Virus record (IMG/VR): IMGVR_UViG_3300046519_000190
Location: 1-64,000 of that record
DNA from: a virus
Strand: one strand, 5' to 3'
Length of the DNA stretch: 64,000 nucleotides
Shown: in pieces, positions 1 to 64,000 of the stretch
How the letters are laid out: each line of letters starts with the position of its first letter
Numbering within the stretch: position 1 is the stretch's first letter
Translations under genes and position numbers: made by a program
The notes under the pieces: generated by a model
Databases searched by the model: none
What the model was told of the DNA's origin: nothing
What the model saw: only the letters and a program-made list of their open reading frames with translations

Positions 1-110
1 AGGGCCACCAAAAGGCTGGCCCGCCCTGAATCCCTCCCAATGTGACTCCCAAGCTCCCACGGGCCATCCCACGGCCCAAGGCACCCGGCGACCCCGCAGG
101 CAACCATAGG

Positions 111-134
111 CGGCTCCATAGAGCCGTTTCTTTT
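111..134 (+). terminator. Rho-independent terminator, plus strand
   Basis: CGGCTC, loop CATA, GAGCCG, followed on the plus strand by TTTCTTTTT. The U-tract is on the plus strand only, so it would stop rightward transcription arriving from the left. This implies converging transcription at this edge of the window. Confidence 0.6.
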
Positions 135-171
135 TAAGCCCCGCGGTAGCGCTTTACCCATACCAAGGGCC

Positions 172-231
172 GCCTGTCCATATATCGGCTCCTATAGGGA
201 ATTTTTGGGACGCCGCGGCTTACCTTGGCTG
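172..231. repeat. Duplicated non-coding element, copy A
   Basis: Shares the order CTGTCC, TATAT, GGC, ATAGGGAATTT, GGGA, then CCGCGGC and CCTTGG words with copy B at 2703-2770. The two copies are diverged but clearly collinear. Neither copy is coding. A shared regulatory or replication role is possible. Confidence 0.45.
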
Positions 232-268
232 ACTTTTCATTGACCGCGGCTCAGTTGGCTCTGAGAGA

Positions 269-284
269 ACCCGGTGATCCGGGT
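269..284 (-). other. Intercistronic hairpin without U-tract
   Basis: ACCCGG, loop of four, CCGGGT, placed just after the stop codon of the leftmost gene. No T-run follows. It belongs to a recurrent class of hairpins that close transcription units in this window. Confidence 0.4.
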
Positions 285-292
285 CTCATTGG

Positions 293-565
293 TCAAGCGA
301 CTGCTGCTAGAGCTTCGGCTTTCTCTTCTCTGGTGATCCAGATGTTCTTGTAATCGGTAGCATCGTACCGAGACATCACGTTTTTCTCGGTAAGACCCAT
401 AACAACGATTTCACCTTCTACCATTCGAGAAAGGTCTGCAAAACGTACTGTTACCCACTCACAGTCAAAATCAGGGTCTTTCTCTGGTTCACCCACTGTC
501 CAGGCTACGATAACTTGGCCTTCGGCTGTGTACTGACGCCCGGTGTTGAATTTGATGGCTTTCAT
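293..565 (-). CDS. Hypothetical protein (90 aa)
   Basis: Not recognised. The start at 565 (MKAIKF...) is chosen because a GAGAGAGC ribosome binding site lies just upstream; a longer in-frame reading to 748 has no such site. The protein is small and acidic in its middle (GEPEKDPDFD) and ends EKAEALAAVA, soluble by composition. It is the last gene of its transcription unit and is followed by a hairpin at 269-284. A small hairpin (584-599) precedes its binding site. Confidence 0.75.
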   Translation of the reverse strand: MKAIKFNTGRQYTAEGQVIVAWTVGEPEKDPDFDCEWVTVRFADLSRMVEGEIVVMGLTEKNVMSRYDATDYKNIWITREEKAEALAAVA

Positions 566-583
566 GATGCTCTCTCGGTAGTG

Positions 584-599
584 GACAGCTTGTGCTGTC
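584..599 (-). other. Leader hairpin upstream of the leftmost gene
   Basis: GACAGC and GCTGTC arms of six pairs with a four-base loop, about 20 bases upstream of the start at 565. Could be a 5' leader structure or the end of a preceding transcript. Confidence 0.35.
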
Positions 600-804
600 T
601 CTAAGTGCATTCTACAAGCTCCTACAAGGCTCTTGGAGGCACGTTCTCTGAAAACCAGTATGTTGGGATGGGTAAGCCCCGTTTCTACTCTCCTAGAAGC
701 CGTGGGAGCCCTCTCATGCGTGTGTGCCACGAAACCAAGGACCGTCATGTGTGCGTGTGCCTGAGTACCGTGGACCGTAACGTAGGTGAAGCCAGTTGCC
801 TGGC

Positions 805-1062
805 TTACATCTTGGCGCTCTTTGGTTGTGGTTTGCAGCCCACGATGTAGCTGGGATAACCCGGCATGTATGTGGTTGGATCGAAGTCTTTGCTGTTGAT
901 GAACTGGTCACACTCAGTCTTGCTGTTGGGACCACTCCAGCTTTCCACATACTGACTGGTGGGACAGTCACCAACATCATCGCTTTCCATATCTGTACCT
1001 GTGCAGCCTGCGATCAGCAGGTAGGTGATCTTCATGGCTGCTACGGTTGCTGACAGGCTCAT
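805..1062 (-). CDS. Small putative lipoprotein (85 aa)
   Basis: N-terminus has a short hydrophobic stretch ending in a lipobox-like LIAGC at about residues 16-20, then a soluble region with several cysteines (DCPTS, TECDQF, VGCKPQ). This suggests export and lipidation at the inner or outer membrane. Its ATG overlaps the stop of the upstream gene (ATGA), implying translational coupling. An internal start (MKITYLL) would give a more conventional charged n-region and cannot be excluded. The function is unknown; a lysis-associated outer spanin is possible, but no partner was seen. Confidence 0.7.
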   Translation of the reverse strand: MSLSATVAAMKITYLLIAGCTGTDMESDDVGDCPTSQYVESWSGPNSKTECDQFINSKDFDPTTYMPGYPSYIVGCKPQPKSAKM

Positions 1063-1388
1063 TGCATTTTCTCCCCGTTACGTTCGATCAATCCGGCACA
1101 GTCGATTTTCATCTGGAGCATGAGGTCTCCCATTGCGTCACTGAGACGGTGCTTAGGCCACACACCACACTCGGTTACGTAGAGAAGACTGGTTCTGATG
1201 TCTTTGCCAATGAACCAGACGTGGTACGAACCGTCATCGTTGCGCAGCAAGACACCGTAGTCACCCTCACAGCTTTTCAGCTCGAACATCTTCTGGTTCA
1301 TGAGCACATGCCCCAGGATTTCGTTGTAGGTGTCCTGGGAAAGCGGACGACCCTCCACTTGGGCGTATACCAGTTCAAGGTTGATCAT
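1059..1388 (-). CDS. Hypothetical protein (109 aa)
   Basis: Not recognised. It has a mixed charged sequence with DDGSYHVWFIGKD and WPKHRLSD stretches and no membrane segment. It is the first gene of a two-gene coupled pair with the lipoprotein and lies 35 bases downstream of a conserved promoter-like element (1424-1453), so it probably starts a transcript. The start at 1388 is supported by the purine-rich GAGAGTG upstream. Confidence 0.75.
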   Translation of the reverse strand: MINLELVYAQVEGRPLSQDTYNEILGHVLMNQKMFELKSCEGDYGVLLRNDDGSYHVWFIGKDIRTSLLYVTECGVWPKHRLSDAMGDLMLQMKIDCAGLIERNGEKMQ

Positions 1389-1423
1389 TGGTTCACTCTC
1401 GGTAACGTCGAGCGTCTGTGTGC

Positions 1424-1453
1424 GCTCGATCTGTTATCAGTGTAAACGCTTGC
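1424..1453 (-). promoter_or_regulatory. Candidate phage promoter, copy 1
   Basis: On the minus strand this reads GCAAGCGTTTA, four bases, then ATAACAGATCGAGC. It matches the element at 2449-2478 at 27 of 30 positions. Both copies sit 35-40 bases upstream of the first gene of a unit on the same strand. ATAAC could be a -10 box; no normal -35 is placed at 17 bases. The GCAAGCGTTTA part also occurs alone nearby and contains an AAnCGnTT core. Confidence 0.6.
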
Positions 1454-1560
1454 TTATGGGAGATGTAGGTAAACGCTTGCAAGCCGCGGTATTCTATCTA
1501 GTAAACTCTTGGCAAGCGTTTACTAGACAGGTTTCCCAATATCTTATAAACGCTTGCTTA
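1440..1560. repeat. Cluster of GCAAGCGTTTA motifs
   Basis: Four copies of the 11-mer GCAAGCGTTTA or its complement lie within about 120 bases (near 1443, 1471, 1513 and 1548), in both orientations, in the gap between two coupled gene groups. Further copies lie near 2468, 6254 and 6398. The AAnCGnTT core resembles operators of LacI/GalR-type regulators, but no such regulator is encoded here. Confidence 0.5.
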
Positions 1561-1564
1561 TGGC

Positions 1565-1828
1565 TTACAGACCGTCGTAGTCGTAGAGGTCTGTTTCCGG
1601 CTTGTACTGTGGTCTGTACGTACCTTGCTCTACCTGTCTCAGATACTGCTCCCACTCTTCTTGCAGAAGGTGTGCAGGCTTCTTACGAGTCTCAAGCTGC
1701 TTGGCGAATACACGACGCTGGTGGTCTACAGGGGCTTTCGGTGCGTGTACTGGTATCTCATTCCCGTAGATCACAGTATGCCGGTGTGTCTGTGCCTCGA
1801 TGTGGGCTCTGAGTTCTTGCTTGTTCAT
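1565..1828 (-). CDS. Hypothetical protein (87 aa)
   Basis: Not recognised. It is hydrophilic, rich in His, Gln and Glu, probably helical, and ends in an acidic Tyr-rich tail (ETDLYDYDGL). The start codon overlaps the stop of the upstream gene as ATGA. It is last in a three-gene coupled unit that begins at 2408. Confidence 0.75.
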   Translation of the reverse strand: MNKQELRAHIEAQTHRHTVIYGNEIPVHAPKAPVDHQRRVFAKQLETRKKPAHLLQEEWEQYLRQVEQGTYRPQYKPETDLYDYDGL

Positions 1829-2187
1829 ACGGTCTGTTCCGGGATGGTTGACAGAAACGTGATCAAGTCCTGGTCATGCAACTCGGTCATCAGCAAGCGT
1901 TTATGGATATTGTTGGTGAACCACAGCATGGCTTCACTCTTGTCTTCGAAGCACACGGCAGTCACCCAGTCTGCGGCATCAAGAGCTTCTTTGCTCTCTG
2001 TACCGTAATACTCTTCTACGGTGTGTACATCTACCACGTAGAGAGAGGTTGAATCAGGGTGGCCTTCAAGATACGAGCAGACACTCATGGTCATCATGTG
2101 ACCGTGTACGACTGTGACCACACCATCTTTCAAGCAGCCACATTCGTTTTTCAGGTACGAGCTTGTTTCCCAAGAGATGCGTTTCAT
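1825..2187 (-). CDS. Hypothetical protein (120 aa)
   Basis: Not recognised. It has a Cys pair near residue 16-18 (ECGC) and a region resembling a small alpha/beta fold with acidic residues (VVDVHTVEEYYGTESKE). It has ATGA overlaps with both neighbours, so the three genes are translated as one coupled unit. Confidence 0.75.
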   Translation of the reverse strand: MKRISWETSSYLKNECGCLKDGVVTVVHGHMMTMSVCSYLEGHPDSTSLYVVDVHTVEEYYGTESKEALDAADWVTAVCFEDKSEAMLWFTNNIHKRLLMTELHDQDLITFLSTIPEQTV

Positions 2188-2408
2188 TGGCCCATCTCCC
2201 CACAGCGCATGCTGAATTCGGTGTAGACAGCAGTCACACCGGCATACAGTGCGATGTTCCCAGCGGTGCGATACAGGTCTGTACCGAAGTGCTCAACAGC
2301 CCAGGTTACAAGCCTCTCTACCTGTGCAGGTGTAGCATCACTGCCCACACCTTCACACATGGCCTCGAAACGCTCGATGGTTTCGTCGACATCCAGTTCT
2401 CTCATCAT
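2184..2408 (-). CDS. Hypothetical protein (74 aa)
   Basis: Not recognised. It is a short helical acidic protein and the first gene of the unit read from the promoter-like element at 2449-2478. A purine-rich GAGAAGGGGAA binding site lies immediately upstream of the start at 2408. Confidence 0.75.
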   Translation of the reverse strand: MMRELDVDETIERFEAMCEGVGSDATPAQVERLVTWAVEHFGTDLYRTAGNIALYAGVTAVYTEFSMRCGEMGQ

Positions 2409-2448
2409 GGTGTTCCCCTTCTCTCGTATTCATGTGCCGAGCTTGCTT

Positions 2449-2478
2449 GCTCGATCTGTTATAAGCATAAACGCTTGC
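2449..2478 (-). promoter_or_regulatory. Candidate phage promoter, copy 2
   Basis: Differs from copy 1 (1424-1453) at three of 30 positions and has the same position and orientation relative to its gene. Reads GCAAGCGTTTA, ATGC, then TTATAACAGATC on the minus strand. TATAAC is the best -10 candidate. Confidence 0.6.
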
Positions 2479-2938
2479 AAATGGCTCGTGGAGGCACTTT
2501 ATGCTGCTTCTACCCCTTACAAATCCATTCATTTGAGTGGATTCCGGGAGTAGGGAAGCCGCGGCAGAGTGTTCCATGTGGAACATTCATGGCAATCCCA
2601 ACACCCCTAAAAGCCGCGGTACACCGTCTGTGCCTGTTGGCTTGCCAAGGCTACCCATACATTGGTGCGGTTTCCCATGGTTCATACCCTATGTGCAGGC
2701 GCGTCCTGTCCCTATATTGGCCGCCATAGGGAATTTCCGGGATGAACCACGGGAAGCCTTGGTTTGCCGCGGCTACAACATACCCCAAGAAATCCCTTGG
2801 CTCGGTGATAGGTGGTTCTCCCATAGAGAGGGAAGAGAAGGTATGCCACGGCTTGTAGGAGAGAAGAGTGACCGCGGCAAGGTGGTGGCCCTTGGGTTGG
2901 TTTACCGCGGCGTGCCTTGGACCACCAGCTCGTTAACC
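2479..2938. other. Non-coding stretch with CCGCGG palindromes
   Basis: No supported gene. It contains five CCGCGG palindromes, usually extended to (A/G)CCGCGG(C/T), several beside CCTTGG words, plus copy B of the duplicated element at 2703-2770. It lies between a terminator (2939-2973) and a promoter (2449-2478), so it may be little transcribed from the minus strand. A cis-acting role such as an origin or packaging/recombination site is possible but unproven. Confidence 0.5.
2703..2770. repeat. Duplicated non-coding element, copy B
   Basis: Collinear with copy A at 172-231: CTGTCC, TATAT, GGCC, ATAGGGAATTT, GGGA, then CCTTGG and CCGCGGC. Order and spacing are kept with several substitutions, pointing to an old duplication or a shared binding-site array. 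Confidence 0.45.
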
Positions 2939-2973
2939 AAAAAAAGACCTAGAGTTGGGGAGAACTCTAGGTC
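2939..2973 (-). terminator. Rho-independent terminator
   Basis: Eleven-pair stem (GACCTAGAGTT / AACTCTAGGTC) with a six-base loop, followed on the minus strand by seven T. It ends the transcript coming from the genes at 3629-4454. About 650 untranslated bases separate it from the last stop codon. Confidence 0.85.
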
Positions 2974-3030
2974 TGAACACTCCTCAAGCGGAGTGACGAG
3001 AGGGACAGTATGTGCGCCCTGTCCAGGCTG
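2939..3030 (-). ncRNA. Candidate structured RNA, three consecutive hairpins
   Basis: Three stem-loops follow one another on the minus strand: GGACAG/CTGTCC (3003-3024), CACTCC/GGAGTG (2978-2995) and the 11-pair terminator stem (2946-2973) with its U-tract. Spacing between stems is only 4-7 bases. This could be the 3' end of a small RNA or a long structured 3' untranslated region. The 5' end is not defined. Confidence 0.4.
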
Positions 3031-3628
3031 AATGCTGTGCTGCTTCTGACGCTGTTCTAGTTCGTTCTGTGCGTCAGCACTACTGTGAAGCTGGTTCGTC
3101 GCTCTGTGAAGCTCTCAGAGCGCTTCCCGCTGCTGTCTTGCTTGTCTCTGCTACGTTGTTGCTGTGAGAGCGATTCTACAGAGAGAACGCTGGCTGTTCT
3201 TGTAGGTCTTCCGGGCTTGTTGAGGTTTCCTGAGCTTTCCGTTGACCTTGTACGTGCGTATGTCACCTGTGTGCCTGAATCTCAAGGACCGTCATCTGTA
3301 GGGATAGCCTGTGGTGTACGGGAGAGACGATGAGCCTATTACACACGACCACGTTATCCTGACACCTGGTTCTTACACATCTATGAGGTTAGGTCTCTAT
3401 GGCTACCTCTCTATGTACCTATGGTTCTCTGTGCCTGTGCTCTCCCTTGATCCCTTTCTTCTACCAGCTACCCCATTCCGGATTCTGTACCTGTTTCCGT
3501 TTGACCCTATGGTTTTCGAACAGGTGTCTGTGTTCTCTCCAGAATTTGATCCTTCTCAGCCACAGACCTGCTCTGTGCTCCAGCTTTTCGGCATTGGTTT
3601 GCTTTCTGTAGAAATAGGTCTTTCCCAT
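3031..3628 (-). other. Long untranslated stretch upstream of terminator
   Basis: No credible gene. Open frames present on either strand have biased, low-complexity translations and no good ribosome binding sites. The minus strand is purine-rich in the 3300-3620 part. A segment at 3084-3129 is repeated at 6133-6176. It is transcribed from the genes at 3629-4454 unless an unseen terminator intervenes. Confidence 0.5.
3084..3129. repeat. Diverged non-coding repeat, copy 1
   Basis: Matches 6133-6176 with a few substitutions and one-base shifts; the exact shared core is CTCTGTGAAGCTCTCAGA followed by CTTCCCG. Both copies are in gene-free stretches upstream of terminators on the minus strand. Confidence 0.5.
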
Positions 3629-3892
3629 TTACCAGATTCCCCATTTTTCTAACCGGGCTCGTCTTGCCTCTATCTGTTCCTCAGAGATTTTTCTCAGGTA
3701 AGCAGTGATTCCGCCACCGTCTCTCTTTACCGCTTCTTCGAGGATTTCCTCAGACCACTCAAGATTCAGGTACTGGTATCTCCCTTTGATCCCTGCTCTG
3801 TGCATGAGCTGGTTTTCTTGGTGTCTTGTGTAGGCTGATTCCATGTACTCGATGATGTCGGGGATTTCTGTGAGATACGGTAGGTTGGTCAT
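3629..3892 (-). CDS. Hypothetical protein (87 aa)
   Basis: Not recognised. Predicted helical, charged, with an Arg/Glu-rich C-terminal helix (EEQIEARRARLEKWGIW). The terminal WGIW may be a distant variant of the tail motif seen elsewhere. The start overlaps the upstream stop (ATGA). It is the last gene of a three-gene coupled unit followed by a long untranslated region. Confidence 0.75.
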   Translation of the reverse strand: MTNLPYLTEIPDIIEYMESAYTRHQENQLMHRAGIKGRYQYLNLEWSEEILEEAVKRDGGGITAYLRKISEEQIEARRARLEKWGIW

Positions 3893-4110
3893 GAGAACTG
3901 ACCATAGGTTTGATTGCCGGTGCGTTCGAATTCACGGGACAGTCTGATCTTGGCGTACCTGGGAAGGTCGCTGTGCCTGATCCGCATTTCTTTCGTGAAG
4001 GCTTTCTGCTGCTTGTCGGTACGACACAGCTTGCACAGGTGATCGTGTGTGGATTTGATGCCTTTCCCACAGGAACATGGGAGTTTTCCGAGTTTGGTTG
4101 CTTTGCTCAT
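3889..4110 (-). CDS. Zinc-ribbon-like small protein with C-terminal tail (73 aa)
   Basis: N-terminal CSCG (about residues 12-15) and CKLC (about 26-29) could bind one zinc. The rest is basic and helical. It ends TYGQFS, matching the shared C-terminal pattern aromatic-Gly-x-Phe-(Ala/Ser). ATGA overlaps on both sides place it in a coupled three-gene unit. Nucleic-acid binding is plausible but unproven. Confidence 0.75.
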   Translation of the reverse strand: MSKATKLGKLPCSCGKGIKSTHDHLCKLCRTDKQQKAFTKEMRIRHSDLPRYAKIRLSREFERTGNQTYGQFS

Positions 4111-4454
4111 GCGAACGTACCGTAATTCTGTGGTTTGGGGGTGGCTTTCTTTTCAGGCTTTGGATACCGGATTTTCTGCTGCTTGGCTTCTTCTCTCTTG
4201 AGCCAGTCTTCTTCTACGTGCATGGTTCGATCTGGAAACACAGCCTCTACGAAACCGGTGCTGTGAGGGTTGTTCTTGATGTGCTTGCGGTAGTGGGTCA
4301 GAGCTGTGCTTGGGAATACCGTTCTGGCAATGAACGTTGCTGGGCCACGACCGTCTTCGCTTGCACCGCCGTAGAGAAGGAACCAGGGTGCGTTTGTGAT
4401 TACCTCACGCTTGACGATGCGGTATTCAGTTTCTGTGGTGGTAATGGGCTTCAT
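4107..4454 (-). CDS. Hypothetical protein with C-terminal YGTFA tail (115 aa)
   Basis: Not recognised. The N-terminal 80 residues look like a compact alpha/beta domain, followed by a Lys/Pro-rich linker (PKPEKKATPKPQ) and the tail NYGTFA. The flexible linker before the tail suggests the tail is exposed. The stop overlaps the next start (GCATGA), but the codons before it (TTC GCA) do not form a Shine-Dalgarno site, so the tail is not a by-product of ribosome-binding needs. Confidence 0.8.
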   Translation of the reverse strand: MKPITTTETEYRIVKREVITNAPWFLLYGGASEDGRGPATFIARTVFPSTALTHYRKHIKNNPHSTGFVEAVFPDRTMHVEEDWLKREEAKQQKIRYPKPEKKATPKPQNYGTFA

Positions 4455-4495
4455 GCTATGGGCTCTCAGGAAGGTGTGCCTTGGGTGTCTATGTC

Positions 4496-4539
4496 AAAAC
4501 TCAAACCATCGGGCATCATGCAGAATGGTTTGAGTTTTT
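4496..4539 (-). terminator. Terminator hairpin, both strands
   Basis: Fourteen-pair stem AAAACTCAAACCAT / ATGGTTTGAGTTTT with a 15-base loop. T-runs flank it on both strands. On the minus strand it ends the transcript of the gene at 4563-4856. Confidence 0.8.
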
Positions 4540-4562
4540 ACACAGCGGTGCTGGTGCTGCTA

Positions 4563-4856
4563 TCAGTCCCTGAAATCGACAGGGATGAACTTGATCTTTT
4601 CATTGGCTTCTACCGCTACGATTGGGTCTTCCAGATAACCATGACCCTTCGCTTTCAGCTTGATGCTTTCAATGCTGTGGCAGCGAGCTTGGTCATGCCG
4701 GGTTTTGGTGTAAACAGGGTACTCTTTGCCTTGTGCGTAGATGGGTTGAAAACGATCGCCGACTACCAGATTCGAGAACGTCAGGATGGCACGGTTGGTT
4801 TGACCCAGCGGCAGGACGTTTGTGTTTACGGTAGTGACGCGAGCTACATTAGCCAT
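4563..4856 (-). CDS. Hypothetical protein (97 aa)
   Basis: Not recognised. The start at 4856 (MANVARV) is chosen because GTGAGG sits nine bases upstream; the upstream in-frame GTG is part of that binding site. It is predicted mainly beta, with a Lys/Gly-rich middle (KLKAKGHGY). It appears monocistronic, between hairpins at 4987-5018 and 4496-4539. Confidence 0.75.
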   Translation of the reverse strand: MANVARVTTVNTNVLPLGQTNRAILTFSNLVVGDRFQPIYAQGKEYPVYTKTRHDQARCHSIESIKLKAKGHGYLEDPIVAVEANEKIKFIPVDFRD

Positions 4857-4986
4857 GATTGTGAACCTCACTTGAGTTTATGGACTGGGGTACATCTACT
4901 GCTCCCAATGGTCAAACGCTTTGCTTTTATGATCAATGCGTTCTGTTGATTTGATGTAAGTATGATCGAGAAAGTCCTGGATTACG

Positions 4987-5018
4987 CTGGCGTTCAAGAG
5001 GGCTTTCTCAAACGCCAG
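4987..5018 (-). other. Intercistronic hairpin without U-tract
   Basis: CTGGCGTT and AACGCCAG arms of eight pairs with a 16-base loop, five bases after the stop at 5023. No T-run follows. Same class as other unit-closing hairpins here. Confidence 0.45.
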
Positions 5019-5022
5019 TGAC

Positions 5023-5547
5023 TTATGCGAAAGACCCGAATCCTCTGTCCTTGTACGCTTGCGGAATCTCGGCAGAAGGCTTGAACTGAGCGGTTTCGAT
5101 GGTGTAGTGATCGAGGGGATTGATGCTGCCCCTTGATACCCAGAAGTCCACGAAGTCGTTGAACAGCCTCCTCATATCGGGATACGTGTCGAACTGCTTT
5201 TCAACCATCCGGGTCGAGCCATATCCCGATGTGTGGACGTCGTACTCGATCAGTCTCCACCGATAGATTTCGTCCCGGTAATTCGGGTCGTAGATGCACT
5301 TCACCACACGATCTAGCTTGGGCAGATAGATGCTGGCCAGAGTCTTGGGTTCTGGTCGACCGTTTGGGTCGCCCTCAGCCATTGCACATGCTGGGAAGCC
5401 ATTCGCCTTGAACCTGATCGAAGGCAGCAAACGTGGGACATCCGGTCTGTCCAGGGTCTTCATGTGACCGTCTAAGTCCCAAGCCAAGTCCCAGCCGGCT
5501 TGCTTCATGAGAGCCTCGTCGAAACGAATGCGGTGCATCTGGCTCAT
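5023..5547 (-). CDS. Hypothetical protein with C-terminal FGSFA tail (174 aa)
   Basis: Not recognised. Mixed alpha/beta composition with several Trp/Tyr residues and no membrane segment. It ends in DRGFGSFA. It is the last gene of its unit: the stop TAA is not overlapped by a downstream start, so the tail here cannot be explained by overlapping gene starts. Its start overlaps the upstream stop (ATGA). Confidence 0.8.
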   Translation of the reverse strand: MSQMHRIRFDEALMKQAGWDLAWDLDGHMKTLDRPDVPRLLPSIRFKANGFPACAMAEGDPNGRPEPKTLASIYLPKLDRVVKCIYDPNYRDEIYRWRLIEYDVHTSGYGSTRMVEKQFDTYPDMRRLFNDFVDFWVSRGSINPLDHYTIETAQFKPSAEIPQAYKDRGFGSFA

Positions 5548-5927
5548 TGCTTCTCAGCCTTCTTGAGACGCCGTACACCGATCCACATATCGCGACCCGT
5601 GAACGCTGTCTTGTATTCGAAACCACCTTCAAGCGCCGGGCCTTCTACCTTGTCGATGATCGTGGTTCGTTGCCAATAGGGTTGGCAATCAATCGATGGT
5701 GGAGTCTCGATCATCACAGGCTCACCGATCTGGAACTCAAGTGGTTTAGGTTCACTTGGGTCCAAAGCCAGGCGGCCGTGCAAGGTGGACTGAACTGCGA
5801 TGTTGGTCATCAAGTGCTCAGCCACCATCAGCAGGTCGATCTGGATATCGCTCAAGACTTGACCATCCAAACTGTGGGCGAGGCTGCTGATTGTGGCCAA
5901 AGCTTTGTCTTGATCCGGGTTACTCAT
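5544..5927 (-). CDS. Hypothetical protein (127 aa)
   Basis: Not recognised. The N-terminal half is helical; the C-terminal half is likely beta (EPVMIETPPSIDC, YKTAFTGRDMWIGVRR), reminiscent of a small SH3-like fold. It is the first gene of a two-gene unit. A GAGAGGTAGC binding site precedes the start. Confidence 0.75.
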   Translation of the reverse strand: MSNPDQDKALATISSLAHSLDGQVLSDIQIDLLMVAEHLMTNIAVQSTLHGRLALDPSEPKPLEFQIGEPVMIETPPSIDCQPYWQRTTIIDKVEGPALEGGFEYKTAFTGRDMWIGVRRLKKAEKQ

Positions 5928-6132
5928 ACTGCTACCTCTCGTTAGGTCTTGTTGTGAAAAGCCGTTCCAACTCTTCCCTTATTAATACTTCAAGCTATCT
6001 AATTATCTCTTGTTCTAAGAGGGAAGACTCGGCGCTCAACAAGGTAGTCAACCCGGATGCCTGCTTCGAAATGGGGAAGCTCTATAAGCTTCTGTGACGC
6101 TCTCGAATGTCTGAGCGCTACGCTGACTTATC

Positions 6133-6176
6133 GTGAGCTGGTTTTCGTCTCTGTGAAGCTCTCAGACGTCTTCCCG
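6133..6176. repeat. Diverged non-coding repeat, copy 2
   Basis: Partner of 3084-3129, sharing CTCTGTGAAGCTCTCAGA and the flanking GTGA..GCTGGTT and CTTCCCG words. Related words (GAAGCTCT, GACGCTCTC, CTGAGCG) recur within 6070-6215, so the stretch may be an array of short imperfect repeats. Confidence 0.5.
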
Positions 6177-6253
6177 ACGATCATTTTCTGTCTGTGAGCG
6201 ACTGCAAGAACGTCTGAGCGGGTGCTGAACAACCGAGTAACATGCAAACACAG

Positions 6254-6265
6254 GTAAACGCTTGC
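6254..6265 (-). promoter_or_regulatory. GCAAGCGTTTAC motif
   Basis: Single copy of the motif seen in the two candidate promoters, without the ATAACAGATC part. It may be a regulator site rather than a promoter by itself. Confidence 0.35.
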
Positions 6266-6362
6266 TAGAGCCTTGTGCATGTTGGCTTTTGTCTCTCAAA
6301 AGGTTGCACATGGCTATGTTCAAAGTTCGGTTAAGTTCACAGTGCCAAGGCGTCATGTTCAC

Positions 6363-6393
6363 AAAAGAAAAGCCTGCTTTTGGGAGCAGGCTT
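6363..6393 (-). terminator. Rho-independent terminator
   Basis: AAGCCTGCT and AGCAGGCTT arms, six-base loop, followed by TTTCTTTT on the minus strand. It closes the unit ending with the gene at 6415. Confidence 0.8.
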
Positions 6394-6414
6394 TCTTGCA
6401 AGCGTTTGCTGTTA

Positions 6415-6612
6415 TTACTGGGTCACGTCTGCGACATTACCAAGCTGAGTTTGCCACTCAACCAAATCGACCCGGAAGCCGAATTCACGCCGGAAACGAG
6501 AGGTGATTTCGAGGATCACTTGCTCGACCTCTTTGTCAGCAGAAGAGCCGGGTTGCTTCTCGGTGCTGAACAAGAACTTGCCGTTTTTGGTGACGTAGAT
6601 GGCGTATTGCAT
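6415..6612 (-). CDS. Hypothetical protein (65 aa)
   Basis: Not recognised. A short protein with an N-terminal beta-type stretch and a helix. The ATG shares one base with the upstream stop (TAATG). A GCAAGCGTTTGC motif lies just beyond its stop, at 6398-6409. Confidence 0.75.
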   Translation of the reverse strand: MQYAIYVTKNGKFLFSTEKQPGSSADKEVEQVILEITSRFRREFGFRVDLVEWQTQLGNVADVTQ

Positions 6613-6842
6613 TACAAACCCCCAAAGTGATCGATAGCCTCGTCAACACACGGGCCTTGTAGACGGTGACGACCAACTTCTTTGTTGTCGAAAACGCAGA
6701 CCCACTCCCAGGTTGTGACGTCTTTGCTGTGGAGGTCCAACTTGTTGGGCAGCTTCTCGAAGGTGCAGCCAATCTCTTCGAGAGCCTTTTTGCGTGCGAA
6801 ACCGCTGATTGGCTTCGCAGTCACAGATTTTACAGCGGTCAT
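6612..6842 (-). CDS. Hypothetical protein (76 aa)
   Basis: Not recognised. A basic N-terminus (VKSVTAKPISGFARKKALE), then a segment with TTWEWVCVFDNKEVGRHRL, ending DHFGGL, which is weakly reminiscent of the shared tail. Coupled to both neighbours by overlapping start and stop codons. Confidence 0.75.
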   Translation of the reverse strand: MTAVKSVTAKPISGFARKKALEEIGCTFEKLPNKLDLHSKDVTTWEWVCVFDNKEVGRHRLQGPCVDEAIDHFGGL

Positions 6843-7111
6843 GCGTAAATGCCTCCGAACAGGTGAAACACAAGATTTTCGAGCATGAAAGTACCCAGAT
6901 GTGGCGCAGCAGCGACCGGGTGCTTGCTCATGTCGTGGCCAGTGCCAAATACACCGAAAGCTTGGTGACGCTCGGGCTGATCGGTGTCAACACGAACCCA
7001 CATTTGTGGCTGACCACGTTGAACATCGACATGAATGACTTTGGCGCCGGCGGGCAAGCGCACGGTGAAGTCTTCGGTCATCTGAACGGGGTATTTGAAA
7101 ATGGTGATCAT
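6839..7111 (-). CDS. DUF7352-like protein (90 aa)
   Basis: The opening (MITIFKYPVQMTEDFTVRLP, then AGAKVIHVDVQ and QPQMWVRVD) matches a small all-beta family common in phages, annotated as DUF7352; its function is unknown. It ends LFGGIYA, a variant of the Gly-x-aromatic-Ala tail. The start overlaps the upstream stop (ATGA), and downstream it is coupled to the gene at 6612. Confidence 0.7.
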   Translation of the reverse strand: MITIFKYPVQMTEDFTVRLPAGAKVIHVDVQRGQPQMWVRVDTDQPERHQAFGVFGTGHDMSKHPVAAAPHLGTFMLENLVFHLFGGIYA

Positions 7112-7260
7112 CGCGCTCTCCCCATTTGCTCGCTACCAACTTGAGCGAGCAAAGCGATAGCCTGGCTCAGTTTTTCGTTTCCAGGCTCAGCATGCTTGGT
7201 GCTGGTGCGAATCAGCGTGGCGAGCTGGATCAGCTTGTCGGCTTGTTGCGCGACGGTCAT
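7108..7260 (-). CDS. Hypothetical small helical protein (50 aa)
   Basis: Not recognised. The start MTVAQQ at 7260 overlaps the upstream stop (ATGA); an ATG two codons earlier is an alternative. Ala/Leu/Gln-rich, predicted as two helices. It is coupled to the DUF7352-like gene downstream. Confidence 0.65.
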   Translation of the reverse strand: MTVAQQADKLIQLATLIRTSTKHAEPGNEKLSQAIALLAQVGSEQMGRAR

Positions 7261-7691
7261 GGCCATTTGAGAACAAACTCCGATTTCATAGCTAGAGCTG
7301 GGAAGAAGGCTTTGAGCAAGCGTTCTTCGATATGGTTGCGAATGAACATCGTGGCTTCGAGCAGCGAGTCGAACGACTCGGTGGTGACGAGGCATTCATC
7401 AGGGTCTTCGATGCTGCTGTTTTGCACGTATGCGGTGTAGAACTCTTGATTGATGGTGCTCTTGCCACCTACAGTCATGATGCACGCCGAGTTGTGAACG
7501 ATGCTGTACATGAGGCCGTCTGCCTCGAACTGGCTGATCATGCCTGGCGATTTGGCTTTCTGCTCTTCGTTGAAGCGCTCGTTTTCGAGCATGCGGGCAC
7601 CCATACTGCCGGGCTTGAACTGGCCAAGCTCAGGGTTTGCGGCAACTGCGGCCGCGATTAGGTTGTTACTTGCATCATGATTGCTGGGCAT
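7257..7691 (-). CDS. Hypothetical protein (144 aa)
   Basis: Not recognised. The start at 7691 (MPSNHD) is set by the GAGAGAGC site upstream. That site lies inside one arm of a 14-bp inverted repeat (7697-7756), so its translation may be controlled by RNA folding. The protein has a helical, Ala-rich N-terminus and an alpha/beta middle. First gene of a coupled run ending at 6415. Confidence 0.75.
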   Translation of the reverse strand: MPSNHDASNNLIAAAVAANPELGQFKPGSMGARMLENERFNEEQKAKSPGMISQFEADGLMYSIVHNSACIMTVGGKSTINQEFYTAYVQNSSIEDPDECLVTTESFDSLLEATMFIRNHIEERLLKAFFPALAMKSEFVLKWP

Positions 7692-7696
7692 GGTGA

Positions 7697-7756
7697 ATGC
7701 TCTCTCGTAAGTCGCAGCGTTCATCGCTGCTGTACTTGCATTTTACGAGAGAGCAT
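7697..7756 (-). promoter_or_regulatory. Long leader hairpin covering a ribosome binding site
   Basis: Arms 7697-7710 and 7743-7756 are complementary over 14 pairs without mismatch; inside is a second six-pair hairpin (7714-7719 with 7725-7730). On the minus-strand RNA the 3' arm contains GAGAGAGC, the ribosome binding site of the gene starting at 7691. This could be a translational switch, a protein-binding operator or a read-through silencer. Confidence 0.6.
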
Positions 7757-7782
7757 CTGGGGAGTGTTGGCGCTTGCAAGCG

Positions 7783-8187
7783 TTATTGCGATTCGCCGCG
7801 CAGCAGTTTGTCGAAGGCGCCAGTGCCCTTGAGCATGGCCAACTGCTCGGGAGTTGTGGAGTAGTCAGACTCTTCGATCATCTGGCTCATGATCTTGGCA
7901 AAGGTGAACAACATGAGCTGGGAGATAACCGGCACACCGAACATCGGCTCTTTCTTCAAGTGCTCACCGATGATCCGGGTCTGCTCGATGCCGATTTCGT
8001 GAATCTCTTTGCGAACGGCAGCAGCTTCGACGGTCGTCAGGTTCGTCAGAATCTTGGCCATCAAAGCGTTGGTGTGATTGCTGGCGATCACAGCTTGCTC
8101 GACAACTTGTTGCAGGCTTTCAAGCGTGGGGAAAGCTTGTCTGAAAATTGCCGGCACTTCGGTTACAACGTCGACTACCTTCTTCAT
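7783..8187 (-). CDS. Hypothetical helical protein (134 aa)
   Basis: Not recognised. Predicted almost entirely helical, with a hydrophobic stretch (VPVISQLMLFTFAKIMSQMI) that may be a buried helix or membrane-interacting segment. Its ATG overlaps the upstream stop by one base (TGATG). Confidence 0.75.
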   Translation of the reverse strand: MKKVVDVVTEVPAIFRQAFPTLESLQQVVEQAVIASNHTNALMAKILTNLTTVEAAAVRKEIHEIGIEQTRIIGEHLKKEPMFGVPVISQLMLFTFAKIMSQMIEESDYSTTPEQLAMLKGTGAFDKLLRGESQ

Positions 8188-8762
8188 CAGTGAAAAGTCC
8201 TCGTTACGGCGTGATCAGCGTTCATGCCAGGCACAGGAGGTTCACCCAGTACAGGCTGGCGGAAGTGAGCGGTGAAGCTGGCTTCCCAGGGGAACCGGCC
8301 GTTGCGGTCACAGAATACCCACTGAACGAAGCGAGGTATCTCGACGTTCTCGGGATGGCCGTGCATGTAGTAGTCGAAGGTCTGCCATGCAAGATCAGCA
8401 ACCTGTTCCGTATCCACCTCGATCACCTGCACCGGCAAATTGAAGTAGTCGCTGATGACCGACTGACCCGGCTGTTTCGTGCCAGCAAGCAGTTCAGCGT
8501 GGTACATATTGATGAAGTGCGCTGCCATCTTGTCGTTGATGCCGAACAAGATGACTTCGGGGAAGCCCAGGCTATGAAAGCCAACTGTGTGCACGAAGCT
8601 TGGCATTTCAAAGTCACCACCGATCGACACAATGGCGATACCTTTGTCGTTGATCAGCTCGATGAGGTGCTTGCGGCCCTCTGCCCATGCCTCTTCTTCC
8701 GACATGCCGGCAGCGATAGCGGCACAGTGGGCGCATTCGTGGTCGTGGTTATGATCGCTCAT
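8187..8762 (-). CDS. DUF4262-like protein (191 aa)
   Basis: The central part (KGIAIVSIGGD, FVHTVGFHSLGFPEVILFG, followed by a helix and the conserved WVFCDRNGRFPWE near the end) fits the DUF4262 family found in bacteria and phages; no activity is established. The N-terminus is His/Cys-rich (DHNHDHECAHC) and could bind a metal. First gene of a two-gene unit. Confidence 0.75.
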   Translation of the reverse strand: MSDHNHDHECAHCAAIAAGMSEEEAWAEGRKHLIELINDKGIAIVSIGGDFEMPSFVHTVGFHSLGFPEVILFGINDKMAAHFINMYHAELLAGTKQPGQSVISDYFNLPVQVIEVDTEQVADLAWQTFDYYMHGHPENVEIPRFVQWVFCDRNGRFPWEASFTAHFRQPVLGEPPVPGMNADHAVTRTFH

Positions 8763-8861
8763 GTGTACAACTCTCGTTTATGTTCGTGTGCAAGCATTTT
8801 ATCGATATCAGAATGGCAGTGCGTGGCTACCAGCATGGGTGCCAGTAGCACGCAGAGGCTG

Positions 8862-9224
8862 TCACTCGGCTTGCTTTTCTACAGGCTCAGCCTTGGTCTT
8901 GCCGGCTTTGAAGGTCATCTGCTCGCCGCGGTACGATGGCCAATTCAATTGGGATACTGACACCTCGTTGTTCACTTCCACGATCAACAGGCCGCGAGAA
9001 GAAAGACCGATGATAATGTCCAGCTCTTGGCCTTTCTCTACACCCAGGTAGATTGCCTGGCTCACAAGATTGCTGTTCTGGTACTCACGGGTTTGAAGCA
9101 GGACTTGGCCGTCTTTCAGCTCGATCTGGGCGACAAGCTGTTTGTTGGCAAGCAAGATGCGGCCGACGATAGCGTTGCTGGCCGCTTTGTAGGTGAACAT
9201 GACTGGTTCGAAGGTCTTGATCAT
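8862..9224 (-). CDS. Hypothetical beta-rich protein (120 aa)
   Basis: Not recognised. The start at 9224 (MIKTFEP) is supported by GAGGGATTCACC upstream. Repeated beta-type segments (IVGRILLANKQLVAQIEL, ELDIIIGLSSRGLLIVEV) suggest a small beta barrel, followed by a charged Lys/Glu tail. It appears to be translated alone. Confidence 0.75.
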   Translation of the reverse strand: MIKTFEPVMFTYKAASNAIVGRILLANKQLVAQIELKDGQVLLQTREYQNSNLVSQAIYLGVEKGQELDIIIGLSSRGLLIVEVNNEVSVSQLNWPSYRGEQMTFKAGKTKAEPVEKQAE

Positions 9225-9263
9225 GGTGAATCCCTCTTGTTTGTGAGGGTTCACCATATCAGA

Positions 9264-9638
9264 TCAGATGGGATCGTAGTCGATGACCAGATCAAAGAGT
9301 GGGATGTACTGCTCGGGGTTGTATGCACCCATGCGGCCCATGACCTGCATAAGCTGTGTGCGACGGCCGAGCTTCTCAAGTACAGCCAGACTGCCGGCAC
9401 ACTGTTGCTCTTTGCCAGAGGACTGGTACGTTTCTTCACCGTCATCAGTTTCGACCCACTCACCCGAGTGCGTTGTCTTGTGGCAAGCGAAGCTTGAAGA
9501 GCTGCCGTTGAGCAGGCTCTCGATGATCCCATCAACACGACCGGGTTGCAGCTCGATGGCTTTGGCCTGATCTTTCAAGAAGGGGCAGTTGGCACAAGGC
9601 TTCTTGAGTGCGTAAGGGTTAAATTTTGAGCTGCTCAC
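9264..9638 (-). CDS. DUF6283-like cysteine protein (124 aa)
   Basis: Contains KKPCANCPF near the N-terminus, FACHKTTH in the middle and QQCAGSL after it, the order of Cys/His motifs seen in the phage family DUF6283; likely binds zinc or an Fe-S cluster. The start is a GTG at 9638 that overlaps the end of the upstream gene. A relative with the same layout lies at 60228-60644. Function is unknown. Confidence 0.7.
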   Translation of the reverse strand: MSSSKFNPYALKKPCANCPFLKDQAKAIELQPGRVDGIIESLLNGSSSSFACHKTTHSGEWVETDDGEETYQSSGKEQQCAGSLAVLEKLGRRTQLMQVMGRMGAYNPEQYIPLFDLVIDYDPI

Positions 9639-9906
9639 CGACCCACTCTCCCGCAATTTGATCCCAGCAAGCGCCGGCCCACACATCGCGCTTGGCGCTA
9701 TCCTTCTGCATGATGATCAGAAAATAGCCAAGTCGCTCGTTGATGCAGAGAACTCGAACCTTGTCACCCTTCTTGAAGGTGTGATTGCCGGCCTTGAGAG
9801 AAGAGTTGGGGCGAATTATCAGGTGCTGGTCGTGAAATGTTCGGTACTTGACGAACATCTTCCCGTCTTGATCTTCTCGAACCATAACCTTGCGATCACT
9901 GCTCAT
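9619..9906 (-). CDS. Hypothetical protein (95 aa)
   Basis: Not recognised. Its centre (HTFKKGDKVRVLCINERLGYFLIIM) looks like a small beta barrel of SH3 type. It overlaps the upstream gene by 11 bases and the downstream gene by 20 bases, consistent with tight coupling. Confidence 0.75.
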   Translation of the reverse strand: MSSDRKVMVREDQDGKMFVKYRTFHDQHLIIRPNSSLKAGNHTFKKGDKVRVLCINERLGYFLIIMQKDSAKRDVWAGACWDQIAGEWVGEQLKI

Positions 9907-10279
9907 CGTCAGGCTTCCAGGTGATGTCGACCACGAAACGGCCAGCCCAGAACCCTGGGAAGTCTTCCATTTCTGGGATCAGGTTGACGCTCGGGTTGAA
10001 GTCGCTGTCCAGGCTCTCGCTGATGTCACGACTCATATCAACGATGCTCTCGCTGTCGTACTCGTTGCGCAGCAGGTTGATTTCGCCTTCTACTGGCACG
10101 ACCATTTCAAAGAAGCGGTCGTTGTTGTCTACCGGAGACTCACACTCGCTACCCACGAACAGGTATTGAAGCTTGCCAGTGTGGTCCTCATAGACCCGAA
10201 CCGGATCAAACGAGCCATCATCTGCGTCTTTAAGCCAGTAGTAACCCGGCTTCACATCTTTCAGTTCCACGCGCTTCAT
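9896..10279 (-). CDS. Hypothetical protein with PGYYW motif (127 aa)
   Basis: The N-terminus VELKDVKPGYYWLKD resembles the N-terminus of the 64-residue protein at 28505-28699 (RRVELTEPGYYWWLPE); both continue with beta-type segments. The C-terminal half is acidic. It is part of the coupled run from 11314 down. Function unknown. Confidence 0.75.
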   Translation of the reverse strand: MKRVELKDVKPGYYWLKDADDGSFDPVRVYEDHTGKLQYLFVGSECESPVDNNDRFFEMVVPVEGEINLLRNEYDSESIVDMSRDISESLDSDFNPSVNLIPEMEDFPGFWAGRFVVDITWKPDDEQ

Positions 10280-10488
10280 TGTGCTGTGTACCCTTCTGGT
10301 CGTGGGATTTTCCAGAACACCTCAGTTGTGAGATTTTCGAGGTCGAAGTCCTGGGCAAGCCCGTTGCGGTAGTAGACAGTCGGGCATTTCTGATCAACCA
10401 GGATTACCTCTGCCGTCTTGTCCGTGTGTGAAACCATCAGATAGAACTGACCGGCTTCGAGTTGATCTTTGGTCAGCTCCTTGCTCAT
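10276..10488 (-). CDS. Hypothetical protein (70 aa)
   Basis: Not recognised. Starts with the element LTKDQLEAGQFYLMV, similar in spirit to its neighbour's PGYYW domain. Ends IPRPEGYTAQ, which keeps the Arg-Pro-Glu-x-Tyr part of the shared tail but not its end. Coupled to both neighbours through ATGA. Confidence 0.75.
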   Translation of the reverse strand: MSKELTKDQLEAGQFYLMVSHTDKTAEVILVDQKCPTVYYRNGLAQDFDLENLTTEVFWKIPRPEGYTAQ

Positions 10489-10922
10489 GCGAATGCACCA
10501 AAGTCTGCTGGCTTCGGACCCTCTGTCATCGATGGGACAGGTGGATCGTTGCGCATGGCCGTCGCTGCACCGAGTCTCCCACCATCTGGTAGGCTTATCT
10601 CAGCAACAACCGCTGTTGCGTTCTGGAGTGCTTCTGGCAGCTCGGTCATGTCCATTTCAATGGACACTGTGCCGTCCGGGTTTGTCGACTCAATCAGCGT
10701 GACAACGGCTTTAATAGTGTCGTGCTCAAACACCCGACTGACGTTGCCCTTTCTGCCGCTTTTGCTCTTACGCTTCCACAGCTTCTCGTCGACCACATCA
10801 CCCAGATCACCGCCGGTCGTGCTTTCGAACTCCCGTAGATCAGCGCTGCTCACGCCACCCAGCAGGTTGTCCATAAACTGGCAGATCAGCTCTTTGCAGT
10901 CTGCGGTATTCATATCGCTCAT
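10485..10922 (-). CDS. Hypothetical protein with C-terminal FGAFA tail (145 aa)
   Basis: Not recognised. A soluble domain followed by a Pro-rich linker (PPVPSMTEGPKP) and the tail ADFGAFA. The last codons (GGT GCA TTC GCA) lack a Shine-Dalgarno sequence although the stop overlaps the next start, supporting selection on the peptide. Confidence 0.8.
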   Translation of the reverse strand: MSDMNTADCKELICQFMDNLLGGVSSADLREFESTTGGDLGDVVDEKLWKRKSKSGRKGNVSRVFEHDTIKAVVTLIESTNPDGTVSIEMDMTELPEALQNATAVVAEISLPDGGRLGAATAMRNDPPVPSMTEGPKPADFGAFA

Positions 10923-11314
10923 TCCCAGGCTCCGTATCCGTCTGGTTTGCTGGCGCGCTCGACTGCACGCGCTTCGTCGTCTCTATGTTGATAGTTTTCG
11001 CGAGGGTGTGCGTGGCGACCAGATGGCTTTATATGCCAGCCAACGTCTGTGATGTTGCCCTGGTAGAAGGTGACACACATAACCCCGCGTCGATGGAACG
11101 TCAGGTCAGTTCGGTCTTTCTGAATCTTGAAGCGCCTGGTGTTCTTGACTCTGACGAACCAGCGATTGAGATAGCCGGTGGCCGGGTTGTCAGTCGCCAC
11201 TTGGAGCCAATGCTCGTCGAGCGTGCCCCAGTCATCGTCGTTCGTGCAAAGGTGGTAGTAAGCCACGATTGCACGTTGCGCCTTAGCTATCAGCTTGCTG
11301 GCGAGAGTGGACAT
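10919..11314 (-). CDS. Hypothetical protein with C-terminal YGAWE tail (131 aa)
   Basis: Not recognised. Alpha/beta domain with a basic centre (KNTRRFKIQKDRTDLTFHRR), then a charged helix and the tail SKPDGYGAWE. This is the only strong member of the tail group ending in Glu. It shares one base with the upstream stop. Confidence 0.8.
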   Translation of the reverse strand: MSTLASKLIAKAQRAIVAYYHLCTNDDDWGTLDEHWLQVATDNPATGYLNRWFVRVKNTRRFKIQKDRTDLTFHRRGVMCVTFYQGNITDVGWHIKPSGRHAHPRENYQHRDDEARAVERASKPDGYGAWE

Positions 11315-12762
11315 TACGACTGGCTCTCTCCGATAGCGCCCAGACGATTGGCATAATCCTCGACGGATTCGCCCTCTTCCATTTCGATGTCTTCCTCGTC
11401 TTCCTCGTCTCTGCCGATGCCTGGGTAAGACTCACTGCCTTCGAGTAGGTACACAATGCGAGCCTCGATCAGCTCACCAGCTTCGTTGCGACGTTCGACC
11501 AGCTTGTAGCCACCATCACCGTAGCCACTGCTGCTGACAGCACCCATACCCTGGACAACGCCCCAGCCCTCAGAGCCCAGGGTGTTCTCGCAACACGCTT
11601 CGTAGAACCGCTCATGCTCTGGCGTATCGCCCTTGTGTTCCTTCTGCGCTGCGACCAGCTCGAACGGTGCGAGGTCAAAGAACCCGGCTTGCCCGCTGTC
11701 CACGCCCACCTGGAAGTCGTCGTTGGGTACGAAGGAGAGTGGGTCGATCGGCTCATTCAGCACAGACTCATGCCGGATGTGCAGAAAGGCTACACGACCA
11801 GTCCAGTCATCAGGGTTGCCCCACATGCGGCCGAACTCACGCAGACCGTGACTGCGGTAGTAGCTCAGAAGCTTGTCCAGCTTTTCCTTATGTTCAGCCT
11901 TCTGGTCTTCAGGCAGCTCTTCCATGCTCTTTTCGAGCAAGGCGATGCGCTCGCGTTCTTGAGGCGCTTCAAGTTCGGCAATCTCTTTCTCGAACCGTTC
12001 TTTGGTGTAGCTCTCGACCGACTCACGATAGTGGCCGACATGCGCGAGCCAGCGACCGTTCAGCACGTTGTTGGTTGTGCCGGCACACCAGGTATCCATG
12101 CTGTAGCAAGGGTCAGTCACACGCAGCGCGCCGGACTTGACTTCGAAGCCTTGTGCTTTGGCCATCTTGATGCCTGGTTCTGGGAAGCGAATTGCTTTCA
12201 GGTCTTCGATGGTCACGCTATCGGCGTACTGAGCCCTTGCCCCTTCACCCCGATAGACCTTGTAGCCGAACTCGGTGAGGTCAGTCAGGTAGCGTTCGTG
12301 AATGCCGGCAGCACGGCGAGCGCGAGTCACACGGCCGTACAGGCGAATGTCCAGGTCTTGAGCCAGTTCGTCGATTGCTTCGTCGATTGCCTGTTCGGCC
12401 AGCTCACGAGTTGGGAAGCACTTGTGCTGAATTATCGGCTTCGCTTTGACCTGAATATCAGTCTGGTACTTCATGCTGCGCTGGTTAAAGGCTTCGAGGC
12501 TTTCACCTTCGACGCTCTTCGGCTTCTCCAGGATCGGATATGCGTGAGCGTAGGCGCTGTACGCCATCTTCAAGTGACCGTTGAGGCGGGTCTGAATCTC
12601 GAAGTTGCCGGCGACCAGCTCTTCGTCCCAGTCACGATCACCGATCCAGTTTTCGACGCAGACTTTGGCCTCTTCTTCGGTGGCGAAGTCAGCCTCATGA
12701 GTCAGCCGACCAACGTCGCTGCTGTAGAGGAACACGCGGTATTGCGTAGCTTGCAGGGTCAT
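11314..12762 (-). CDS. Large hypothetical protein, DUF4241-like C-terminus (482 aa)
   Basis: The N-terminal 160 residues are helical and charged. From about residue 205 the protein resembles phage DUF4241-type proteins: ALRVTDPCYSMDTWCAG, NGRWLAHVG, a coiled-coil insert (about 250-300), then FQVGVDSGQAGFFD and SSSGYGDGGYKLV. The acidic C-terminus (GRDEEDEEDIEMEEGE) is likely disordered. The biochemical role is unknown. It is the first gene of a coupled run and has a GAGAGATTCACC binding site. Confidence 0.7.
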   Translation of the reverse strand: MTLQATQYRVFLYSSDVGRLTHEADFATEEEAKVCVENWIGDRDWDEELVAGNFEIQTRLNGHLKMAYSAYAHAYPILEKPKSVEGESLEAFNQRSMKYQTDIQVKAKPIIQHKCFPTRELAEQAIDEAIDELAQDLDIRLYGRVTRARRAAGIHERYLTDLTEFGYKVYRGEGARAQYADSVTIEDLKAIRFPEPGIKMAKAQGFEVKSGALRVTDPCYSMDTWCAGTTNNVLNGRWLAHVGHYRESVESYTKERFEKEIAELEAPQERERIALLEKSMEELPEDQKAEHKEKLDKLLSYYRSHGLREFGRMWGNPDDWTGRVAFLHIRHESVLNEPIDPLSFVPNDDFQVGVDSGQAGFFDLAPFELVAAQKEHKGDTPEHERFYEACCENTLGSEGWGVVQGMGAVSSSGYGDGGYKLVERRNEAGELIEARIVYLLEGSESYPGIGRDEEDEEDIEMEEGESVEDYANRLGAIGESQS

Positions 12763-12782
12763 GGTGAATCTCTCGATGGTAG

Positions 12783-13295
12783 TTATACGGCCGGGCTGGC
12801 TTTGTGAATCAGTTCCACTTCATCCAGGTAGTCGAGCCAGATACAGAAGTACCGGGCAAGCTGCTCGCTGCGAGGGTGTGTGGCTTTGTGATACAGGTTG
12901 AAATCTTTCTCATTCTGGAGCTTGTCTGCTGCCAGCATGTGAATGAGGTCTTGCGAGAGCCAGCCTACGTGTTCGTTCAGACTGTCTACCGTGTAGTGAT
13001 CGGTTTCAGGCCGGCACAGGTAGCTGTTTGCGTGCTTGGCATACATCATGGCCAACTGTGCCGTAGCACGTCTTATGCCCGGAGTCTTCCAAATCATTTC
13101 TTTGGCGACATCGCTGTCAGACTGAGCCAGCGGGTGCAGGCAGAATGCTTGGATTGCCCGCTCACTCGCACCCATTGCTACAAGCAGGTCGATACCCTCG
13201 TTGATGTGATTGATCAACGGCAGACCGCTACGCTTTGCACGCTGATCGCCGTACCAGCGCTTGATCAGGGCGTATTCAGCGGACGAGCGCTTCAT
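12783..13295 (-). CDS. HD-domain-like protein, possible SpoT-type fold (170 aa)
   Basis: SGLPLINHINEG near residue 25 and CLHPLAQSD near residue 53 resemble the start of the RelA/SpoT-type HD hydrolase fold seen in several phage proteins, with a later RYFCIWLDYLDE helix. The canonical HD dipeptide is replaced by HP, so catalysis is doubtful. A role in nucleotide signalling is a guess from fold only. Coupled through ATGA with the 61-residue gene upstream. Confidence 0.6.
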   Translation of the reverse strand: MKRSSAEYALIKRWYGDQRAKRSGLPLINHINEGIDLLVAMGASERAIQAFCLHPLAQSDSDVAKEMIWKTPGIRRATAQLAMMYAKHANSYLCRPETDHYTVDSLNEHVGWLSQDLIHMLAADKLQNEKDFNLYHKATHPRSEQLARYFCIWLDYLDEVELIHKASPAV

Positions 13296-13477
13296 GCTAC
13301 TGCCGACTGCTTGATCAGGCTTTCACGGCCTGCGACGTAGCCCTGGGCGAAGGTGTTCAGATCAGCGTGGTTGTAGTAACGGCCGGTCTTGTTGAAGTTT
13401 TTGTAGCCCGCTTGAAGTGCAATGCGTTCGAACTGTTCAAGCTCGGCAGCAGTGCGGAAAAGCTCTTGTAAGCTCAT
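13292..13477 (-). CDS. Hypothetical protein (61 aa)
   Basis: Not recognised. Short helical protein with an aromatic, glycine-containing middle (AGYKNFNKTGRYYNHAD). First gene of a two-gene unit. Complementary arms in the leader (about 13499-13531) may fold into a nested hairpin. Confidence 0.75.
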   Translation of the reverse strand: MSLQELFRTAAELEQFERIALQAGYKNFNKTGRYYNHADLNTFAQGYVAGRESLIKQSAVA

Positions 13478-13587
13478 ATGAGACGTTTCCCTGTAGTAGA
13501 CGCGCAGACATTGCGCTTCACTTTCAGCGTCGATTATACGAGTTCAGAGAGTAGGTGAGACTGGGCTTCGAGCGAAGCCCAGGACTT

Positions 13588-14025
13588 TCAGTTGGGAGAA
13601 CGGCGTGCTACCGCTTTGATGACAGCCTGGCAATACGAGATATCGAACCAGGATATGTGACAGCGCCATTTATCAAGGTCCAGTTCTTTTGCGAGCCAGG
13701 TGTAGGCTTCGACCCGGGCTTTGGACTTGTTGGGCTGGTTCTTCCAGATGGGATCGAACGCAGCGTGTGCAGCCTTGCGAGCGTTCTTTGTTGCGGTGTC
13801 TGCGAGCGTGCCGAGTGGGTATTCGGTTCCCTGATGCGTGCCGACAGAGGCTTTGCAAGCCTCATTCGTACATAGGTAGATGTACGGCCAGTCACTGAAC
13901 TCACGACCCCCATACAAAACAGCGTGACTGGTGTAAGTCACGCTGCTGTGGCAGTACGGGCAAGTTTGAGGCACCGGGAGAATCGAACGTGGGTCGATCT
14001 TGTGAGCCACAGATTTGACCATCAT
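13588..14025 (-). CDS. DUF3268-family zinc-finger-containing protein (145 aa)
   Basis: CPYCHS near residue 22 and CTNEACKASVG near residue 52 form a four-Cys zinc site, followed by the family signature HQGTEYPLGTLAD, AHAAFDPIW, an AYTWLAKELD helix and CHISWFD. This order matches DUF3268 (PF11672), small proteins of phages and prophages with unknown function. Last gene of its coupled run; no tail motif. Confidence 0.85.
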   Translation of the reverse strand: MMVKSVAHKIDPRSILPVPQTCPYCHSSVTYTSHAVLYGGREFSDWPYIYLCTNEACKASVGTHQGTEYPLGTLADTATKNARKAAHAAFDPIWKNQPNKSKARVEAYTWLAKELDLDKWRCHISWFDISYCQAVIKAVARRSPN

Positions 14026-14250
14026 TCAGTCATCCCACAGTGGTTTAGGTGGAAGCCAATCAAGCTGGCTCTTGTCGAAGGTTTCGAGGTCGACGATCTT
14101 GAACCGAGTCTCCCATTCATCTGGGTAGCACTGGTTCACGTATTTGGTGTAAGCCTCAATCGCACCGCCATTGTGGTTGGAGTAGTTGAAAAGAACCTCC
14201 CAGCCACTGACAGTGCGATTGAGCTTGACCATGAGAACCGGCGCGATCAT
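14026..14250 (-). CDS. Hypothetical protein (74 aa)
   Basis: Not recognised. Alpha/beta with several aromatic residues; ends PPKPLWDD. Its stop is followed directly by the next ATG, and its start shares a base with the upstream stop. Confidence 0.75.
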   Translation of the reverse strand: MIAPVLMVKLNRTVSGWEVLFNYSNHNGGAIEAYTKYVNQCYPDEWETRFKIVDLETFDKSQLDWLPPKPLWDD

Positions 14251-14579
14251 TAGTTGATTTCGCCACGTTGAAGCAGAATTGCTTCGCCAACGATCACGTC
14301 ACTAAAGTCGATGCTGTTGTCCAGCTTCGCGATCTTGGTAGCGATGGCGTTGAAAGGCAGACCGCTCAGCTTGCCTTCTTCGTTGATGACCATGTGCAGG
14401 TAAGTGATGCCTTCGACGACGACAGGCTTGCGCAGATTCACGACCTGAATGTAGCCACCGACCAGCTTCTGCATGCCTTCGAGAGTCATGCCGATATCAC
14501 CGTCGTTGTGGAACAACTCCGGGTTGGTGTTGATGCTGACGATGGTGGTTTGCAGATTGACCTTTACGTGCAGTGCCAT
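14250..14579 (-). CDS. DUF3846-like protein (109 aa)
   Basis: GMQKLVGGYIQVVNL, VINEEGKLSGLPFNAIAT and DVIVGEAILL are the characteristic blocks of the DUF3846 family, widespread in phages and plasmids with no known function. The length is normal for a single-domain member. Confidence 0.8.
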   Translation of the reverse strand: MALHVKVNLQTTIVSINTNPELFHNDGDIGMTLEGMQKLVGGYIQVVNLRKPVVVEGITYLHMVINEEGKLSGLPFNAIATKIAKLDNSIDFSDVIVGEAILLQRGEIN

Positions 14580-14585
14580 GTTGTA

Positions 14586-14687
14586 TTACCCCAATGCGAC
14601 AATGATAAGACCGGTGACTATGAGCAGAATGCCTACAATGATCACCAGGTCCGGGTCTTCTTCGACGAAAGCCTTTATGCGGCCCAT
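14586..14687 (-). CDS. Small single-pass membrane protein (33 aa)
   Basis: The ATG at 14687 follows directly on the stop of the upstream gene, and the frame encodes a charged N-terminus (MGRIKAFVEEDPD) and one hydrophobic helix (LVIIVGILLIVTGLIIVALG). It fits exactly into the gap between two coupled genes. Probably an inner-membrane peptide; function unknown. Confidence 0.65.
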   Translation of the reverse strand: MGRIKAFVEEDPDLVIIVGILLIVTGLIIVALG

Positions 14688-14906
14688 TCAGTCACCGAAG
14701 TGTTCGTTGATGCAGTCACACTTGCCAATGCGCAGAGCTTCATCGACCTCTTTCAGCTTTGCACTGGCATCCAAACGGCTTTTTGCCTTGCCCAGATACT
14801 GCTCGACGAGGAACGAGATTGCTCCCAGCTCGTCGTCGAAGCCTTTCAAGTTCTTAACCAGATCCACCGGAACATCAGCGTTCGGGCACACAGCGATAGA
14901 AGGCAT
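14688..14906 (-). CDS. Hypothetical protein (72 aa)
   Basis: Not recognised. A helical protein with a C-terminal CDC pair (IGKCDCINEHFGD). First gene of the run down to 13588; an AACAGGAAGC binding site precedes it. A TATAAT box overlaps the stop of the gene upstream (about 14932), a possible promoter. Confidence 0.75.
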   Translation of the reverse strand: MPSIAVCPNADVPVDLVKNLKGFDDELGAISFLVEQYLGKAKSRLDASAKLKEVDEALRIGKCDCINEHFGD

Positions 14907-14933
14907 AACAAAGCTTCCTGTTAGCAGTTGTGA

Positions 14934-15686
14934 TTATAAGCGTTCGAGATTGGCGCGTGGAGGCTCAAGCTCTTCTTGCGCGTTCGACCGATCTTCAACA
15001 AAGGGTTCGACGTTGCGCTTGTACTGGTACTGCTGACCCTCGCTGAGCTTCCACTCAACCTCATGACCGCAGGCGCCATTGCTGCACAGCTTCTTGTCTT
15101 CGCTGTGCATGGGGATCATGTCGCAGCCGCACTTGATGCAGACCTTCGTACCACGATGCCGGAGCAGGAACTTCTCAGCCTCCTTCCATGCCTGGCCATC
15201 GTCCGCTTTGAGCATGTCTTCAAGGCGATCAAGTGCGTCTGTCAGATGCCCCATCGTCACGACATGGGCTTCGCTTGCACGGAACGAACGGTCGTTGGCT
15301 TGCTCAAGGTCTGCACGCAGAGCCATTTCACGGTCAACCGCGTCGTGGACATCTTTGACGGTCTGACAGAAGAGCGGGCTGTCTTTGCTGAGGCGCTGTT
15401 GCTCGGCCGAATACCGGGTGTTGCACATCGCAGCGACACCACAAGCAACCAAACGCTGGCGCTCGATTTCGAGTTCAGCAGCCAGCTTCTTCTCGTTGGC
15501 TTCTGCGGTTTCACACCAGGCCGCAATCGTGGTGACTTTCTTGGTCAGACGCTCGATTTCAGCGGTCTTCTGTTTGTTGGCCTGGTAGATACGATTGAAG
15601 TTCTCAATCGAGGTCTTGGTTGTTTCGTTGGCCATAGCCAACGTATCGCGGAGTTTCTGCATTTCTGTGAATGGCCAAATGTTCAT
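14934..15686 (-). CDS. Coiled-coil protein with zinc ribbon (250 aa)
   Basis: Residues about 5-160 are a long heptad-like helix rich in Glu, Lys and Ala; around 180-210 CIKCGCDM and CSNGACGHE form a four-Cys zinc ribbon. The ATG at 15686 overlaps the upstream stop (ATGA); a TTG two codons earlier belongs to the upstream reading. The role is unknown; scaffolding or nucleic-acid binding is possible. Confidence 0.75.
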   Translation of the reverse strand: MNIWPFTEMQKLRDTLAMANETTKTSIENFNRIYQANKQKTAEIERLTKKVTTIAAWCETAEANEKKLAAELEIERQRLVACGVAAMCNTRYSAEQQRLSKDSPLFCQTVKDVHDAVDREMALRADLEQANDRSFRASEAHVVTMGHLTDALDRLEDMLKADDGQAWKEAEKFLLRHRGTKVCIKCGCDMIPMHSEDKKLCSNGACGHEVEWKLSEGQQYQYKRNVEPFVEDRSNAQEELEPPRANLERL

Positions 15687-15877
15687 GCCCAACCTCCCAT
15701 AAATTTGCGGCTTTCAACTTGGAATTCCACCTGAATGGCTTCTTCCAGTTCCAATTCTTCTGCGATCCGGATTTCTTCGGCTCGCTCGATGTGATCTGCT
15801 CGGACTACCAACAACTGCATCAGTTCCGCAATGCAGATTTCCTTCATCCGGGTTTCGAACTTCAATGGCGCTGCCAT
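15683..15877 (-). CDS. Small helical protein with C-terminal GGWA tail (64 aa)
   Basis: Almost entirely an amphipathic Glu/Ile-rich helix (RAEEIRIAEELELEEAIQ), ending SRKFMGGWA. The codons for GGWA (GGA GGT TGG GCA) also contain a good Shine-Dalgarno sequence for the next gene, so this copy of the tail may be dual-purpose. Confidence 0.75.
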   Translation of the reverse strand: MAAPLKFETRMKEICIAELMQLLVVRADHIERAEEIRIAEELELEEAIQVEFQVESRKFMGGWA

Positions 15878-16104
15878 AGTTTGATCATCCGTTCGTCGAT
15901 GTCAGCCATCTTTTCCAGCTTTTCTTGAAGATCGTGGGTGAGATACTCAACCATGAAGCTCTTGTCGCTCTCACAGCCATCGAGAGCTTCGCAGGCTTTG
16001 TACAGTCTGCGCTGGGCATCACCCACACGCAGATACTGGGTGCTGTGTTGAAAATGCAGCACAACCAACATCGGCAGGTTGCGCAGTCGATACAGCCAAA
16101 TCAT
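15862..16104 (-). CDS. Hypothetical protein (80 aa)
   Basis: Not recognised. The start at 16104 overlaps the stop of the membrane-protein gene (ATGA). A hydrophobic N-terminal stretch (MIWLYRLRNLPMLVVLHF) may be a membrane anchor; the rest is helical and charged. It overlaps the next gene by 16 bases. Confidence 0.7.
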   Translation of the reverse strand: MIWLYRLRNLPMLVVLHFQHSTQYLRVGDAQRRLYKACEALDGCESDKSFMVEYLTHDLQEKLEKMADIDERMIKLWQRH

Positions 16105-16310
16105 GAACCAGCTCCTACTGCGACCGAGATATGAAAGGGGAAGGTGTACCAGCAGAGCCAGCAGAAGAATGCGGCAATCGCTGCGATGAAGTAGAACTCG
16201 CCCACCACCCGGCCAGCCCAACCCAGACCACCATACAGAGTAGCGGCTGCAACAACCACGCAGTACGCAGCAATCCCGAAGATAACGAACCAGCCAATGG
16301 CGATGAGCAT
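16101..16310 (-). CDS. Small membrane protein, two helices (69 aa)
   Basis: Two hydrophobic segments (about residues 2-25 and 38-62) separated by a short glycine-rich loop. No signal cleavage site is obvious. Likely an inner-membrane protein; function unknown. Confidence 0.75.
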   Translation of the reverse strand: MLIAIGWFVIFGIAAYCVVVAAATLYGGLGWAGRVVGEFYFIAAIAAFFCWLCWYTFPFHISVAVGAGS

Positions 16311-16313
16311 TGC

Positions 16314-16985
16314 TTAACCCTCCAGCTCAGCGTAGGTATTCGCGCCTTTCTTCGCGAACTTGAAGCGAGCCAGGATACCCTTGCCGCGTGGCACTTCTTC
16401 CTGGTTCTCGTACTCTTGCTTCTCGGCGTTCCAGTCACCCTCAGACAGATAGGTGCCGGTCAGCGTGACGCTCGGGCAACGGCCGTCGATGATGCCCTGG
16501 ATCAGCCCGCTGATGCCACTTGGGCCGAATTCGATGATCTGGCCATTCTCAGCTTCGAACTGCATGGTCACAGAGCTGCGACCGCGTGTGTAGCCAATGA
16601 AGCGCAACCCGGATTCGAAGATAGGCGTGTGATCCAGAGCTTCGATCTGGCTAATCAACCTTTTCTTGAGCCACTGACTGTGGGCGTGCTTGCGCTTGTT
16701 CGAGGCTTCGTACTCGGCCCACTGGTCGATCTGTTCCTGAGTCAACTGCGGAATGTGAGAAGGGCGGCATGTTCCGTGAAAGCCGGGCCACGCTACGTCA
16801 ACACCAAGATCAGGCTCGTCGCCCAGAGTGTCGCGTGCTTCTTGAGCGGCCTTGTTCACAGCTTCGTGACCGCCGTTGATTGGCCACTCACCATCCCAGC
16901 CGACGTAGTAGTGACCAGTCACGGTGTCTTTCATCAAGCACCAGGCTTTTGGAGCTTTACCCTTTGCAGTCCCGACGATCTTCAT
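16314..16985 (-). CDS. Hypothetical protein (223 aa)
   Basis: Not recognised. N-terminal beta segment (HYYVGWDGEWPINGG), a charged helix in the middle (EYEASNKRKHAHSQWLKKR), then a beta-type C-terminal half with a Lys-rich end. First gene of a coupled run; a GAGAGGCAAC site precedes the start, and a 9-bp inverted repeat (17009-17034) lies in the leader. Confidence 0.75.
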   Translation of the reverse strand: MKIVGTAKGKAPKAWCLMKDTVTGHYYVGWDGEWPINGGHEAVNKAAQEARDTLGDEPDLGVDVAWPGFHGTCRPSHIPQLTQEQIDQWAEYEASNKRKHAHSQWLKKRLISQIEALDHTPIFESGLRFIGYTRGRSSVTMQFEAENGQIIEFGPSGISGLIQGIIDGRCPSVTLTGTYLSEGDWNAEKQEYENQEEVPRGKGILARFKFAKKGANTYAELEG

Positions 16986-17008
16986 TGTTGCCTCTCGCTT
17001 TCGTTGTG

Positions 17009-17034
17009 AGTGCGCTCAGTCTATAGAGCGCACT
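17009..17034 (-). other. Perfect inverted repeat, 9-bp arms
   Basis: AGTGCGCTC and GAGCGCACT around an eight-base loop (TATAGACT on the minus strand), between the stop at 17058 and the start at 16985. No U-tract. Could be a transcript-end hairpin, a leader hairpin or an operator. Confidence 0.5.
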
Positions 17035-17057
17035 GTGGGTTTGTGTGGGCGCCAGTG

Positions 17058-17756
17058 TTACGCCATCTTCTCGCGCAGGCGAGTTGGCTGACCAACCGCT
17101 TGGGCGCATTCAACCGGGTGGTTCTCGCGTGCCCAAAGCATCATGGCGTAGTTGGCCACATCCACAGGGTCGAACCGCTTCTCGCCACGATGAGCCTGGG
17201 ATTGCAGTTCGCGCTTGAGCTGCTCGACCGTCACTTTTTGCTCGTCGTACCAACCGGCGCAGCCCTTGATCAGCTTGCGCCCCATCTTCTCGCGCATACG
17301 GTTGACGAAACGCTGGCCGGCCCAATCGTCGAAGTGTTCCTCTACCATATTCGGCTTGGCCTTCGGTTGATTGAGGTTGATCATGTGGGCAAGTTGCTGG
17401 TTCACCAACTTCAAGGCGTTGGTGAGCCGTATATTTTCTTCGGTCAGATCGACGATTCGGCCTTCCACTTCTTTTCGTTGAGCCAATAGCTTCTCTTCTC
17501 CCTTCTTGAAGGCTGCATCGACGTGCTTGGTGCCGAGAACTTTGGCAGCGTGGTCAACGAGCCAACTGAAGGTCTTGAGCGTCAGCATGCCCAGAGCAAC
17601 CTGAATGACTGACAGGATCAGCGCGGACTTCAACGCCAACTCACCGCTGTACCACTCGACCCAACTGTTGAACAGAACGCCGGCGCTGGTGTTGAACGTA
17701 ATGAGTGCCGCTGCGAAGACCATCAGATACCACATTTCTTTTGCAAACGCTTTCAT
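17058..17756 (-). CDS. Membrane-anchored coiled-coil protein (232 aa)
   Basis: The start at 17756 (MKAFAKEMWYL) follows a GAGGCAGTACC site. Two hydrophobic segments (about 8-30 and 43-62) form a hairpin in the membrane, followed by a long helix (about 75-120) and a soluble C-terminal domain (WAGQRFVNRMREKMG, FDPVDVANYAMMLWAR). The C-terminal part resembles domains seen in phage membrane-associated proteins of unknown role. Confidence 0.75.
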   Translation of the reverse strand: MKAFAKEMWYLMVFAAALITFNTSAGVLFNSWVEWYSGELALKSALILSVIQVALGMLTLKTFSWLVDHAAKVLGTKHVDAAFKKGEEKLLAQRKEVEGRIVDLTEENIRLTNALKLVNQQLAHMINLNQPKAKPNMVEEHFDDWAGQRFVNRMREKMGRKLIKGCAGWYDEQKVTVEQLKRELQSQAHRGEKRFDPVDVANYAMMLWARENHPVECAQAVGQPTRLREKMA

Positions 17757-17772
17757 CGGTACTGCCTCTTGG

Positions 17773-18171
17773 TTATGCCCAGGTGCCGTATGCTTCTGGG
17801 CGATTTGGTTCTTTCTTGAGTGGTGAAGGCATGAGCCGATCACCATTTCTCAACGCTGTCTGTATGGCCGCAAGGATCGTATCCGGTCCCCATTTGGTAT
17901 CCTGGAACGCCCTGATTCTGTCCGTGATCGTTATTGGGTCGTAGCCCTGCTCATGAAGCAGGTCGAAGATTTTCATCCACTTGACGGCTTCTTTTTCAGC
18001 CTCTTCTGCTTCACCTTCTTCGCGAGCCTTTCTGTCGGCCATTTGAGCCTCCCAGGCTGCGATCTTTGCAGCTTGGGCTTCCTCAGAAGCCTTCATCTGC
18101 TTTTCGCGTTCGGCTACAAGCCTGGCCAACTGCTCTTCAAGCTCTTCGGGGTCTGTGCTGGTGGCTTTCAT
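17773..18171 (-). CDS. Coiled-coil protein with C-terminal YGTWA tail (132 aa)
   Basis: Residues 8-65 are a Glu/Lys/Ala coiled coil; then a helical domain (WMKIFDLLHEQGYDPITITDRI) and a Pro-containing linker ending NRPEAYGTWA. The stop is 17 bases before the next start, so the tail is independent of any start-codon overlap. Its start overlaps the upstream stop (ATGA). Confidence 0.8.
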   Translation of the reverse strand: MKATSTDPEELEEQLARLVAEREKQMKASEEAQAAKIAAWEAQMADRKAREEGEAEEAEKEAVKWMKIFDLLHEQGYDPITITDRIRAFQDTKWGPDTILAAIQTALRNGDRLMPSPLKKEPNRPEAYGTWA

Positions 18172-18422
18172 GCCCAGTTCCCCATGCCCATCGATTCGAG
18201 CCGCTCCTGGCGCTCTTCCTCTTCGAACTGCTTGGCGATCGCATCCAGTTCAGCCTGCTCGATTCGGCGGCGAACGACTTTGATCTGGTCAGCCTCATCT
18301 TTCACAGCCATCTGAATATGCAGGTTGATCCGGCGCTGCATGTCAGCCTTCTGAGCCTGAATCTCATCCAGCTCTTCGTCTGTCAGGTCGACTGACAGAC
18401 GACGGTAGTTAGCATTGGTCAT
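18168..18422 (-). CDS. Coiled-coil protein with C-terminal GNWA tail (84 aa)
   Basis: Charged and fully helical (LTDEELDEIQAQKADMQRR), ending ERLESMGMGNWA. The start at 18422 overlaps the upstream stop (ATGA). It is the middle of three consecutive tagged genes, which suggests the tail is common to this operon. Confidence 0.8.
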   Translation of the reverse strand: MTNANYRRLSVDLTDEELDEIQAQKADMQRRINLHIQMAVKDEADQIKVVRRRIEQAELDAIAKQFEEEERQERLESMGMGNWA

Positions 18423-18700
18423 GCCCAACCCCCAAAGTCTTCTGGACGCACCGGGTTGTCGCGCTGCTCTTGGAGTCGAACGCGGTTGTCTTCGTGAATA
18501 TTCAGAGCCTCAAACCCTGTCATCCCTTCTGGGAGACATTTCAAGCAGAGTCGACCTTCATCCAGATCGAACAGCTTGGCTTTGCTGCTGAGCACACCAC
18601 ACTTGACGCAAGCAGTGGTGAACTGGCTCATGACGCTTGCAGCTTTCGCCTTCTGTTCCTGAATCTTCTTCTGGAAGTTGATATCGCGGTTCTTCCTCAT
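18419..18700 (-). CDS. Zinc-ribbon protein with C-terminal FGGWA tail (93 aa)
   Basis: Basic helical N-terminus, then CVKCG and CLKC pairs forming a zinc ribbon (about residues 31-55), then a helix and the tail NPVRPEDFGGWA. It is the first of three consecutive tagged genes. An AAGGAGAAG binding site precedes the start. Confidence 0.8.
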   Translation of the reverse strand: MRKNRDINFQKKIQEQKAKAASVMSQFTTACVKCGVLSSKAKLFDLDEGRLCLKCLPEGMTGFEALNIHEDNRVRLQEQRDNPVRPEDFGGWA

Positions 18701-18747
18701 AAACTTCTCCTTTCACAGACTGCAATTTTACAGACTGATGATTGGCA

Positions 18748-18783
18748 TCGTGTGGCGTTCGAAGCTCTATAACGCGCTGTGAG
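18748..18783 (-). other. Intercistronic hairpin without U-tract
   Basis: Just after the stop at 18795 the minus strand can pair GAAGCTC with GAGCTTC across a 13-base loop. No T-run follows. Confidence 0.35.
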
Positions 18784-18794
18784 CTTCGATCTTT

Positions 18795-19349
18795 TCAAGC
18801 GTCATGCTTGCGCGTCATGCTCGCAATCGTCGCTTGTGCGCGCTCTGAGCGCTGCTGCCTGACAATTCCCGCAGTCTCTTTGATGTACTGCTCAGCGCCC
18901 TTCAACCAGTCCAAGTTAATGGTCCATCCGAAGGAGCTTCTGATGCCGTATATCTCGAACTGCCGCATCACGTACTCTTCGGCCAAGTCCTCTGGCCACT
19001 CGTTCACCTGCATCAGATGTAGGAGCGCTCTTGCGAGGTTCCCAGTTGCAGCCGCACGACCCATATGCTTGACCTGGTGACAGGCCGGGCACAGGGAAAC
19101 CAGCCCTACCAGCGTCTGCACCCGGGCGCTGTCGTTGTAGTCCCAGATTTCGTGACACTCGACAGGGTGTTTCTTGCCAACATCACCGCAGACTTCACAC
19201 CGATGATTCGCCCTGGTGTAGCAGGCGTTGCGGAGATAGTCCCATTGCGACGGTTTCAGGTGGCTTCTGAGGTTGTCACCCCATTGAGCGGCCGGCACCA
19301 GTTCGATGGTCAGCTTCGGAGGGTTGTATGGATGAAAGGGATTGTTCAT
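18795..19349 (-). CDS. HNH endonuclease (184 aa)
   Basis: NHRCEVCG (about residue 50), VECHEIWDYND (the first His of HNH), LVGLVSLCPACHQVKHMGRA (second zinc pair and last His) make a complete HNH nuclease with two CxxC zinc knuckles. These enzymes nick or cut double-stranded DNA. As a freestanding copy in a phage it may be a homing endonuclease or a DNA-processing enzyme. Coupled upstream to a 59-residue Cys protein through ATGA. Confidence 0.85.
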   Translation of the reverse strand: MNNPFHPYNPPKLTIELVPAAQWGDNLRSHLKPSQWDYLRNACYTRANHRCEVCGDVGKKHPVECHEIWDYNDSARVQTLVGLVSLCPACHQVKHMGRAAATGNLARALLHLMQVNEWPEDLAEEYVMRQFEIYGIRSSFGWTINLDWLKGAEQYIKETAGIVRQQRSERAQATIASMTRKHDA

Positions 19350-19525
19350 TTGAGCCTCCGCATCAGATCGATGGTGCCAGCCTCACGTTTAGCCACAGCG
19401 CAAGCGCTGTGTTCCGTAAACAAACTGGTGTAGTAGGCCGCAGTCTTGCCGGTCACATCATTTCTGGCACGCTCAGCGGCGCTGGGTACGAGAATAATCG
19501 GCTTGTTGCAGATGGTGCAGTTCAT
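19346..19525 (-). CDS. Small cysteine protein (59 aa)
   Basis: Opens MNCTICNKPIILVPSAAERA, giving a CxxC; a later His and Cys (FTEHSAC) complete a likely zinc site. The frame fits exactly between the stop and start of its neighbours, with overlaps on both sides. Probably a DNA- or protein-binding accessory of the HNH gene; function unknown. Confidence 0.75.
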   Translation of the reverse strand: MNCTICNKPIILVPSAAERARNDVTGKTAAYYTSLFTEHSACAVAKREAGTIDLMRRLK

Positions 19526-19686
19526 ACAGACTCAACCCATTTGGTGAGCTGCACATCCAGACCTGCCAGGTCGACGAATTCATCCGGGTCGGCATCTTCA
19601 ACCATTTCGCTGACGCCATCCTGAAAGCCCATCATGTAGGCTGTCTTCAACATTTCTGCCAGTTTGGCTTCGGTTAGCTGTTTCAT
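19522..19686 (-). CDS. Small acidic protein (54 aa)
   Basis: Helical N-terminus with a DGVSEMVEDADPDEF acidic stretch. Its start and stop codons overlap both neighbours (ATGA), which supports it as a real gene. Not recognised. Confidence 0.7.
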   Translation of the reverse strand: MKQLTEAKLAEMLKTAYMMGFQDGVSEMVEDADPDEFVDLAGLDVQLTKWVESV

Positions 19687-19895
19687 GCCCAGGGACTCTC
19701 TTGAAGTTTTGGTTCCGGGTTGTATAGGGCTTTGACGTGAACACGACCGCCGATGTAGTGCCAGTCATGCAGAAAGCCAGTTTCTTGGGTCAGACGGATG
19801 CACATCGCTTCCGCTTCTGCTTTTGGCATGTCGAACAGACCAACACTCTCGCCGTTCTTGTACACCTCGTCGTTGCAGCTTTCAGTGTTTGCCAT
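19683..19895 (-). CDS. Hypothetical protein ending in PWA (70 aa)
   Basis: Small alpha/beta protein resembling double-stranded-RNA-binding-like or DUF1653-type short domains only in size; not recognised. It ends EPKLQESPWA, a weak form of the shared tail. First gene of the run down to 18795, downstream of the terminator at 19910. Confidence 0.7.
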   Translation of the reverse strand: MANTESCNDEVYKNGESVGLFDMPKAEAEAMCIRLTQETGFLHDWHYIGGRVHVKALYNPEPKLQESPWA

Positions 19896-19909
19896 AAAAA
19901 CGTCTCCAC

Positions 19910-19932
19910 AAAAAAGCCCGCCGAAGCGGGCT
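19910..19932 (-). terminator. Rho-independent terminator
   Basis: AGCCCGC, loop TTCG on the minus strand, GCGGGCT followed by TTTTTT. Ends the monocistronic unit of the gene at 19950. Confidence 0.9.
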
Positions 19933-19949
19933 GAGGTTAGGGATTTGGA

Positions 19950-20783
19950 TTACTCGGCGTCGTCTTCCGCTACGCCACCAGCTTCTGCGGACTTGATGCT
20001 GGTCAGCAGGGGGAACAGGGTGGAAGTCGGGTTGACGACCAACTTGCCGGCTTCTTTCTTGGCAATGCCCAGGGTAGGAAGCAGGTTCATGAGCTGGGTG
20101 GTCTGGCTCGACGAAGTACCCTCGCTGTACGGCCGGCTGAGGTACGTGTCTTTGAGCTGCTTGCTGGTCATTTCGCCGTTGGTCAGCAGAAAGTTGATGG
20201 CGATCCGGGTGTAGTTCGACAGCGCAGCGCCTTTGCTGACGTGTGCGAACAGATTGATAGCCTTCTCACCGATCTTCTTCGGCATCTTGGTGTCGATCAG
20301 CTCCAGCAGGGCCAGACGCTTGTCGAACCGCTCTTCGTCAGACAGAGCCAGGTCAGTGGTGTCGAGGGTCAGCAAGTCGTCGAGCTTGTCACCCAGCGAC
20401 ACTGCGAGGGCTTCGCTCTTGGCCATGCCAGCGGTGCTGATGCGCTTGGTTTGTGGCGCTGCACGTTTCTTGGTCTGAGCTTCCGGCATCTTCGCGTCTT
20501 CTGGGTGATGCTCGGATGTCGCGTTGATTTCTTCGAGAGCCATTTTGCGCAGCTCGTCGTTGGTTACAGCCTTGCCGGCTTCGATCATGTGATCTTCGCT
20601 CGGGACTTCTGCAACGCCAGTTTGCATGCCTTCGATGACAAGGGTTTCACCCAGGCCAGCTTCGAGGTCATCGAACATCGCGTCCAGGTCAGATACGCTC
20701 TGACCTACTGCACCTACCACAATTTCATCCACACCAGATTCTTGTTCTGGAGCTTCTTGTTCGATACGTTGAAGTTTGGCCAT
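19950..20783 (-). CDS. Hypothetical protein (277 aa)
   Basis: Not recognised. The first 90 residues are acidic and probably disordered; a basic Pro-rich linker (KKRAAPQTKRIS) leads into a helical C-terminal domain (about 140-260) with a possible winged-helix segment (TRIAINFLLTNGEMTSKQLKDTYLSR). Monocistronic with its own terminator, so probably needed in a distinct amount. DNA binding is an inference from the C-terminal pattern. Confidence 0.75.
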   Translation of the reverse strand: MAKLQRIEQEAPEQESGVDEIVVGAVGQSVSDLDAMFDDLEAGLGETLVIEGMQTGVAEVPSEDHMIEAGKAVTNDELRKMALEEINATSEHHPEDAKMPEAQTKKRAAPQTKRISTAGMAKSEALAVSLGDKLDDLLTLDTTDLALSDEERFDKRLALLELIDTKMPKKIGEKAINLFAHVSKGAALSNYTRIAINFLLTNGEMTSKQLKDTYLSRPYSEGTSSSQTTQLMNLLPTLGIAKKEAGKLVVNPTSTLFPLLTSIKSAEAGGVAEDDAE

Positions 20784-20887
20784 CTGAGTGTTACCCCTGT
20801 TTGATTAAGTTGCGTTTGAATGACGCTTGAGAGACTGCGATATTACAGAGCAAATCCAGGCAGCATCTGGCGAAGTCCTGGGTTCCT

Positions 20888-21487
20888 TCAATCAGCCGGA
20901 ACAGTAACCAAAGGATCGGTGATGATCAGACGACGGCCATCGGTCATGTAGTTGGCTGGGTTGCAGAGGTCATGCAGAAGGTCCAGTTGGCTCGTCTTCA
21001 TGAAGTCCGCGATCCACGTTAAAGCTTTGGAGATTGACTGGCTGAACAGGTTCGACAGAGCCAGCTCTTGAATAGCTCCAGCGTATCGTTCCTGTGCAGG
21101 GATGATCCCCTCGAAACGGTCACTCTCCAGCATACGATGCCGGATTGTCGCAATGATCGAATCGCGCTCGTAATAGAGTGGACGATGATCACACGGGTGA
21201 ATCTCTTGCAGGCGTTTCAGCTCGATCAGGTGAACCCCATCCGGGTGTTCAGACGACTTCATTTGTCCGTGATACTCGACAAACTCCACGATCCCATCAC
21301 AGCCTTTTACCCGACCACCGAGAAGCCAGGTTACAGTGGTCGTATCAACGGTCAGCTTGAGCACGGTATTCGGACAGCAGCCTTCGAACACAACGGAAAA
21401 TTCACCACGCCCCAGCTCTTTCTTGCCTTTTAAAACGGGGAACTGCGCCAGATAATCTGGCGCGTCCTCTAATTCGAAGTGACTCAA
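20888..21487 (-). CDS. Protein-kinase-like protein (199 aa)
   Basis: KELGRGEFSVVFEG (about residues 24-37) matches a protein-kinase glycine loop, VLKLT supplies a strand-3 Lys, and LLHDLCNPANYM with LIITDPL near the C-terminus resemble the catalytic loop (D, N) and a DFG-like Asp. It is shorter than normal kinases, so it may be a minimal kinase or pseudokinase. Translation starts at a TTG overlapping the upstream stop. A role in modifying host proteins is possible. Confidence 0.65.
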   Translation of the reverse strand: MSHFELEDAPDYLAQFPVLKGKKELGRGEFSVVFEGCCPNTVLKLTVDTTTVTWLLGGRVKGCDGIVEFVEYHGQMKSSEHPDGVHLIELKRLQEIHPCDHRPLYYERDSIIATIRHRMLESDRFEGIIPAQERYAGAIQELALSNLFSQSISKALTWIADFMKTSQLDLLHDLCNPANYMTDGRRLIITDPLVTVPAD

Positions 21488-21975
21488 GACCAGCCCCCAA
21501 CAGCTACACCCTTTTCGGCTGCGGCTGCGATCTGCTCTTCGTCCATGATGATTGAACTGCCTTTGACGACAGGTGCCAACTCGTTGTCGGCTTCGATGAA
21601 GGTTGTCTCGCCGTCTTCGTCGATGTCCATAGTGCTGTTGGTGTAGCGCAGCAGCATGTCCTCATACGCAGACTCGGCCGCAGACTTCGTGCGGAAGGTT
21701 TCGGTTGCAGCCGGGTCGAGCACCCAACCTTTGTCTTCCATCTTCTCCTCGTCCCACTCGGACGATTTGACGATGACGCGGTTGTACACCTGGATGCCGT
21801 GACTATGACGGTACTCAGCAGGCAAGCTCTTGTTGTAGCGGCCGATCCAGTGCAAGCGAACCCACAACTTGCCGTTGCGGTACTCTTTCAGCGTGAACGC
21901 CGGCGTGTCTTTCTTTTCAGCCCAGGCTTTGGAGGTCAAGCCGGAACCATCGATGTCCTGATACAGATCGGCCAT
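21484..21975 (-). CDS. Hypothetical protein with C-terminal GGWS tail (163 aa)
   Basis: Not recognised. The start at 21975 (MADLYQD) follows directly on the upstream stop. Beta-rich N-terminal half (GKLWVRLHWIGRYN), an acidic C-terminal region and the tail GVAVGGWS. The stop overlaps the TTG start of the kinase-like gene. Confidence 0.75.
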   Translation of the reverse strand: MADLYQDIDGSGLTSKAWAEKKDTPAFTLKEYRNGKLWVRLHWIGRYNKSLPAEYRHSHGIQVYNRVIVKSSEWDEEKMEDKGWVLDPAATETFRTKSAAESAYEDMLLRYTNSTMDIDEDGETTFIEADNELAPVVKGSSIIMDEEQIAAAAEKGVAVGGWS

Positions 21976-21976
21976 G

Positions 21977-22309
21977 TCAGTTGCTCTTATCACAGATTGC
22001 GGGGGTGCCCACCAGCTCAGTCGAAAAGCGGTTGCTTTTGCGATAGATGTAGGTCTTTTCGGTAACGTCCCAGAGACTGCCGATCTTGACGTTCTGGGCT
22101 TTGGTCTTGCTGCAACTCAGACGGTTGTTCTCGTAGAGCTGGCCAGTCTTGATGTCACGCAGGTTGACCTTGCTGTTGGTCTTGCTCGTCAGATAGACGC
22201 TCTCGACCTTCACAGTGATCCGGCGCTGATCGAAGTCCTCGCGACTCTCACAGCCTGCAAGCATTACTGCCGCTGCGAGTGTCATTGTGCCTAACAGTCT
22301 TGCTTTCAT
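21977..22309 (-). CDS. Putative lipoprotein (110 aa)
   Basis: The start at 22309 (MKARLL) has GGAG nine bases upstream. Signal peptide with lipobox MLAGC at about residues 16-20, then a soluble beta-type domain (RITVKVESVYLTSK, TEKTYIYRKSNRF). Likely a lipid-anchored periplasmic protein; its role is unknown. Confidence 0.8.
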   Translation of the reverse strand: MKARLLGTMTLAAAVMLAGCESREDFDQRRITVKVESVYLTSKTNSKVNLRDIKTGQLYENNRLSCSKTKAQNVKIGSLWDVTEKTYIYRKSNRFSTELVGTPAICDKSN

Positions 22310-22343
22310 GATTGCTCCTGATGTTGCGCTGTTTCTTGTGAAG

Positions 22344-22376
22344 CACACTATGCTCTGATTTCGCAGGCATAGTGTG
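22344..22376 (-). other. Inverted repeat, 10-bp arms
   Basis: CACACTATGC and GCATAGTGTG around a 13-base loop, five bases after the stop at 22381. No U-tract. It closes the exonuclease unit or forms a leader structure for the lipoprotein gene. Confidence 0.5.
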
Positions 22377-22380
22377 GCGT

Positions 22381-22947
22381 TTAGATGTCAGCCGGGCTCT
22401 TGAACAGGCCACGTTCCACGCCGACCCAGTAGCAGTTCTCCAGCAACTCGGTGTCGTACAAAGCGCTGTGCGCTGAATCGGTGTCGTATTCGAACCCACA
22501 AGCGTATGCAAGCTCACCCAGATTCGGAACCTTGCCCATCGCTGTAGCCTTGCGGCCGTTCTCCATCGTGCAATACACGTCGAAGGTGGGCATGGGCAGA
22601 CCTACACGAACCAGCTCCAGTGCAACGAACGGGGCATCGAATGCTGCGTTGTGCGCAATGAAGATGTCGGCTTTGCTCAGGAGCTTGCTGACGATCGGGG
22701 CCACTTCCTTCCACTTCGGCTTACCACGCAGATCAGACAGGCTGATCTTGTGGACAGCTTCTGCACCCGGATCAATTGGTCGTTCCGGGTTGATGCGCTG
22801 AATGTACGGCTTGCCGAGCTTGCGCTTGTCACCCGTCACTGTGTTGAACGCCCACATAGACAGAGCCACTTCGATGATGCGATGCCCATCTTCAACTTTG
22901 AGGCCAGTGGTCTCGATGTCACCAACTGCCAATACTTTCCATGCCAT
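22381..22947 (-). CDS. DnaQ-like 3'-5' exonuclease (188 aa)
   Basis: DIETTG (residues 10-15), HNAAFD (about 99) and HSALYDTE (about 159) are the ExoI, ExoII and ExoIII-epsilon motifs of the DEDDh family, acting as a proofreading-type 3'-5' exonuclease. It resembles the epsilon subunit of DNA polymerase III and could work with the phage polymerase III alpha encoded at 47657, though it lies about 25 kb away. Coupled to the upstream gene, whose stop precedes its ATG directly. Confidence 0.88.
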   Translation of the reverse strand: MAWKVLAVGDIETTGLKVEDGHRIIEVALSMWAFNTVTGDKRKLGKPYIQRINPERPIDPGAEAVHKISLSDLRGKPKWKEVAPIVSKLLSKADIFIAHNAAFDAPFVALELVRVGLPMPTFDVYCTMENGRKATAMGKVPNLGELAYACGFEYDTDSAHSALYDTELLENCYWVGVERGLFKSPADI

Positions 22948-23388
22948 TTAAGCCACCACCACACAGCCCTTGCTCTTGAGCCTCTCGATGATGTCGAGAT
23001 ACCCCTGGCAAGCGGCGCTTACGGGATCGGTTTCATCTTCGAAGGTATGAACCTTCGCTGTGAACTCCGGGTTTCGTGTGACTTGGGTGACTATCACCTT
23101 GCCTCTCACACGGTCGAGGTTTACCGCGATCACAGTTTCTTTGCCGGCGCCGTATGCGTGCATGACAACCTTGTCCGGGTAGCGTGCGCGTACCAGGTCA
23201 CGGCTGTCACGGGACCAGTCATTGAACTTGGGGTCGATGAGTCCCAAAGTGATCATGTCGAAAACGACAAGAGCAGTGAAGGCTTGTGGGCCTGTCACTG
23301 CTCCGCGTCGTACTTCGTTGTCCAACCACAAAGCAGCTTCACCTGCTTTGCGGGTCAGTTCATCGTCGAGGGAATATTCGTCGCTCAC
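22948..23388 (-). CDS. Hypothetical protein (146 aa)
   Basis: Not recognised. Helical N-terminal third, then alternating beta segments (KETVIAVNLDRVRGKVIVTQV). It is the first gene in the exonuclease unit, and its stop precedes the exonuclease ATG directly. Confidence 0.75.
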   Translation of the reverse strand: MSDEYSLDDELTRKAGEAALWLDNEVRRGAVTGPQAFTALVVFDMITLGLIDPKFNDWSRDSRDLVRARYPDKVVMHAYGAGKETVIAVNLDRVRGKVIVTQVTRNPEFTAKVHTFEDETDPVSAACQGYLDIIERLKSKGCVVVA

Positions 23389-23411
23389 TTGCCACCTCGC
23401 TGTTGAATGAA

Positions 23412-23426
23412 CTGCGATTATCGCAG
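23412..23426 (-). other. Short palindrome CTGCGATTATCGCAG
   Basis: Six-pair arms with a three-base centre, directly after the stop at 23427. Could be an operator or a small transcript-end hairpin. Confidence 0.35.
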
Positions 23427-23876
23427 CTATTCTTTGTGGATGATCTGGGGCTCAGCAGGTGTTTCCGCTTTCTCCTCAACGACCAGCTTGCCATCTTTCT
23501 TGACGATCTGCGGACGAGCCTTGATCAGCTCAAGCTGTTCGTTCATCGTCGGGGTTGGCTGATCTTTGATGCCGCACAGGGCCATCGTCAGATTCGGATG
23601 ATCTGTCATTGGCGTGCGAACTTGGAGCAGGAAGTCGAACCCTTGTGCCTGGCAGATCAAGGTTACTTCCTTGAGAAGCGGCTCGATCAGCTCGTTGTAT
23701 ACCGGATGACTGTCGGTGTACACGCGACCGCCCTGGTCATGAACATCACAGCCTGCTTGCAGAGCATCGAGACGGAACTTCGCAGCTTGCTTGGCCAGCT
23801 TTGCAGCCTGACGTCGAGCGAGGGTACGTTTCGCCTTCGATTCGTGACGGCGGACGTTTTTCTCAAGTGTTTTCAT
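23427..23876 (-). CDS. Hypothetical basic protein (149 aa)
   Basis: Not recognised. The N-terminal 45 residues are very basic and helical (KNVRRHESKAKRTLARRQAAK), suggesting nucleic-acid contact; the rest is an alpha/beta domain with a Lys/Glu-rich end. Its start overlaps the stop of the 32-residue upstream frame. Confidence 0.75.
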   Translation of the reverse strand: MKTLEKNVRRHESKAKRTLARRQAAKLAKQAAKFRLDALQAGCDVHDQGGRVYTDSHPVYNELIEPLLKEVTLICQAQGFDFLLQVRTPMTDHPNLTMALCGIKDQPTPTMNEQLELIKARPQIVKKDGKLVVEEKAETPAEPQIIHKE

Positions 23877-23971
23877 TGGACGTTCCAGATAAAGGGTTTG
23901 CGAAGGTGATGTGGCATTGGCCAGCGAGCTGGTTGATATGCCACTGCGATTGCGTATGCGAGGGCGTTCAT
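23873..23971 (-). CDS. Micro-protein (32 aa)
   Basis: MNALAYAIAVAYQPARW... fills the gap between two genes, with GTGAGA upstream of its ATG and a stop overlapping the next start. The N-terminal part is hydrophobic. Support is positional only. Confidence 0.45.
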   Translation of the reverse strand: MNALAYAIAVAYQPARWPMPHHLRKPFIWNVQ

Positions 23972-23973
23972 TC

Positions 23974-24222
23974 TCACTTTGAAATCTCCGGTGTGATCAA
24001 AGGCCACCAGCCAACGACATCGCCTTTGCCGTTGGTGAATGTGTCGTAGGTCCAGTTCCAACCAGCGAAGAACCATTCGTCTTCGCCGTTGTTGTCGAAG
24101 TTGTTGAACCCCATAGTCACGCAGAGGCCGTTGCCGTCTTCAATGCCGTGTTCCTCGAAGCGCACCAAAAGCAGGACCATAGTCGAGTCTTTGGGTGCGC
24201 TCAGAGTAGACAGCCACTTCAC
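23974..24222 (-). CDS. DUF551-like small protein (82 aa)
   Basis: An aromatic-rich protein ending in VVGWWPLITPEISK, reminiscent of the V-x-x-W-M-P-L ending of DUF551 proteins; an NNFDNNGEDEWFFAGWNWT segment precedes it. The start is a GTG overlapping the upstream TGA. Function unknown. Confidence 0.6.
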   Translation of the reverse strand: MKWLSTLSAPKDSTMVLLLVRFEEHGIEDGNGLCVTMGFNNFDNNGEDEWFFAGWNWTYDTFTNGKGDVVGWWPLITPEISK

Positions 24223-24635
24223 GCGAATGCTCCCGCACCACGCAGTTCCATTTCAGCCATGCGCTCTTCTGCTTCCAGCGCAAGCTTGCTCTTCACACTG
24301 TCGACCACTTGCTCAAGCGTCTTTGGATCGAGCGCCATGCGCTTACCAGCGGCTCTCAGAGAGGCATCGAACGACCCGGATAGCTTGTCTGCGCCTTTCA
24401 GAATTGAAACGCGGATCAAGTCGTCGAGGAACGCCGGGTTGCTGGTGACGTTGCGAATCGAGGTAGAGATTGCATCCTCGATCTGCTTGGTGTCGATCTT
24501 GACCGACGCTACAGCCTTGTCGATCGCAGCCTTGATTGACGGCGAGTTCTGCACGGTGTCTTTGACGGCACGCTGAACGGCATCATCAGCCAGCTTCTGG
24601 ATCACCGTGTCTTCGATTTTGATTTCAATTGCCAT
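24219..24635 (-). CDS. Helical protein with C-terminal GAFA tail (138 aa)
   Basis: Not recognised. Ala/Lys/Asp-rich, predicted fully helical, with repeated patterns (IKAAIDKAVASVKIDTKQIEDAI). Ends MELRGAGAFA. The GTG of the next gene overlaps its stop. Confidence 0.75.
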   Translation of the reverse strand: MAIEIKIEDTVIQKLADDAVQRAVKDTVQNSPSIKAAIDKAVASVKIDTKQIEDAISTSIRNVTSNPAFLDDLIRVSILKGADKLSGSFDASLRAAGKRMALDPKTLEQVVDSVKSKLALEAEERMAEMELRGAGAFA

Positions 24636-24825
24636 AGGTGCGCTCTTCCTTTTCTTTCTCAGGCTCCGGGTGCGCCCACTCCACTTTCGTGCAGTGGTAG
24701 ACGTCCTTCTTGACGAAGAACTTGCCCAGGCGCTGGCACTCTGTCGCTACCATCGAGTGAGCGCGAGCCCACCCGACAGTGTGACCGATCATGAAGGCAA
24801 CGATTGCTGTGAGGAAGGTGATCAT
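24625..24825 (-). CDS. Small single-pass membrane protein (66 aa)
   Basis: N-terminal hydrophobic helix (ITFLTAIVAFMIGHTVGWA), then a soluble region with two Cys and a charged end EEERTYGN, which looks like a truncated version of the shared tail (YG then stop). It overlaps the next gene by 11 bases. Confidence 0.7.
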   Translation of the reverse strand: MITFLTAIVAFMIGHTVGWARAHSMVATECQRLGKFFVKKDVYHCTKVEWAHPEPEKEKEERTYGN

Positions 24826-25007
24826 TTATCAGCCTTCCAGCAAGACAGAGCGGCGCCGTCAGCAGTCGAAGCCAGAGCGCATTCAACGCCAGGCTTTGGA
24901 TAGACCATATCAACACGGGTGGTCACGCTGCTGAACAGCCGGATGCCTGATGTCACCAGCAATGCGACCAGGAGAATACCCAGAGCTGCTGCGAGGAATA
25001 CTTTCAT
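24822..25007 (-). CDS. Small exported or membrane protein (61 aa)
   Basis: The start at 25007 (MKVFLAAALG) overlaps the upstream stop (ATGA). One hydrophobic segment (about 3-22), then a region with two Cys (ECALASTADGAALSCW), which could form a disulfide outside the cytoplasm. It resembles the protein at 61278 in layout. Confidence 0.7.
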   Translation of the reverse strand: MKVFLAAALGILLVALLVTSGIRLFSSVTTRVDMVYPKPGVECALASTADGAALSCWKADK

Positions 25008-25210
25008 TGAGTCACCTTCTTCTGCCATGCTGCTGCGTTCCAAATACGCCACGCAGCCTTCGCTTCTTTTGGACTGCGTGTCACCTGGATACCTACGTTG
25101 CCGTAGACAACCCAGAAGTGACGCTTAGTGCCGACGTACATGCTCTCGCCCAGGTGAGCCACCGGGCCGATCTTCTTTTTCAGAATGCGGACGTCTTTCT
25201 TCTTTTTCAT
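25004..25210 (-). CDS. Basic small protein (68 aa)
   Basis: Not recognised. Begins with a Lys cluster (MKKKKDVRILKKKIG), then beta strands and a helix (KEAKAAWRIWNAAAWQKK). The composition suggests nucleic-acid binding. Confidence 0.7.
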   Translation of the reverse strand: MKKKKDVRILKKKIGPVAHLGESMYVGTKRHFWVVYGNVGIQVTRSPKEAKAAWRIWNAAAWQKKVTQ

Positions 25211-25212
25211 GA

Positions 25213-25698
25213 TCAGTCAACCAGCAGGCCGGTGTTGGACACGCGCTTGTGCAGGGCTTCAACCACTTCCAGGCTGACGCTGTTCGATTGCAGCAGGAGT
25301 TGGTCGAACTCGCGATCATCGTGGAAGTCACGATCCTTGCGACCACGCAGCATGCCCAGCGCCAGAGCGATCACCGATACTTCTGCGCTGGTGAACTTCT
25401 CCAGAGTAGTGCGGAGAGAGCGCTCAACCGACTCGACGTTCAGTTCGAGGATGTCGGCAATTTCCTGATGGGCCAGGCCGGCTGCAACCAGGCGTTCGAT
25501 GCGAGCTTTGGTTTCAGGGCTGACGGTGCGACCGCGTGGAGCTTCGGTTTTGGTAGCTGTGGTCATGGTCTTCTTCTCGTTTGATTGGTTGATTTGATCT
25601 GCTTCACGGGTCTTGCGGACCCATACTTCGTAGCTGGCCAGGACTGCACCGCTTTTAACGGCTTCAATCCAGGCTTCGCGGCTGTACTTGTCTTTCAC
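25213..25698 (-). CDS. HTH domain protein (161 aa)
   Basis: The GTG at 25698 overlaps the upstream stop and has GAGGAA upstream; an internal ATG at 25566 with GAGAAGAAG is a possible second start. Residues about 60-100 (SPETKARIERLVAAGLAHQE, then IADILELNVESVERSL) look like a helix-turn-helix of the LuxR/resolvase type. Possibly a transcription regulator. The first 45 residues are a separate small helical segment. Confidence 0.65.
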   Translation of the reverse strand: MKDKYSREAWIEAVKSGAVLASYEVWVRKTREADQINQSNEKKTMTTATKTEAPRGRTVSPETKARIERLVAAGLAHQEIADILELNVESVERSLRTTLEKFTSAEVSVIALALGMLRGRKDRDFHDDREFDQLLLQSNSVSLEVVEALHKRVSNTGLLVD

Positions 25699-25928
25699 TT
25701 CGATTCCTCGAAACATTCGATGGCGTCTTTGAGCCACTTGCGCAGACCCTGAGCACCGTCTTTGTTGATGGCCGTCATCTGCACCCGACCTCCAACGTCG
25801 ACTTTGATCCACATAACCTCACCTTCAACGAGAAACTGGACGTTATCGTAGGTGCTTGAACCTTCATCGACGTTGAAGAGGTGAAGACTGTCTTTACCGC
25901 CATTGACAGCCTCCTGCTTGCGGCTCAT
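25695..25928 (-). CDS. Hypothetical protein (77 aa)
   Basis: Not recognised. Beta-rich middle (DNVQFLVEGEVMWIKVDVGG) and a C-terminal helix. Coupled to both neighbours by overlapping start and stop codons. Confidence 0.75.
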   Translation of the reverse strand: MSRKQEAVNGGKDSLHLFNVDEGSSTYDNVQFLVEGEVMWIKVDVGGRVQMTAINKDGAQGLRKWLKDAIECFEESK

Positions 25929-26275
25929 TGCGTAGCCTTTGACTTCGCTTCGAAGCTGTCCGGGTTCGCAACTTGGAACTTCTGCTTTTCAGGCTTAGCT
26001 TGAGGTTTCGGGTCACGGTCCTCGAAGTAGGCTTTCAACGAAACCACCGGCTTGCAGACGACGTAGTATTCGTCACTCCAGAATGGAGCAAGTCGGTACT
26101 GAACGTTTGCACCCAGACCGGCAGCTTCACAGCGCTTGGTGTCTGCAATGATGCGGTCGTTCATCGTTGGGTTTTCTTTAGGCTTCTGGATCACGCTTGC
26201 GATCTGATCACCCACTACCATGAGCATCATGCCCGCAACGAAAGCCCCGAGTACCGTCTTGTTGGTTCTGAACAT
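25925..26275 (-). CDS. Small membrane-anchored protein (116 aa)
   Basis: The start at 26275 (MFRTNK) is chosen because the upstream in-frame GTG lies within the AGAGG spacing. One hydrophobic helix (about 7-30), then a soluble part with two Cys (KRCEAAG, YVVCKP) and a Lys/Pro-rich linker. Ends SKATQ. First gene of a long coupled run down to 23427. Confidence 0.7.
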   Translation of the reverse strand: MFRTNKTVLGAFVAGMMLMVVGDQIASVIQKPKENPTMNDRIIADTKRCEAAGLGANVQYRLAPFWSDEYYVVCKPVVSLKAYFEDRDPKPQAKPEKQKFQVANPDSFEAKSKATQ

Positions 26276-26295
26276 TCCCACTTTCCTCTCGACAA

Positions 26296-26330
26296 TAAAA
26301 AACAGACTGCTCTTATAAGAGACAGTCTGT
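26296..26330 (-). terminator. Rho-independent terminator
   Basis: ACAGACTG and CAGTCTGT arms with an inner CTCTTATAAGAG palindrome, followed on the minus strand by TTTTTT. Ends the kinase-Nudix unit. Confidence 0.85.
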
Positions 26331-26346
26331 CAGATTTACACAGGGC

Positions 26347-26955
26347 TTAGATGGGGTACGTGCGAACGTGCTCTAAAGCCCGCTCAACCGCTTTGACGCG
26401 CTCGATCATGTCAATCCCATGCAGACGATGCGGGGTAACGCCCACGTCGCTCATAGCCTTTGTCATGAGCATGTCGAGGTGCACGCGATAAATAAGGCTG
26501 CTTGCAGCACGGACTTTGCCAGTCGGATCAGCAACCATCGGTAGAGCGATTGGAACATGGACGATTGCATCGAAAGCCTGTGCTGCGAGGTTGCACTGGA
26601 GAATGTAGCCGGTGATACGAGTGCTCAGCTCGTCGCTGATTTCGTCGTAGCCACTGACTTCTGCCAGGGTGTAGGCAATCAGGTCGAAGGGAGTGCGATC
26701 GGTGATGATAGTAGCGCTCGGGCCGGCTTTCAGAAGACCCTCTTCCCACTGATCACACAGAACCTCCAGGACTTTCTCCTGAATCTCCATGCGCTGCTCC
26801 AGCGACATGCGTACCTTCGGGTCCAGTTTGAAGCTCTTGTAAACGTCGCTGACGGACGTTTTCACGAAATGAGCACGGTTATGCTCATTCACGAAAGCCT
26901 CGCACAGAGAGGTTTTGCCGCTGCCGTGAGTACCTGCTAAGCCCAGGAAGACCAT
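26347..26955 (-). CDS. P-loop kinase-like NTPase (202 aa)
   Basis: GTHGSGKTSL (about residues 8-17) is a Walker A motif; IITDRTPFDLIAYTL (about 83-97) resembles the substrate-binding region of AAA_28/NadR- and thymidylate-kinase-like proteins. Probably phosphorylates a nucleotide, in keeping with the dNTP-supply genes next to it; the substrate is not known. One base overlaps the Nudix stop codon. Confidence 0.75.
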   Translation of the reverse strand: MVFLGLAGTHGSGKTSLCEAFVNEHNRAHFVKTSVSDVYKSFKLDPKVRMSLEQRMEIQEKVLEVLCDQWEEGLLKAGPSATIITDRTPFDLIAYTLAEVSGYDEISDELSTRITGYILQCNLAAQAFDAIVHVPIALPMVADPTGKVRAASSLIYRVHLDMLMTKAMSDVGVTPHRLHGIDMIERVKAVERALEHVRTYPI

Positions 26956-27611
26956 TACGCTTCCTCCGCTTCGACTGCCGATTCAAGCAGAGTGCGAGTC
27001 CAGTTTTCGAGAGGCAGGCCGGAGTTCAGCAGTTCGGTCGCAGTGAAGAAGCCCAGGGTTTCCAGCTCTTCTTCTGCGCACTGCATTTGAGCGCCTTCTG
27101 GGAGCAATGCACGCAGCACCAGACCCATGTGAACCTTGCCAACTTCGTCGGTGTTGTCGAGCAGAACGCCCACGCTACCGATCGCCACTTCATAGTCGGC
27201 ATCGTTGAACAGGATTTCTTCCTTGATTTCGCGGGCGGCTGCATGCAGAACCGTGTTCAGCACATCCATGACGCCGCTTTCGCTGTAAACCACGTCCGGG
27301 CCATCGACATGACCACCAACACCGACGCTGACGTTGCCAGCAAGACGGCTTTCACCAACCCCCTTTCCGCGACGATACGCAAAGAATTTGGCGCCTTCCG
27401 CGGTCATCTGTTGAAACAGAAGGTACAGGATGAGCTGACGCTTGCTCTCGTCTTTTTCGAGGCCCGCACGTTGTTCAACCACGACATCTGCCAGCAGCTC
27501 CGGCATCAGTTGACCGATATCGAGCTGGTACAGTTGCTGATCGTCGCCAGTCAGGCCGTGTTTGACCAGAGCGCTGTTGTTGACGGCTACGATGTGTTCT
27601 TGATGCTTCAT
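26955..27611 (-). CDS. Nudix hydrolase (218 aa)
   Basis: GGHVDG (about residue 97) and AAAREIKEEI (about 124) form a Nudix box with an enlarged spacer (PDVVYSESGVMDVLN). Nudix enzymes cleave nucleoside diphosphate derivatives; in phages they may clean up dNTP pools or process RNA 5' ends. The long N-terminal domain (about 1-90) is not recognised. The length exceeds minimal Nudix enzymes. Confidence 0.85.
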   Translation of the reverse strand: MKHQEHIVAVNNSALVKHGLTGDDQQLYQLDIGQLMPELLADVVVEQRAGLEKDESKRQLILYLLFQQMTAEGAKFFAYRRGKGVGESRLAGNVSVGVGGHVDGPDVVYSESGVMDVLNTVLHAAAREIKEEILFNDADYEVAIGSVGVLLDNTDEVGKVHMGLVLRALLPEGAQMQCAEEELETLGFFTATELLNSGLPLENWTRTLLESAVEAEEA

Positions 27612-27631
27612 GGTTTCTTCTCTCAGGTTGA

Positions 27632-27653
27632 AGCCCGGCTGTTACACCGGGCT
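27632..27653 (-). other. Inverted repeat, 7-bp arms
   Basis: AGCCCGG and CCGGGCT around an eight-base loop (TGTAACAG on the minus strand), seven bases after the stop at 27660 and upstream of the Nudix gene. No U-tract. Confidence 0.45.
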
Positions 27654-27659
27654 GTTTGA

Positions 27660-28508
27660 TCAGTTGAACGCTGTCATGTTGAGCGCGAAAAGCAGGGAGT
27701 TCAACGCGGCTTTACTACGTGGACGCACGGTAATCGTCTCGCTCACCGTCAGACGAATGTCGACCGAGTTGATGTCGGGGCGACGACTCCAGCCAACGAT
27801 GGAGTAAACGCTGATGCAGACCTCACCGCCGTCAGTATCGATCCGCAGTTGGGTGCCGACCCGCTTGACCGCATCCGGGTCGATGACGCTCTTGTCGCAG
27901 AGGAAGCCAAATCGACCGTTTTCTGCACGCACCAGAGCGCCGGCGTGGTCTTTACCCAGAACGTCTGCCTCGTGCCACACATACGACGGGTTGAGCATGC
28001 GCTGTTCCATCAGCTTCTTCACCATTGCGAAGTCGCGTTTCAGCTTCACCCCGCCAGAAGCTGGCTCAGAGTCGTGGGAGAAGATGTAGGCGCTGTTGGG
28101 ACGAACCTTGCCACCCGAGTCGACCATATCCAGGTACTCGTCATACACCTGCTTGCCGCCCGCGATGGTGTAGCCGTTCAGACCCAGCTCGATTGCCAGG
28201 GTTTCTGCGAGTTGCAGCGCAGATTCCAGGCTCTTGGTGTAGTAGATCCACTTATCGTCTTCACCGTTCGTCCCGTTGAGACGCTGATGGTCGCTGATGA
28301 CGATAAGTGGGCGACGTGGTGCGACACGGGCACCGAATTCGACCATCTGTTGACCGGTATTGCGACCGACGATGACAGCCGTGCCGTCGGTGTACTTGGC
28401 GAAGCGATGCAAGTCTGCCGTCGAAGAGAACAGCAGCTTGTCACCAACACCGATCACACCGGTGTGGCTCATGGAAATTGCGATCTGACGCAAGCGAAGT
28501 GGGGTCAC
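27660..28508 (-). CDS. Dihydrofolate-reductase-like protein with C-terminal extension (282 aa)
   Basis: RQIAISMSHTGVIGVGDKLL, DLHRFAKYTDGTAVIVGRNT, RRPLIVISDHQRL and NGYTIAGGKQVYDEYL follow the DHFR fold in order, over about residues 7-130. DHFR regenerates tetrahydrofolate for thymidylate synthase, encoded two genes upstream. The remaining roughly 100 residues are an unrecognised extension. The GTG start overlaps the upstream stop. Confidence 0.75.
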   Translation of the reverse strand: MTPLRLRQIAISMSHTGVIGVGDKLLFSSTADLHRFAKYTDGTAVIVGRNTGQQMVEFGARVAPRRPLIVISDHQRLNGTNGEDDKWIYYTKSLESALQLAETLAIELGLNGYTIAGGKQVYDEYLDMVDSGGKVRPNSAYIFSHDSEPASGGVKLKRDFAMVKKLMEQRMLNPSYVWHEADVLGKDHAGALVRAENGRFGFLCDKSVIDPDAVKRVGTQLRIDTDGGEVCISVYSIVGWSRRPDINSVDIRLTVSETITVRPRSKAALNSLLFALNMTAFN

Positions 28509-28699
28509 GATGAAATCACCTTGTAAGTTGGGGCCGGGATTGGCCCATGAAATACGCCACAGCGTTCAATTCGATCGTCAGCGGGGTGCCAACTGACGAT
28601 GGTCCAGTTTTTAGGATCTTCTGGCTGATCTTCCAGATACTCCGGTAACCACCAATAGTAGCCTGGTTCTGTCAGCTCAACGCGCCGCAGATACTTCAT
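28505..28699 (-). CDS. Small PGYYW protein (64 aa)
   Basis: Begins RRVELTEPGYYWWLPEYL, resembling the protein at 9896 (VELKDVKPGYYWLKD). Sits between thyA and the DHFR-like gene with overlaps on both sides, so it is translated with them. The function is unknown; the position hints at, but does not prove, a link to thymidylate synthesis. Confidence 0.75.
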   Translation of the reverse strand: MKYLRRVELTEPGYYWWLPEYLEDQPEDPKNWTIVSWHPADDRIERCGVFHGPIPAPTYKVISS

Positions 28700-29673
28700 A
28701 CAGCTACCGCGCCAGCGATCTTGCCCATGTGCTCGTAGCCAACGATTTCGAAGTCGTCGATGGTGTAGTCTTCGAGGTCTTTTGGCGCGCATTTGAACTT
28801 GATCGTCGGAGAAGGTGGTGCATCCTTCTCACGGTCGAATTGCAGGTTCATCTGGTCCTGGTGGTTGTTGTAGATGTGGCAGTCGCCACCGCTCCAGATG
28901 AATTCGCCGGGCACCATGTTCAGGCTGTGAGCGATATAGTGCAGCAGCAGGCTGTACGAAGCGATGTTGAACGGCACGCCCAGGAACATATCGGCCGAAC
29001 GCTGGAACAACTGCAAGCTGACGCCATAGCGTGGAATCTTGTGCGCGTCGTAGATCAGATGCCACTGAGCATCGGTCCTGTGGTTTGCGGTCAGAAACAG
29101 GTCTTTCGGCAGACGCTCATGCCGTTCGCTCACGGTCAGCTCATGACAGTGGACTTGCCACATGGTATGGCACGGTGGAAGCGCTTGAAGGCCGGCGTTG
29201 ACGTTGAAAGCGTGGCTCTTGCCCTCGATAGGCAGAAGAGCCGGGTTCCAGCCAGTGACGATGTGACGACGGCTCATTGGCTTCTCGCGCAGACCCTTCA
29301 TCAAGTCGGCAATCTGGTCGACTTCGTAGCTTTCACCGTTCTGACACATGACAGGCCAGTTACGCCACATTGCGCCGTAGATTGGACCCAGATCACCCTT
29401 CTCGTTCGCGAAAGCGTTCCAGATGTTTACGCCCTGGTCTTTCAGGAAGTTGTTGTCGGTGATGCCGTTCAGGAACATGCGCAGTTCCAGTTCGACTGCT
29501 TTCATTGGCACGAACTTACTGGTCAGCAAGGGGAAACCGTCACGCATGTCGAAACGCATGTTCAGACCAGCAGCTTTGGTCGTACCTGTTCCGGTGCGAT
29601 CACTGCTTGCACGACCGAAATCATGCAGCAATGCGGAACAGGTTTGCAGGTAGAGGCTGTCGTGTTCGTTCAT
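28696..29673 (-). CDS. thyA: Thymidylate synthase (325 aa)
   Basis: Full-length ThyA: SSDRTGTGTTKAAG near the N-terminus, the dUMP-binding RRHIVTGWNP, the catalytic Cys168 in LPPCHTMWQVH, RSADMFLGVPFNIASY and the final HIYNNHQDQ. Makes dTMP from dUMP with methylene-tetrahydrofolate. The sequence QVHCHELTVSERHERLPKDL is an extra loop relative to E. coli ThyA. Coupled downstream through ATGA. Confidence 0.95.
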   Translation of the reverse strand: MNEHDSLYLQTCSALLHDFGRASSDRTGTGTTKAAGLNMRFDMRDGFPLLTSKFVPMKAVELELRMFLNGITDNNFLKDQGVNIWNAFANEKGDLGPIYGAMWRNWPVMCQNGESYEVDQIADLMKGLREKPMSRRHIVTGWNPALLPIEGKSHAFNVNAGLQALPPCHTMWQVHCHELTVSERHERLPKDLFLTANHRTDAQWHLIYDAHKIPRYGVSLQLFQRSADMFLGVPFNIASYSLLLHYIAHSLNMVPGEFIWSGGDCHIYNNHQDQMNLQFDREKDAPPSPTIKFKCAPKDLEDYTIDDFEIVGYEHMGKIAGAVAV

Positions 29674-29676
29674 TGG

Positions 29677-29985
29677 TCACTCGTTTTCGTATGGTTCATC
29701 GGATAGTTCACGCAGGCGCTGACGCTCAAGGTAATCGTCAGGGTCTTCGTATTGGGATGGGCGTTCTTCATCGGCCCGTGTGCCTTCGCTGTGCAAAGGA
29801 GGGTGTTCGTATTTTTCACGGGCAGCGTGATGATGCGGATATTCATAGCTAACGCTGTCGTGTCTGTGCTCGCGTTCATCGCTGTGACGCTCTGATGCGA
29901 ACGCTGACGCTGTTAGCGCTGCACTTGCTGCGATGATCAGCACGACGATAGAAACAGTCTGCATCGCTCTTATATGCGCTCTCAT
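29677..29985 (-). CDS. Exported His/Glu-rich small protein (102 aa)
   Basis: The start at 29985 (MRAHIRAM) follows GAGGGATTTTTC. A signal-peptide-like segment (VSIVVLIIAASAALTASAFA) is followed by a highly charged region rich in His, Glu and Arg (ERHSDEREHRHDS; YPHHHAAREKYEHPP), probably disordered and able to bind metals. Not recognised. Confidence 0.7.
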   Translation of the reverse strand: MRAHIRAMQTVSIVVLIIAASAALTASAFASERHSDEREHRHDSVSYEYPHHHAAREKYEHPPLHSEGTRADEERPSQYEDPDDYLERQRLRELSDEPYENE

Positions 29986-30100
29986 GAAAAATCCCTCGCT
30001 CATGCGTTTAATAGTCTTGATCACTATGTCACGCAGAACGAGGGATTGTGTGGGCTTGTGTAAGGGCAGCTTTGGAGCCGCTAAATTTTCGGCGGCGGGA

Positions 30101-30232
30101 TTACGAACTGTGAGCCATTCGACCAACTCCAACTCCAGTCTGAAATACCCGGCGATGAGCACGTCGAGTCAGAAGCCGGACATCCTTCACAATCAAGGCT
30201 GCAACCACGAAGGTCAGAGCCAGGTTCAGCAT
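30101..30232 (-). CDS. Possible membrane micro-protein (43 aa)
   Basis: MLNLALTFVVAALIVKDVRL followed by an Arg-rich stretch; one hydrophobic helix and a positive-inside tail. It lies just after the AP2-type gene, and no strong ribosome binding site was seen. Weakly supported. Confidence 0.35.
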   Translation of the reverse strand: MLNLALTFVVAALIVKDVRLLTRRAHRRVFQTGVGVGRMAHSS

Positions 30233-30242
30233 GGTAAGCGTT

Positions 30243-30854
30243 TCATTTTCCCAGTTGAACATTTTCCACCTCGATAGGTTTCAATTTCAGAATAATGGCC
30301 TCAAGAGCGGCGATGACTCGCTGATCCGGGCTTGACTCTTTGCGGTAACGATCGACGGCTTTCTCGATCATCTCCGCACGTTTTCTCAACCACGCCGCAC
30401 GCGCTTCTTCGGCCGTGTCGTAAGAGCCTATCCACAGACTGCGCCCATCCTCTGTCACTCCAGCCTCGTACTGTTTTGACCTCTTGTTGGCTCTGAATAC
30501 ATAGCCATCAGAATTCAAGCCGACTACAGTGAGGTTGATGTACTGAGGAACAAAACAGCAGGCGTCTGGGCCATAGACTCTGTTACCGGGAACAAGCAGG
30601 TCTTTGTCGAGTTGCTTGCCTACCCAATCTTGCTTTTCAGCCCACGCTTTGAAAGCGGTGAAGCTGTACCACACCGGGTCTACTTCGCAGCCGATGTAGC
30701 ATTTGTTGCCTGAGTTCCGAGCGCCATAACACCGACTAAAGAGTCGGTGCCATAGCTTGTAAATTGGGTCGCTCTGACAGTTGGTTGGAGCGTCATAGAC
30801 GCCCCTCCCTTGCACCAGGCGGCGACTCGTATGAGTTTGACCGGCTAGAGACAT
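30243..30854 (-). CDS. AP2/HNH-type homing endonuclease-like protein (203 aa)
   Basis: SDPIYKLWHRLFSRCYGARN, YIGCEVDPVWYSFTAFKAWA, GKQLDKDLLVPGNRVYGPDA and CFVPQYIN are the conserved blocks of phage HNH/AP2 endonucleases; YEAGVTEDGRSLWIGSYDTA and the following EEARAAW resemble an AP2 DNA-binding domain. Located six bases after nrdB, a common place for mobile endonucleases. It may home or be domesticated. Confidence 0.75.
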   Translation of the reverse strand: MSLAGQTHTSRRLVQGRGVYDAPTNCQSDPIYKLWHRLFSRCYGARNSGNKCYIGCEVDPVWYSFTAFKAWAEKQDWVGKQLDKDLLVPGNRVYGPDACCFVPQYINLTVVGLNSDGYVFRANKRSKQYEAGVTEDGRSLWIGSYDTAEEARAAWLRKRAEMIEKAVDRYRKESSPDQRVIAALEAIILKLKPIEVENVQLGK

Positions 30855-30860
30855 TTCAGA

Positions 30861-31883
30861 TCAATCCCACTCAAGACCGCGATCTTCGTACTCGACAACT
30901 CTATCCTCGAAAAAATTAGTCTCAATCCCGTGCTCATTAAGGTAAGCATCGGTCCACGCCAGTGGATCTTTCGTTACTTGCGGGAATGGAGCTTCGATGC
31001 CCACAGCACGGGCTACGCCGTTGGTGCCGAACATGATGCTGCCGTCGCTGATTTCATCCGTGACGCCCAATTGACCGCCCTGATTCACATGGCGGTTCCA
31101 GGTCATTTCCATTTCAGCGGCAAGGCGGAGAATCTCACCGCAGTCCTTGAGCACCTCTACCGTGAACAGCTCAGGGTTTTCTTTGCGAATCTCGCGGAAC
31201 ATGCTGTTGAAGATTCGCAGGTGACTGGCTTCGTCACGCTGGATGTAGCGGATGTTCTTCGCGCAGCCGGGCATCTTGCCGCTTTTGTGCAGGATGTAGA
31301 ACCGCTTGAAGCCCATCTGGAAGTAGACGCCTTCGAGTGCTTGGTTCGCAACGATGGCACGGACGAAGTTCTCGCCGGTGAAGTCGTCGCCCAGCAGGTT
31401 GGCCATCTTGATGATGTGCTGGTTCTTGGCCGCGAGGATTTCGTCGGTCATGAACAGGTTGTAGGTTTCGATCGGGTCCATGTCCAGACTGGTGATCATT
31501 CGATCATAGGTCAGAACGTGAACCAGCTCTTCGTAGGCTTGACGAGTCAGAGCCATGCGATATTCCGGCGCTGTGACGTGCGCTTGGATGTTGTTCGCCA
31601 GGGTGCTGAGCTGAATGCCATCGAGGTTCGAGAGGAAGCCCAGGTTCATCTGGACAGAGCGACAGGCTTTCGGGTTGAGGGTGCGGAAGTCTGCGAGGTC
31701 ATCGACCAGGTTTACGTGCCAGTGCTTCCAGTCGTCACGAAGAGCCTTGTCCATAATGGCGATGGGCTCTGCGTATTTCTTAGGGGACGGAGCCATCAGC
31801 TCGTCGTCTTCGCCAAAGATCACGCGACGGTTGTTGATGATTTTCAATGCCCGCTCTTGCGGGGTGAGGATGATGCTCGACAT
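30861..31883 (-). CDS. nrdB: Ribonucleotide reductase beta subunit, class Ia (340 aa)
   Basis: Metal ligands D88, E119, H122, E184, E218 and H221 and the radical Tyr126 are all present (EELVHVLTY; LEGVYFQMG; RDEASHL). Generates the tyrosyl radical used by NrdA to reduce ribonucleotides. The start at 31883 has AAGG upstream; an ATG at 31910 overlapping the upstream stop is an alternative. In the same direction as nrdA, separated from it by three helical-protein genes. Confidence 0.95.
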   Translation of the reverse strand: MSSIILTPQERALKIINNRRVIFGEDDELMAPSPKKYAEPIAIMDKALRDDWKHWHVNLVDDLADFRTLNPKACRSVQMNLGFLSNLDGIQLSTLANNIQAHVTAPEYRMALTRQAYEELVHVLTYDRMITSLDMDPIETYNLFMTDEILAAKNQHIIKMANLLGDDFTGENFVRAIVANQALEGVYFQMGFKRFYILHKSGKMPGCAKNIRYIQRDEASHLRIFNSMFREIRKENPELFTVEVLKDCGEILRLAAEMEMTWNRHVNQGGQLGVTDEISDGSIMFGTNGVARAVGIEAPFPQVTKDPLAWTDAYLNEHGIETNFFEDRVVEYEDRGLEWD

Positions 31884-31903
31884 CGATTCTACCTTCGAAG
31901 TTG

Positions 31904-32290
31904 TTACCATTGTGGTGATAGTTGTTCACGCTTGGCACGGATGAATTTCGCGATCGCAGCCGGGTCTTCTTCGACCTCAAGCAGCACAAGAATCTCTTCG
32001 ATCACCTGGAGAGGGTCTTGGTTCGCGATTTGAAGGAGCGCTGCGGCTCTCTCGTTGTTGTGCTTCTCGTTTGCGTTCCTGACGGCCGCTGTTTTCAGCT
32101 CCATCTGGTTCATTTCGTATTTCTTGGTCTCTTCTTCCAAGCTCTTCTGCCAGTGGTTCAGACTGGCTTCGCGCTCTTCGACTTGCTCGACCAGATACTT
32201 GGCCTTCTGAGAGACAACGTGGTTTTCATACATCATTTTTTCGAGGTAGTTTTTCGCTGCCTCGTAATCTTCAACGGTTTTGAATTCCAT
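31904..32290 (-). CDS. Coiled-coil protein, paralogue A (128 aa)
   Basis: Long charged helix (about residues 5-90) followed by a C-terminal block VIEEILVLLEVEEDPAAIAK and ending REQLSPQW. The same block, VRETLLLLELDEDPATIALR ending LLIPEW, occurs in the gene immediately upstream, so the two arose by tandem duplication. Located between nrdA and nrdB; function unknown. Confidence 0.75.
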   Translation of the reverse strand: MEFKTVEDYEAAKNYLEKMMYENHVVSQKAKYLVEQVEEREASLNHWQKSLEEETKKYEMNQMELKTAAVRNANEKHNNERAAALLQIANQDPLQVIEEILVLLEVEEDPAAIAKFIRAKREQLSPQW

Positions 32291-32291
32291 G

Positions 32292-32678
32292 TTACCACTC
32301 CGGGATCAGCAGACCGAATTTCTCACGAATCCGCAGTGCGATGGTAGCTGGATCTTCATCCAGCTCCAATAGCAGAAGTGTTTCACGAACGATGTTGGCC
32401 TCTTTCAGCAGGTCCAGCTTGGTGAGCTGGATTGACCGATCGTTCGCCAGATTTACACGGTGAGCCTCTTCACGCTTACTGAATTGAACCTCCAAACCCT
32501 GGTAATGGGCTTCAAGGGTTTTCAGCTCAGCCATACGCTCTTCGACGCGGATCTTTTCGATTTCACGCTCGGCTGCGAACAGCCGGCGTGCTTCTTCCAG
32601 TTCGCGAACCTTCGAGTCAGCGTCAAGTGAGGCCCGCTGACGCATCTTTTCGGCGGTCTTGCGCTGCTTGGCGTTCAT
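32292..32678 (-). CDS. Coiled-coil protein, paralogue B (128 aa)
   Basis: Same length and layout as its downstream neighbour: basic coiled coil (NAKQRKTAEKMRQRASLDAD) then the conserved acidic-Leu C-terminal block ending in PEW. The stop and next start are separated by one base. A role in an oligomeric complex is plausible from the coiled coil. Confidence 0.75.
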   Translation of the reverse strand: MNAKQRKTAEKMRQRASLDADSKVRELEEARRLFAAEREIEKIRVEERMAELKTLEAHYQGLEVQFSKREEAHRVNLANDRSIQLTKLDLLKEANIVRETLLLLELDEDPATIALRIREKFGLLIPEW

Positions 32679-33619
32679 CAGTTGATAGTCCGGTTGCCGT
32701 CGAAGCGGAACGAATCAGGCTTGGCAGCAGCGATGTGGGTCGCTTCTGCTTGCACCTGGGTCTTCGGAGCCGCTGTCGCAGGCTTTGCAGTCTCATCGCG
32801 AAGTTTCATGCTGGTCGCTACAGCGCGCTTGGTGTGCTCGCCTACGGTGTAGGTCATCGTATCGACCAGATCAGCCGCGCTCATGGAGTAGACAGCGACG
32901 TTGGCAATGCTCAGAGCTTGCTTGGCACCAATGACACTCTCGATGGTGGCACGGGCTTGTGTCACGACCATTTCAGGGCTTGCGGAACGAGCGGTGATTG
33001 CGTGCATGACCGCACCGATCATCTGCCCGGTGAACAACACAGATGGATCGTTCATCTCCGTAATCTCTTTCGGCATGCCGGCAACGATATCGCGCTGAAT
33101 CTCCGCGAACTGCATGTGGCCGCCGGCCGCTGCAATGCCCGCTGACATGATTGCCATCACACGCGGATCGAGCTTGGCGAAACCAGTTTGACGCTGTTCG
33201 GTGTTGAAGCTTTCCAGCCTTTCGATTTGCTCCTGAGTCAAGCCTTCCATTGCCGTAGGGGCTTCGATGCTTTCAATCAGCTTGGTGATCGGCAGTTGCT
33301 GCATCGCCACGCTGACGTCGGTCAGAATCTTGATCAGGTAGGTGGACTGGATTTGTTGGTTGATCCCAAACAGATTGCTGACCTTGTTCGAGATTTCTTC
33401 ACTCTCTGGGCCAGTGCCGGAGTCGTAGTGCTCGACCAGCATAGCCATCAGCTCAGTGTAGTTTGCCTTGAACAACGGGCCAATCACCGGGTCGTCTTTC
33501 ATTTCGACCTGCATGGCGCCTGGCTGAGTCAACAACGCTGCCGCTCGCTCGATCACTTCCCAGCACTGCTCTTCGGACATCGCGTCCATTTCAACGGTTT
33601 TTGCCTTCAATTCGATCAT
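32678..33619 (-). CDS. Hypothetical helical protein (313 aa)
   Basis: Not recognised. Predicted largely helical, Met- and Ala-rich, with a hydrophobic stretch (DPRVMAIMSAGIAAAGGHMQ) and a disordered Ala/Pro/Lys-rich C-terminus. First gene of the unit that includes nrdB. Shares one base with the next start. Confidence 0.75.
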   Translation of the reverse strand: MIELKAKTVEMDAMSEEQCWEVIERAAALLTQPGAMQVEMKDDPVIGPLFKANYTELMAMLVEHYDSGTGPESEEISNKVSNLFGINQQIQSTYLIKILTDVSVAMQQLPITKLIESIEAPTAMEGLTQEQIERLESFNTEQRQTGFAKLDPRVMAIMSAGIAAAGGHMQFAEIQRDIVAGMPKEITEMNDPSVLFTGQMIGAVMHAITARSASPEMVVTQARATIESVIGAKQALSIANVAVYSMSAADLVDTMTYTVGEHTKRAVATSMKLRDETAKPATAAPKTQVQAEATHIAAAKPDSFRFDGNRTIN

Positions 33620-33640
33620 TGCTAGAGTCTCGCGCTGTTT

Positions 33641-33672
33641 AAAGAATTAGAGCGCTAATAGTAGCGCTCTAA
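33641..33672 (-). terminator. Rho-independent terminator
   Basis: TTAGAGCGCTA and TAGCGCTCTAA arms with a four-base loop and a TTCTTT tail on the minus strand. Separates nrdA from the nrdB unit. Confidence 0.75.
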
Positions 33673-33719
33673 AGTAGGGGTTAGATGGGAGTCAGCTCTT
33701 CCCTGAGCTGCTACCTATG

Positions 33720-36053
33720 TCACTGACAGGCTTCGCATTCGAAGTAGGTTGCTGGGCCGGTCGCTGAAATCAGATCGAGGTTCGATTCGAAACCAGCTTC
33801 CGGCATGTTCGCTGCAACGATCGATCCTGCTGGGAACTTTTCTGCGATCTTCTCCAGCTCAGTCTTCTCAGCCTTGTCTTCGATACGACCGGCGCCGTCT
33901 TGCTCACCCTGGTTGCGGAGGTAGTAGGTCGTCTTCACGTCCAGTTCCCATGCAGTGGTGTACCAGAGGTCAAGAGTACGGCCCTTGATGTTCTTGGTAC
34001 GGTACAGATTCAGCGACTGCGACTGGTCGATCCACTTCTGACGCTTCGCAGCGGCACGGATGGACCACAGTTGATCAACTTCCCAGACGGTCTTCACCAG
34101 CTCCGGCTTGTTGTACTTGTGAAGAGAGCTGATCTGCAAGAAGCGACCGGACAGGTTCTCTTTGGTGATGGCCAGCTCGTTCGGCAACTGAATGCACTCG
34201 GTCGTGCCAACGATGTTGGCGATCGTTGCAGTCGGGGCCAGTGCGGTGATGTTGCTGTTGCGGATACCGTACTTGACGACATCTTCACGCAGCAATTGCC
34301 ATTCCATCGGCGAGAAGAAGTTGACCTTCTGATCTTTGGCCGTGTCGATGGTCAGCTTACCCTGGCTCCAAGTGGAACCTGGGAACGTTTCGTAAGCACC
34401 GCGTTCTTTGGCCAGCTCCATCGAAGCCTTGATCGAGTAGAAGTTGATCTGCTCGAAGGTTTCGTCAGCCCATTGCAGGTGATCATGCGACTCCCAGTCG
34501 ATGTCGCATTGCAGCATGGCTTCTGCGTAGCCCATGACGCCCAGGCCGATTGGACGGTGACGCATGTTGCTGCGCTTGGTTTCCGGCGTTGGGTAGTAGT
34601 TCAGGTCGATCACGTTGTCCAGCATACGCACAGCGGTGTTGACAGTGCGTTGCAGCTTGTCGCTGTCGATCTGACCGTTGCGAACATGGTTGCCCAGAAC
34701 GATAGAGCCCAGGTTGCAGACTGCGGTCTCTTCCTTGCTGTTGATCAGGGTGATTTCAGTGCAGAGGTTGCTATTGTGAACCACACCGACGTGAGCTTGC
34801 GGGTTGCGACGGTTGCAGGCGTCTTTGAACGTTACCCAGGGGTAGCCGGTACGAACGAGCTTGTCCAGATGGTTCTTCCAGACATCCATTGCCGGCAGTT
34901 GACGACGAGCCAAGCCTGCTGCTTCTGCTGCCTCGTAGGCTTTCTTGAAGTCGTCGCCGTACAGATCGTGCAGACCCGGTACGTCGCTTGGGCAGAAGAA
35001 CGACCACATGCCGCCGGCGTTCTTGCGTTCCATGAACAGGTCAGGCACCCATGCGGCCGGGTGAATGTCGTGAGTTCGCAGGTTGTCATCACCGGTCTGC
35101 AAGCGCAGGTCACAGTAGTCCATGAAATCGTCGTGCCAGTTTTCGAGGTACGGACTGAACGCACCCTTACGCTTGCCGCCCTGGTTCACTGCGACTGCGG
35201 TCTGGTTGTAGATTTTCAGGAACGGAATGATGCCGTTCGATTTTCCGTTGGTCGACTTGATCACGGACTTGTTCGCACGGACTTCGGTCCAGTCGGTGCC
35301 CACACCGCCTGCGAACTTGCTCAGCAAGGCAGACTGAGTGATACCCAGGTCGAAGATCAGTTCCAGGTCGTCTGGTACGTAGGACAGGTAGCAGCTCGAC
35401 ATCTGGCTGTGACGAGTGCCGGAGTTGAACAGCGTTGGGGTCGACGGAACGTAGTCCATCTGGCTCATGACGTTGTAGAACTCGATGGCGCGTTCAGTTG
35501 GGTTCTGCTCAGTCAGAGCCAGGCCCATTGCGACACGCATCCAGAAGTGTTGCGGCATTTCGTAGATCGCTTTGCCGCTGTTGTGTGCCAGTGGGCGGGT
35601 CAGCAGATAGCGGTCAGCGATGGTCTGAATGCCCAGATAGGCGAACAGATCGTCACGCTCTGGGTTGATAGCGGCATCGATTGCTTCGAGGTCGAACCGG
35701 CCATCCATCAGACGGCTGTCGAGCTGTTGGTACAGAATGCCCTGGCTGAGCATTGCGCGGATCGAAGGGTACTTGATGTCGCCGCCGGTGACTTGCTTGT
35801 AGATCGACTGGAGGATGAAGCGCGCCGTTACCTTGTCGAAGTCCGGCTGTGCGAGGCTGATCAGAGAGCTTGCGGTTTGAATTTGAGCCTGAGCGATTTC
35901 TTTGGTCGGCATGCCATCGTAGAACTGAATCTGGAGAGAGGCATCAAGCTCGCTCTGGCAGACGTTCAAATCTCGGCATGCCCACTTGCTGTGAGCCATG
36001 ATCTTGGTGATATCCAAATCTTGCAACGAGCCATTGGATTTAGTGACCTGCAT
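33720..36053 (-). CDS. nrdA: Ribonucleotide reductase alpha subunit, class Ia (777 aa)
   Basis: N-terminal ATP-cone-like region, then SSCYLSYVPD (first active-site Cys), NLCTEITLINSK (radical Cys with Asn and Glu), TAVCNLGSI (second active-site Cys), and a C-terminal CEAC pair for thioredoxin-type reduction. Makes dNDPs with NrdB. The start at 36053 has AAGG upstream; the length is close to E. coli NrdA. Its own terminator lies at 33641. Confidence 0.95.
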   Translation of the reverse strand: MQVTKSNGSLQDLDITKIMAHSKWACRDLNVCQSELDASLQIQFYDGMPTKEIAQAQIQTASSLISLAQPDFDKVTARFILQSIYKQVTGGDIKYPSIRAMLSQGILYQQLDSRLMDGRFDLEAIDAAINPERDDLFAYLGIQTIADRYLLTRPLAHNSGKAIYEMPQHFWMRVAMGLALTEQNPTERAIEFYNVMSQMDYVPSTPTLFNSGTRHSQMSSCYLSYVPDDLELIFDLGITQSALLSKFAGGVGTDWTEVRANKSVIKSTNGKSNGIIPFLKIYNQTAVAVNQGGKRKGAFSPYLENWHDDFMDYCDLRLQTGDDNLRTHDIHPAAWVPDLFMERKNAGGMWSFFCPSDVPGLHDLYGDDFKKAYEAAEAAGLARRQLPAMDVWKNHLDKLVRTGYPWVTFKDACNRRNPQAHVGVVHNSNLCTEITLINSKEETAVCNLGSIVLGNHVRNGQIDSDKLQRTVNTAVRMLDNVIDLNYYPTPETKRSNMRHRPIGLGVMGYAEAMLQCDIDWESHDHLQWADETFEQINFYSIKASMELAKERGAYETFPGSTWSQGKLTIDTAKDQKVNFFSPMEWQLLREDVVKYGIRNSNITALAPTATIANIVGTTECIQLPNELAITKENLSGRFLQISSLHKYNKPELVKTVWEVDQLWSIRAAAKRQKWIDQSQSLNLYRTKNIKGRTLDLWYTTAWELDVKTTYYLRNQGEQDGAGRIEDKAEKTELEKIAEKFPAGSIVAANMPEAGFESNLDLISATGPATYFECEACQ

Positions 36054-36084
36054 GTTTGAGTCCTTACACATGATGTTGTGGGTA

Positions 36085-36109
36085 AATGGGCTGTCTTACA
36101 CAGCCCATT
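36085..36109 (-). other. Perfect inverted repeat upstream of nrdA
   Basis: AATGGGCTG and CAGCCCATT around a seven-base loop (TGTAAGA on the minus strand), 32 bases upstream of the nrdA start. A TATACAAT box sits immediately upstream. It could be an nrdA leader hairpin or operator. Confidence 0.55.
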
Positions 36110-36141
36110 GTATATCGAGGGGGAGAAAGTGTACCCGGCAG

Positions 36142-36708
36142 CTACTTGGTAAAGCTAGCTGTCATCTTGCGGAGCATGGTGATGAGGGCTTTGAAATCAT
36201 CCTCTGCCATGCCCGCATTGATAGCCGCTACGGCGTCTGCAAGGTGTTCGTTGTTGAGGGTCAGCTTGCCACCGCGCTGTAACCAATTGATATCTGGGAA
36301 CTTGGCGTGTGCCCAGGCGATCATTTCTTCTTTGGTCGCATTGCGATCGCCGGTCGAGTGAACCTTAACCTGGTTCGGGCTGACCTGAATCACCGGGATG
36401 TCCAGCGATGCGATCAGAGCGATGCAAGCCCCGTAGGACTTCATGGCGTCAGCAGACTGACTACCGATCGGCATTTCAACGAATGCGATTTCGGCACCAG
36501 CCTCGGCTGCTTTGATGGCTTCGTAGAGAATCCGGGTGCGGTCGTAGTCGTCGCTGCTCTTGCGAACAGTCTTGGACTTGCCCTTCTCGGTCTTGACCAG
36601 CTCGACCTCTTCCACTTCCCACTCAAGGGTTTTCAAGTCGAGCCAGCCCTTTGCGATGCCGGTGTTCCGAAGACTTGGGTCGATGCCGATGATTTTGATC
36701 TTGCTCAT
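36142..36708 (-). CDS. RuvC-like Holliday junction resolvase (188 aa)
   Basis: GIDPSLRNTGIA (residues about 8-19), FVEMPIGSQSADAMKSYG (about 80) and NEHLADAVAA (near the C-terminus) match the acidic motifs of the RuvC/RNase H-like fold. Resolves branched recombination or replication intermediates. Coupled through ATGA to the HNH endonuclease upstream. Confidence 0.85.
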   Translation of the reverse strand: MSKIKIIGIDPSLRNTGIAKGWLDLKTLEWEVEEVELVKTEKGKSKTVRKSSDDYDRTRILYEAIKAAEAGAEIAFVEMPIGSQSADAMKSYGACIALIASLDIPVIQVSPNQVKVHSTGDRNATKEEMIAWAHAKFPDINWLQRGGKLTLNNEHLADAVAAINAGMAEDDFKALITMLRKMTASFTK

Positions 36709-37229
36709 TTCAGCCAGCTCCAGGTTCTACCGCTTAGAACGTCGTTGATTGTGCGGTGAGAGACGCCAAGGTCTCTTGCCATTTTGAGTTTCAAACTGGA
36801 GCTCCACTTCTTCACTCTGCGAATTCGACGCACTGCTGCCGGGTTCAGCTTCGCACCCGTCACGTCAGAACCCCAGAGTTTGGTTCCGTGAAGCTCCTTG
36901 TCATTCTCGTTCTCTTCCTGAGTCGCCCACTTGAGGTTTGCGAGCCAGTTGTTGCGAGAATTGCCATCGATATGCGCTGCCTGATGCTTCTCAGAGGGCG
37001 CACAGCCCACGAACGCTTCCAAGACGAGCCGATGTACTCGTTTGTTCTTTTCGACGCCCATATCGTCTCTGATGCGCACCCGAAGGTACTCGGTCTTCGA
37101 GTCTTTGGTCTTCTTGTGAACGCTCTGCTTGAGGAACAGTGGGTTCAGACCCTTAAACGACCGTACCCGGCCCAGGCTTGACACCTGATAGTCCGGGAAG
37201 CCGTCGATGTTGCGCCAATCTTCTCTCAT
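36705..37229 (-). CDS. NUMOD4/HNH homing endonuclease (174 aa)
   Basis: WRNIDGFPDYQVSSLGRVRS is a NUMOD4 domain; VHRLVLEAFVG, HIDGNSRNNWLANLKWATQE is the HNH_3 nuclease; KLKMARDLGVSHRTINDVLS is a C-terminal HTH. Such proteins are mobile. Here the start and stop both overlap the adjacent genes (TAATG and ATGA), so insertion has been tuned to the operon. Confidence 0.9.
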   Translation of the reverse strand: MREDWRNIDGFPDYQVSSLGRVRSFKGLNPLFLKQSVHKKTKDSKTEYLRVRIRDDMGVEKNKRVHRLVLEAFVGCAPSEKHQAAHIDGNSRNNWLANLKWATQEENENDKELHGTKLWGSDVTGAKLNPAAVRRIRRVKKWSSSLKLKMARDLGVSHRTINDVLSGRTWSWLK

Positions 37230-38080
37230 TATGCCCAACCTCCAATCTCGTATTTTGCGTTTGGATTATTCTCGGCTTTGAACTCAGCCTTAACGATCAC
37301 TTCCGGCTTCTTGAACAGGAAGCGCTTGTCGTTCAGCACGCCCTGGCGCTCAAGTGGTTCAGCCAGATCGAGGATCGCATCGAACACCGCCATCGATTCG
37401 TTGACCATTTCACTGAACAGAGCGATGCCTGTGTCACGCGAACAGCCTCTGTGACGACCAGCCATTCGAACCTTCGAACCGTGCTCGTACATTTCCGGCA
37501 GATCGATCAGGAAGTCTTCACGAAGCGGGCCTTCTGGGTCACCACCATCACGATAGGTGCCGGTGCTGACCGATATCATGAACTTCTTGTTTGTGCCGTC
37601 ATCGTTCTCGGCCGCTACCAGACTCGACAGACGATTGGGTACTTGATCGATCGGCAGATTTCTTTCTTCGGGGGATCCAACAATGACGTCAGCTTTCGTT
37701 CTCCACACACGGGTGACTTTCATCGGCCCGTTGTAGATTGGTCCCCAATGCCGAGCATTCGCAATCCATCTGGTGAACTCGTCGAGTCGAGCTCCAACTC
37801 GCCTGACCCCGTTGATAGCAGCCAGACGATCTTCGTTGGTCTCTTCCGAGAGAAGGGTGCCTTCGATCCTGGTCAGCCAGCCGTTGACCTTTCTGACCAG
37901 CTCATTGGGCGTCTTGATGATGAAGCCAAGAATCTCTTCTGCTGTCACCTTCGGTTCATCGATGAACCGCCCAAGTGGCGTCGGTATGCCACCGTAATTG
38001 GCAAGAACGTCATAGTTCAGCATTGCTTCGCGGAACTCATTGACGGTCTTGTAGCCGGCTGTCTTGAGGAAGTATTGCAT
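37229..38080 (-). CDS. Hypothetical protein with C-terminal GGWA tail (283 aa)
   Basis: Not recognised. Start MQYFLK at 38080, sharing a base with the upstream stop. Helical N-terminal half, a central charged domain (KKFMISVSTGTYRDGGDPEG) and a C-terminal region ending NNPNAKYEIGGWA. The GGA GGT TGG codons also form a ribosome binding site for the next gene. Confidence 0.8.
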   Translation of the reverse strand: MQYFLKTAGYKTVNEFREAMLNYDVLANYGGIPTPLGRFIDEPKVTAEEILGFIIKTPNELVRKVNGWLTRIEGTLLSEETNEDRLAAINGVRRVGARLDEFTRWIANARHWGPIYNGPMKVTRVWRTKADVIVGSPEERNLPIDQVPNRLSSLVAAENDDGTNKKFMISVSTGTYRDGGDPEGPLREDFLIDLPEMYEHGSKVRMAGRHRGCSRDTGIALFSEMVNESMAVFDAILDLAEPLERQGVLNDKRFLFKKPEVIVKAEFKAENNPNAKYEIGGWA

Positions 38081-38775
38081 TATGCCCACCCACCAAAGTC
38101 TGTCTGCCCGTATTGCTTCGCTCGCTCAGCCATCATTTCGTCTTTGTAGGCTTGCGGTCGCAGAATAGAGCCAAGTCTTGTGAATGCAGCCCGGACATCA
38201 GCGTCGTCCATCGCCTTGCTCTCAAGCTTGGTGATGTACGCTGCGATTTCAGGGCTTACAGTGTTCAGGTACTCACGGGTGTAGCCGATCGTACCGGTAT
38301 TCATGCTGTGTAGCTTGGTTGAGCCCAGCGCTGCGACTCTGAACAGGTACACACGCTCATCGCCAACAACGTGGGCACACATCGGCACCCAGACCAGCTC
38401 ACAGCCTTTCCCGATGATCGGAGCGTTGGTGTTTGGACCGCCACCCTCGTACATCGCCGCGATCTGCTGTTTCATCTGCACCGGGTTCATACCCAGGTGA
38501 CGCACAGTCTGGAACAGGCTGTTCATCTTCCGGCACAGCCAGTCTTCTGCATCTGCATAGACTTGGAGAACGTCGTCGTTGATGACCACATTGTCTTCGC
38601 TGACTTCACGCAGGGCTTTGATGATCGCCGCCCCTTTGATAGTCACCGCGCGAATGGACACCTCTTTACCAAGCTCCATTCTGCGGATGTAGTCTTTAGA
38701 GAGTGCCCACTCTCTGCGGCGAAAAGTCTCGCCGCAAAGATCGGGATCAGTCTCTAATCCTTTGATTAGAGGCAT
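38080..38775 (-). CDS. Hypothetical protein with C-terminal FGGWA tail (231 aa)
   Basis: Not recognised. The start at 38775 (MPLIKG) has GAGGAAAAG upstream. Helical, with a glycine-rich loop (MYEGGGPNTNAPIIGKG) and a beta-hairpin region. The tail is YGQTDFGGWA, identical in its last six residues to the protein at 18419 although the rest is unrelated. The tail codons here (GGT GGG TGG) give only a weak binding site. Confidence 0.8.
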   Translation of the reverse strand: MPLIKGLETDPDLCGETFRRREWALSKDYIRRMELGKEVSIRAVTIKGAAIIKALREVSEDNVVINDDVLQVYADAEDWLCRKMNSLFQTVRHLGMNPVQMKQQIAAMYEGGGPNTNAPIIGKGCELVWVPMCAHVVGDERVYLFRVAALGSTKLHSMNTGTIGYTREYLNTVSPEIAAYITKLESKAMDDADVRAAFTRLGSILRPQAYKDEMMAERAKQYGQTDFGGWA

Positions 38776-38782
38776 CTTTTCC

Positions 38783-40735
38783 TCACAGTACAGTGTTAGG
38801 TTCGATGGTAGATTTACCACCCTTCTTCGTGACGGTCACGCTGTTGCGGATACTATCACGAAGATCACTATGGCTAATTACCAGCACAGTACCCTTGTCG
38901 CGAGACTTGGCATCGAGGATTGCCATCAGACGCTCAAGACCGGCTGCATCGAGGGCCGTATCGATTTCGTCCGCGATGAAGAGCTTGATCGGCTTGTTGG
39001 CTCGACTTGCAACCAGGTCTTGCAGGGCCATTGCACACGCCAGACGGACCTTACGCTTCTCACCACCGGACAGGTCTTTGAAGCTCTCGCCACCAGTCTT
39101 GGACTGGACGTCGATCACGAACTTCTCGCGCAGCTCACCTTTGGCGGTCTTGCTGACGGTCGACCAGATCGCTGCGACGTTGCCGTCAGTCAGCGTGGAC
39201 AGGTAGTGCGACGTGCGGGCGTTCAGATGCGGCGTGACTGTATCCAGGATGTGAGCACGAACGCCGGCCGGGTTGTACACGCGAAGGGCTTCTTCGGCTA
39301 CGAACAGGTCTTTGGCTGCGTCGACGCGCTTCTCTTCCACTTCCTCGATCTTGGCATTGATCGTGTCGATCTGGTCACGGGCATCGTCGATCTGTTGGGT
39401 GTACGGGTCTTTCTTGTCTTTCTCAGCCTGCACGGCCGATTTGGCTGCTTCGAGCCCGGTCTTCTGACGATTCCAGGCTGTCAGAGCCGCGTCCAGCTTC
39501 GCGACGTTCTCTCCAATCGTCGTCAGCTCTGCTGTGAGCGCTGAAACGTCTGTCATGCTCGCACGATACGCACTGAGCGCGCTTTGCGCTGCTGCTTTCG
39601 CTGTAGACGCTTTGTCGTGCGTGTCTGTTGCTGCTTTCACTTTCGCTGCTGCTGCGTCACGCACGTTCGTGGCACGATCAAGGCTGGCCTTGAGGTCGAC
39701 TTCTTCTGAACCCAGAACGTGGCCGCAGGTCTTGCACGGTTGACCGACGTCTTCACCGACGTGCTCAAGGTTGTGCTGAGCCTCATCCAGACGCTGCTGG
39801 AACGACTTCACTTGCATACCGGCATGAGCATCAGCCATACCAGCATCGCCTGCTACGTCAGCCAGACGACGCTCTTCCACACGCTCTGCATCCGACCCGG
39901 CGATCTTGTCGCGGGTGTCAGACAGTTGCTTGGTCAGTTGGGCCTTCTTCTTGACGATCCGGTCGCCCAGAGCATCGTCGAAAGAGGCTTCGAGTGTGAC
40001 CACGTTCGCTTCTGCGTCTGCGATATGGACAAGCTTGCTCGCTTCCCAGTCGGTCGAACGCACACCCAGCGATGCGATGTTGCTGTTCAGCAATTCGATG
40101 TTGGACTGGAGCTTGTCGATCTTGGCCTGATGGTCTTGAACGATCAGCTTGCGGTCTTTGACATGACGGTTCGCGATGTCTGCGGCCGCTTGAAGTTGTG
40201 CAATGCCGGCGCTCTCTTCGATCAGCACCTTCAATTGCTTGTCAGTCATGCCTGGCAGATCGGGCATCGCTTCTTGCCCGGCGTAGATCGCGCTGGAGAA
40301 GACTTCGAGGTTGCAACCAATCACCTTCTCGACCAGCGCTTGGGTGATCTTGTCGGTGCCACCAGTCAGGTCTTTCCAACCCGACGTACCGACTTGCAGC
40401 TCCAGGCGCAGCATGTTCTTGAAGGTCTTGTGCTTGCGGTAGCGGGCGATGCGGTACACGTCATCAGTGTCTTCGTCGACCACAGTCACTTCGACAGCGG
40501 TATCTTTCTTCGCTGTGCGGTTGACGATCTTGTCACCAGACTGACCTTTCGCAGTCTCGCCGTAGAACGCCCAGCACAGGGCATCCGGGATGGTCGACTT
40601 GCCAGACCCGTTCGAGTCTTGCGAGGTGTCATCCTTGTTGTCGCCTTGCACCAGAACCAAACCCTTGTCATCAAGGGCAACTTGTACTTCACCGATCGCG
40701 GCGAAGTTTTGAATTGTCAGGCCAAGAATCTTCAT
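38783..40735 (-). CDS. sbcC: SbcC/gp46-like recombination nuclease ATPase (650 aa)
   Basis: Walker A NGSGKST at about residues 42-48 (within QDSNGSGKSTIPDALC), long coiled coils around a CKTC zinc hook (about 310), LSGGEKRKVRLA signature and IADEIDTALD Walker B near the C-terminus. Partner of the SbcD-like nuclease encoded upstream, whose stop overlaps its start. Homologous to T4 gp46; processes DNA ends for recombination-dependent replication. Confidence 0.93.
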   Translation of the reverse strand: MKILGLTIQNFAAIGEVQVALDDKGLVLVQGDNKDDTSQDSNGSGKSTIPDALCWAFYGETAKGQSGDKIVNRTAKKDTAVEVTVVDEDTDDVYRIARYRKHKTFKNMLRLELQVGTSGWKDLTGGTDKITQALVEKVIGCNLEVFSSAIYAGQEAMPDLPGMTDKQLKVLIEESAGIAQLQAAADIANRHVKDRKLIVQDHQAKIDKLQSNIELLNSNIASLGVRSTDWEASKLVHIADAEANVVTLEASFDDALGDRIVKKKAQLTKQLSDTRDKIAGSDAERVEERRLADVAGDAGMADAHAGMQVKSFQQRLDEAQHNLEHVGEDVGQPCKTCGHVLGSEEVDLKASLDRATNVRDAAAAKVKAATDTHDKASTAKAAAQSALSAYRASMTDVSALTAELTTIGENVAKLDAALTAWNRQKTGLEAAKSAVQAEKDKKDPYTQQIDDARDQIDTINAKIEEVEEKRVDAAKDLFVAEEALRVYNPAGVRAHILDTVTPHLNARTSHYLSTLTDGNVAAIWSTVSKTAKGELREKFVIDVQSKTGGESFKDLSGGEKRKVRLACAMALQDLVASRANKPIKLFIADEIDTALDAAGLERLMAILDAKSRDKGTVLVISHSDLRDSIRNSVTVTKKGGKSTIEPNTVL

Positions 40736-41820
40736 ACGGTAATGCTCTCGACTTCGGTGAGGATGTCCATGCACAGCTTCTCTACTTCTGGCTGTGTACT
40801 GGTCGCGGAGTTCGCACGAATCCAATCAGTCACAGACTGACGGACAGTTGGTGCGGTTGGAGCTGGAGTACCCGGCGCTGGACGCGCTGTCGCAGTACCC
40901 TTTGGAACCGGGATTGCATCGACGTTGCAACCGAGCGCGCCCAGACCAACGATGTGGTCACGGATCATGTCGATTTCGTCGTTGTCAGCTTCACCCAGGC
41001 GAACACGAATGAACGAGCCTTTGCACTGCTCGGCCGCTTCGTCATCGTCCCAGGACAGGTCGAAGTCTTTGAACTGCGGGCTGTTGTTCTTGAAGTGATT
41101 CACGCCAGTGTCATCGACGATGATGTGGCCGGCCAGAGTCTTCACGTCGCTCCAGGTTTGATGCGTCAGAGCACCCACGCTGTAGACTTCGCCTTCGAAC
41201 GCTTTGTGATTGTGGTAGTGACCGGAGAACACACGCTTGAAGCCCAGACGCTCCAGCTCTTTGGCGTAGAAGCCGTGATCAGGGATACCGAACAACACGC
41301 CGTTCACGGGCGCATGCAGCATGAGAGTGTAGCTGGAAGCGTCGTCGCCCAGGTCTTGAATCTCTGCAACCGCGTCGATGATGTGCTTGCGGACGTCATC
41401 GAGACTGTCATACCAGGGGATCATGACCACGCAGTCATCGTGGAAGGTCTTCGGACGGCTGACGATAGTCACGCCTTCGATTGGGCTCAGAGCTTCACAG
41501 GCGTTGCTCAGCGCTTCACTGTCACGGCTTTCGAGGTCGTGGTTGCCGGTCAGCACACGAATCTTCAAGCCTTTGATGGCGAGCTTGATGAACAGGTCTT
41601 TGACAGGGTTCAGAACCTTCGGGCTGACAGAGCCACGAACATGAAACAGGTCGCCGGTGATGTACAGGGTGTCACCACCGCTGCTCAGAACTTGATCGCC
41701 GGCAAGCTCAGTGGCATTGAGAATGTCTTGCAGTCGGCTGTTCACGCCGCTCGGGAGAATTCGTGAAAACTGGGACCATCCGTGCATGTGTACATCGGAG
41801 ATTACGCCATAAGGTTTCAT
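40732..41820 (-). CDS. sbcD: SbcD/gp47-like nuclease (362 aa)
   Basis: Phosphoesterase motifs ISDVH (residues 7-11), GDLFH, GNHD and SGHYHNH occur in order; the C-terminal 70 residues form a Pro-rich linker and a helical cap. Mn-dependent nuclease acting with SbcC. First gene of its unit; the stop overlaps the sbcC start. Confidence 0.93.
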   Translation of the reverse strand: MKPYGVISDVHMHGWSQFSRILPSGVNSRLQDILNATELAGDQVLSSGGDTLYITGDLFHVRGSVSPKVLNPVKDLFIKLAIKGLKIRVLTGNHDLESRDSEALSNACEALSPIEGVTIVSRPKTFHDDCVVMIPWYDSLDDVRKHIIDAVAEIQDLGDDASSYTLMLHAPVNGVLFGIPDHGFYAKELERLGFKRVFSGHYHNHKAFEGEVYSVGALTHQTWSDVKTLAGHIIVDDTGVNHFKNNSPQFKDFDLSWDDDEAAEQCKGSFIRVRLGEADNDEIDMIRDHIVGLGALGCNVDAIPVPKGTATARPAPGTPAPTAPTVRQSVTDWIRANSATSTQPEVEKLCMDILTEVESITV

Positions 41821-41858
41821 TGGTTGAGCGTCTCGCTGTTTGATTTGAGTTGCTATTC

Positions 41859-41872
41859 TGCGCGATTGCGCA
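41859..41872 (-). other. Short inverted repeat upstream of sbcD
   Basis: TGCGC and GCGCA arms, four-base loop, followed on the minus strand by AGAATAGC. Candidate promoter-associated or leader element. Confidence 0.3.
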
Positions 41873-41912
41873 TGGGCTTGCGTGGGGTCTGCTAGCTACC
41901 CGAAGGTAGAAT

Positions 41913-41939
41913 AGAAAAAGGACGGTTTCCCGTCCTTTT
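41913..41939 (-). terminator. Rho-independent terminator
   Basis: AAAAGGACGG, GAAA loop on the minus strand, CCGTCCTTTTTCT. Ends the unit containing the RecA-like gene. Confidence 0.9.
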
Positions 41940-41956
41940 CTTTGTCGCTCTGGAGC

Positions 41957-42376
41957 TTATGACCGACTGTTATTGATGGTCACGTTCTTGCTTTCTGCCG
42001 CTCGACGCTGAGCTGGCGACTTGCGCACGATCTTCCAGAGCAGGATCAAAGCTGCGAAACCCCAAGCGAAGTGCCAGTATGGAATCGTCTGATACACCGG
42101 CGGCAGCGATGGGAAGTACGTCAGACCCAACTGCATGTAGGTCCATGCGAACCACACGAAGAAGCCGACGACCATACCCGGCAGAAGGACCATCACGAAG
42201 ACGACCGCTGCGATTGCAGCCAGAAACAGCGCGACACCGACGATCACGACACCGGCCAGAATCAGGAACGATACGACCGGGCCGGAAGCTTTGATCTTCG
42301 CATCGATCTTCGGCTTGATGGTGCTTGCGTACAGGTTCTTCAAGGCTTCGAACTTGCGTTTCAGGTACTCTTTCAT
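41957..42376 (-). CDS. Membrane protein (139 aa)
   Basis: Basic N-terminus (KEYLKRKFEALKNLY), then three hydrophobic segments (about 33-55, 56-80, 98-114) and a basic C-terminus. Coupled to the RecA-like gene by ATGA, so a membrane protein is co-translated with the recombinase. Not recognised. Confidence 0.8.
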   Translation of the reverse strand: MKEYLKRKFEALKNLYASTIKPKIDAKIKASGPVVSFLILAGVVIVGVALFLAAIAAVVFVMVLLPGMVVGFFVWFAWTYMQLGLTYFPSLPPVYQTIPYWHFAWGFAALILLWKIVRKSPAQRRAAESKNVTINNSRS

Positions 42377-43494
42377 TCTGCTTCTCCAACTTCTGTTTCG
42401 CCGCCTTCGGTCGGCAGGGTTTCGGACTCAGCGTCCGCTGTAGCCAGGTCTTCCACCTTCTCAGGAAGGAATGCCCGGAGTTTCTTCATCGCATCAGGGT
42501 CAGCCTGGAGCTTGGTTTCAACCTGGCTCTGATACAGCTTCTTGCCTTCCCAGATGATGTACTTGCCATCACGCGGCAGCAGGTCTTTGCGGACCAGGAA
42601 GTCGAGTGTAGACCCAACAACGTCAACTGTCGCACCAAAGCCGGTCATGTTGTACATCACACGCCACTTCGCACGCTGGAACGGACGAGTCACTTTGTTC
42701 TTGACCACGTTCGCGGTGATTTCCTGACCCAGCGTCTGCTTCTTGTCAGCGTCCTTCTCACCGTTGGTGATCATCTTGCGACCCAGGCTGATACGGATCG
42801 AAGCGTAGTATTCGGCAGCGTTACCACCTGGGGTAGTGGTTGGGTCGCCGTACATCACACCCGGCTTCATACGAATCTGGTTCAGCAAGATCACGGTCAT
42901 GTTGTAATCTTCCGCGAACTGAGCCAACTGAGGGTAGTTCTGACTGGTCGCAGTAGCGAGAGCCAGCTTGTCCTTCATGTTGATCCGGTCAGTGCGACGC
43001 TTGCCTTTGTCGTCGTACAGCTTGTCGTAAGGCACCATCGACGCAACCGAGTCGAACACCCAAACCAGGGGAGCTTCGTCCGGGATGAGCTTGTTCTTGC
43101 GAACGCCTTCGCAGAATGCCATTGCAGTCTGGATCGACTCTTCGAACGTCTCTGGGCGCTTGTAGACGAAGTTACCTTCATCTTCACCCACATTCATGCC
43201 CAACGACGCAGCGAGCAGTGGTTCGAAGCTACGTTCGTGGTCAGAGAAGCCGGCGATACCACCAGCGTCTTGCGCGGCCTTCATGATCATTGTGGCCAAG
43301 AAGGTCTTACCCGACGACGCTGGACCGAAAATCTCGATCATGCGGCCGCCTGGTACACCACCATCGTCGAAGCGACCGGAGAGTGCAGCGTCCAGCTCAG
43401 GGATGCCAGTAGACATCCAGTTTTTGATACCGACACGCTTAGCGTTACCGCCAATGATGCCTTCGAGTGCCAATGCGAGTTTAGACTTTGCCAT
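42373..43494 (-). CDS. RecA/UvsX-like recombinase (373 aa)
   Basis: GPASSGKT (residues 57-64) is Walker A; VWVFDSVASMV is Walker B; VILLNQIRMKPGVMYGDPTT and TPGGNAAEYYASIRIS are the RecA L2 and downstream signature. Forms filaments on ssDNA for strand exchange. The usual DAEHAFDP segment is replaced by DHERSFEP. The acidic C-terminus is typical. Start at 43494 with AAGG upstream. Confidence 0.93.
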   Translation of the reverse strand: MAKSKLALALEGIIGGNAKRVGIKNWMSTGIPELDAALSGRFDDGGVPGGRMIEIFGPASSGKTFLATMIMKAAQDAGGIAGFSDHERSFEPLLAASLGMNVGEDEGNFVYKRPETFEESIQTAMAFCEGVRKNKLIPDEAPLVWVFDSVASMVPYDKLYDDKGKRRTDRINMKDKLALATATSQNYPQLAQFAEDYNMTVILLNQIRMKPGVMYGDPTTTPGGNAAEYYASIRISLGRKMITNGEKDADKKQTLGQEITANVVKNKVTRPFQRAKWRVMYNMTGFGATVDVVGSTLDFLVRKDLLPRDGKYIIWEGKKLYQSQVETKLQADPDAMKKLRAFLPEKVEDLATADAESETLPTEGGETEVGEAE

Positions 43495-43505
43495 CTGTTT
43501 GATCC

Positions 43506-44462
43506 TTATGCGAAGGTTTTGCGCCAGTTCTTCATGTCGGTGATGATCGTCATGAAGGCGTACTCGTGGCACAAATCAATGAAACCACTCTCGTTGAATG
43601 CCGACTTGAGAATGATCTGGTTGTTGATGATTTCGTTGCTGCGATGGCGCTTGCTGAGCAGGCTCATCAGTTGCATGTTCCGCTTGAACACTTCCCGGCC
43701 ATCACCGAAGACGAAGTTCTCGATCTTCTTGCGCCAGAACGACAGCTCTGGTGGCAGGTCAGACTTGCTGACTTCTTTCACAGGCAGACTGTCTGCCCAA
43801 GCGAACAGCTTGGCTACGCTGCCCCACTGCTTGAAGATCAGCGGTACTGCTTTGTCACCAATGCCTTCGACGCCTTTGATGTTGTCGCTGCCGTCGCCGA
43901 TCATTGCTTTCGACTGAGCGAACTCGACCACGTTCTTGCAGCCGGTCACTTCCTCGAAGTTGTTCACGTCGACAAACAGACCCTCAGTGCGAGGATCGAA
44001 CCAGTCAACGTCATCACAGACCATTTGAAGCCAGTCGTGATCACCGGATACCAACAGAATCTTCTGGTTCGGTGTGCGGTTGTGGACGATTGCTGATGCG
44101 AGGTCGTCTGCTTCATCGCCCTTTGCGAAGCGTTGCTCCAGACCCGCCAGCGACAGCGCTTGGCGAAGAATCGGAACCTGGCGCTTGTACTCACGGCGAG
44201 AGACTGCTTTCTCGGGAGTGTTGTCGCGCTTGCCTTTGTACTCAGGGTGAATCGCGTAACGCCATTTTGCTCTGTCATCCCACAAGCAGGCTGACTGAGT
44301 GCGCCCGGGTGTACCGAACTGCTCGATTGCCTTCTTCATCATTTTCAGACCGAAGAAGACAGCTTGAATTTCGCCGGTGCGGTGTTTCAGCACGCGAGCA
44401 TTGTGAGCGGCATACCCAATAGAGTTGCCGTCGATCAGGATCAGATCGTATTGCTTGGTCAT
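43506..44462 (-). CDS. 5'-3' exonuclease / flap endonuclease (318 aa)
   Basis: LILIDGNSIGY, EYKGKRD, GDEADDLAS, LLVSGDHDWLQ and IGDGSDNIKGVEGIGDKAV are the FEN-family metal-binding and helix-hairpin-helix motifs. Removes RNA primers and flaps, like T4 RNase H or T5 D15. Start at 44462. First gene of the unit with the recombinase, preceded by the terminator at 44481. Confidence 0.93.
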   Translation of the reverse strand: MTKQYDLILIDGNSIGYAAHNARVLKHRTGEIQAVFFGLKMMKKAIEQFGTPGRTQSACLWDDRAKWRYAIHPEYKGKRDNTPEKAVSRREYKRQVPILRQALSLAGLEQRFAKGDEADDLASAIVHNRTPNQKILLVSGDHDWLQMVCDDVDWFDPRTEGLFVDVNNFEEVTGCKNVVEFAQSKAMIGDGSDNIKGVEGIGDKAVPLIFKQWGSVAKLFAWADSLPVKEVSKSDLPPELSFWRKKIENFVFGDGREVFKRNMQLMSLLSKRHRSNEIINNQIILKSAFNESGFIDLCHEYAFMTIITDMKNWRKTFA

Positions 44463-44480
44463 GATTTGCGCCTCGAAAGA

Positions 44481-44505
44481 GAAGAAAAGGGGCTTTGCAG
44501 CCCCT
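44481..44505 (-). terminator. Rho-independent terminator
   Basis: AGGGGCT, GCAA loop on the minus strand, AGCCCCT followed by TTTCTTC. Closes the ssDNA-binding-protein unit. Confidence 0.85.
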
Positions 44506-44526
44506 TCACTTGATCCGCTTGGGTGA

Positions 44527-45369
44527 TTAACCCAGCAGCTCGTCCAGCTCGTCGAGGTCCGACAGATCGTCGGCAGCGGTGCTGCCACCTACAGAGCCTT
44601 TCGCAGTCGGACTGACCGTTTCGAACTCTGCATCATCGGCATCCGCGGACAGATCCGCCAATGCAGGATGGCTACCACGTTTTGCAGGGGAACCCGAGTT
44701 GCTCGGCAGGATGCCCACGATTGCGCCGACAGAGGTCAGAGCTTTCGTTTCACCAGCCGGGTTCTCTTGAGCTACGAACTCGTCGAGGTTCGGGAGGTTG
44801 GTCAGGAACTTCGCAGGAACTGGTTTCGACTTCGCAGCCGGCATGACAGTGTACTTGGTGTCCAGACCGGAGCCGGTACGGGTGATCTTGAGGTCTGTAC
44901 CTTCGTTGAGGTCGGTGATATCACCGTACTCGCCGATGAGGCCGCAGATTGCTTCGAACACGCCCTGGCCGACTTCCATGATCTGCACTTTTTCTGGCTC
45001 TGGGCCGGTCAGGTGCAGAACGTTCAGCAGGTAGCGCTGAGCGGACAATGCTTCTTTCAGCATCTTGGTCTGATCGTCCGAAGTCGATACAGCCATCAGC
45101 TTTTTGGCTGCTTCGCAGACTTCGCAAGGCTTGCCGAAAGTCTTGTCGCTGCATACGTACACCGCAGCAGGCTTACCAGCGCTTTCAGGGGTCTTGATGA
45201 AGTGCATGGCAAAGTCATGCCAGAATTGCTTCTCGTCACCACCACGCCAGCTTGGCAGCACGCGGTAGGTGTGAGTACCAGGTTGCGGCTTGAGAGTGTT
45301 CTGGCGCGATTTCTTCGCGGCCATGTCTTTCTGTTTGCCAGCAATCAGGTCTTGAATCGAAGTGCCCAT
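44527..45369 (-). CDS. gp32-like single-stranded DNA-binding protein (280 aa)
   Basis: Central HFIK...YVCS...GKPCEVCEAAKK supplies His/Cys ligands as in gp32-type zinc-containing SSBs; the C-terminus is an acidic tail (DDLSDLDELDELLG) used for partner contacts. The Ser/Gly-rich linker precedes the tail. Monocistronic, with a structured leader (45443-45497) and its own terminator, as expected for a protein needed in large, regulated amounts. Confidence 0.88.
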   Translation of the reverse strand: MGTSIQDLIAGKQKDMAAKKSRQNTLKPQPGTHTYRVLPSWRGGDEKQFWHDFAMHFIKTPESAGKPAAVYVCSDKTFGKPCEVCEAAKKLMAVSTSDDQTKMLKEALSAQRYLLNVLHLTGPEPEKVQIMEVGQGVFEAICGLIGEYGDITDLNEGTDLKITRTGSGLDTKYTVMPAAKSKPVPAKFLTNLPNLDEFVAQENPAGETKALTSVGAIVGILPSNSGSPAKRGSHPALADLSADADDAEFETVSPTAKGSVGGSTAADDLSDLDELDELLG

Positions 45370-45442
45370 TTTGTATCTCCGCTTATATGTCGATCATGTC
45401 GATTAGGTTTGTATTGCGAGGTGTCGAACTGTCGAAATTTTC

Positions 45443-45497
45443 ATCAGAAGGGATTATGCACCTGGGCTACTAACCTGGGCTTTAGCGCCCTTCTGAT
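45443..45497 (-). promoter_or_regulatory. Structured leader of the SSB transcript
   Basis: Ten-base arms ATCAGAAGGG and CCCTTCTGAT enclose about 35 bases that contain a direct repeat CCTGGGCT. It lies between a TAGAAT box (about 45500) and the SSB start at 45369. T4 gp32 is known to autoregulate by binding a structured leader, so this is a candidate for similar control. Confidence 0.55.
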
Positions 45498-45553
45498 GTT
45501 GTCATTCTACTGCGTTGTTTCTTGCTGTGCTACAGGCAGATCAGAGGCAGAAA

Positions 45554-46183
45554 TCAGTCGCTCGAAGAGCTGCACGAACCGGAGTCGGAGCTGCTCGAAG
45601 AGGACGAAGAGCTGCACGACGAAGAGCCGCTGCTATCACCCCAAGAGCCGCTTGCACCACCGCCACCGAAGCTACCACCGCCACCGTGATGCGACGAATT
45701 GTGGCTAGAGCTACGAACAGGCTCATCGTCTGCGCTGCTGTTGAAGGCATACAGATCACGCTGCCGGCGTTGCTCTTCCTGGGTGTCATTGTCACGACGG
45801 CGTGCATCATCCGCTTCACGACGCTGGCGATCGTAGTAGGCATCGTCGCGCTCACGCTTGGTCTTGTCCTGACGATCATTGACCCGGGTTGGGCGAGGGT
45901 CGATTTTCGGGATAGGGTAGTTGGACTGCCCTTCCCGAGTAGAGCCCATGCGAACTACGCCAATTGGCTTGCGTGCGATGTCTTGCGGGCCTGCATCGAG
46001 TCGTGATTCGCGTATCGCCTTGTACAGATCACCACCTGGACGAAGACGGTCGGCTTCACGACGCTCATTTGCGCGGCGTTCTTGTGCTGCGATTTGACGA
46101 CGGCGCTTACGGTTCAAATAAACCGTGACGCCGGCTGCAACTACGAGGGAGGTCGTAGCGCAGCCTGCAATCAGTAAATCCAT
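45554..46183 (-). CDS. Membrane-anchored Ser/Gly-rich protein (209 aa)
   Basis: N-terminus MDLLIAGCATTSLVV AAGVTVYL may be a signal anchor or a lipoprotein signal (LIAGC); then a very basic/acidic helical region (about 25-140), then a low-complexity tail of Gly and Ser with a few Cys (GGGGSFGGGGASGSWG followed by poly-Ser). The tail is likely disordered. Not recognised. Confidence 0.7.
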   Translation of the reverse strand: MDLLIAGCATTSLVVAAGVTVYLNRKRRRQIAAQERRANERREADRLRPGGDLYKAIRESRLDAGPQDIARKPIGVVRMGSTREGQSNYPIPKIDPRPTRVNDRQDKTKRERDDAYYDRQRREADDARRRDNDTQEEQRRQRDLYAFNSSADDEPVRSSSHNSSHHGGGGSFGGGGASGSWGDSSGSSSCSSSSSSSSSDSGSCSSSSD

Positions 46184-46198
46184 TCTTCACACTCCTGG

Positions 46199-46279
46199 TT
46201 AGAAATCGCCGTAGCCTGTACCTGGACCATCATCGCCAGGCTTTGGGGCATCTTCATTATCGGGTTCGTCTTGGATCAT
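46199..46279 (-). CDS. Acidic micro-protein ending in YGDF (26 aa)
   Basis: The ATG at 46279 shares no base but follows directly on the stop of the upstream gene. Asp/Pro/Gly-rich, ending GPGTGYGDF, which resembles the shared tail (aromatic-Gly-x-Phe) without the final Ala. Its stop is followed by AGGAG for the next gene. Weakly supported by position and the tail. Confidence 0.45.
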   Translation of the reverse strand: MIQDEPDNEDAPKPGDDGPGTGYGDF

Positions 46280-47584
46280 TTACATATTCTCCACAGCACG
46301 TTGACCCGGGTGTTCCTTCATACGAAGTTCACCCTGCTTTTCCAGTCGCAGGTCTGCACCCACTTGGATCAGCATGTCTTTACGATGACGGAAGCTGTCC
46401 GCCGCAGATGAAACCATCGATGCGATCGCTCGTGCCTCGTGAGCGCGTTCCTGAGCAGCTTGATAACCGCTGTCCTGGATGACCATCGCGTCGATGGATT
46501 TTTCGGTGAACTTCGTGCCGGCCATGACCATCGAATCGCGGAACTTCTGGTTCAGTTGCGCTTCCAGGAGTTCGACTTGCTGCTTCGCACGGTCAGACTG
46601 ATACGTAGCGTCTGCCGACAGTCGTGCGTAGTGGGCAAACAGCGCCGCTTGGCGAGTCATGCCGTCGTTGATGGTGGCTTCGGTGAAGTGCAGGTCTTTT
46701 TGAAGCTGGTCAGCGTCGATGAACGTGTTCAAGCCACCAACTTTCTTGGTCGGGGTCACAGACACCGGCTTCGATGGCGAGCTGACTGCCGCTTTCGGGG
46801 CAGGTGCTGCCGATGGTACTGACGCGAGCAATGCGTCCAGCTCGTCTTCGGTCGGTTCATCGCTGCCGCTCGCTTCTGCGTCTGCGAAAGCCTTTTCGAC
46901 TTTCTGGTTGCGCTCAGAAGCTTTAGCCGTCAGATCATCAACGACATAAGTGCCGTCAGCCTGCATGCCTGGTTTCAGCCTGGTTTCAGCCTCTACCGTG
47001 ATCGTCTCTTCGGCTTTAGGCTCGGTGAGTGCTTTCGCTTTCTTGAACGCCGCGCGCAGGTCTTTCTCGATCTGACCGATTTCGGAGTTCGCGTCAATCT
47101 TGGCGAGAACAGGCTCGGTGATTGCAGAGTGATCGGCATCAGGGTCCAGGCCAAATTCACCCGGCAGGCTCACCAACAGATCGATCACTTGCTCGGCCAG
47201 AGCAAGCTCTTTAGCCTGAGTGGCGTCTGGCGTTCCAACCATACCCAGCATCTTGGCTTGCTCAACGTCACCGCCGGCTGCTTCAAGCAATGCTGCGTCC
47301 AGTTGCTCCTGGGTGATTTCGGTTTCGAGGTCAGCAAGTGACGCCAGGTCATCGTCTTCGGCCGAAGGGGCGGGTTCAGCAGGCTTCGCAGCTACTGCTC
47401 TTGGACGAGTCTTGCGAGGTGGTTTCGGCAGCTCTTCAACGATTTCAGCATCGGTCACGTCGCTGTCGGTAACTGGATGCTTAGCCGTTGGGGCGTCAAG
47501 CTCGTCCAGTTGGCTGAGTTCGTCATCGTCAAGACCTGCAAGCAATGCTTCCAGTTCGTCGATGTCGTTCACTTCTTTGGTCAT
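46280..47584 (-). CDS. UvsY-like recombination mediator with long N-terminus (434 aa)
   Basis: Residues about 1-285 are acidic, Ala/Pro-rich and probably disordered. From about 286 (LNTFIDADQLQKDLHFTEAT, HYARLSADATYQSDRAKQQV, FRHRKDMLIQVGADLR) the layout follows T4 UvsY, which loads UvsX onto gp32-coated DNA; the genes for the gp32-like and RecA-like proteins follow immediately. Assignment is by pattern and context, not by search. Confidence 0.55.
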   Translation of the reverse strand: MTKEVNDIDELEALLAGLDDDELSQLDELDAPTAKHPVTDSDVTDAEIVEELPKPPRKTRPRAVAAKPAEPAPSAEDDDLASLADLETEITQEQLDAALLEAAGGDVEQAKMLGMVGTPDATQAKELALAEQVIDLLVSLPGEFGLDPDADHSAITEPVLAKIDANSEIGQIEKDLRAAFKKAKALTEPKAEETITVEAETRLKPGMQADGTYVVDDLTAKASERNQKVEKAFADAEASGSDEPTEDELDALLASVPSAAPAPKAAVSSPSKPVSVTPTKKVGGLNTFIDADQLQKDLHFTEATINDGMTRQAALFAHYARLSADATYQSDRAKQQVELLEAQLNQKFRDSMVMAGTKFTEKSIDAMVIQDSGYQAAQERAHEARAIASMVSSAADSFRHRKDMLIQVGADLRLEKQGELRMKEHPGQRAVENM

Positions 47585-47611
47585 TGGGTGAGTCTCGCTG
47601 TTTGTGTGAGT

Positions 47612-47641
47612 GCGTCAGACGCTATTAAAGCGTACTGACGC
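47612..47641 (-). other. Inverted repeat, 12-bp arms with one bulge
   Basis: GCGTCAG-T-ACGCT and AGCGTCTGACGC around a TTAAT loop on the minus strand, between the polymerase stop and the UvsY-like start. No U-tract. The strongest of the U-less hairpins. Confidence 0.55.
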
Positions 47642-47656
47642 TGGGGCTTCTATGGG

Positions 47657-50600
47657 TTACAAGTCGAAGATGTCAGCTACCTGCTGGAACACCTGGTCGA
47701 GTAAGGCTTGTTTGCTGGCGTCGAAACAGATCATCGCCGGGTTGAATCCGCTGACCACAGTACAGTCGGTCTTTGGATCGAAGAAAGACTTGCCGCAGTT
47801 GTCTTCCCAGCCACCCTTGATATCCGCAACAAGCTGTCGAACCGCTTTGCTGCCGAGTGCGACGATCACCGGAGGCTTCAAGAGGGCGATTTCTCGATCC
47901 AGGAAGCGGGCACATCCGTTTGCGGTCGTGTTCTCAATCTCCTCTTCCTTGAGCTTGCGAGCCTTGATGAAGCTGGTGACGTACACATCGGACATCTTCA
48001 AGCCGGCTTTCGTCATCGCCGCTTTGATGAATGCTCCAGTATCACCCACCATCATCTGACCCTTCTCTTCCTCTTTGTACGATGGGCCGTCCAGAACGAT
48101 CATGACCTTCGGCTTCTTGCCCAGGACAGGTTGAGGGTGTCTGCGCCCAATAAAGGGACAGCCGTCACAACCTTTGTTCGTTTGGAAGTCGTCGACAATC
48201 TGGATCAGTTCAGCGCTGACGTCGCCAGTGATTTCGATCACGCGCTCTGCCTTGACGTTGCTAACCACGATCCCAGGGAGAAGCTCCTTCTGGTCACGCA
48301 GACGATCCGGGTGTCGGCTGTCCAGTTGACCTGGCTCGATCTTCGCGAACGCACCGATCTTATCCAGAACCTCCTGGTGACGCTTGTTGCATGCGCGCCG
48401 GTCAACTTCGAGGATCAACTCCGCTTTGTTCTTGAACCCGCGACCCAGCTTCTTACGAGCTTCCACGATTGCGTTGGCAGACTTGTCGCTCATGCCCTTG
48501 ATCGATTGGAACGGTGCATACAGGATCTTCTGCCCTCTCGCTGCGTCAAAGCCGACCTCGTAGCGGTTCGAGCTGTGGTTGATGTCAGGGGGTACGATGT
48601 AGATATCGTTCGCCTGAGCATCTTTGGCGAGCCCTGAGAGCTTCTGTTCATCCAGAATCGACAGACAGGCTGCATAGAACGCTTCGGGGTAGTAGACCTT
48701 CACCCACATGGTCATGTAGGAAATGAGGGTGTACGCAACTGAGTGGGATTTGTTGAAGCCATAGCCAGCGAACTTCTCGATCTGCTCGAAGATGAAGGTC
48801 GCGGTTGCGTGATCCAGGCCCGACGTTGCAATACAGCCGTCTACGAACTTGTCGCGCTGTTCGGCCATCTTCACCGGGTCTTTCTTACCCATGATCTTCC
48901 GGAGTCCGTCAGCCTCTGGGAACGTGTAGCCCGCGAGGTCTCGGGAAATCTGCATAACCTGCTCCTGGTACACCATCACAGACATCGTGGGTTCCAGTGC
49001 CGCTTTCATGTTCGGGTGAAGGTACTCAGGCTCGGTGAATTCCTTCTTGATGGACACATACATATCCATCAGACCTGCTTTGATAGGGCCTGGTCGGAAC
49101 AGAGCTGTTGCGGCAACACAGTCGTCGAAGGTCAGATTGCCCCCGCTACCGAGTTCCTTGAGCAGCTTGCGCATACCCCCAGACTCAAACTGGAACACCC
49201 CGTAGGTCTTGCCCTCTGCGAACGACTGGAGAACTTTCGGATCGTCGAGTGGAAGGGTGGTGAAGTCCACATCGATGCCGGCGCTCTCACGAATGTAATC
49301 CCGTGCGAGTCGAAGGATGTCCAAGTTGGACAGACCCAGCACGTCGAGCTTGATCAAGCCGAAGTCTTCGACGACCCGCTTGTCCCAGTTCACGATGCCC
49401 ACGCCCTGGCGAGTGTTGACTACGCCACGTTCAACGATGTCTGTTCCTGCTACAACCACACCCGCTGCGTGCTTGGCGAAGTTCTTGAACGTGCCCTGCA
49501 AACCTACAGATGCCGCCCAAACTTCCGGGTGGTTCAGTGCGAGCTTCTCCAACTCGGGTACGAACGCAACCGCTTTCTCAAGTGGGATTGGTACGCCCGA
49601 CTCTTTCGGCACCAGCTTCGAGCAGTCGTACTGGTTCTCATGCAGACCATGAGCCTTGCCCACCGCTTGAATAGCGCCAGCACCCGCGATGGTGTTGTAG
49701 TTCGCGATCTGGACGACACGATTGCTGCCGAACTTGCCCACCAGATGATCAACGATGTCCTGACGGCGACTGGACATGAAGTCGAGGTCGATGTCGGGCA
49801 AGTCGATACGTTCCGGGTTGATGAATCGCTCGAAAATCAGGTTGAAACGGATTGGGTCCACGTCAGTGATGCCCATCAGATATGCAACCAGGCTACCACC
49901 TACCGAACCCCGACCCGGGCCTACCATGATGTCGTCGTTCTTCGACCAATTGACGATGTAGTGAACCAACTGGAAGTAGGGCTCGAACTCCATCTTCTGG
50001 AGAATGCTCAGCTCGTACTTCAACCGCTCCTGATACTTGGGCAGCAGACTTGCGTCGGGCTTGTAGCCGAACACTTCTTTACCCAGACGCTCTTTCCAAC
50101 CCTGCTTGCAGATGGCCACGATGTCAGCCATTGGACTCGACGACATGACGGGCAGACTTGGGGTCATCTTCGACCACTTGTAAGGGTGGTCTTTGAAGTA
50201 GGCTTGAGTTTTGCACCAGGCTTGGTTGAAAAGATCGGTCGCTGCATCGTCGTCGAAACCCATAGCCACTACACGATCGATCGCCAACCCCATGTGTGTG
50301 ACAACCTCAGTTGCCTCGATCACATGAAGGTCTTCGGGCGGCTCACGGCGAAACATCCCATCAACTTTGTCATGCGACAAGATGGAGTTCATCGTGTTGC
50401 GGAACTTCGCCTCGTCTTTCTGATTGAGCGTGGGCCGGGTCATGATCCCTTCAATGCCCCGTTCCTGCATGAGTTTCAGCGTGTTGAAGTTGTGCGCGTT
50501 GTAGTACGCACTATCAACTGGGATCAGCTCGCACAGTAGCTGTGAGACGTCGAGCGCATAGCAGAGTGAATCTAGTACGCTCTCACGATGTTTGTGCTGT

Positions 50601-51049
50601 AGCACGCTATAAGCGCTGCCCAGGGTCATCGTTAGGTTGCCCCGAGTCATGAACCAGATCAACTCGTCCAAGCTGATCTGCATACGAGCAGGCTTGGTGC
50701 AGTAGTGGTCTTCACGCTGCGCGAGGGTCAACAACTCGCACAAGTCTTTGAAGCCCTCCTCGTTCCTCACATACAGAGAGGGTACGAAGAAAGGATTGGG
50801 CGCTTTCTTTGGCTCGCCCCGCTTCGCTGCTACCCAGTCCAAGTCATGGACGACCGCAATCTGCACGCCCAGTCCTACTTTCAGGCCCTTTGCTTTGCCT
50901 GCGATGATCGGCATCGAGTCGATTGACTCCACGTCCGTCACCACGATGCCATCATACCCGGCAAGCTCCGCTTTCTTTGCGAGGGCTTCCGGGTCGTAGA
51001 TGGACTCTCCAAGTGAAAAATGGGTCTTGGCCCCCAACAGGTTATTCAT
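47657..51049 (-). CDS. DNA polymerase III alpha-like with C-terminal UDG-like domain (1130 aa)
   Basis: PHP-like N-terminus (THFSLGES), palm with GPGRGSVGGS (about 377-386), catalytic Asp pair in DLPDIDLDF (about 421 and 423), third Asp in IKLDVLGLSNLD, ALFRPGP and YGFNKSHSVAYTLISY finger motifs. From about residue 960 to the end there is a separate domain: CDGCPF, VLDGPSYKEEEKGQMMVG, GCARFLDREI and PPVIVALGSKAV, resembling family 4-type uracil-DNA glycosylases with Fe-S cysteines. Start at 51049 with AGGAG. This is likely the replicative polymerase. Confidence 0.92.
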   Translation of the reverse strand: MNNLLGAKTHFSLGESIYDPEALAKKAELAGYDGIVVTDVESIDSMPIIAGKAKGLKVGLGVQIAVVHDLDWVAAKRGEPKKAPNPFFVPSLYVRNEEGFKDLCELLTLAQREDHYCTKPARMQISLDELIWFMTRGNLTMTLGSAYSVLQHKHRESVLDSLCYALDVSQLLCELIPVDSAYYNAHNFNTLKLMQERGIEGIMTRPTLNQKDEAKFRNTMNSILSHDKVDGMFRREPPEDLHVIEATEVVTHMGLAIDRVVAMGFDDDAATDLFNQAWCKTQAYFKDHPYKWSKMTPSLPVMSSSPMADIVAICKQGWKERLGKEVFGYKPDASLLPKYQERLKYELSILQKMEFEPYFQLVHYIVNWSKNDDIMVGPGRGSVGGSLVAYLMGITDVDPIRFNLIFERFINPERIDLPDIDLDFMSSRRQDIVDHLVGKFGSNRVVQIANYNTIAGAGAIQAVGKAHGLHENQYDCSKLVPKESGVPIPLEKAVAFVPELEKLALNHPEVWAASVGLQGTFKNFAKHAAGVVVAGTDIVERGVVNTRQGVGIVNWDKRVVEDFGLIKLDVLGLSNLDILRLARDYIRESAGIDVDFTTLPLDDPKVLQSFAEGKTYGVFQFESGGMRKLLKELGSGGNLTFDDCVAATALFRPGPIKAGLMDMYVSIKKEFTEPEYLHPNMKAALEPTMSVMVYQEQVMQISRDLAGYTFPEADGLRKIMGKKDPVKMAEQRDKFVDGCIATSGLDHATATFIFEQIEKFAGYGFNKSHSVAYTLISYMTMWVKVYYPEAFYAACLSILDEQKLSGLAKDAQANDIYIVPPDINHSSNRYEVGFDAARGQKILYAPFQSIKGMSDKSANAIVEARKKLGRGFKNKAELILEVDRRACNKRHQEVLDKIGAFAKIEPGQLDSRHPDRLRDQKELLPGIVVSNVKAERVIEITGDVSAELIQIVDDFQTNKGCDGCPFIGRRHPQPVLGKKPKVMIVLDGPSYKEEEKGQMMVGDTGAFIKAAMTKAGLKMSDVYVTSFIKARKLKEEEIENTTANGCARFLDREIALLKPPVIVALGSKAVRQLVADIKGGWEDNCGKSFFDPKTDCTVVSGFNPAMICFDASKQALLDQVFQQVADIFDL

Positions 51050-51051
51050 GG

Positions 51052-51594
51052 TCAACTCCTGATGATCAATTTCTCATCGGCGATCCTGGCAATACCAAGA
51101 CCTGTCACGACCGACACCCCAATACTTGCCTGCGATGCTGCTACAGACGGGCTGTGCCCTAGTTTGTCTTTCAGTTCCAGCATGTAGGTGTAGCGATCAA
51201 CTGGCCCTTTCAAGAGCAGGTCGAACAAAACAGAAACGGCGAGAGGCTTCTGATCCCGGATTGGGTTCACACCCTCGATCAACATCTTGCGAAAGTTGAC
51301 CTTCGTCCTGAGTAGGGAAGCTGCTACGCGCTGCGCGTTCTCAGGAATCATACTGATTAGTTTCTGGGCAGTCTCAGGCAAGTCAGCGTCGAATCTGGGT
51401 TGCTCTGCGAGCTTCTCAGAGCCTTTGTGAGACATCTTGAGGATTGCATCTACGCTGATGAGGGGTCGAAGCTCCTCGATGCGCTGGCGAGCTGCTGTGC
51501 GGCACTCTGACGAGTATTCGCATGCCTGGCATACGATGGACTTGACGCTGTAGGTAATGGCGTTGCCAAAGCACCCGGGTTTGTCGAATTGCAT
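51052..51594 (-). CDS. Cysteine-cluster protein next to polymerase (180 aa)
   Basis: N-terminal Cys pattern C-x13-C-x2-C-x5-C (PGCF ... IVCQACEYSSEC) could hold an Fe-S cluster or zinc. The rest is helical and ends with a possible HTH region (TYMLELKDKLGHSPSVAASQ). The start at 51594 has GGAG upstream. Its stop lies just before the polymerase start and overlaps the binding site, so the two are co-translated; a polymerase accessory role is possible. Confidence 0.7.
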   Translation of the reverse strand: MQFDKPGCFGNAITYSVKSIVCQACEYSSECRTAARQRIEELRPLISVDAILKMSHKGSEKLAEQPRFDADLPETAQKLISMIPENAQRVAASLLRTKVNFRKMLIEGVNPIRDQKPLAVSVLFDLLLKGPVDRYTYMLELKDKLGHSPSVAASQASIGVSVVTGLGIARIADEKLIIRS

Positions 51595-51618
51595 CCACCG
51601 AACTCCTACGTTGAAGAC

Positions 51619-51645
51619 AAAAAAGCAGGTCACGAAGACCTGCTT
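51619..51645 (-). terminator. Rho-independent terminator
   Basis: AAGCAGGTC, five-base loop, GACCTGCTT followed on the minus strand by TTTT (six T including the arm). Ends the CobS-like unit. Confidence 0.88.
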
Positions 51646-51663
51646 TCTCAATTGCTGCCGATG

Positions 51664-52893
51664 TTACGCGAGGATACGTTTCGCGACACCCAGCGCAGCT
51701 TCTTTTTCTGCTTCTGGCAGACGGTTGCAGTAGGCATACATCGCGCCTTCTACGAAGTCCGCTTTCATCATGCCGATGCGAGCGATGTTGATGGCAACGC
51801 GAGGCCCGATGGTCAGCGAAACGATGTTCGGGAACGACTTGTGACGGATTTCGTCAGCGAACTGGCGAATACGTTTGGCGTCAGCTTCTGACAGGCCAGT
51901 CGCAGCGGCGATCATCGCGATTTCTTGCTTCTCTGGTGGGTAGTCCACCATCGCTACAACACCGAAACGCTCGATGGTCGCGGCGTCTTGGGTGATGGTT
52001 GCTTGGTACAGGCCGGATTGGTCGCCAGTACCGTTCGTGTTGCCCGTTGCTGCGAATGCGAACAGAGGGTGAGGCTTGATCACACGCAGATGTGGCGGGG
52101 CGTTTTTGATGATCAGCGGCTCGCCTTCGAGGATCGCTTGGTACGCAGACAGAACGGTTGGGCTTGAACGGTCGATTTCGTCAGCCAGGTAGGTCCAGCC
52201 GTTCTGCATGGCAGTAGGCAGTGGACCCAGCTCGAACTCAGTGACCGATACAGCAGAGCCATCCGGGTTGATGTGAGGCTTGACGACCCACTGGCCGACG
52301 ATGTGCGACTCTTCGGTGTCGACAGTGTGCTGGAAGCGGAACAGACGACGATTCAAACCGGCGCACATTTGCTTGAAGATCGAGGACTTACCAACGCCAG
52401 AGTGGCCGTACAGGAAGATCGGGGTACGCAGTTCGAGCGCCATCATCACGGTCTTGGTCAGATCGGGGTTCAGGATGTAGTTGTCGTTCCAGGCTGGGAC
52501 CATGTGCTCGTCAGTACCGCCGCGACGGGCGTCAGCAGTGCAAGGGATGCCGGTGCCAGCTTTGGTGTACGCAGACTTGGTGCTCTTCGGGAAGCGGAAG
52601 ACTTCGTGGAAGAAGACCTTCTCGACATCAGGATCGGCCGATGCAGCGGGTTTCGCGCCAGCACCAGGGTTGGCGGCGGCAACTTTAGCCTCTTCGGCTT
52701 CGCGCTTCGCTTTCATTTCGGCCATTTTCAGCTTGGCCGTTTCAGACAGCAGCTCTGCGTCTGGGAATTTGGCACGATAAGTTTCGAGGTCCATCGAAAC
52801 GGCCGAGTCCTCGCTGTGCGCAGTCTTGAGGTGGTTTGCAATGCTGTGTACTTCTTCGCCGCATACTTCGCACTTGATTTTATCGTTGCTCAC
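51664..52893 (-). CDS. CobS-like AAA+ ATPase with N-terminal zinc finger (409 aa)
   Basis: GTG start at 52893 with GAGAGG upstream. CEVC...NHLKTAH (residues 8-26) is a C2H2 finger; a linker rich in Ala/Lys follows; the ATPase has GHSGVGKSSIF (Walker A), YLADEIDRSSPTVLSAYQAI (Walker B), FAATGNTNG (sensor 1) and a dense C-terminal lid. CobS/MoxR-type ATPases remodel complexes with a vWA partner, which is encoded just upstream. In a phage the target is unknown; cobaltochelatase activity is unlikely because no large subunit is present. Confidence 0.85.
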   Translation of the reverse strand: MSNDKIKCEVCGEEVHSIANHLKTAHSEDSAVSMDLETYRAKFPDAELLSETAKLKMAEMKAKREAEEAKVAAANPGAGAKPAASADPDVEKVFFHEVFRFPKSTKSAYTKAGTGIPCTADARRGGTDEHMVPAWNDNYILNPDLTKTVMMALELRTPIFLYGHSGVGKSSIFKQMCAGLNRRLFRFQHTVDTEESHIVGQWVVKPHINPDGSAVSVTEFELGPLPTAMQNGWTYLADEIDRSSPTVLSAYQAILEGEPLIIKNAPPHLRVIKPHPLFAFAATGNTNGTGDQSGLYQATITQDAATIERFGVVAMVDYPPEKQEIAMIAAATGLSEADAKRIRQFADEIRHKSFPNIVSLTIGPRVAINIARIGMMKADFVEGAMYAYCNRLPEAEKEAALGVAKRILA

Positions 52894-52938
52894 TGGTGAA
52901 TCCTCTCTTCGTTTAAGTTTAAGTTGTCGCGTTTGATT

Positions 52939-52965
52939 CAGTGAGCGCATTTTGTACGCTCACTG
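52939..52965 (-). other. Perfect inverted repeat, 9-bp arms
   Basis: CAGTGAGCG and CGCTCACTG around TACAAAATG (minus strand), between the CobT-like stop (52984) and the CobS-like start. No U-tract. Could tune CobS expression relative to CobT. Confidence 0.5.
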
Positions 52966-52983
52966 ACGGGCGTTCAATGGGGT

Positions 52984-55068
52984 TTAGCTGGCAAGCAGCG
53001 CGTCCCGGAGTTGCTTGAGGACGATGCCTGGCAGCTCTTCGACGTTATCCAGCTTGACGTTCTTGCGGTAGAAGTTCTGCACGGCGTTGGACATGATGCC
53101 GACACCGACGATGTTCGTACCGTCTTTCTCGATGCGCTTGACCACTGCTTTCAAGTGGGCGTTCAGCTTGGCACCAGGCACACCACCAGCAGGTTGACCA
53201 TCGCTGAACACGATCATCATCTTGCCTTTCTTCTTGCCCCGATTGGCATGTCGGCACAGGGACTCGTAGGCATACTGCACAGACTCGCCGTCGATGTTCG
53301 AAGCCATCGATGACTGGACGTGAGCGTAGCTCGCCATGCGCTTCTTGACTTCGATGGAGAACTTCTCTTTGAAGGTCTTGAACATCGGCAGTCGAAGTGG
53401 CTCACAGCGATCCCAGGACCGGCCGCTGTTGTGCTCTTCGCACATTTCTTTGTACAGGTCTTTCGACCGCTGAGCGTACAAGTCGCCAGTCGTGAAGCCC
53501 ATGATTTCGCAATCGACACCCAGACGACCCAGGACGTCTGCAAGCACCCACGCAGAACACATGGCTGTATGAATCTTGGCACCGCCCATCGAACCAGAGC
53601 AGTCGATCACCAGCGACACGGCTACTTCCCGGGTCTTGTGCTCGATCTTGTTCTTGTAGATGTGGTCGTCGCCGGCAGTCAGACGATACAGGTTGTTCGA
53701 CGACAGCTTGCCTTTACGCAGACCCTGTTGAGTCAGCGACTTGTTCCGGGCTGCGAACGCTCGTTCGAGGTTGCGAGACACTGGGCCGACCATGCCCATG
53801 ATGGCTTTTTCCATGTCTTCGAGCCATTTCGGGCTGTAAGATGATGGCACTTTGGGCGCTTCGAGCTGATCCCATTCGCGAGTGAAGACGGTGTAGTCTT
53901 CCTCTTCCATTTCTGTCGAACACAGATCGGTGACGTACTGGCCAAACTCAGTGCCGATATCCTGGGTTTTGTTCCAGTCGAAGTCCTTGAGGTAGTTGGC
54001 GCCACCGTATTCAGCTTGTGCGGACTCGGTGTCTTCTTGAGGGCCTTTGTTCTCTTGCTGGCTGCTGATGCCGTCACCGCCGTCGCTAGCTTCTTCCTCA
54101 CGACGCTCACCATCATTGCTGCCTTCGCCCTCATCTTCCTCGTCGGCATCGTCTTCGCCGTCTTCCTCTTCGCCGGCCCCATCTTCGGCTTCTTCATCTT
54201 CGGGAAGTTCTTCTTTGTCGCCTTTGCCGCCAGAACCTCCTTCTTCCTCTTCACCCTCTTCGTCGAGGGCACCGCCACCAGCGCCTTTGTTACCCTTCGG
54301 TGGCTTGCTGCCCTTTTTGCCACCACCTTTACCGCCCATGCCGCCCGCACCACTGCCACCACCCTTGCCCGATTTGCTCGGGTCTTCATCACCGAATGGG
54401 TTGTTGCCGTCGCCTTCTGGGGGTTCACCCATGACCACGTTGCGAATCTGCTTCGCCATGTCGTAGCAGTCAGACGCTTTGGTCATCGTCTTCATCTTGG
54501 AAGCGATTGGGTCAAGCTGCTTCTGAATGCCGGCGATCAGGGACCACTTGTCGCTCATGTAGTCCTGGAAGAACTTCTGACCACCCCAAGCACGCAATGC
54601 GGGGATCGCGAGGACTTGGAACAGCTCTTGCTCTTCGGCGCCGTTTGCGAGGGCTTCTTTCAGCTTCGGCGTGATGAACTTGTCCACGAACGTTTGGTGC
54701 ATGTTCGCGAGGTTGTGGCGAGAACCCTGGAAGTTCTTGACCATTTCCTTCTCGCAGAAGAAGGATTCGAGCGGGTTATACAGACCGCTCATATTCTCGT
54801 GAGTCGCACGCAGGTTCGATTTGCCGTCTGCGTACAGGACTTTGGAGATTTCGCTGTCGAGGAAGCCTTGAATCGCGTCGATCAGCTCTTCGCTGGCGTC
54901 GTCCGGGATCATCGGCAAGTTGACGCGCGTTGCCTTCATGGTACGTTCGTCATACTTCACGAACGCCTTTACACCCGATTGGGTGACGAGAACTTTGCCG
55001 TCAGAGAGGATTTGCGCAATCTTGGTGATTGCTTCCCTCATGATAACGACGCGTTGAGTGCGATCCAT
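52984..55068 (-). CDS. CobT-like vWA-domain protein (694 aa)
   Basis: The start at 55068 has CAGG upstream. Helical N-terminal domain (about 1-240), a long low-complexity Gly/Lys and Asp/Glu stretch (about 250-355), and a C-terminal von Willebrand A domain with the MIDAS motif DCSGSMGG and a distal IVFSDGQPAGG. This is the architecture of CobT, partner of the CobS-like ATPase encoded immediately downstream. Probably a phage-specific chaperone-like machine. Confidence 0.85.
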   Translation of the reverse strand: MDRTQRVVIMREAITKIAQILSDGKVLVTQSGVKAFVKYDERTMKATRVNLPMIPDDASEELIDAIQGFLDSEISKVLYADGKSNLRATHENMSGLYNPLESFFCEKEMVKNFQGSRHNLANMHQTFVDKFITPKLKEALANGAEEQELFQVLAIPALRAWGGQKFFQDYMSDKWSLIAGIQKQLDPIASKMKTMTKASDCYDMAKQIRNVVMGEPPEGDGNNPFGDEDPSKSGKGGGSGAGGMGGKGGGKKGSKPPKGNKGAGGGALDEEGEEEEGGSGGKGDKEELPEDEEAEDGAGEEEDGEDDADEEDEGEGSNDGERREEEASDGGDGISSQQENKGPQEDTESAQAEYGGANYLKDFDWNKTQDIGTEFGQYVTDLCSTEMEEEDYTVFTREWDQLEAPKVPSSYSPKWLEDMEKAIMGMVGPVSRNLERAFAARNKSLTQQGLRKGKLSSNNLYRLTAGDDHIYKNKIEHKTREVAVSLVIDCSGSMGGAKIHTAMCSAWVLADVLGRLGVDCEIMGFTTGDLYAQRSKDLYKEMCEEHNSGRSWDRCEPLRLPMFKTFKEKFSIEVKKRMASYAHVQSSMASNIDGESVQYAYESLCRHANRGKKKGKMMIVFSDGQPAGGVPGAKLNAHLKAVVKRIEKDGTNIVGVGIMSNAVQNFYRKNVKLDNVEELPGIVLKQLRDALLAS

Positions 55069-55121
55069 AGTTTCAACCTGTTTGAGTGTTTGTTTACAGA
55101 ACAGAGTATGCGCGAAAGAAA

Positions 55122-55142
55122 CTGGGGACACGCGGTCCCCAG
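55122..55142 (-). other. Inverted repeat, 8-bp arms
   Basis: CTGGGGAC and GTCCCCAG around ACGCG or its complement, eight bases after the stop at 55150. No U-tract. Same class as other unit-end hairpins. Confidence 0.5.
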
Positions 55143-55149
55143 CAGGTAG

Positions 55150-55338
55150 TTATTCGAGAGGTATCACCTGCTCGACGTAGAAGGCTCGACCATTGTGAAA
55201 GTCCTCATCCATTGCATTGGCTGCAACGTGACCCATTTCGCGAGCGGCGTCTTCGTCATCGGCATAGACGCTGATGTGGCGAGTCTCTGGCGACCCTGAA
55301 CATTCGCGGATCACGATCAAGAAGTTGGTTCGGCTCAT
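55150..55338 (-). CDS. Hypothetical protein (62 aa)
   Basis: Not recognised. A beta-alpha-beta type small protein (FLIVIRECSG, ISVYADDEDAAREMGHVAAN). Coupled to the ligase gene by ATGA, last of its unit. Confidence 0.75.
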   Translation of the reverse strand: MSRTNFLIVIRECSGSPETRHISVYADDEDAAREMGHVAANAMDEDFHNGRAFYVEQVIPLE

Positions 55339-56735
55339 GCTGGTTCCACCGCGTTGTCGAACTGTTCCACAACCTGGGCGTAAGTGTCAGCCACAGACTT
55401 GTCCAGGCGACGATCGACATAGACTGGCAGAAACAGGCTGTGCTTCTTCTTGCCGTCTTTGCTGACCATGATTTCGTTGGACTTAACGGTGATGATGGCC
55501 CCGATCCACTCTTCGCGAGCCTCGTTGATTTCACGGCGCAGTTCATCGCTGAACCCGGTGCCCACGTTGACTTCGAGCAGGCTATCAGAAGTCCGGCACA
55601 TCAGTGATCCGAAAGTCAGTTCGGTCTTGGCGCCCTCTTTGCCCTCTTCGAAGTCGAATACTTCCAGCTCGACAGGCACTTCCTGCTTGAGCTTGACCTG
55701 ATCTTTGGAAGTACCGTCCTTCCAGATCATCGTCGGCTTCTTGACGATCGTGCCTTCTTGCTTGCGACGGCGAGCAGCCATGTAGTGGTCCATCGCTTCC
55801 TGATAGCTGCGAACCACTTTCGTTTCGATGATAGCGATCAGACTATCTTCCCGCTTCGCTCTGAGCATGCCCACAGCGCTGTTGAGCATGCGCAGACGAT
55901 TCAGATAGGGGACGTTGTAGCTTCCCTTCTTCACAGCGCTGGTCAGCGGGATAACATCCCACAGAACCGCTGTCAGCGTGTAGCCGGGTTGCAGCTCGGT
56001 GCCCTGGATCAGCTTGTTGATCATGCCGTTGCCGACTTCGCGAGCCAGGATATTGCCGGCCGAGTCTTCGACAAGAAGCTCACCGTGAGTCTGTGCGCCT
56101 GCTTCGAAGTCTTCGGTCAGCAGACCTCCAAACGCGATGCGGAATTGCTCAGCCAAACGGTCGAAGCTTGGGCTGCTTGGGAACGGTTGACCCTGACGGC
56201 TGGTGAAGTTGACGAAGGTCTTGTCGATGTTGCCATCAAAGAACATGCCGTCAGCTTTGATCTGGCTGATGACACCGGTGTTGAACGGCCATTCATCCAG
56301 CTTCGAGTCTTTCGGCAGCGAGCAGCGCATGTACGGGAAACAAGGGATGAAGTCTTTCTTCACCTTGTTCACGCTGTTCTCACCGAAGCCTGCTTTCAGG
56401 TCTTTGTTCATCACGCGCCACAACAGCTCGGCCGACTTCTCGTCGAGGCGTTTGTACTCAGTTTCGATGGCTGCTTTCGCTGCATCACCGGTCAGCGTGC
56501 GATCTTGCAAGTCTTTAAGCAGAATGAACGTCGATTCGCCCCACACGAAGTTGCCAGCGAAGCCGGTGTAACGAGCGGGACGAACCCCGAACGTGACGAA
56601 AGGGTTCAGAGCCAGGCTGAGGATGGACAGAAAGTCAGCCTCAGCCATGTAGCGTGTGAGCAAAGCCTGCTTGTCGTTCTTGCCGCTGACGAAGGCGATT
56701 TCTTCGATCGCCTTCATGACGTTTCTGGAGTTCAT
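55335..56735 (-). CDS. ATP-dependent DNA ligase (466 aa)
   Basis: Adenylation motif QIKADGMFFDG with Lys160 as the likely AMP acceptor, THGELLV (motif III), PTMIWKDGTSKDQVKLKQ (motifs IV-V region), and a C-terminal OB-like domain. Similar in layout to T4 gp30. Seals nicks during replication. Start overlaps the upstream stop by four bases. Confidence 0.9.
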   Translation of the reverse strand: MNSRNVMKAIEEIAFVSGKNDKQALLTRYMAEADFLSILSLALNPFVTFGVRPARYTGFAGNFVWGESTFILLKDLQDRTLTGDAAKAAIETEYKRLDEKSAELLWRVMNKDLKAGFGENSVNKVKKDFIPCFPYMRCSLPKDSKLDEWPFNTGVISQIKADGMFFDGNIDKTFVNFTSRQGQPFPSSPSFDRLAEQFRIAFGGLLTEDFEAGAQTHGELLVEDSAGNILAREVGNGMINKLIQGTELQPGYTLTAVLWDVIPLTSAVKKGSYNVPYLNRLRMLNSAVGMLRAKREDSLIAIIETKVVRSYQEAMDHYMAARRRKQEGTIVKKPTMIWKDGTSKDQVKLKQEVPVELEVFDFEEGKEGAKTELTFGSLMCRTSDSLLEVNVGTGFSDELRREINEAREEWIGAIITVKSNEIMVSKDGKKKHSLFLPVYVDRRLDKSVADTYAQVVEQFDNAVEPA

Positions 56736-57412
56736 TGCTTAGCCTTCTCTGCTGCCCGGCGCTTGATGAAGTCCGCAGTGGACTCACCTGGCAATGGGCG
56801 AAGTGGATTGATGGTTGGGACAGGTGCTTCTGGTTCTTTCCAGGTGGGCGGCGGTGCAGCTTTCTTCACTGCCGGGACACTTTTCTCCGCGCTCTCTTTC
56901 ATGAGGACGTTGACGACATCGGCCATGCCCGCTTCGACAAAGCCTGATTTCGGTTTGGGCGCTGGACGAGGTGCAGGTGGAATACGCTTCTTGGTTTCAC
57001 GCACTTCACCTGGTCCACCACCGATCGCCCAACCGCGTGCATAGCTTGGGTTGGTCATATCGTACTTGCCGCTGCTGACTGCGCCGGCCGACTTGTTGTC
57101 TTTCTCGACAGCGACCGGGTCGGTGATGTGACGTGGGCGAGGCTTGAAGTACAGCGCGTGACCTGCTGCAACCTCTTGTGCTTTGTGCTTCTTCGCAATG
57201 CAGTTGTTATGGCAGTAGGCTCGCTGGCACTCGACTGCGATACCAGACGGCAGATCGTTGTTCTCGATGCGGCGGATGGTGTGCAGGCAGACGGCATAGC
57301 TCGCATGCTGCCCACGCTCTTCACAGAAGTTATAAACCGAATTGCGGCCGGACATGCTCGCTTCGACCGGAAGTAGAACTGCTAACTCCGGGTCTTCTTT
57401 TACTTCGGACAT
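56732..57412 (-). CDS. Cys-rich N-terminal, Pro-rich C-terminal protein (226 aa)
   Basis: The start at 57412 (MSEVKED) has GAGAGC upstream. N-terminal half has Cys at FCEERG, VCLHTI, ECQRAYCHNNC, suggesting a zinc site; the C-terminal half is Pro/Ala/Lys-rich and probably disordered (PPAPRPAPKPKSG). Not recognised. First gene of the ligase unit. Confidence 0.7.
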   Translation of the reverse strand: MSEVKEDPELAVLLPVEASMSGRNSVYNFCEERGQHASYAVCLHTIRRIENNDLPSGIAVECQRAYCHNNCIAKKHKAQEVAAGHALYFKPRPRHITDPVAVEKDNKSAGAVSSGKYDMTNPSYARGWAIGGGPGEVRETKKRIPPAPRPAPKPKSGFVEAGMADVVNVLMKESAEKSVPAVKKAAPPPTWKEPEAPVPTINPLRPLPGESTADFIKRRAAEKAKQ

Positions 57413-57433
57413 GGGAATGCTCTCGTTTGATTT

Positions 57434-57458
57434 GCACGCTTGCAGTGTACAAGCGCGC
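57434..57458 (-). other. Inverted repeat, 9-base arms with one mismatch
   Basis: GCGCGCTTG and CAAGCGTGC around TACACTG on the minus strand, between the stop at 57483 and the start at 57412. No U-tract. Confidence 0.45.
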
Positions 57459-57482
57459 TTTAGGGGATGTGCGGGCTTGCTG

Positions 57483-58262
57483 TCAGCCGAAAGCGCCCCA
57501 GCCGCTGCCGTAGACCTCTTCACGGTCGATCTTCGGTTCTGGTTCGCGAACACCATGCGGGACACTTGCAACGTCTATAAACGTGCCGTCAACCGAGTGC
57601 ATAATGCCTTCGACCACATCGGCGGTTTGCGGACTCGCGGTTTCACTGCGAGCTTGAGCGAGCAAGGCGCCTACACTGTGACCCTTGCCGTTGATGTTGC
57701 TCAAGAAGTTGCTTGTCGGCAGAAGGTTAGCAAGAGCTTTGCCCATGATGCGGCCGATCTTGTCATGACCACCCTCAACTCCATATGTCCCGGCCTGTAT
57801 GTCTGTCATAGCAAGAATGGGCAGAGCTGCGTTTTTCGTACCTTTTGAAAGTTCGACAACGAACTCATGACCAACTTGGAGAGGCACTTCACGGCCAATG
57901 TAGTTCTCAACCGTGTAGCCTTTCGAGACTGCTTTGGACTTGACAACCGAGTACCACTCTCTTTCGCTGACGCGCTTGCATTGCGCCTGGCCTTTTACCT
58001 GATCATCTTTGCCCCACCAGGTAAGGGAGAAGCCGTCAACACCAGTAGGCGTTGTCGCGATGAACATCGATCGCCACAGCTTTCCTTCCGGGTGGCGGCA
58101 CTCGATCATCGAAGCTGGGTAGGCTGAGCTTGAGCAATCGATCAGAGAGTGGACGGTTGGGTATTCATCTGGGCCGGTGTGATGTCCAGAAAGTTGCCAT
58201 CTGACTGTCTCTGAAATCAGCTTGATTCCACAATCTGCTGGGCTGTAAGGGGTGATAAGCAT
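57483..58262 (-). CDS. Hypothetical protein with C-terminal WGAFG tail (259 aa)
   Basis: Not recognised. Alpha/beta N-terminal domain with WRSMFIATTPTGVDGFSLTW, a helical C-terminal part, and the tail EEVYGSGWGAFG. There is no overlapping downstream gene, so the tail is independent of coupling. Appears monocistronic after the primase. Confidence 0.75.
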   Translation of the reverse strand: MLITPYSPADCGIKLISETVRWQLSGHHTGPDEYPTVHSLIDCSSSAYPASMIECRHPEGKLWRSMFIATTPTGVDGFSLTWWGKDDQVKGQAQCKRVSEREWYSVVKSKAVSKGYTVENYIGREVPLQVGHEFVVELSKGTKNAALPILAMTDIQAGTYGVEGGHDKIGRIMGKALANLLPTSNFLSNINGKGHSVGALLAQARSETASPQTADVVEGIMHSVDGTFIDVASVPHGVREPEPKIDREEVYGSGWGAFG

Positions 58263-58287
58263 GTCGAGCGATCCTGTTTATTTCTTG

Positions 58288-59394
58288 CTATAGACTGAAT
58301 TTTGACATGATCGATACGGCATAGAGCGGGGTTAACTCTTTTGCCTGTACGAACGCCTGGCGAACGACTTCGGTATCTACTTCGTTCGGGTCTTTGTCGT
58401 TCGGGAGAATGGCCAGCTTGACCTTGAACCCATATGTGCGCAGCTTCACACCCGTCTTGACAGCGTTGAGGATTGCGCTGGGTGATCCGTCCCACATCAT
58501 GGTGATTTCTTGCAGGCCGGCTGCTTTCATCCGTTTCAGATCGGAGAGCTGGTCGTTTTCTGCGCCGGATTCAGCCATCGACAGGTGCATACCGAATGTT
58601 CCGCAGATACCCACATCCCTGAACGTGATGTCTTCGTCGAAAGCCTTCTTGATTGCAGCCACGTCGAACGCGCCCTCGCCCAGTACGACCTCTTTCAAGC
58701 CCAGTGCGTTGTGTGCGTTGTAGATGAACCGCCCTGCACCCGCGAGTCCTGGTGGGAACAGGTACTTCTGGAAAGAATTAGGCTCAGTGCTTCGACCCTG
58801 GAACGTTACAAGCTTCCCGTCGATGCCATATACAGGAATGATGACTCGGTTTTCCCAGTTCTGGGTCTTCTCTTCACCACCGAGAGTGTAAGAGTAGACC
58901 CCGTGCTTGCTGTATCGCCACCCGAAATACTCGGCAAGCTCAATACCAAATCCACGAGCCGACAGGTACTTGAGAGTCTTTCCGTTAATGGGCAGGGCGT
59001 AGCTGTCCGGGATGTTGATTTCATCGGGGTTCTCGTCTGCTGGGCGTGGAGCGCGTTTGCGGGTAGAAGACCAGCCCAGGGTCTTTGCGTAGCGCTTGAG
59101 GGCGTTGATCGTCTCACGGTGAGATTTGTCGTTGAGGTGATGGATGAAGCTGTACTTGTTGAAGCCGGGTTCGCCTGAGCATGACCCATGAAAGCAGCTA
59201 CCCAAGCCTGTATCAGCGTTCAGGTAGACCTTCCAGTCGCGACCCCCACAGCGAGGGCACTCCTTTAGGTTGAGCTGAGTACCGGATCGCCCGCGAGTGA
59301 CCCGGTAGTCGATGCTCTCCACGCTCAGGAAATCCTCCATGTCGACCATATCAATCAGGTCTTGAATCTCGGAGTCATCCTTCGCAGTGGCCAT
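58288..59394 (-). CDS. DnaG-type primase (368 aa)
   Basis: Zinc-binding C46, C49, C67 and C72 (CPRCGG, GSCFHGSC), then a linker and a TOPRIM domain with VVLGEGAFDVAAI (catalytic Glu), MMWDGSPSA and LPNDKDPNEV (Asp pairs). Makes RNA primers for lagging-strand synthesis together with the DnaB-type helicase. Comparable to T4 gp61 or T7 gp4 primase halves in size. Confidence 0.9.
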   Translation of the reverse strand: MATAKDDSEIQDLIDMVDMEDFLSVESIDYRVTRGRSGTQLNLKECPRCGGRDWKVYLNADTGLGSCFHGSCSGEPGFNKYSFIHHLNDKSHRETINALKRYAKTLGWSSTRKRAPRPADENPDEINIPDSYALPINGKTLKYLSARGFGIELAEYFGWRYSKHGVYSYTLGGEEKTQNWENRVIIPVYGIDGKLVTFQGRSTEPNSFQKYLFPPGLAGAGRFIYNAHNALGLKEVVLGEGAFDVAAIKKAFDEDITFRDVGICGTFGMHLSMAESGAENDQLSDLKRMKAAGLQEITMMWDGSPSAILNAVKTGVKLRTYGFKVKLAILPNDKDPNEVDTEVVRQAFVQAKELTPLYAVSIMSKFSL

Positions 59395-59395
59395 T

Positions 59396-59605
59396 TTACT
59401 TGCTCAGCATTTCAGGGTGGTCGTGAAGAGTCGCCAGCATCAGGTTCATCTGGCTCATGTCCGCGATGACTTCTTCGTTCGGACCCTGCTCGGCGATCTT
59501 CTCGTCGAGGTACTTCACTGCGGCCGATTCTTCACCGAAAGCCAGACGAGCGATTTCGCGCCAGTTGCCCAAAGTCGAATCATCACCACTCCACAATTTC
59601 TTCAT
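59396..59605 (-). CDS. Small helical protein (69 aa)
   Basis: Not recognised. Predicted helical and acidic. It ends one base before the primase start, so it is translated with the primase. First gene of its unit; TGCAAC and AGAGGTGC precede the start. Confidence 0.7.
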   Translation of the reverse strand: MKKLWSGDDSTLGNWREIARLAFGEESAAVKYLDEKIAEQGPNEEVIADMSQMNLMLATLHDHPEMLSK

Positions 59606-59636
59606 GTTGCACCTCTAAGTTATTGAAGTTGAAAGC

Positions 59637-59662
59637 ATAACAGCCCGAAAGCGGGCTGTTAT
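59637..59662 (-). terminator. Hairpin terminator, weak U-tract
   Basis: ATAACAGCCCG and CGGGCTGTTAT with a TTTC/AAAG loop, eleven pairs, followed by GCTTTC on the minus strand. Ends the run 59681-61511. Confidence 0.6.
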
Positions 59663-59680
59663 GGGTGTCGCAAAGGTAGA

Positions 59681-59890
59681 TCAGTCTTCGTCGGCTTCGT
59701 AGAAGTCGAAGCCTACAGCGTTCAGATCCAGGTCGTCAGGAAACTCGAGGGTGCGGCTATAGCCCTCATTCATGCCGAAACTGTCGTCCTCTTCGCACAG
59801 CTTGTCCAGAAGATCGGGGTCGCGGGTGAAACGAACGGCGCTGCTGCCGTCGCCCAAGTCTTGGGTGAACAGATAAACTTTCTGGGTCAC
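59681..59890 (-). CDS. Hypothetical acidic protein (69 aa)
   Basis: Not recognised. Starts at a GTG overlapping the upstream TGA. Highly acidic with beta-type segments; ends FYEADED. Possibly a DNA-mimic-like acidic protein, but that is speculation from charge alone. Confidence 0.7.
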   Translation of the reverse strand: MTQKVYLFTQDLGDGSSAVRFTRDPDLLDKLCEEDDSFGMNEGYSRTLEFPDDLDLNAVGFDFYEADED

Positions 59891-60228
59891 AGGATTTTTC
59901 CTTTCAGGGATTTCACATGAGTTTTGAGGTCATCGAGCTTGTCGAGGTCAATCTCGATCAGCACGGTGGTTGTGGTCAGTGACTTGCGCCACTTGCGAAA
60001 CACGGTCTGCAAGTCACGCCCATCGTCAGTGCTAGTGGCATCGCAGATGCAGCCAGCAATGATGGTGATTTGATCGGTGTCAGCGCAGGAACCGGGTTCG
60101 AAACTGTCATCCGTTTGAGCGCCGTTGACAGTGTAGGAGTCACCTTCTACAAAGCCGTCTTTTGGCCACCAGGGTTCGCCCAGCTCCCAGAACTCTTTCA
60201 GCTCTTTGCCGTTTGTCTTAGTTGCCAT
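59887..60228 (-). CDS. Hypothetical protein (113 aa)
   Basis: Not recognised. Contains CADTDQITIIAGCICDATST, a cysteine-bearing beta region, and a basic C-terminus. Its start shares a base with the upstream stop (TAATG). Confidence 0.75.
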   Translation of the reverse strand: MATKTNGKELKEFWELGEPWWPKDGFVEGDSYTVNGAQTDDSFEPGSCADTDQITIIAGCICDATSTDDGRDLQTVFRKWRKSLTTTTVLIEIDLDKLDDLKTHVKSLKGKIL

Positions 60229-60644
60229 TACAGCTCCTTCCTTCGCACGTCGGCTTTCTGCATTTCGATCTGGGTCCAGGTATCTGGAGTGATCGCGTTG
60301 AGACGGTACTCAGCCTCTTCCAAGCTGATCTGTCTGTGATGCGCCACGAACTCTGCCTGAGAGCTGAACACGGACTCATGATCCGCTTCCAGGCCGAGCA
60401 GTGTCGGGTGGTTCTGGTTCTCGATGTTCGCACGGAAGATTCGACTACCGGCACACTGAGGTGCTTGCAGCGCTTTCTCCTTCCAGTCGGGCGTTTCACT
60501 GGTGTAGTGACAGTGGCACGGGATGTAGAAAGGCCCGTTGGTCTGTCCCACGTACACCTCTGGAGCAGACCCTCCCAAAGCCCCTGGGGCGATATCGCGA
60601 CGGAACGCACACTCACGGCATGCTTTCTTCGGATCGCGGCTCAT
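60228..60644 (-). CDS. DUF6283-like cysteine protein (138 aa)
   Basis: CRECAFRRD near the N-terminus, PCHCHYTS in the middle and CAGSRIFRAN after it parallel the motifs of the protein at 9264 and of DUF6283 family members. Probably binds a metal or Fe-S cluster. Coupled to both neighbours. Confidence 0.7.
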   Translation of the reverse strand: MSRDPKKACRECAFRRDIAPGALGGSAPEVYVGQTNGPFYIPCHCHYTSETPDWKEKALQAPQCAGSRIFRANIENQNHPTLLGLEADHESVFSSQAEFVAHHRQISLEEAEYRLNAITPDTWTQIEMQKADVRRKEL

Positions 60645-60982
60645 ACAGCGAACCAGGGCTTTTTGTGCCCAATCTTGCCAGTACCCCTGTTCGGGTTTGG
60701 ATCAGTGGGTTTGAACCAGCCCACGTAGGTGATGCTCTGAACTTCCATCGAGCCGTTTGTACGATACTGTTTGGGCAAATCAATGACGAAACGAGGCAGA
60801 AGCTCCTTCTTCAAGAGGCGATGATTGCCCAGCACGTTGCGGTCTTTGACGCTAAAGGTCATCGACTTCGTTGCGCTACCGCCGTTCGGCTGACCCGGGT
60901 TCATGTGGTAGACGAACGTGATGAAGTAGTTCCAGTTGCGGCCGGTCAGCTTGGTGATCAGACGATCCATTGAGAATCTCAT
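60641..60982 (-). CDS. Hypothetical protein (113 aa)
   Basis: Not recognised. Beta-rich (WNYFITFVYHMN, EVQSITYVGWF) with a basic Pro/Lys-rich end. Start at 60982 overlaps the upstream stop; a second Met four codons later is possible. Confidence 0.75.
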   Translation of the reverse strand: MRFSMDRLITKLTGRNWNYFITFVYHMNPGQPNGGSATKSMTFSVKDRNVLGNHRLLKKELLPRFVIDLPKQYRTNGSMEVQSITYVGWFKPTDPNPNRGTGKIGHKKPWFAV

Positions 60983-61281
60983 TCGTCGTCTCCATCATCA
61001 GGTTTGGTTGCGAACATCGAGTTGTATTCGTCGATCACCTTCTTGGCGGTCTTGTATGCGAAGGCTTCGTCCATCGCGACAAAGCTGTCTTCGCCCTTTA
61101 CCCAGGCTTCGTCTTCGTCCTTGCCGAAGTTGGACAGCTTGACTGCACAGACGCCCAAGTTTTTAGGCTTGAAGGTGATCTTGATTTCAGGGCCGTAGGT
61201 GTTCGGCTCTTCCGAAGCATCGATGGTTAGAAGCACCTGGCCGATGTCTTCGAACTGGAACAGTTTGGCGAACTGTTTCAT
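60979..61281 (-). CDS. Hypothetical protein (100 aa)
   Basis: Not recognised. Beta-type N-terminal half (DIGQVLLTIDASEE, EIKITFKPKNLG) and a helix, with an acidic end. ATGA overlaps on both sides. Confidence 0.75.
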   Translation of the reverse strand: MKQFAKLFQFEDIGQVLLTIDASEEPNTYGPEIKITFKPKNLGVCAVKLSNFGKDEDEAWVKGEDSFVAMDEAFAYKTAKKVIDEYNSMFATKPDDGDDE

Positions 61282-61511
61282 TTGGCTTTATCCCCGCTCA
61301 TTGCCGCACGAATGGCACATGCAGCGGTGTCACCCTGGCTAGAGTAAGCACATTTGGCGTCGATAGGGTTTGCACCAGCCTGAATCGCCTGAGCGATCTT
61401 TGCATTGCCATCCATTGAGCAGCTAACCGGTGCCCATGCGATGAACACTGCGGCTAGCGCAACGACGATCCAAGCTACGATGTTGCGAAGTTCTTCCCAG
61501 TCCATATTCAT
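61278..61511 (-). CDS. Small membrane or exported protein (77 aa)
   Basis: One hydrophobic segment (about residues 10-28, AWIVVALAAVFIAW) followed by a region with three Cys (SCSMDG, DAKCAYSS, TAACAIRAA), similar in layout to the protein at 24822. First gene of the run; GAGA upstream of the start. Confidence 0.7.
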   Translation of the reverse strand: MNMDWEELRNIVAWIVVALAAVFIAWAPVSCSMDGNAKIAQAIQAGANPIDAKCAYSSQGDTAACAIRAAMSGDKAK

Positions 61512-61526
61512 TCTCGTTTGATGTGT

Positions 61527-61566
61527 AAAGAAAAAGACTCAGACGCGAGTATGCACGTCTGAGTCT
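61527..61566 (-). terminator. Rho-independent terminator
   Basis: AGACTCAGACG and CGTCTGAGTCT, eleven pairs, ten-base loop, followed on the minus strand by TTTTTCTTT. Ends the helicase unit. Confidence 0.9.
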
Positions 61567-61585
61567 GGTGTGTTGCGGGCTACGA

Positions 61586-63058
61586 TCAGGTGATTTCGAG
61601 AATCCCTGTCATGAAGCGCATCTTGCTGAGCTCCTGCGTAATTTTCAGGGTGAACTCGCCGGCCTGGTTACGAGAGGCTGCAAAGTAGATTCGGGCTTCG
61701 CCTTTGGTCTTCTCTTCGTCCGTGCGGTTGATGGTCAACACCAAGTCAGCGATACGGATTTTGTTGAAGTCTTCTGCGGCGTGTTCTGCTTTGGCCACGT
61801 CTGCTGTGAAGCCAGCTCGGTTGGTCTGTGTCGCTGTCAGAACTGCGGCGTTCTCTTCGTGTGCGATTGCCCGCAGACCCAGCCAAACCTGCTTCGACTC
61901 GTTGATGTCGTTACCGGATTTGATTTCAGCGGCCATGATGTCGGCGTAGTCGACCACGATCATGTCGAAGATGATGCCTTCGGCACGGTAGAATTCAATC
62001 ACCTTGCGCAGATCAGCGCAGGTCATTTGACCCGACGGATACTCGACGACCTTGAGGTGGCCAGGCTTGCGAAGGCCAGCACGGTCTTTAACGCCCTTCT
62101 CGACGTCATTGCCCCGTGAACTGAGGTCGCTCATGTCGATGCCCGCCACGTTGGCGTCCATACGTTCCATGATGATCTTGGCGGCTACTTCGAGGGTCAC
62201 GTACAGAACGTTGAAGCCTTTCTGAGAGCCCGCGAGAGCCCAGTGAAGCAGACCCGTTGACTTACCCTTCTTGGCACCACCCATGACGACGGACAGTTCT
62301 TTACGGCCCCATCCGTGGTGGTACAACATCTTGTCGAGTTTCGGTAGACCCGAGGTGATACCGTCCTTCGTGATCAGGCCGGCTTCAACATCACGACGAT
62401 ACTGTGTCCGGGTTTCGATGTCGTTCCAGTAGTCGTTGTCTTCGACCACAGCCTGCGCGCCCGTTGCGAACGCCTTCTGCATGATCTTCTGAGCCTTCTC
62501 ATGCTCGCCTTTCTCGACGAGTGGAATGGTCATCATGTATGCGGCTGTGATTGCTTGCTTCTTGGCGAACTCTGCGACCTTATCTACAGCGTAGTCACGG
62601 GCCGGGAGAGCTCCAGTCAGGATTTTCTTGAGCGCTGTGACCATATCCGGGACGTCATCGTCACGAATCGCCTTCTCAGCTTTCGCATCCTTGATCAGTT
62701 CAGCCCATTCACTGCGCTCGGGCAGACGACGGTACTTCTCATGATAGGTCGTTGTGATGTGAACCAGCGCCGACAGTGAGCGCTCTTCGAAGTATTCAGG
62801 TCGTACCAGGCCGTCTACGCGACGATAGAAAGCTTCGTCACGGCAGATCAGCGCCGCGATCTTCTGCTGAAACTCACCTTCGAACTGAAAGGCTTCTGAG
62901 CCTTCTGGGAGAGTAGGGAGCGGGGTGATGCGCTTTGCTGCCTGCATCACGGTTTCGAGTTCGTCATCCAGGTCGAGGTCTTCTTCCGGTGCGACGATAC
63001 CCATCTGTCTGGCCATCTGCTCCGCCAGACTATCCTTGATTTCGGATTCGTCAGACAT
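61586..63058 (-). CDS. DnaB-type replicative helicase (490 aa)
   Basis: N-terminal helical domain (about 55-200), then the RecA-fold core: GGAKKGKST Walker A (260-268), DMIVVDYADIM Walker B, HEENAAVLTATQTNR (H3/arginine region) and ADLVLTINRT. A hexameric 5'-3' helicase, like T4 gp41. The start at 63058 overlaps the Hfq-like gene by eight bases. Confidence 0.9.
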   Translation of the reverse strand: MSDESEIKDSLAEQMARQMGIVAPEEDLDLDDELETVMQAAKRITPLPTLPEGSEAFQFEGEFQQKIAALICRDEAFYRRVDGLVRPEYFEERSLSALVHITTTYHEKYRRLPERSEWAELIKDAKAEKAIRDDDVPDMVTALKKILTGALPARDYAVDKVAEFAKKQAITAAYMMTIPLVEKGEHEKAQKIMQKAFATGAQAVVEDNDYWNDIETRTQYRRDVEAGLITKDGITSGLPKLDKMLYHHGWGRKELSVVMGGAKKGKSTGLLHWALAGSQKGFNVLYVTLEVAAKIIMERMDANVAGIDMSDLSSRGNDVEKGVKDRAGLRKPGHLKVVEYPSGQMTCADLRKVIEFYRAEGIIFDMIVVDYADIMAAEIKSGNDINESKQVWLGLRAIAHEENAAVLTATQTNRAGFTADVAKAEHAAEDFNKIRIADLVLTINRTDEEKTKGEARIYFAASRNQAGEFTLKITQELSKMRFMTGILEIT

Positions 63059-63296
63059 TGCAGGCTCCAAAGCACTTGATGGCCGACTTGAAGATTGTGC
63101 GGTACTGACCATCGCTGTGACGGGTGATGGTGATGGTGTAGTTGTCGAACTGCGTTACCTGACCGCGTAGCTGCGTGCCGTCGAGCATGTCGAATACAGC
63201 CAAGCTGTTCTCACGAATCAAGGTCTTGAGGATCGTCTGATGCCCGTTCTTGAAATCCTGGGGCTTCTTGTTGGAGTGGGTGTTCGGAGAGTTCAT
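63051..63296 (-). CDS. Hfq/Sm-like RNA-binding protein (81 aa)
   Basis: After a short polar N-terminus, HQTILKTLIRENSLAVFDML, DGTQLRGQVTQFDNYTITI and IFKSAIKCF align with the Hfq helix, Sm1 strands (L-x-G-Q-V-x-x-F-D) and the Sm2 K-x-A-I. The usual Hfq YKHAI is FKSAI. Would form a ring that binds RNA. The gene is translated with the helicase by overlap. Assignment is by eye. Confidence 0.6.
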   Translation of the reverse strand: MNSPNTHSNKKPQDFKNGHQTILKTLIRENSLAVFDMLDGTQLRGQVTQFDNYTITITRHSDGQYRTIFKSAIKCFGACNV

Positions 63297-63367
63297 GGTT
63301 GATCCTGCTAAGGGTGAGTGTTTGAGTGTTGCGATTGCGAGTATACGCGCAGCGAGAGCGGCAAAAA

Positions 63368-64000
63368 CTATTGGGAGAGAACTGCCGCACGGCGAAGCAG
63401 ATCATTGCCGGTCTTGGGGAATGCGAACATGACCTGATCGCGGGTGATTTGGTTCTTGTCCATGATCGTGGAGAGCACACCTTCCGGCATGTTCGAACGC
63501 TTGATCTTGGTGAACAGGAAATTCAGGTAGTCGATCTGCTCCGGGCCTTCCTGAAAGTTGTCGGTGTTGAATGCTTCGTGGGCTGCGTAAAACGTGCTGT
63601 GAGACGTGCGGGCTACCCAACGCTCAACAACGTACTCGACCAGTGACGGAAGCCCTTGTAGGTGCTCTGGGACCGTTCTGGTGTACATCTGCGAGCTGCT
63701 GGGCAAGAAGTGCATGCGGGCTTTGTCGGCAAACAGCATTGCGTGCTCGCAATAGAAGTCATACGGACACCCAATGCGGTCTGCCATCTGACGACCCTTC
63801 CAAAAACCAGTGATCGAGCGAGCGTCCAGTTCGAAGATGCAAGCCTTCTTCAAGCCTTTCATGTTCAAACCCATCCACAGGTCTGTACGCCGGCTGACAG
63901 CACGCTTGAGAGCCGCAGCATAGTGCTGAGCGTAGAGCTGGGTTGCTTGGGTGGGGTGCAGGAACCGGTAGTCCCAGAACTTGGTCTTATTGAGCTCCGC
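63368..64000 (-). CDS. Partial hypothetical protein, C-terminal 210 aa
   Basis: The frame is open from 64000 to the stop at 63368; the start lies outside the window, so this is only the C-terminal part. Visible sequence is mixed alpha/beta with aromatic clusters (KFWDYRFLHPTQATQLYAQH, YDFYCEHAMLFADKA). Not recognised. Its stop is about 70 bases upstream of the Hfq-like gene, with a TATACT box between them. Confidence 0.8.
   Translation of the reverse strand, partial: AELNKTKFWDYRFLHPTQATQLYAQHYAAALKRAVSRRTDLWMGLNMKGLKKACIFELDARSITGFWKGRQMADRIGCPYDFYCEHAMLFADKARMHFLPSSSQMYTRTVPEHLQGLPSLVEYVVERWVARTSHSTFYAAHEAFNTDNFQEGPEQIDYLNFLFTKIKRSNMPEGVLSTIMDKNQITRDQVMFAFPKTGNDLLRRAAVLSQ

Follow-up and report, generated by a model that had tools for sequence, protein, structure and literature searches.

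A hairpin over a Shine-Dalgarno sequence, with a predicted promoter at its 5′ arm, as a probable read-through switch in a relative of the Nickievirus phages

What does a long and perfect stem do when one of its arms carries the ribosome binding site of the gene that follows? This question is raised by positions 7697-7756 of a virus record of 110,851 bases (IMG/VR record IMGVR_UViG_3300046519_000190), the nearest named relatives of which are the Nickievirus phages of Pseudomonas syringae; the stretch analysed, the first 64,000 bases of the record, is referred to as the window. The genes around the hairpin are oriented on the minus strand, which corresponds to the mRNA, and the hairpin is housed in a gap of 91 nt that separates gene 7783-8187, the would-be source of read-through RNA, from gene 7257-7691 (144 amino acids, ATG at 7691), the candidate regulated gene. 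No family match and no endonuclease domain were found for the 144-aa protein, no homologues of the two proteins flanking the gap were found among viral contigs, and no terminator was seen between the two genes in a local scan. An earlier note on this DNA had proposed that the hairpin silences read-through translation and opens under some signal, or that it is a binding site for a protein dimer at the DNA level.

The two arms, of 14 nt each (7697-7710 and 7743-7756), are 100% complementary and separated by 32 nt. In the mRNA, the 5′ arm of the outer stem, or anti-SD arm, is ATGCTCTCTCGTAA (7743-7756, minus strand), and the SD-bearing 3′ arm is TTACGAGAGAGCAT (7697-7710, minus strand), both arms being supported by the inverted repeat, the fold and covariation in six phages. 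Between them lies an inner 6-bp hairpin, with GCAGCG on the 5′ side (7730-7725; fold, alignment and two compensatory pairs) and CGCTGC on the 3′ side (7719-7714; fold, alignment and covariation), which confirms the arrangement of perfect arms around a smaller hairpin that had been described from the sequence. The Shine-Dalgarno sequence, GAGAGAG, is at 7700-7706 on the minus strand, 8 nt ahead of the ATG at 7691, with an anti-SD pairing of -3.5 kcal/mol, and it lies within the 3′ arm as previously claimed; SDs of the ACGAGAG type are recurrent in these phages. The gene start was likewise upheld at 7691 rather than 7724, because the in-frame ATG at 7724, from which a longer ORF of 155 aa would begin, is missing in the relatives. 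A leader ORF starting at the ATG of TAAAATG was also rejected: its frame and length vary among the phages, no SD precedes it, and it begins upstream of the inferred transcription start given below.

The stem is well outside chance expectation, in line with the earlier note: the Markov control gave an expectation of 0.01 perfect inverted repeats (at least 14 nt, loop of at most 60 nt) per window, against two found, and the minus-strand RNA fold of the hairpin (-38.0 kcal/mol, z = -4.5) was equalled by none of 200 shuffles. The sole second perfect 14-nt inverted repeat with a short loop in the window, AAAACTCAAACCAT/ATGGTTTGAGTTTT at 4496-4538, is probably a terminator ahead of gene 4107-4454. 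Unlike an intrinsic terminator, in which a GC-rich stem precedes a run of U in the mRNA, the hairpin at 7697-7756 has no U-tract and is followed by TCACCATG. The Rfam covariance models gave no gathering-level match within the window, and a riboswitch or other known RNA family was rejected for the hairpin on this ground.

The 91-nt gap was found at the equivalent site in all five relatives (phiK7B1, ZY21, nickie, Nican01 and hairong), and the nested hairpin is common to all of them. The gap is more conserved than the adjoining genes, with a BLAST identity of 82-85% compared to about 70-77% for matching pieces of the wider region. The sequence of the outer stem varies among the present phage, the phiK7B1 group, Nican01 and hairong, with paired changes, and three versions of the inner stem (GCAGC, GCGAC and GCAAC) are seen, each with a matching partner strand. 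Over 19 pairs in six phages, 99.1% of the cells were paired and 6 of the 19 pairs were changed on both sides; these changes fall in both stems, a result matched by 0 of 500 shuffles, and controls in which the stems were slid gave 0-2. The covariation in relatives that the earlier note had proposed as a check is thus present, and the support that it gives, coming from six related sequences, is good but not overwhelming. The sequence of the loop between the stems is unconserved except for the -10 element described below.

The first gene behind the hairpin differs between phages: that of the present phage resembles those of nickie and Nican01 (31%), phiK7B1 and ZY21 encode another protein there, and in hairong the hairpin is followed by a DUF7352 gene, the counterpart of which lies slightly farther along the operon in the window (6839-7111). 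The conservation of the hairpin element thus does not depend on the first gene. A covariance model search yielded one strong copy of the element per genome and only weak further copies.

A promoter class of these phages bears on how the gene could be expressed. Alignment of the other nickie gaps by the best -10 alone, with the hairpin locus omitted, gave C at -27/-26 and at -37, and an expectation maximisation matrix was built from four relatives, again with the hairpin locus omitted from training. The derived class is GCCA-N6-CCC-N13-TATAAT followed by G, with GCCA at -38 to -35 and CCC at -28 to -26. At the hairpin, the held-out matrix predicts a -10 of TAAAAT (TATAAT in hairong) at 7740-7745 on the minus strand (17.0 bits, the eighth-best score in the genome), a CCC block at 7759-7761 and a GCCA block at 7768-7771. 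The predicted -10 begins within the 5′ arm, sharing its final 3 nt, and then runs into the loop, and it remains TAWAAT across the phages although largely unpaired; from its spacing, transcription would start in the loop at about 7733 (7731-7735). The held-out scores at this locus were 18.3 bits in nickie, 24.6 in hairong, 17.7 in Nican01 and 18.3 in phiK7B1. In 3 of 20 genome-sized trials, the best site of a Markov sequence reached 17 bits, and therefore the case for the promoter depends on where it lies in the gap and on the relatives; the position in the 91-nt gap and the scores in four relatives make a chance origin of the match appear unlikely. Sites above 12 bits in the present genome numbered 24 on the minus strand and 2 on the plus strand, against 2.25 for both strands together in the Markov control, a strand bias that is not a fully independent test because other sites of this genome have homologues in the training set.

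The local scan revealed no canonical sigma70 promoter, and both strands of the present genome were likewise without one at the level of 10 of 12 matches. In the phage, no homologue of a sigma factor and no match to MotA (PF09158) or AsiA (PF09010) were found; a search for a T7-type polymerase recovered none of its controls and carries no information either way. The place of the box near -30 is similar to that in the T4-type middle promoter (MotA/AsiA), but its sequence is dissimilar, and promoters go unmentioned in two genome papers on Nickievirus. Next to the predicted promoter, the motif AACGCTTGCAA (7774-7784, minus strand) recurs at other early-region gaps and is missing from hairong at the hairpin locus. 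Minus-strand copies are near 105224, 6403 and 1484, and the motif occurs in early-region gaps of all the phages; it is possibly the binding site of a regulator.

The cost of opening the region from the SD to the AUG was calculated as 20.1 kcal/mol in the read-through RNA of the window and 5.1 kcal/mol in the promoter-started RNA. The corresponding read-through and short-RNA values were 14.7 and 1.1 kcal/mol in nickie, 22.9 and 4.9 in Nican01, and 14.8 and 2.4 in phiK7B1, with a smaller gain in hairong (13.7 and 9.3 kcal/mol). The predicted short RNA from about 7733 begins with ACA, followed by the inner hairpin and then an unpaired SD, and it cannot form the outer stem because the 5′ arm is missing. 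This accessibility difference was computed here, as were the arms, the covariation and the promoter-like sequence. The expectation is therefore that the read-through RNA leaves the gene silent and that its own promoter makes it active.

We consider it probable that the locus is a cis-acting switch on the minus strand, in which the hairpin hides the SD in read-through RNA and an internal promoter frees the gene. Read-through RNA from upstream would carry both arms and fold into the 14-bp hairpin, hiding the SD, and the gene at 7691 would go untranslated from it. A phage-specific promoter whose -10 sits at the apex of this arm on the 5′ side would start an RNA at about 7733 that, having no 5′ arm, could not form the outer stem and would be translated. 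Read-through, the activity of the promoter and this change in translation are inferred here. The inner stem, which would be preceded by just 3 nt in the short RNA, may guard that RNA against decay, and its covariation would be sensible for a 5′-terminal stem. The next upstream promoter (-10 at 8796-8801, minus strand, 22.8 bits), from which read-through could come, belongs to the same class and sits 1 kb upstream of the hairpin; therefore, read-through and internal starts may coincide, and the role of the switch may lie in promoter-specific dosage or insulation and not in an early-to-late change. The silencing of read-through translation that the earlier note had suggested is thus supported, as a prediction, by the covariation in six phages and the accessibility calculation. 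The earlier note had counted a promoter within the 5′ arm, with no read-through, against the idea; such a promoter is predicted exactly there, and together with read-through it would complete a switch of the T4 type and not overturn it. The earlier interpretation is partly supported and right in its core, the sequestration of the SD in read-through RNA, the opening being most likely due to an internal promoter and not to a signal.

The highest-scoring promoter in the genome, at 23.5 bits, has its -10 at 30028, within the loop of a second hairpin (29982-30060, minus strand), which covers the SD of a gene with its ATG at 29985 that precedes thyA in relatives. This layout is present in five phages (the present phage, nickie, Nican01, phiK7B1 and hairong) and is re-paired in the four relatives, with folds at z from -5.8 to -7.0 and an accessibility difference as at the 7691 gene. 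In hairong (OM223115.1, 87443-87520), a predicted promoter with its -10 at 87469 is within an 11-bp stem, the 3′ arm of which includes the following gene's start codon. In the window, at 61540-61570 on the minus strand, a predicted -10, CATACT, is in the loop of a stem of 10-13 bp followed by a T-tract, so that the site around 61553 looks like a fused terminator and promoter. In several further members of the class, the -10 is flanked by short inverted arms that have no contact with an SD. A stem enclosing the promoter (p ≤ 0.05) was found at 7 of 24 sites in the present genome and 11 of 26 in nickie, where about one would be expected. A wider proposal, which we put forward tentatively and hold to be possible and no better than that, is that Nickievirus uses an undescribed promoter class in the non-structural half of the genome, many members being built inside hairpins that form in read-through RNA only and act as insulators, with each operon expressed solely from its own start. 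If this is true, the promoter-hairpins vary, some hiding an SD or start codon, some being terminator-like and some having short stems, and an insulating hairpin promoter would permit gene swaps behind it.

Other hairpins and repeats were met during the analysis. A flexible-pattern search of viral contigs returned chiefly one unrelated cluster. An unrelated 103-kb viral contig (L016, 9075-9114, minus strand) has the element CCTCTCGT-ataatg...-ACGAGAGG, with TATAAT in its loop, over the SD of an ORF resembling an HNH endonuclease gene; this element may be convergent or due to chance. In nickie (NC_042091.1, 38837-39024), a 12-bp hairpin lies over the SD of a holin gene with a GTG start, and no such hairpin was evident upstream of the present phage's homologue near 66358. 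Another inverted repeat with an A/T-rich loop, (C)AACTCTTCCCT...AGGGAAGAGTTG, occurs at two or more places per genome, including 6007 (minus) and 64242 (plus) of the present genome, 41052-41212 of nickie, 90426 of Nican01 and 97650 of phiK7B1.

A nested, covarying RNA structure over an SD would also fit an RNA switch (riboswitch, thermosensor or translational operator) that responds to a signal or protein by opening in the read-through RNA. However, the Rfam search was negative, the loop is conserved at the -10 only, and a stem of 13-14 bp with 14-23 kcal/mol would be hard to open; the opening signal of the earlier note is also unneeded, as the internal promoter would give an RNA that never forms the hairpin. 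We regard such a switch as quite unlikely. The inverted repeat could instead act as DNA, as a dimer binding site or a cruciform overlapping the -10, and the class promoters with a -10 between short arms that do not reach an SD are in keeping with this. As the main reading it is unsupported and, to us, very improbable: the nested inner stem covaries too, the arms change in pairs, the SD coincides with the 3′ arm, and the arm sequences differ between loci, which argues against a common operator.

It is also conceivable that the hairpin is mainly a 3′-end or processing signal of the upstream mRNA, either a Rho-dependent end trimmed to the stem or an RNase III site, with the SD overlap being incidental. 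The upstream sequence is C-rich and G-poor, and some hairpins of the class, such as that around 61553, resemble intrinsic terminators. Against this, the U-tract is missing at 7697-7756, the C blocks stand at a constant 13 nt from the -10, as for a promoter element, and the 3′ arm coincides with an SD both here and at 30028, so that we give this explanation little credence.

For gene e (lysozyme), soc and gene 49 of phage T4, RNA from an upstream promoter sequesters the SD, and RNA from an internal late promoter in or close to the 5′ strand lacks that strand (PMC3014915). An RBS hairpin and an internal promoter similarly limit the read-through expression of I-TevI, I-TevII, I-TevIII, segB and Aeh1 mobE (PMC2988022). 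As in T4 e, soc, 49 and I-TevI, the SD in the present case is, by computation, in a stable helix of the read-through RNA, and the promoter predicted with the held-out matrix is placed, in the present phage and four relatives, so that its RNA would lack the 5′ strand. In contrast, T4 uses the late promoter TATAAATA with gp55, and the Nickievirus box is GCCA-N6-CCC-N13-TATAAT, which makes the element a functional analogue and not a homologue; Nickievirus is a siphovirus genus unrelated to T4, and experimental proof exists for T4 alone. Unlike the homing-endonuclease hairpins, the present one precedes a gene without an endonuclease domain, and the first gene varies while the hairpin is kept. T4-type phages also have PeSL cassettes (promoter early plus stem-loop), in which a promoter and a stem-loop that serves as a terminator form a compact unit lying between variable genes. 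The Nickievirus hairpin differs from these in covering an SD and in missing a U-tract. A cassette that is retained in front of changing genes is indicative of a portable control unit. The comparison suggests that the logic known from T4, in which an RBS hairpin mutes read-through RNA and an internal promoter frees the gene, arose separately in an unrelated genus, and the analysis yields a testable promoter class for Nickievirus.
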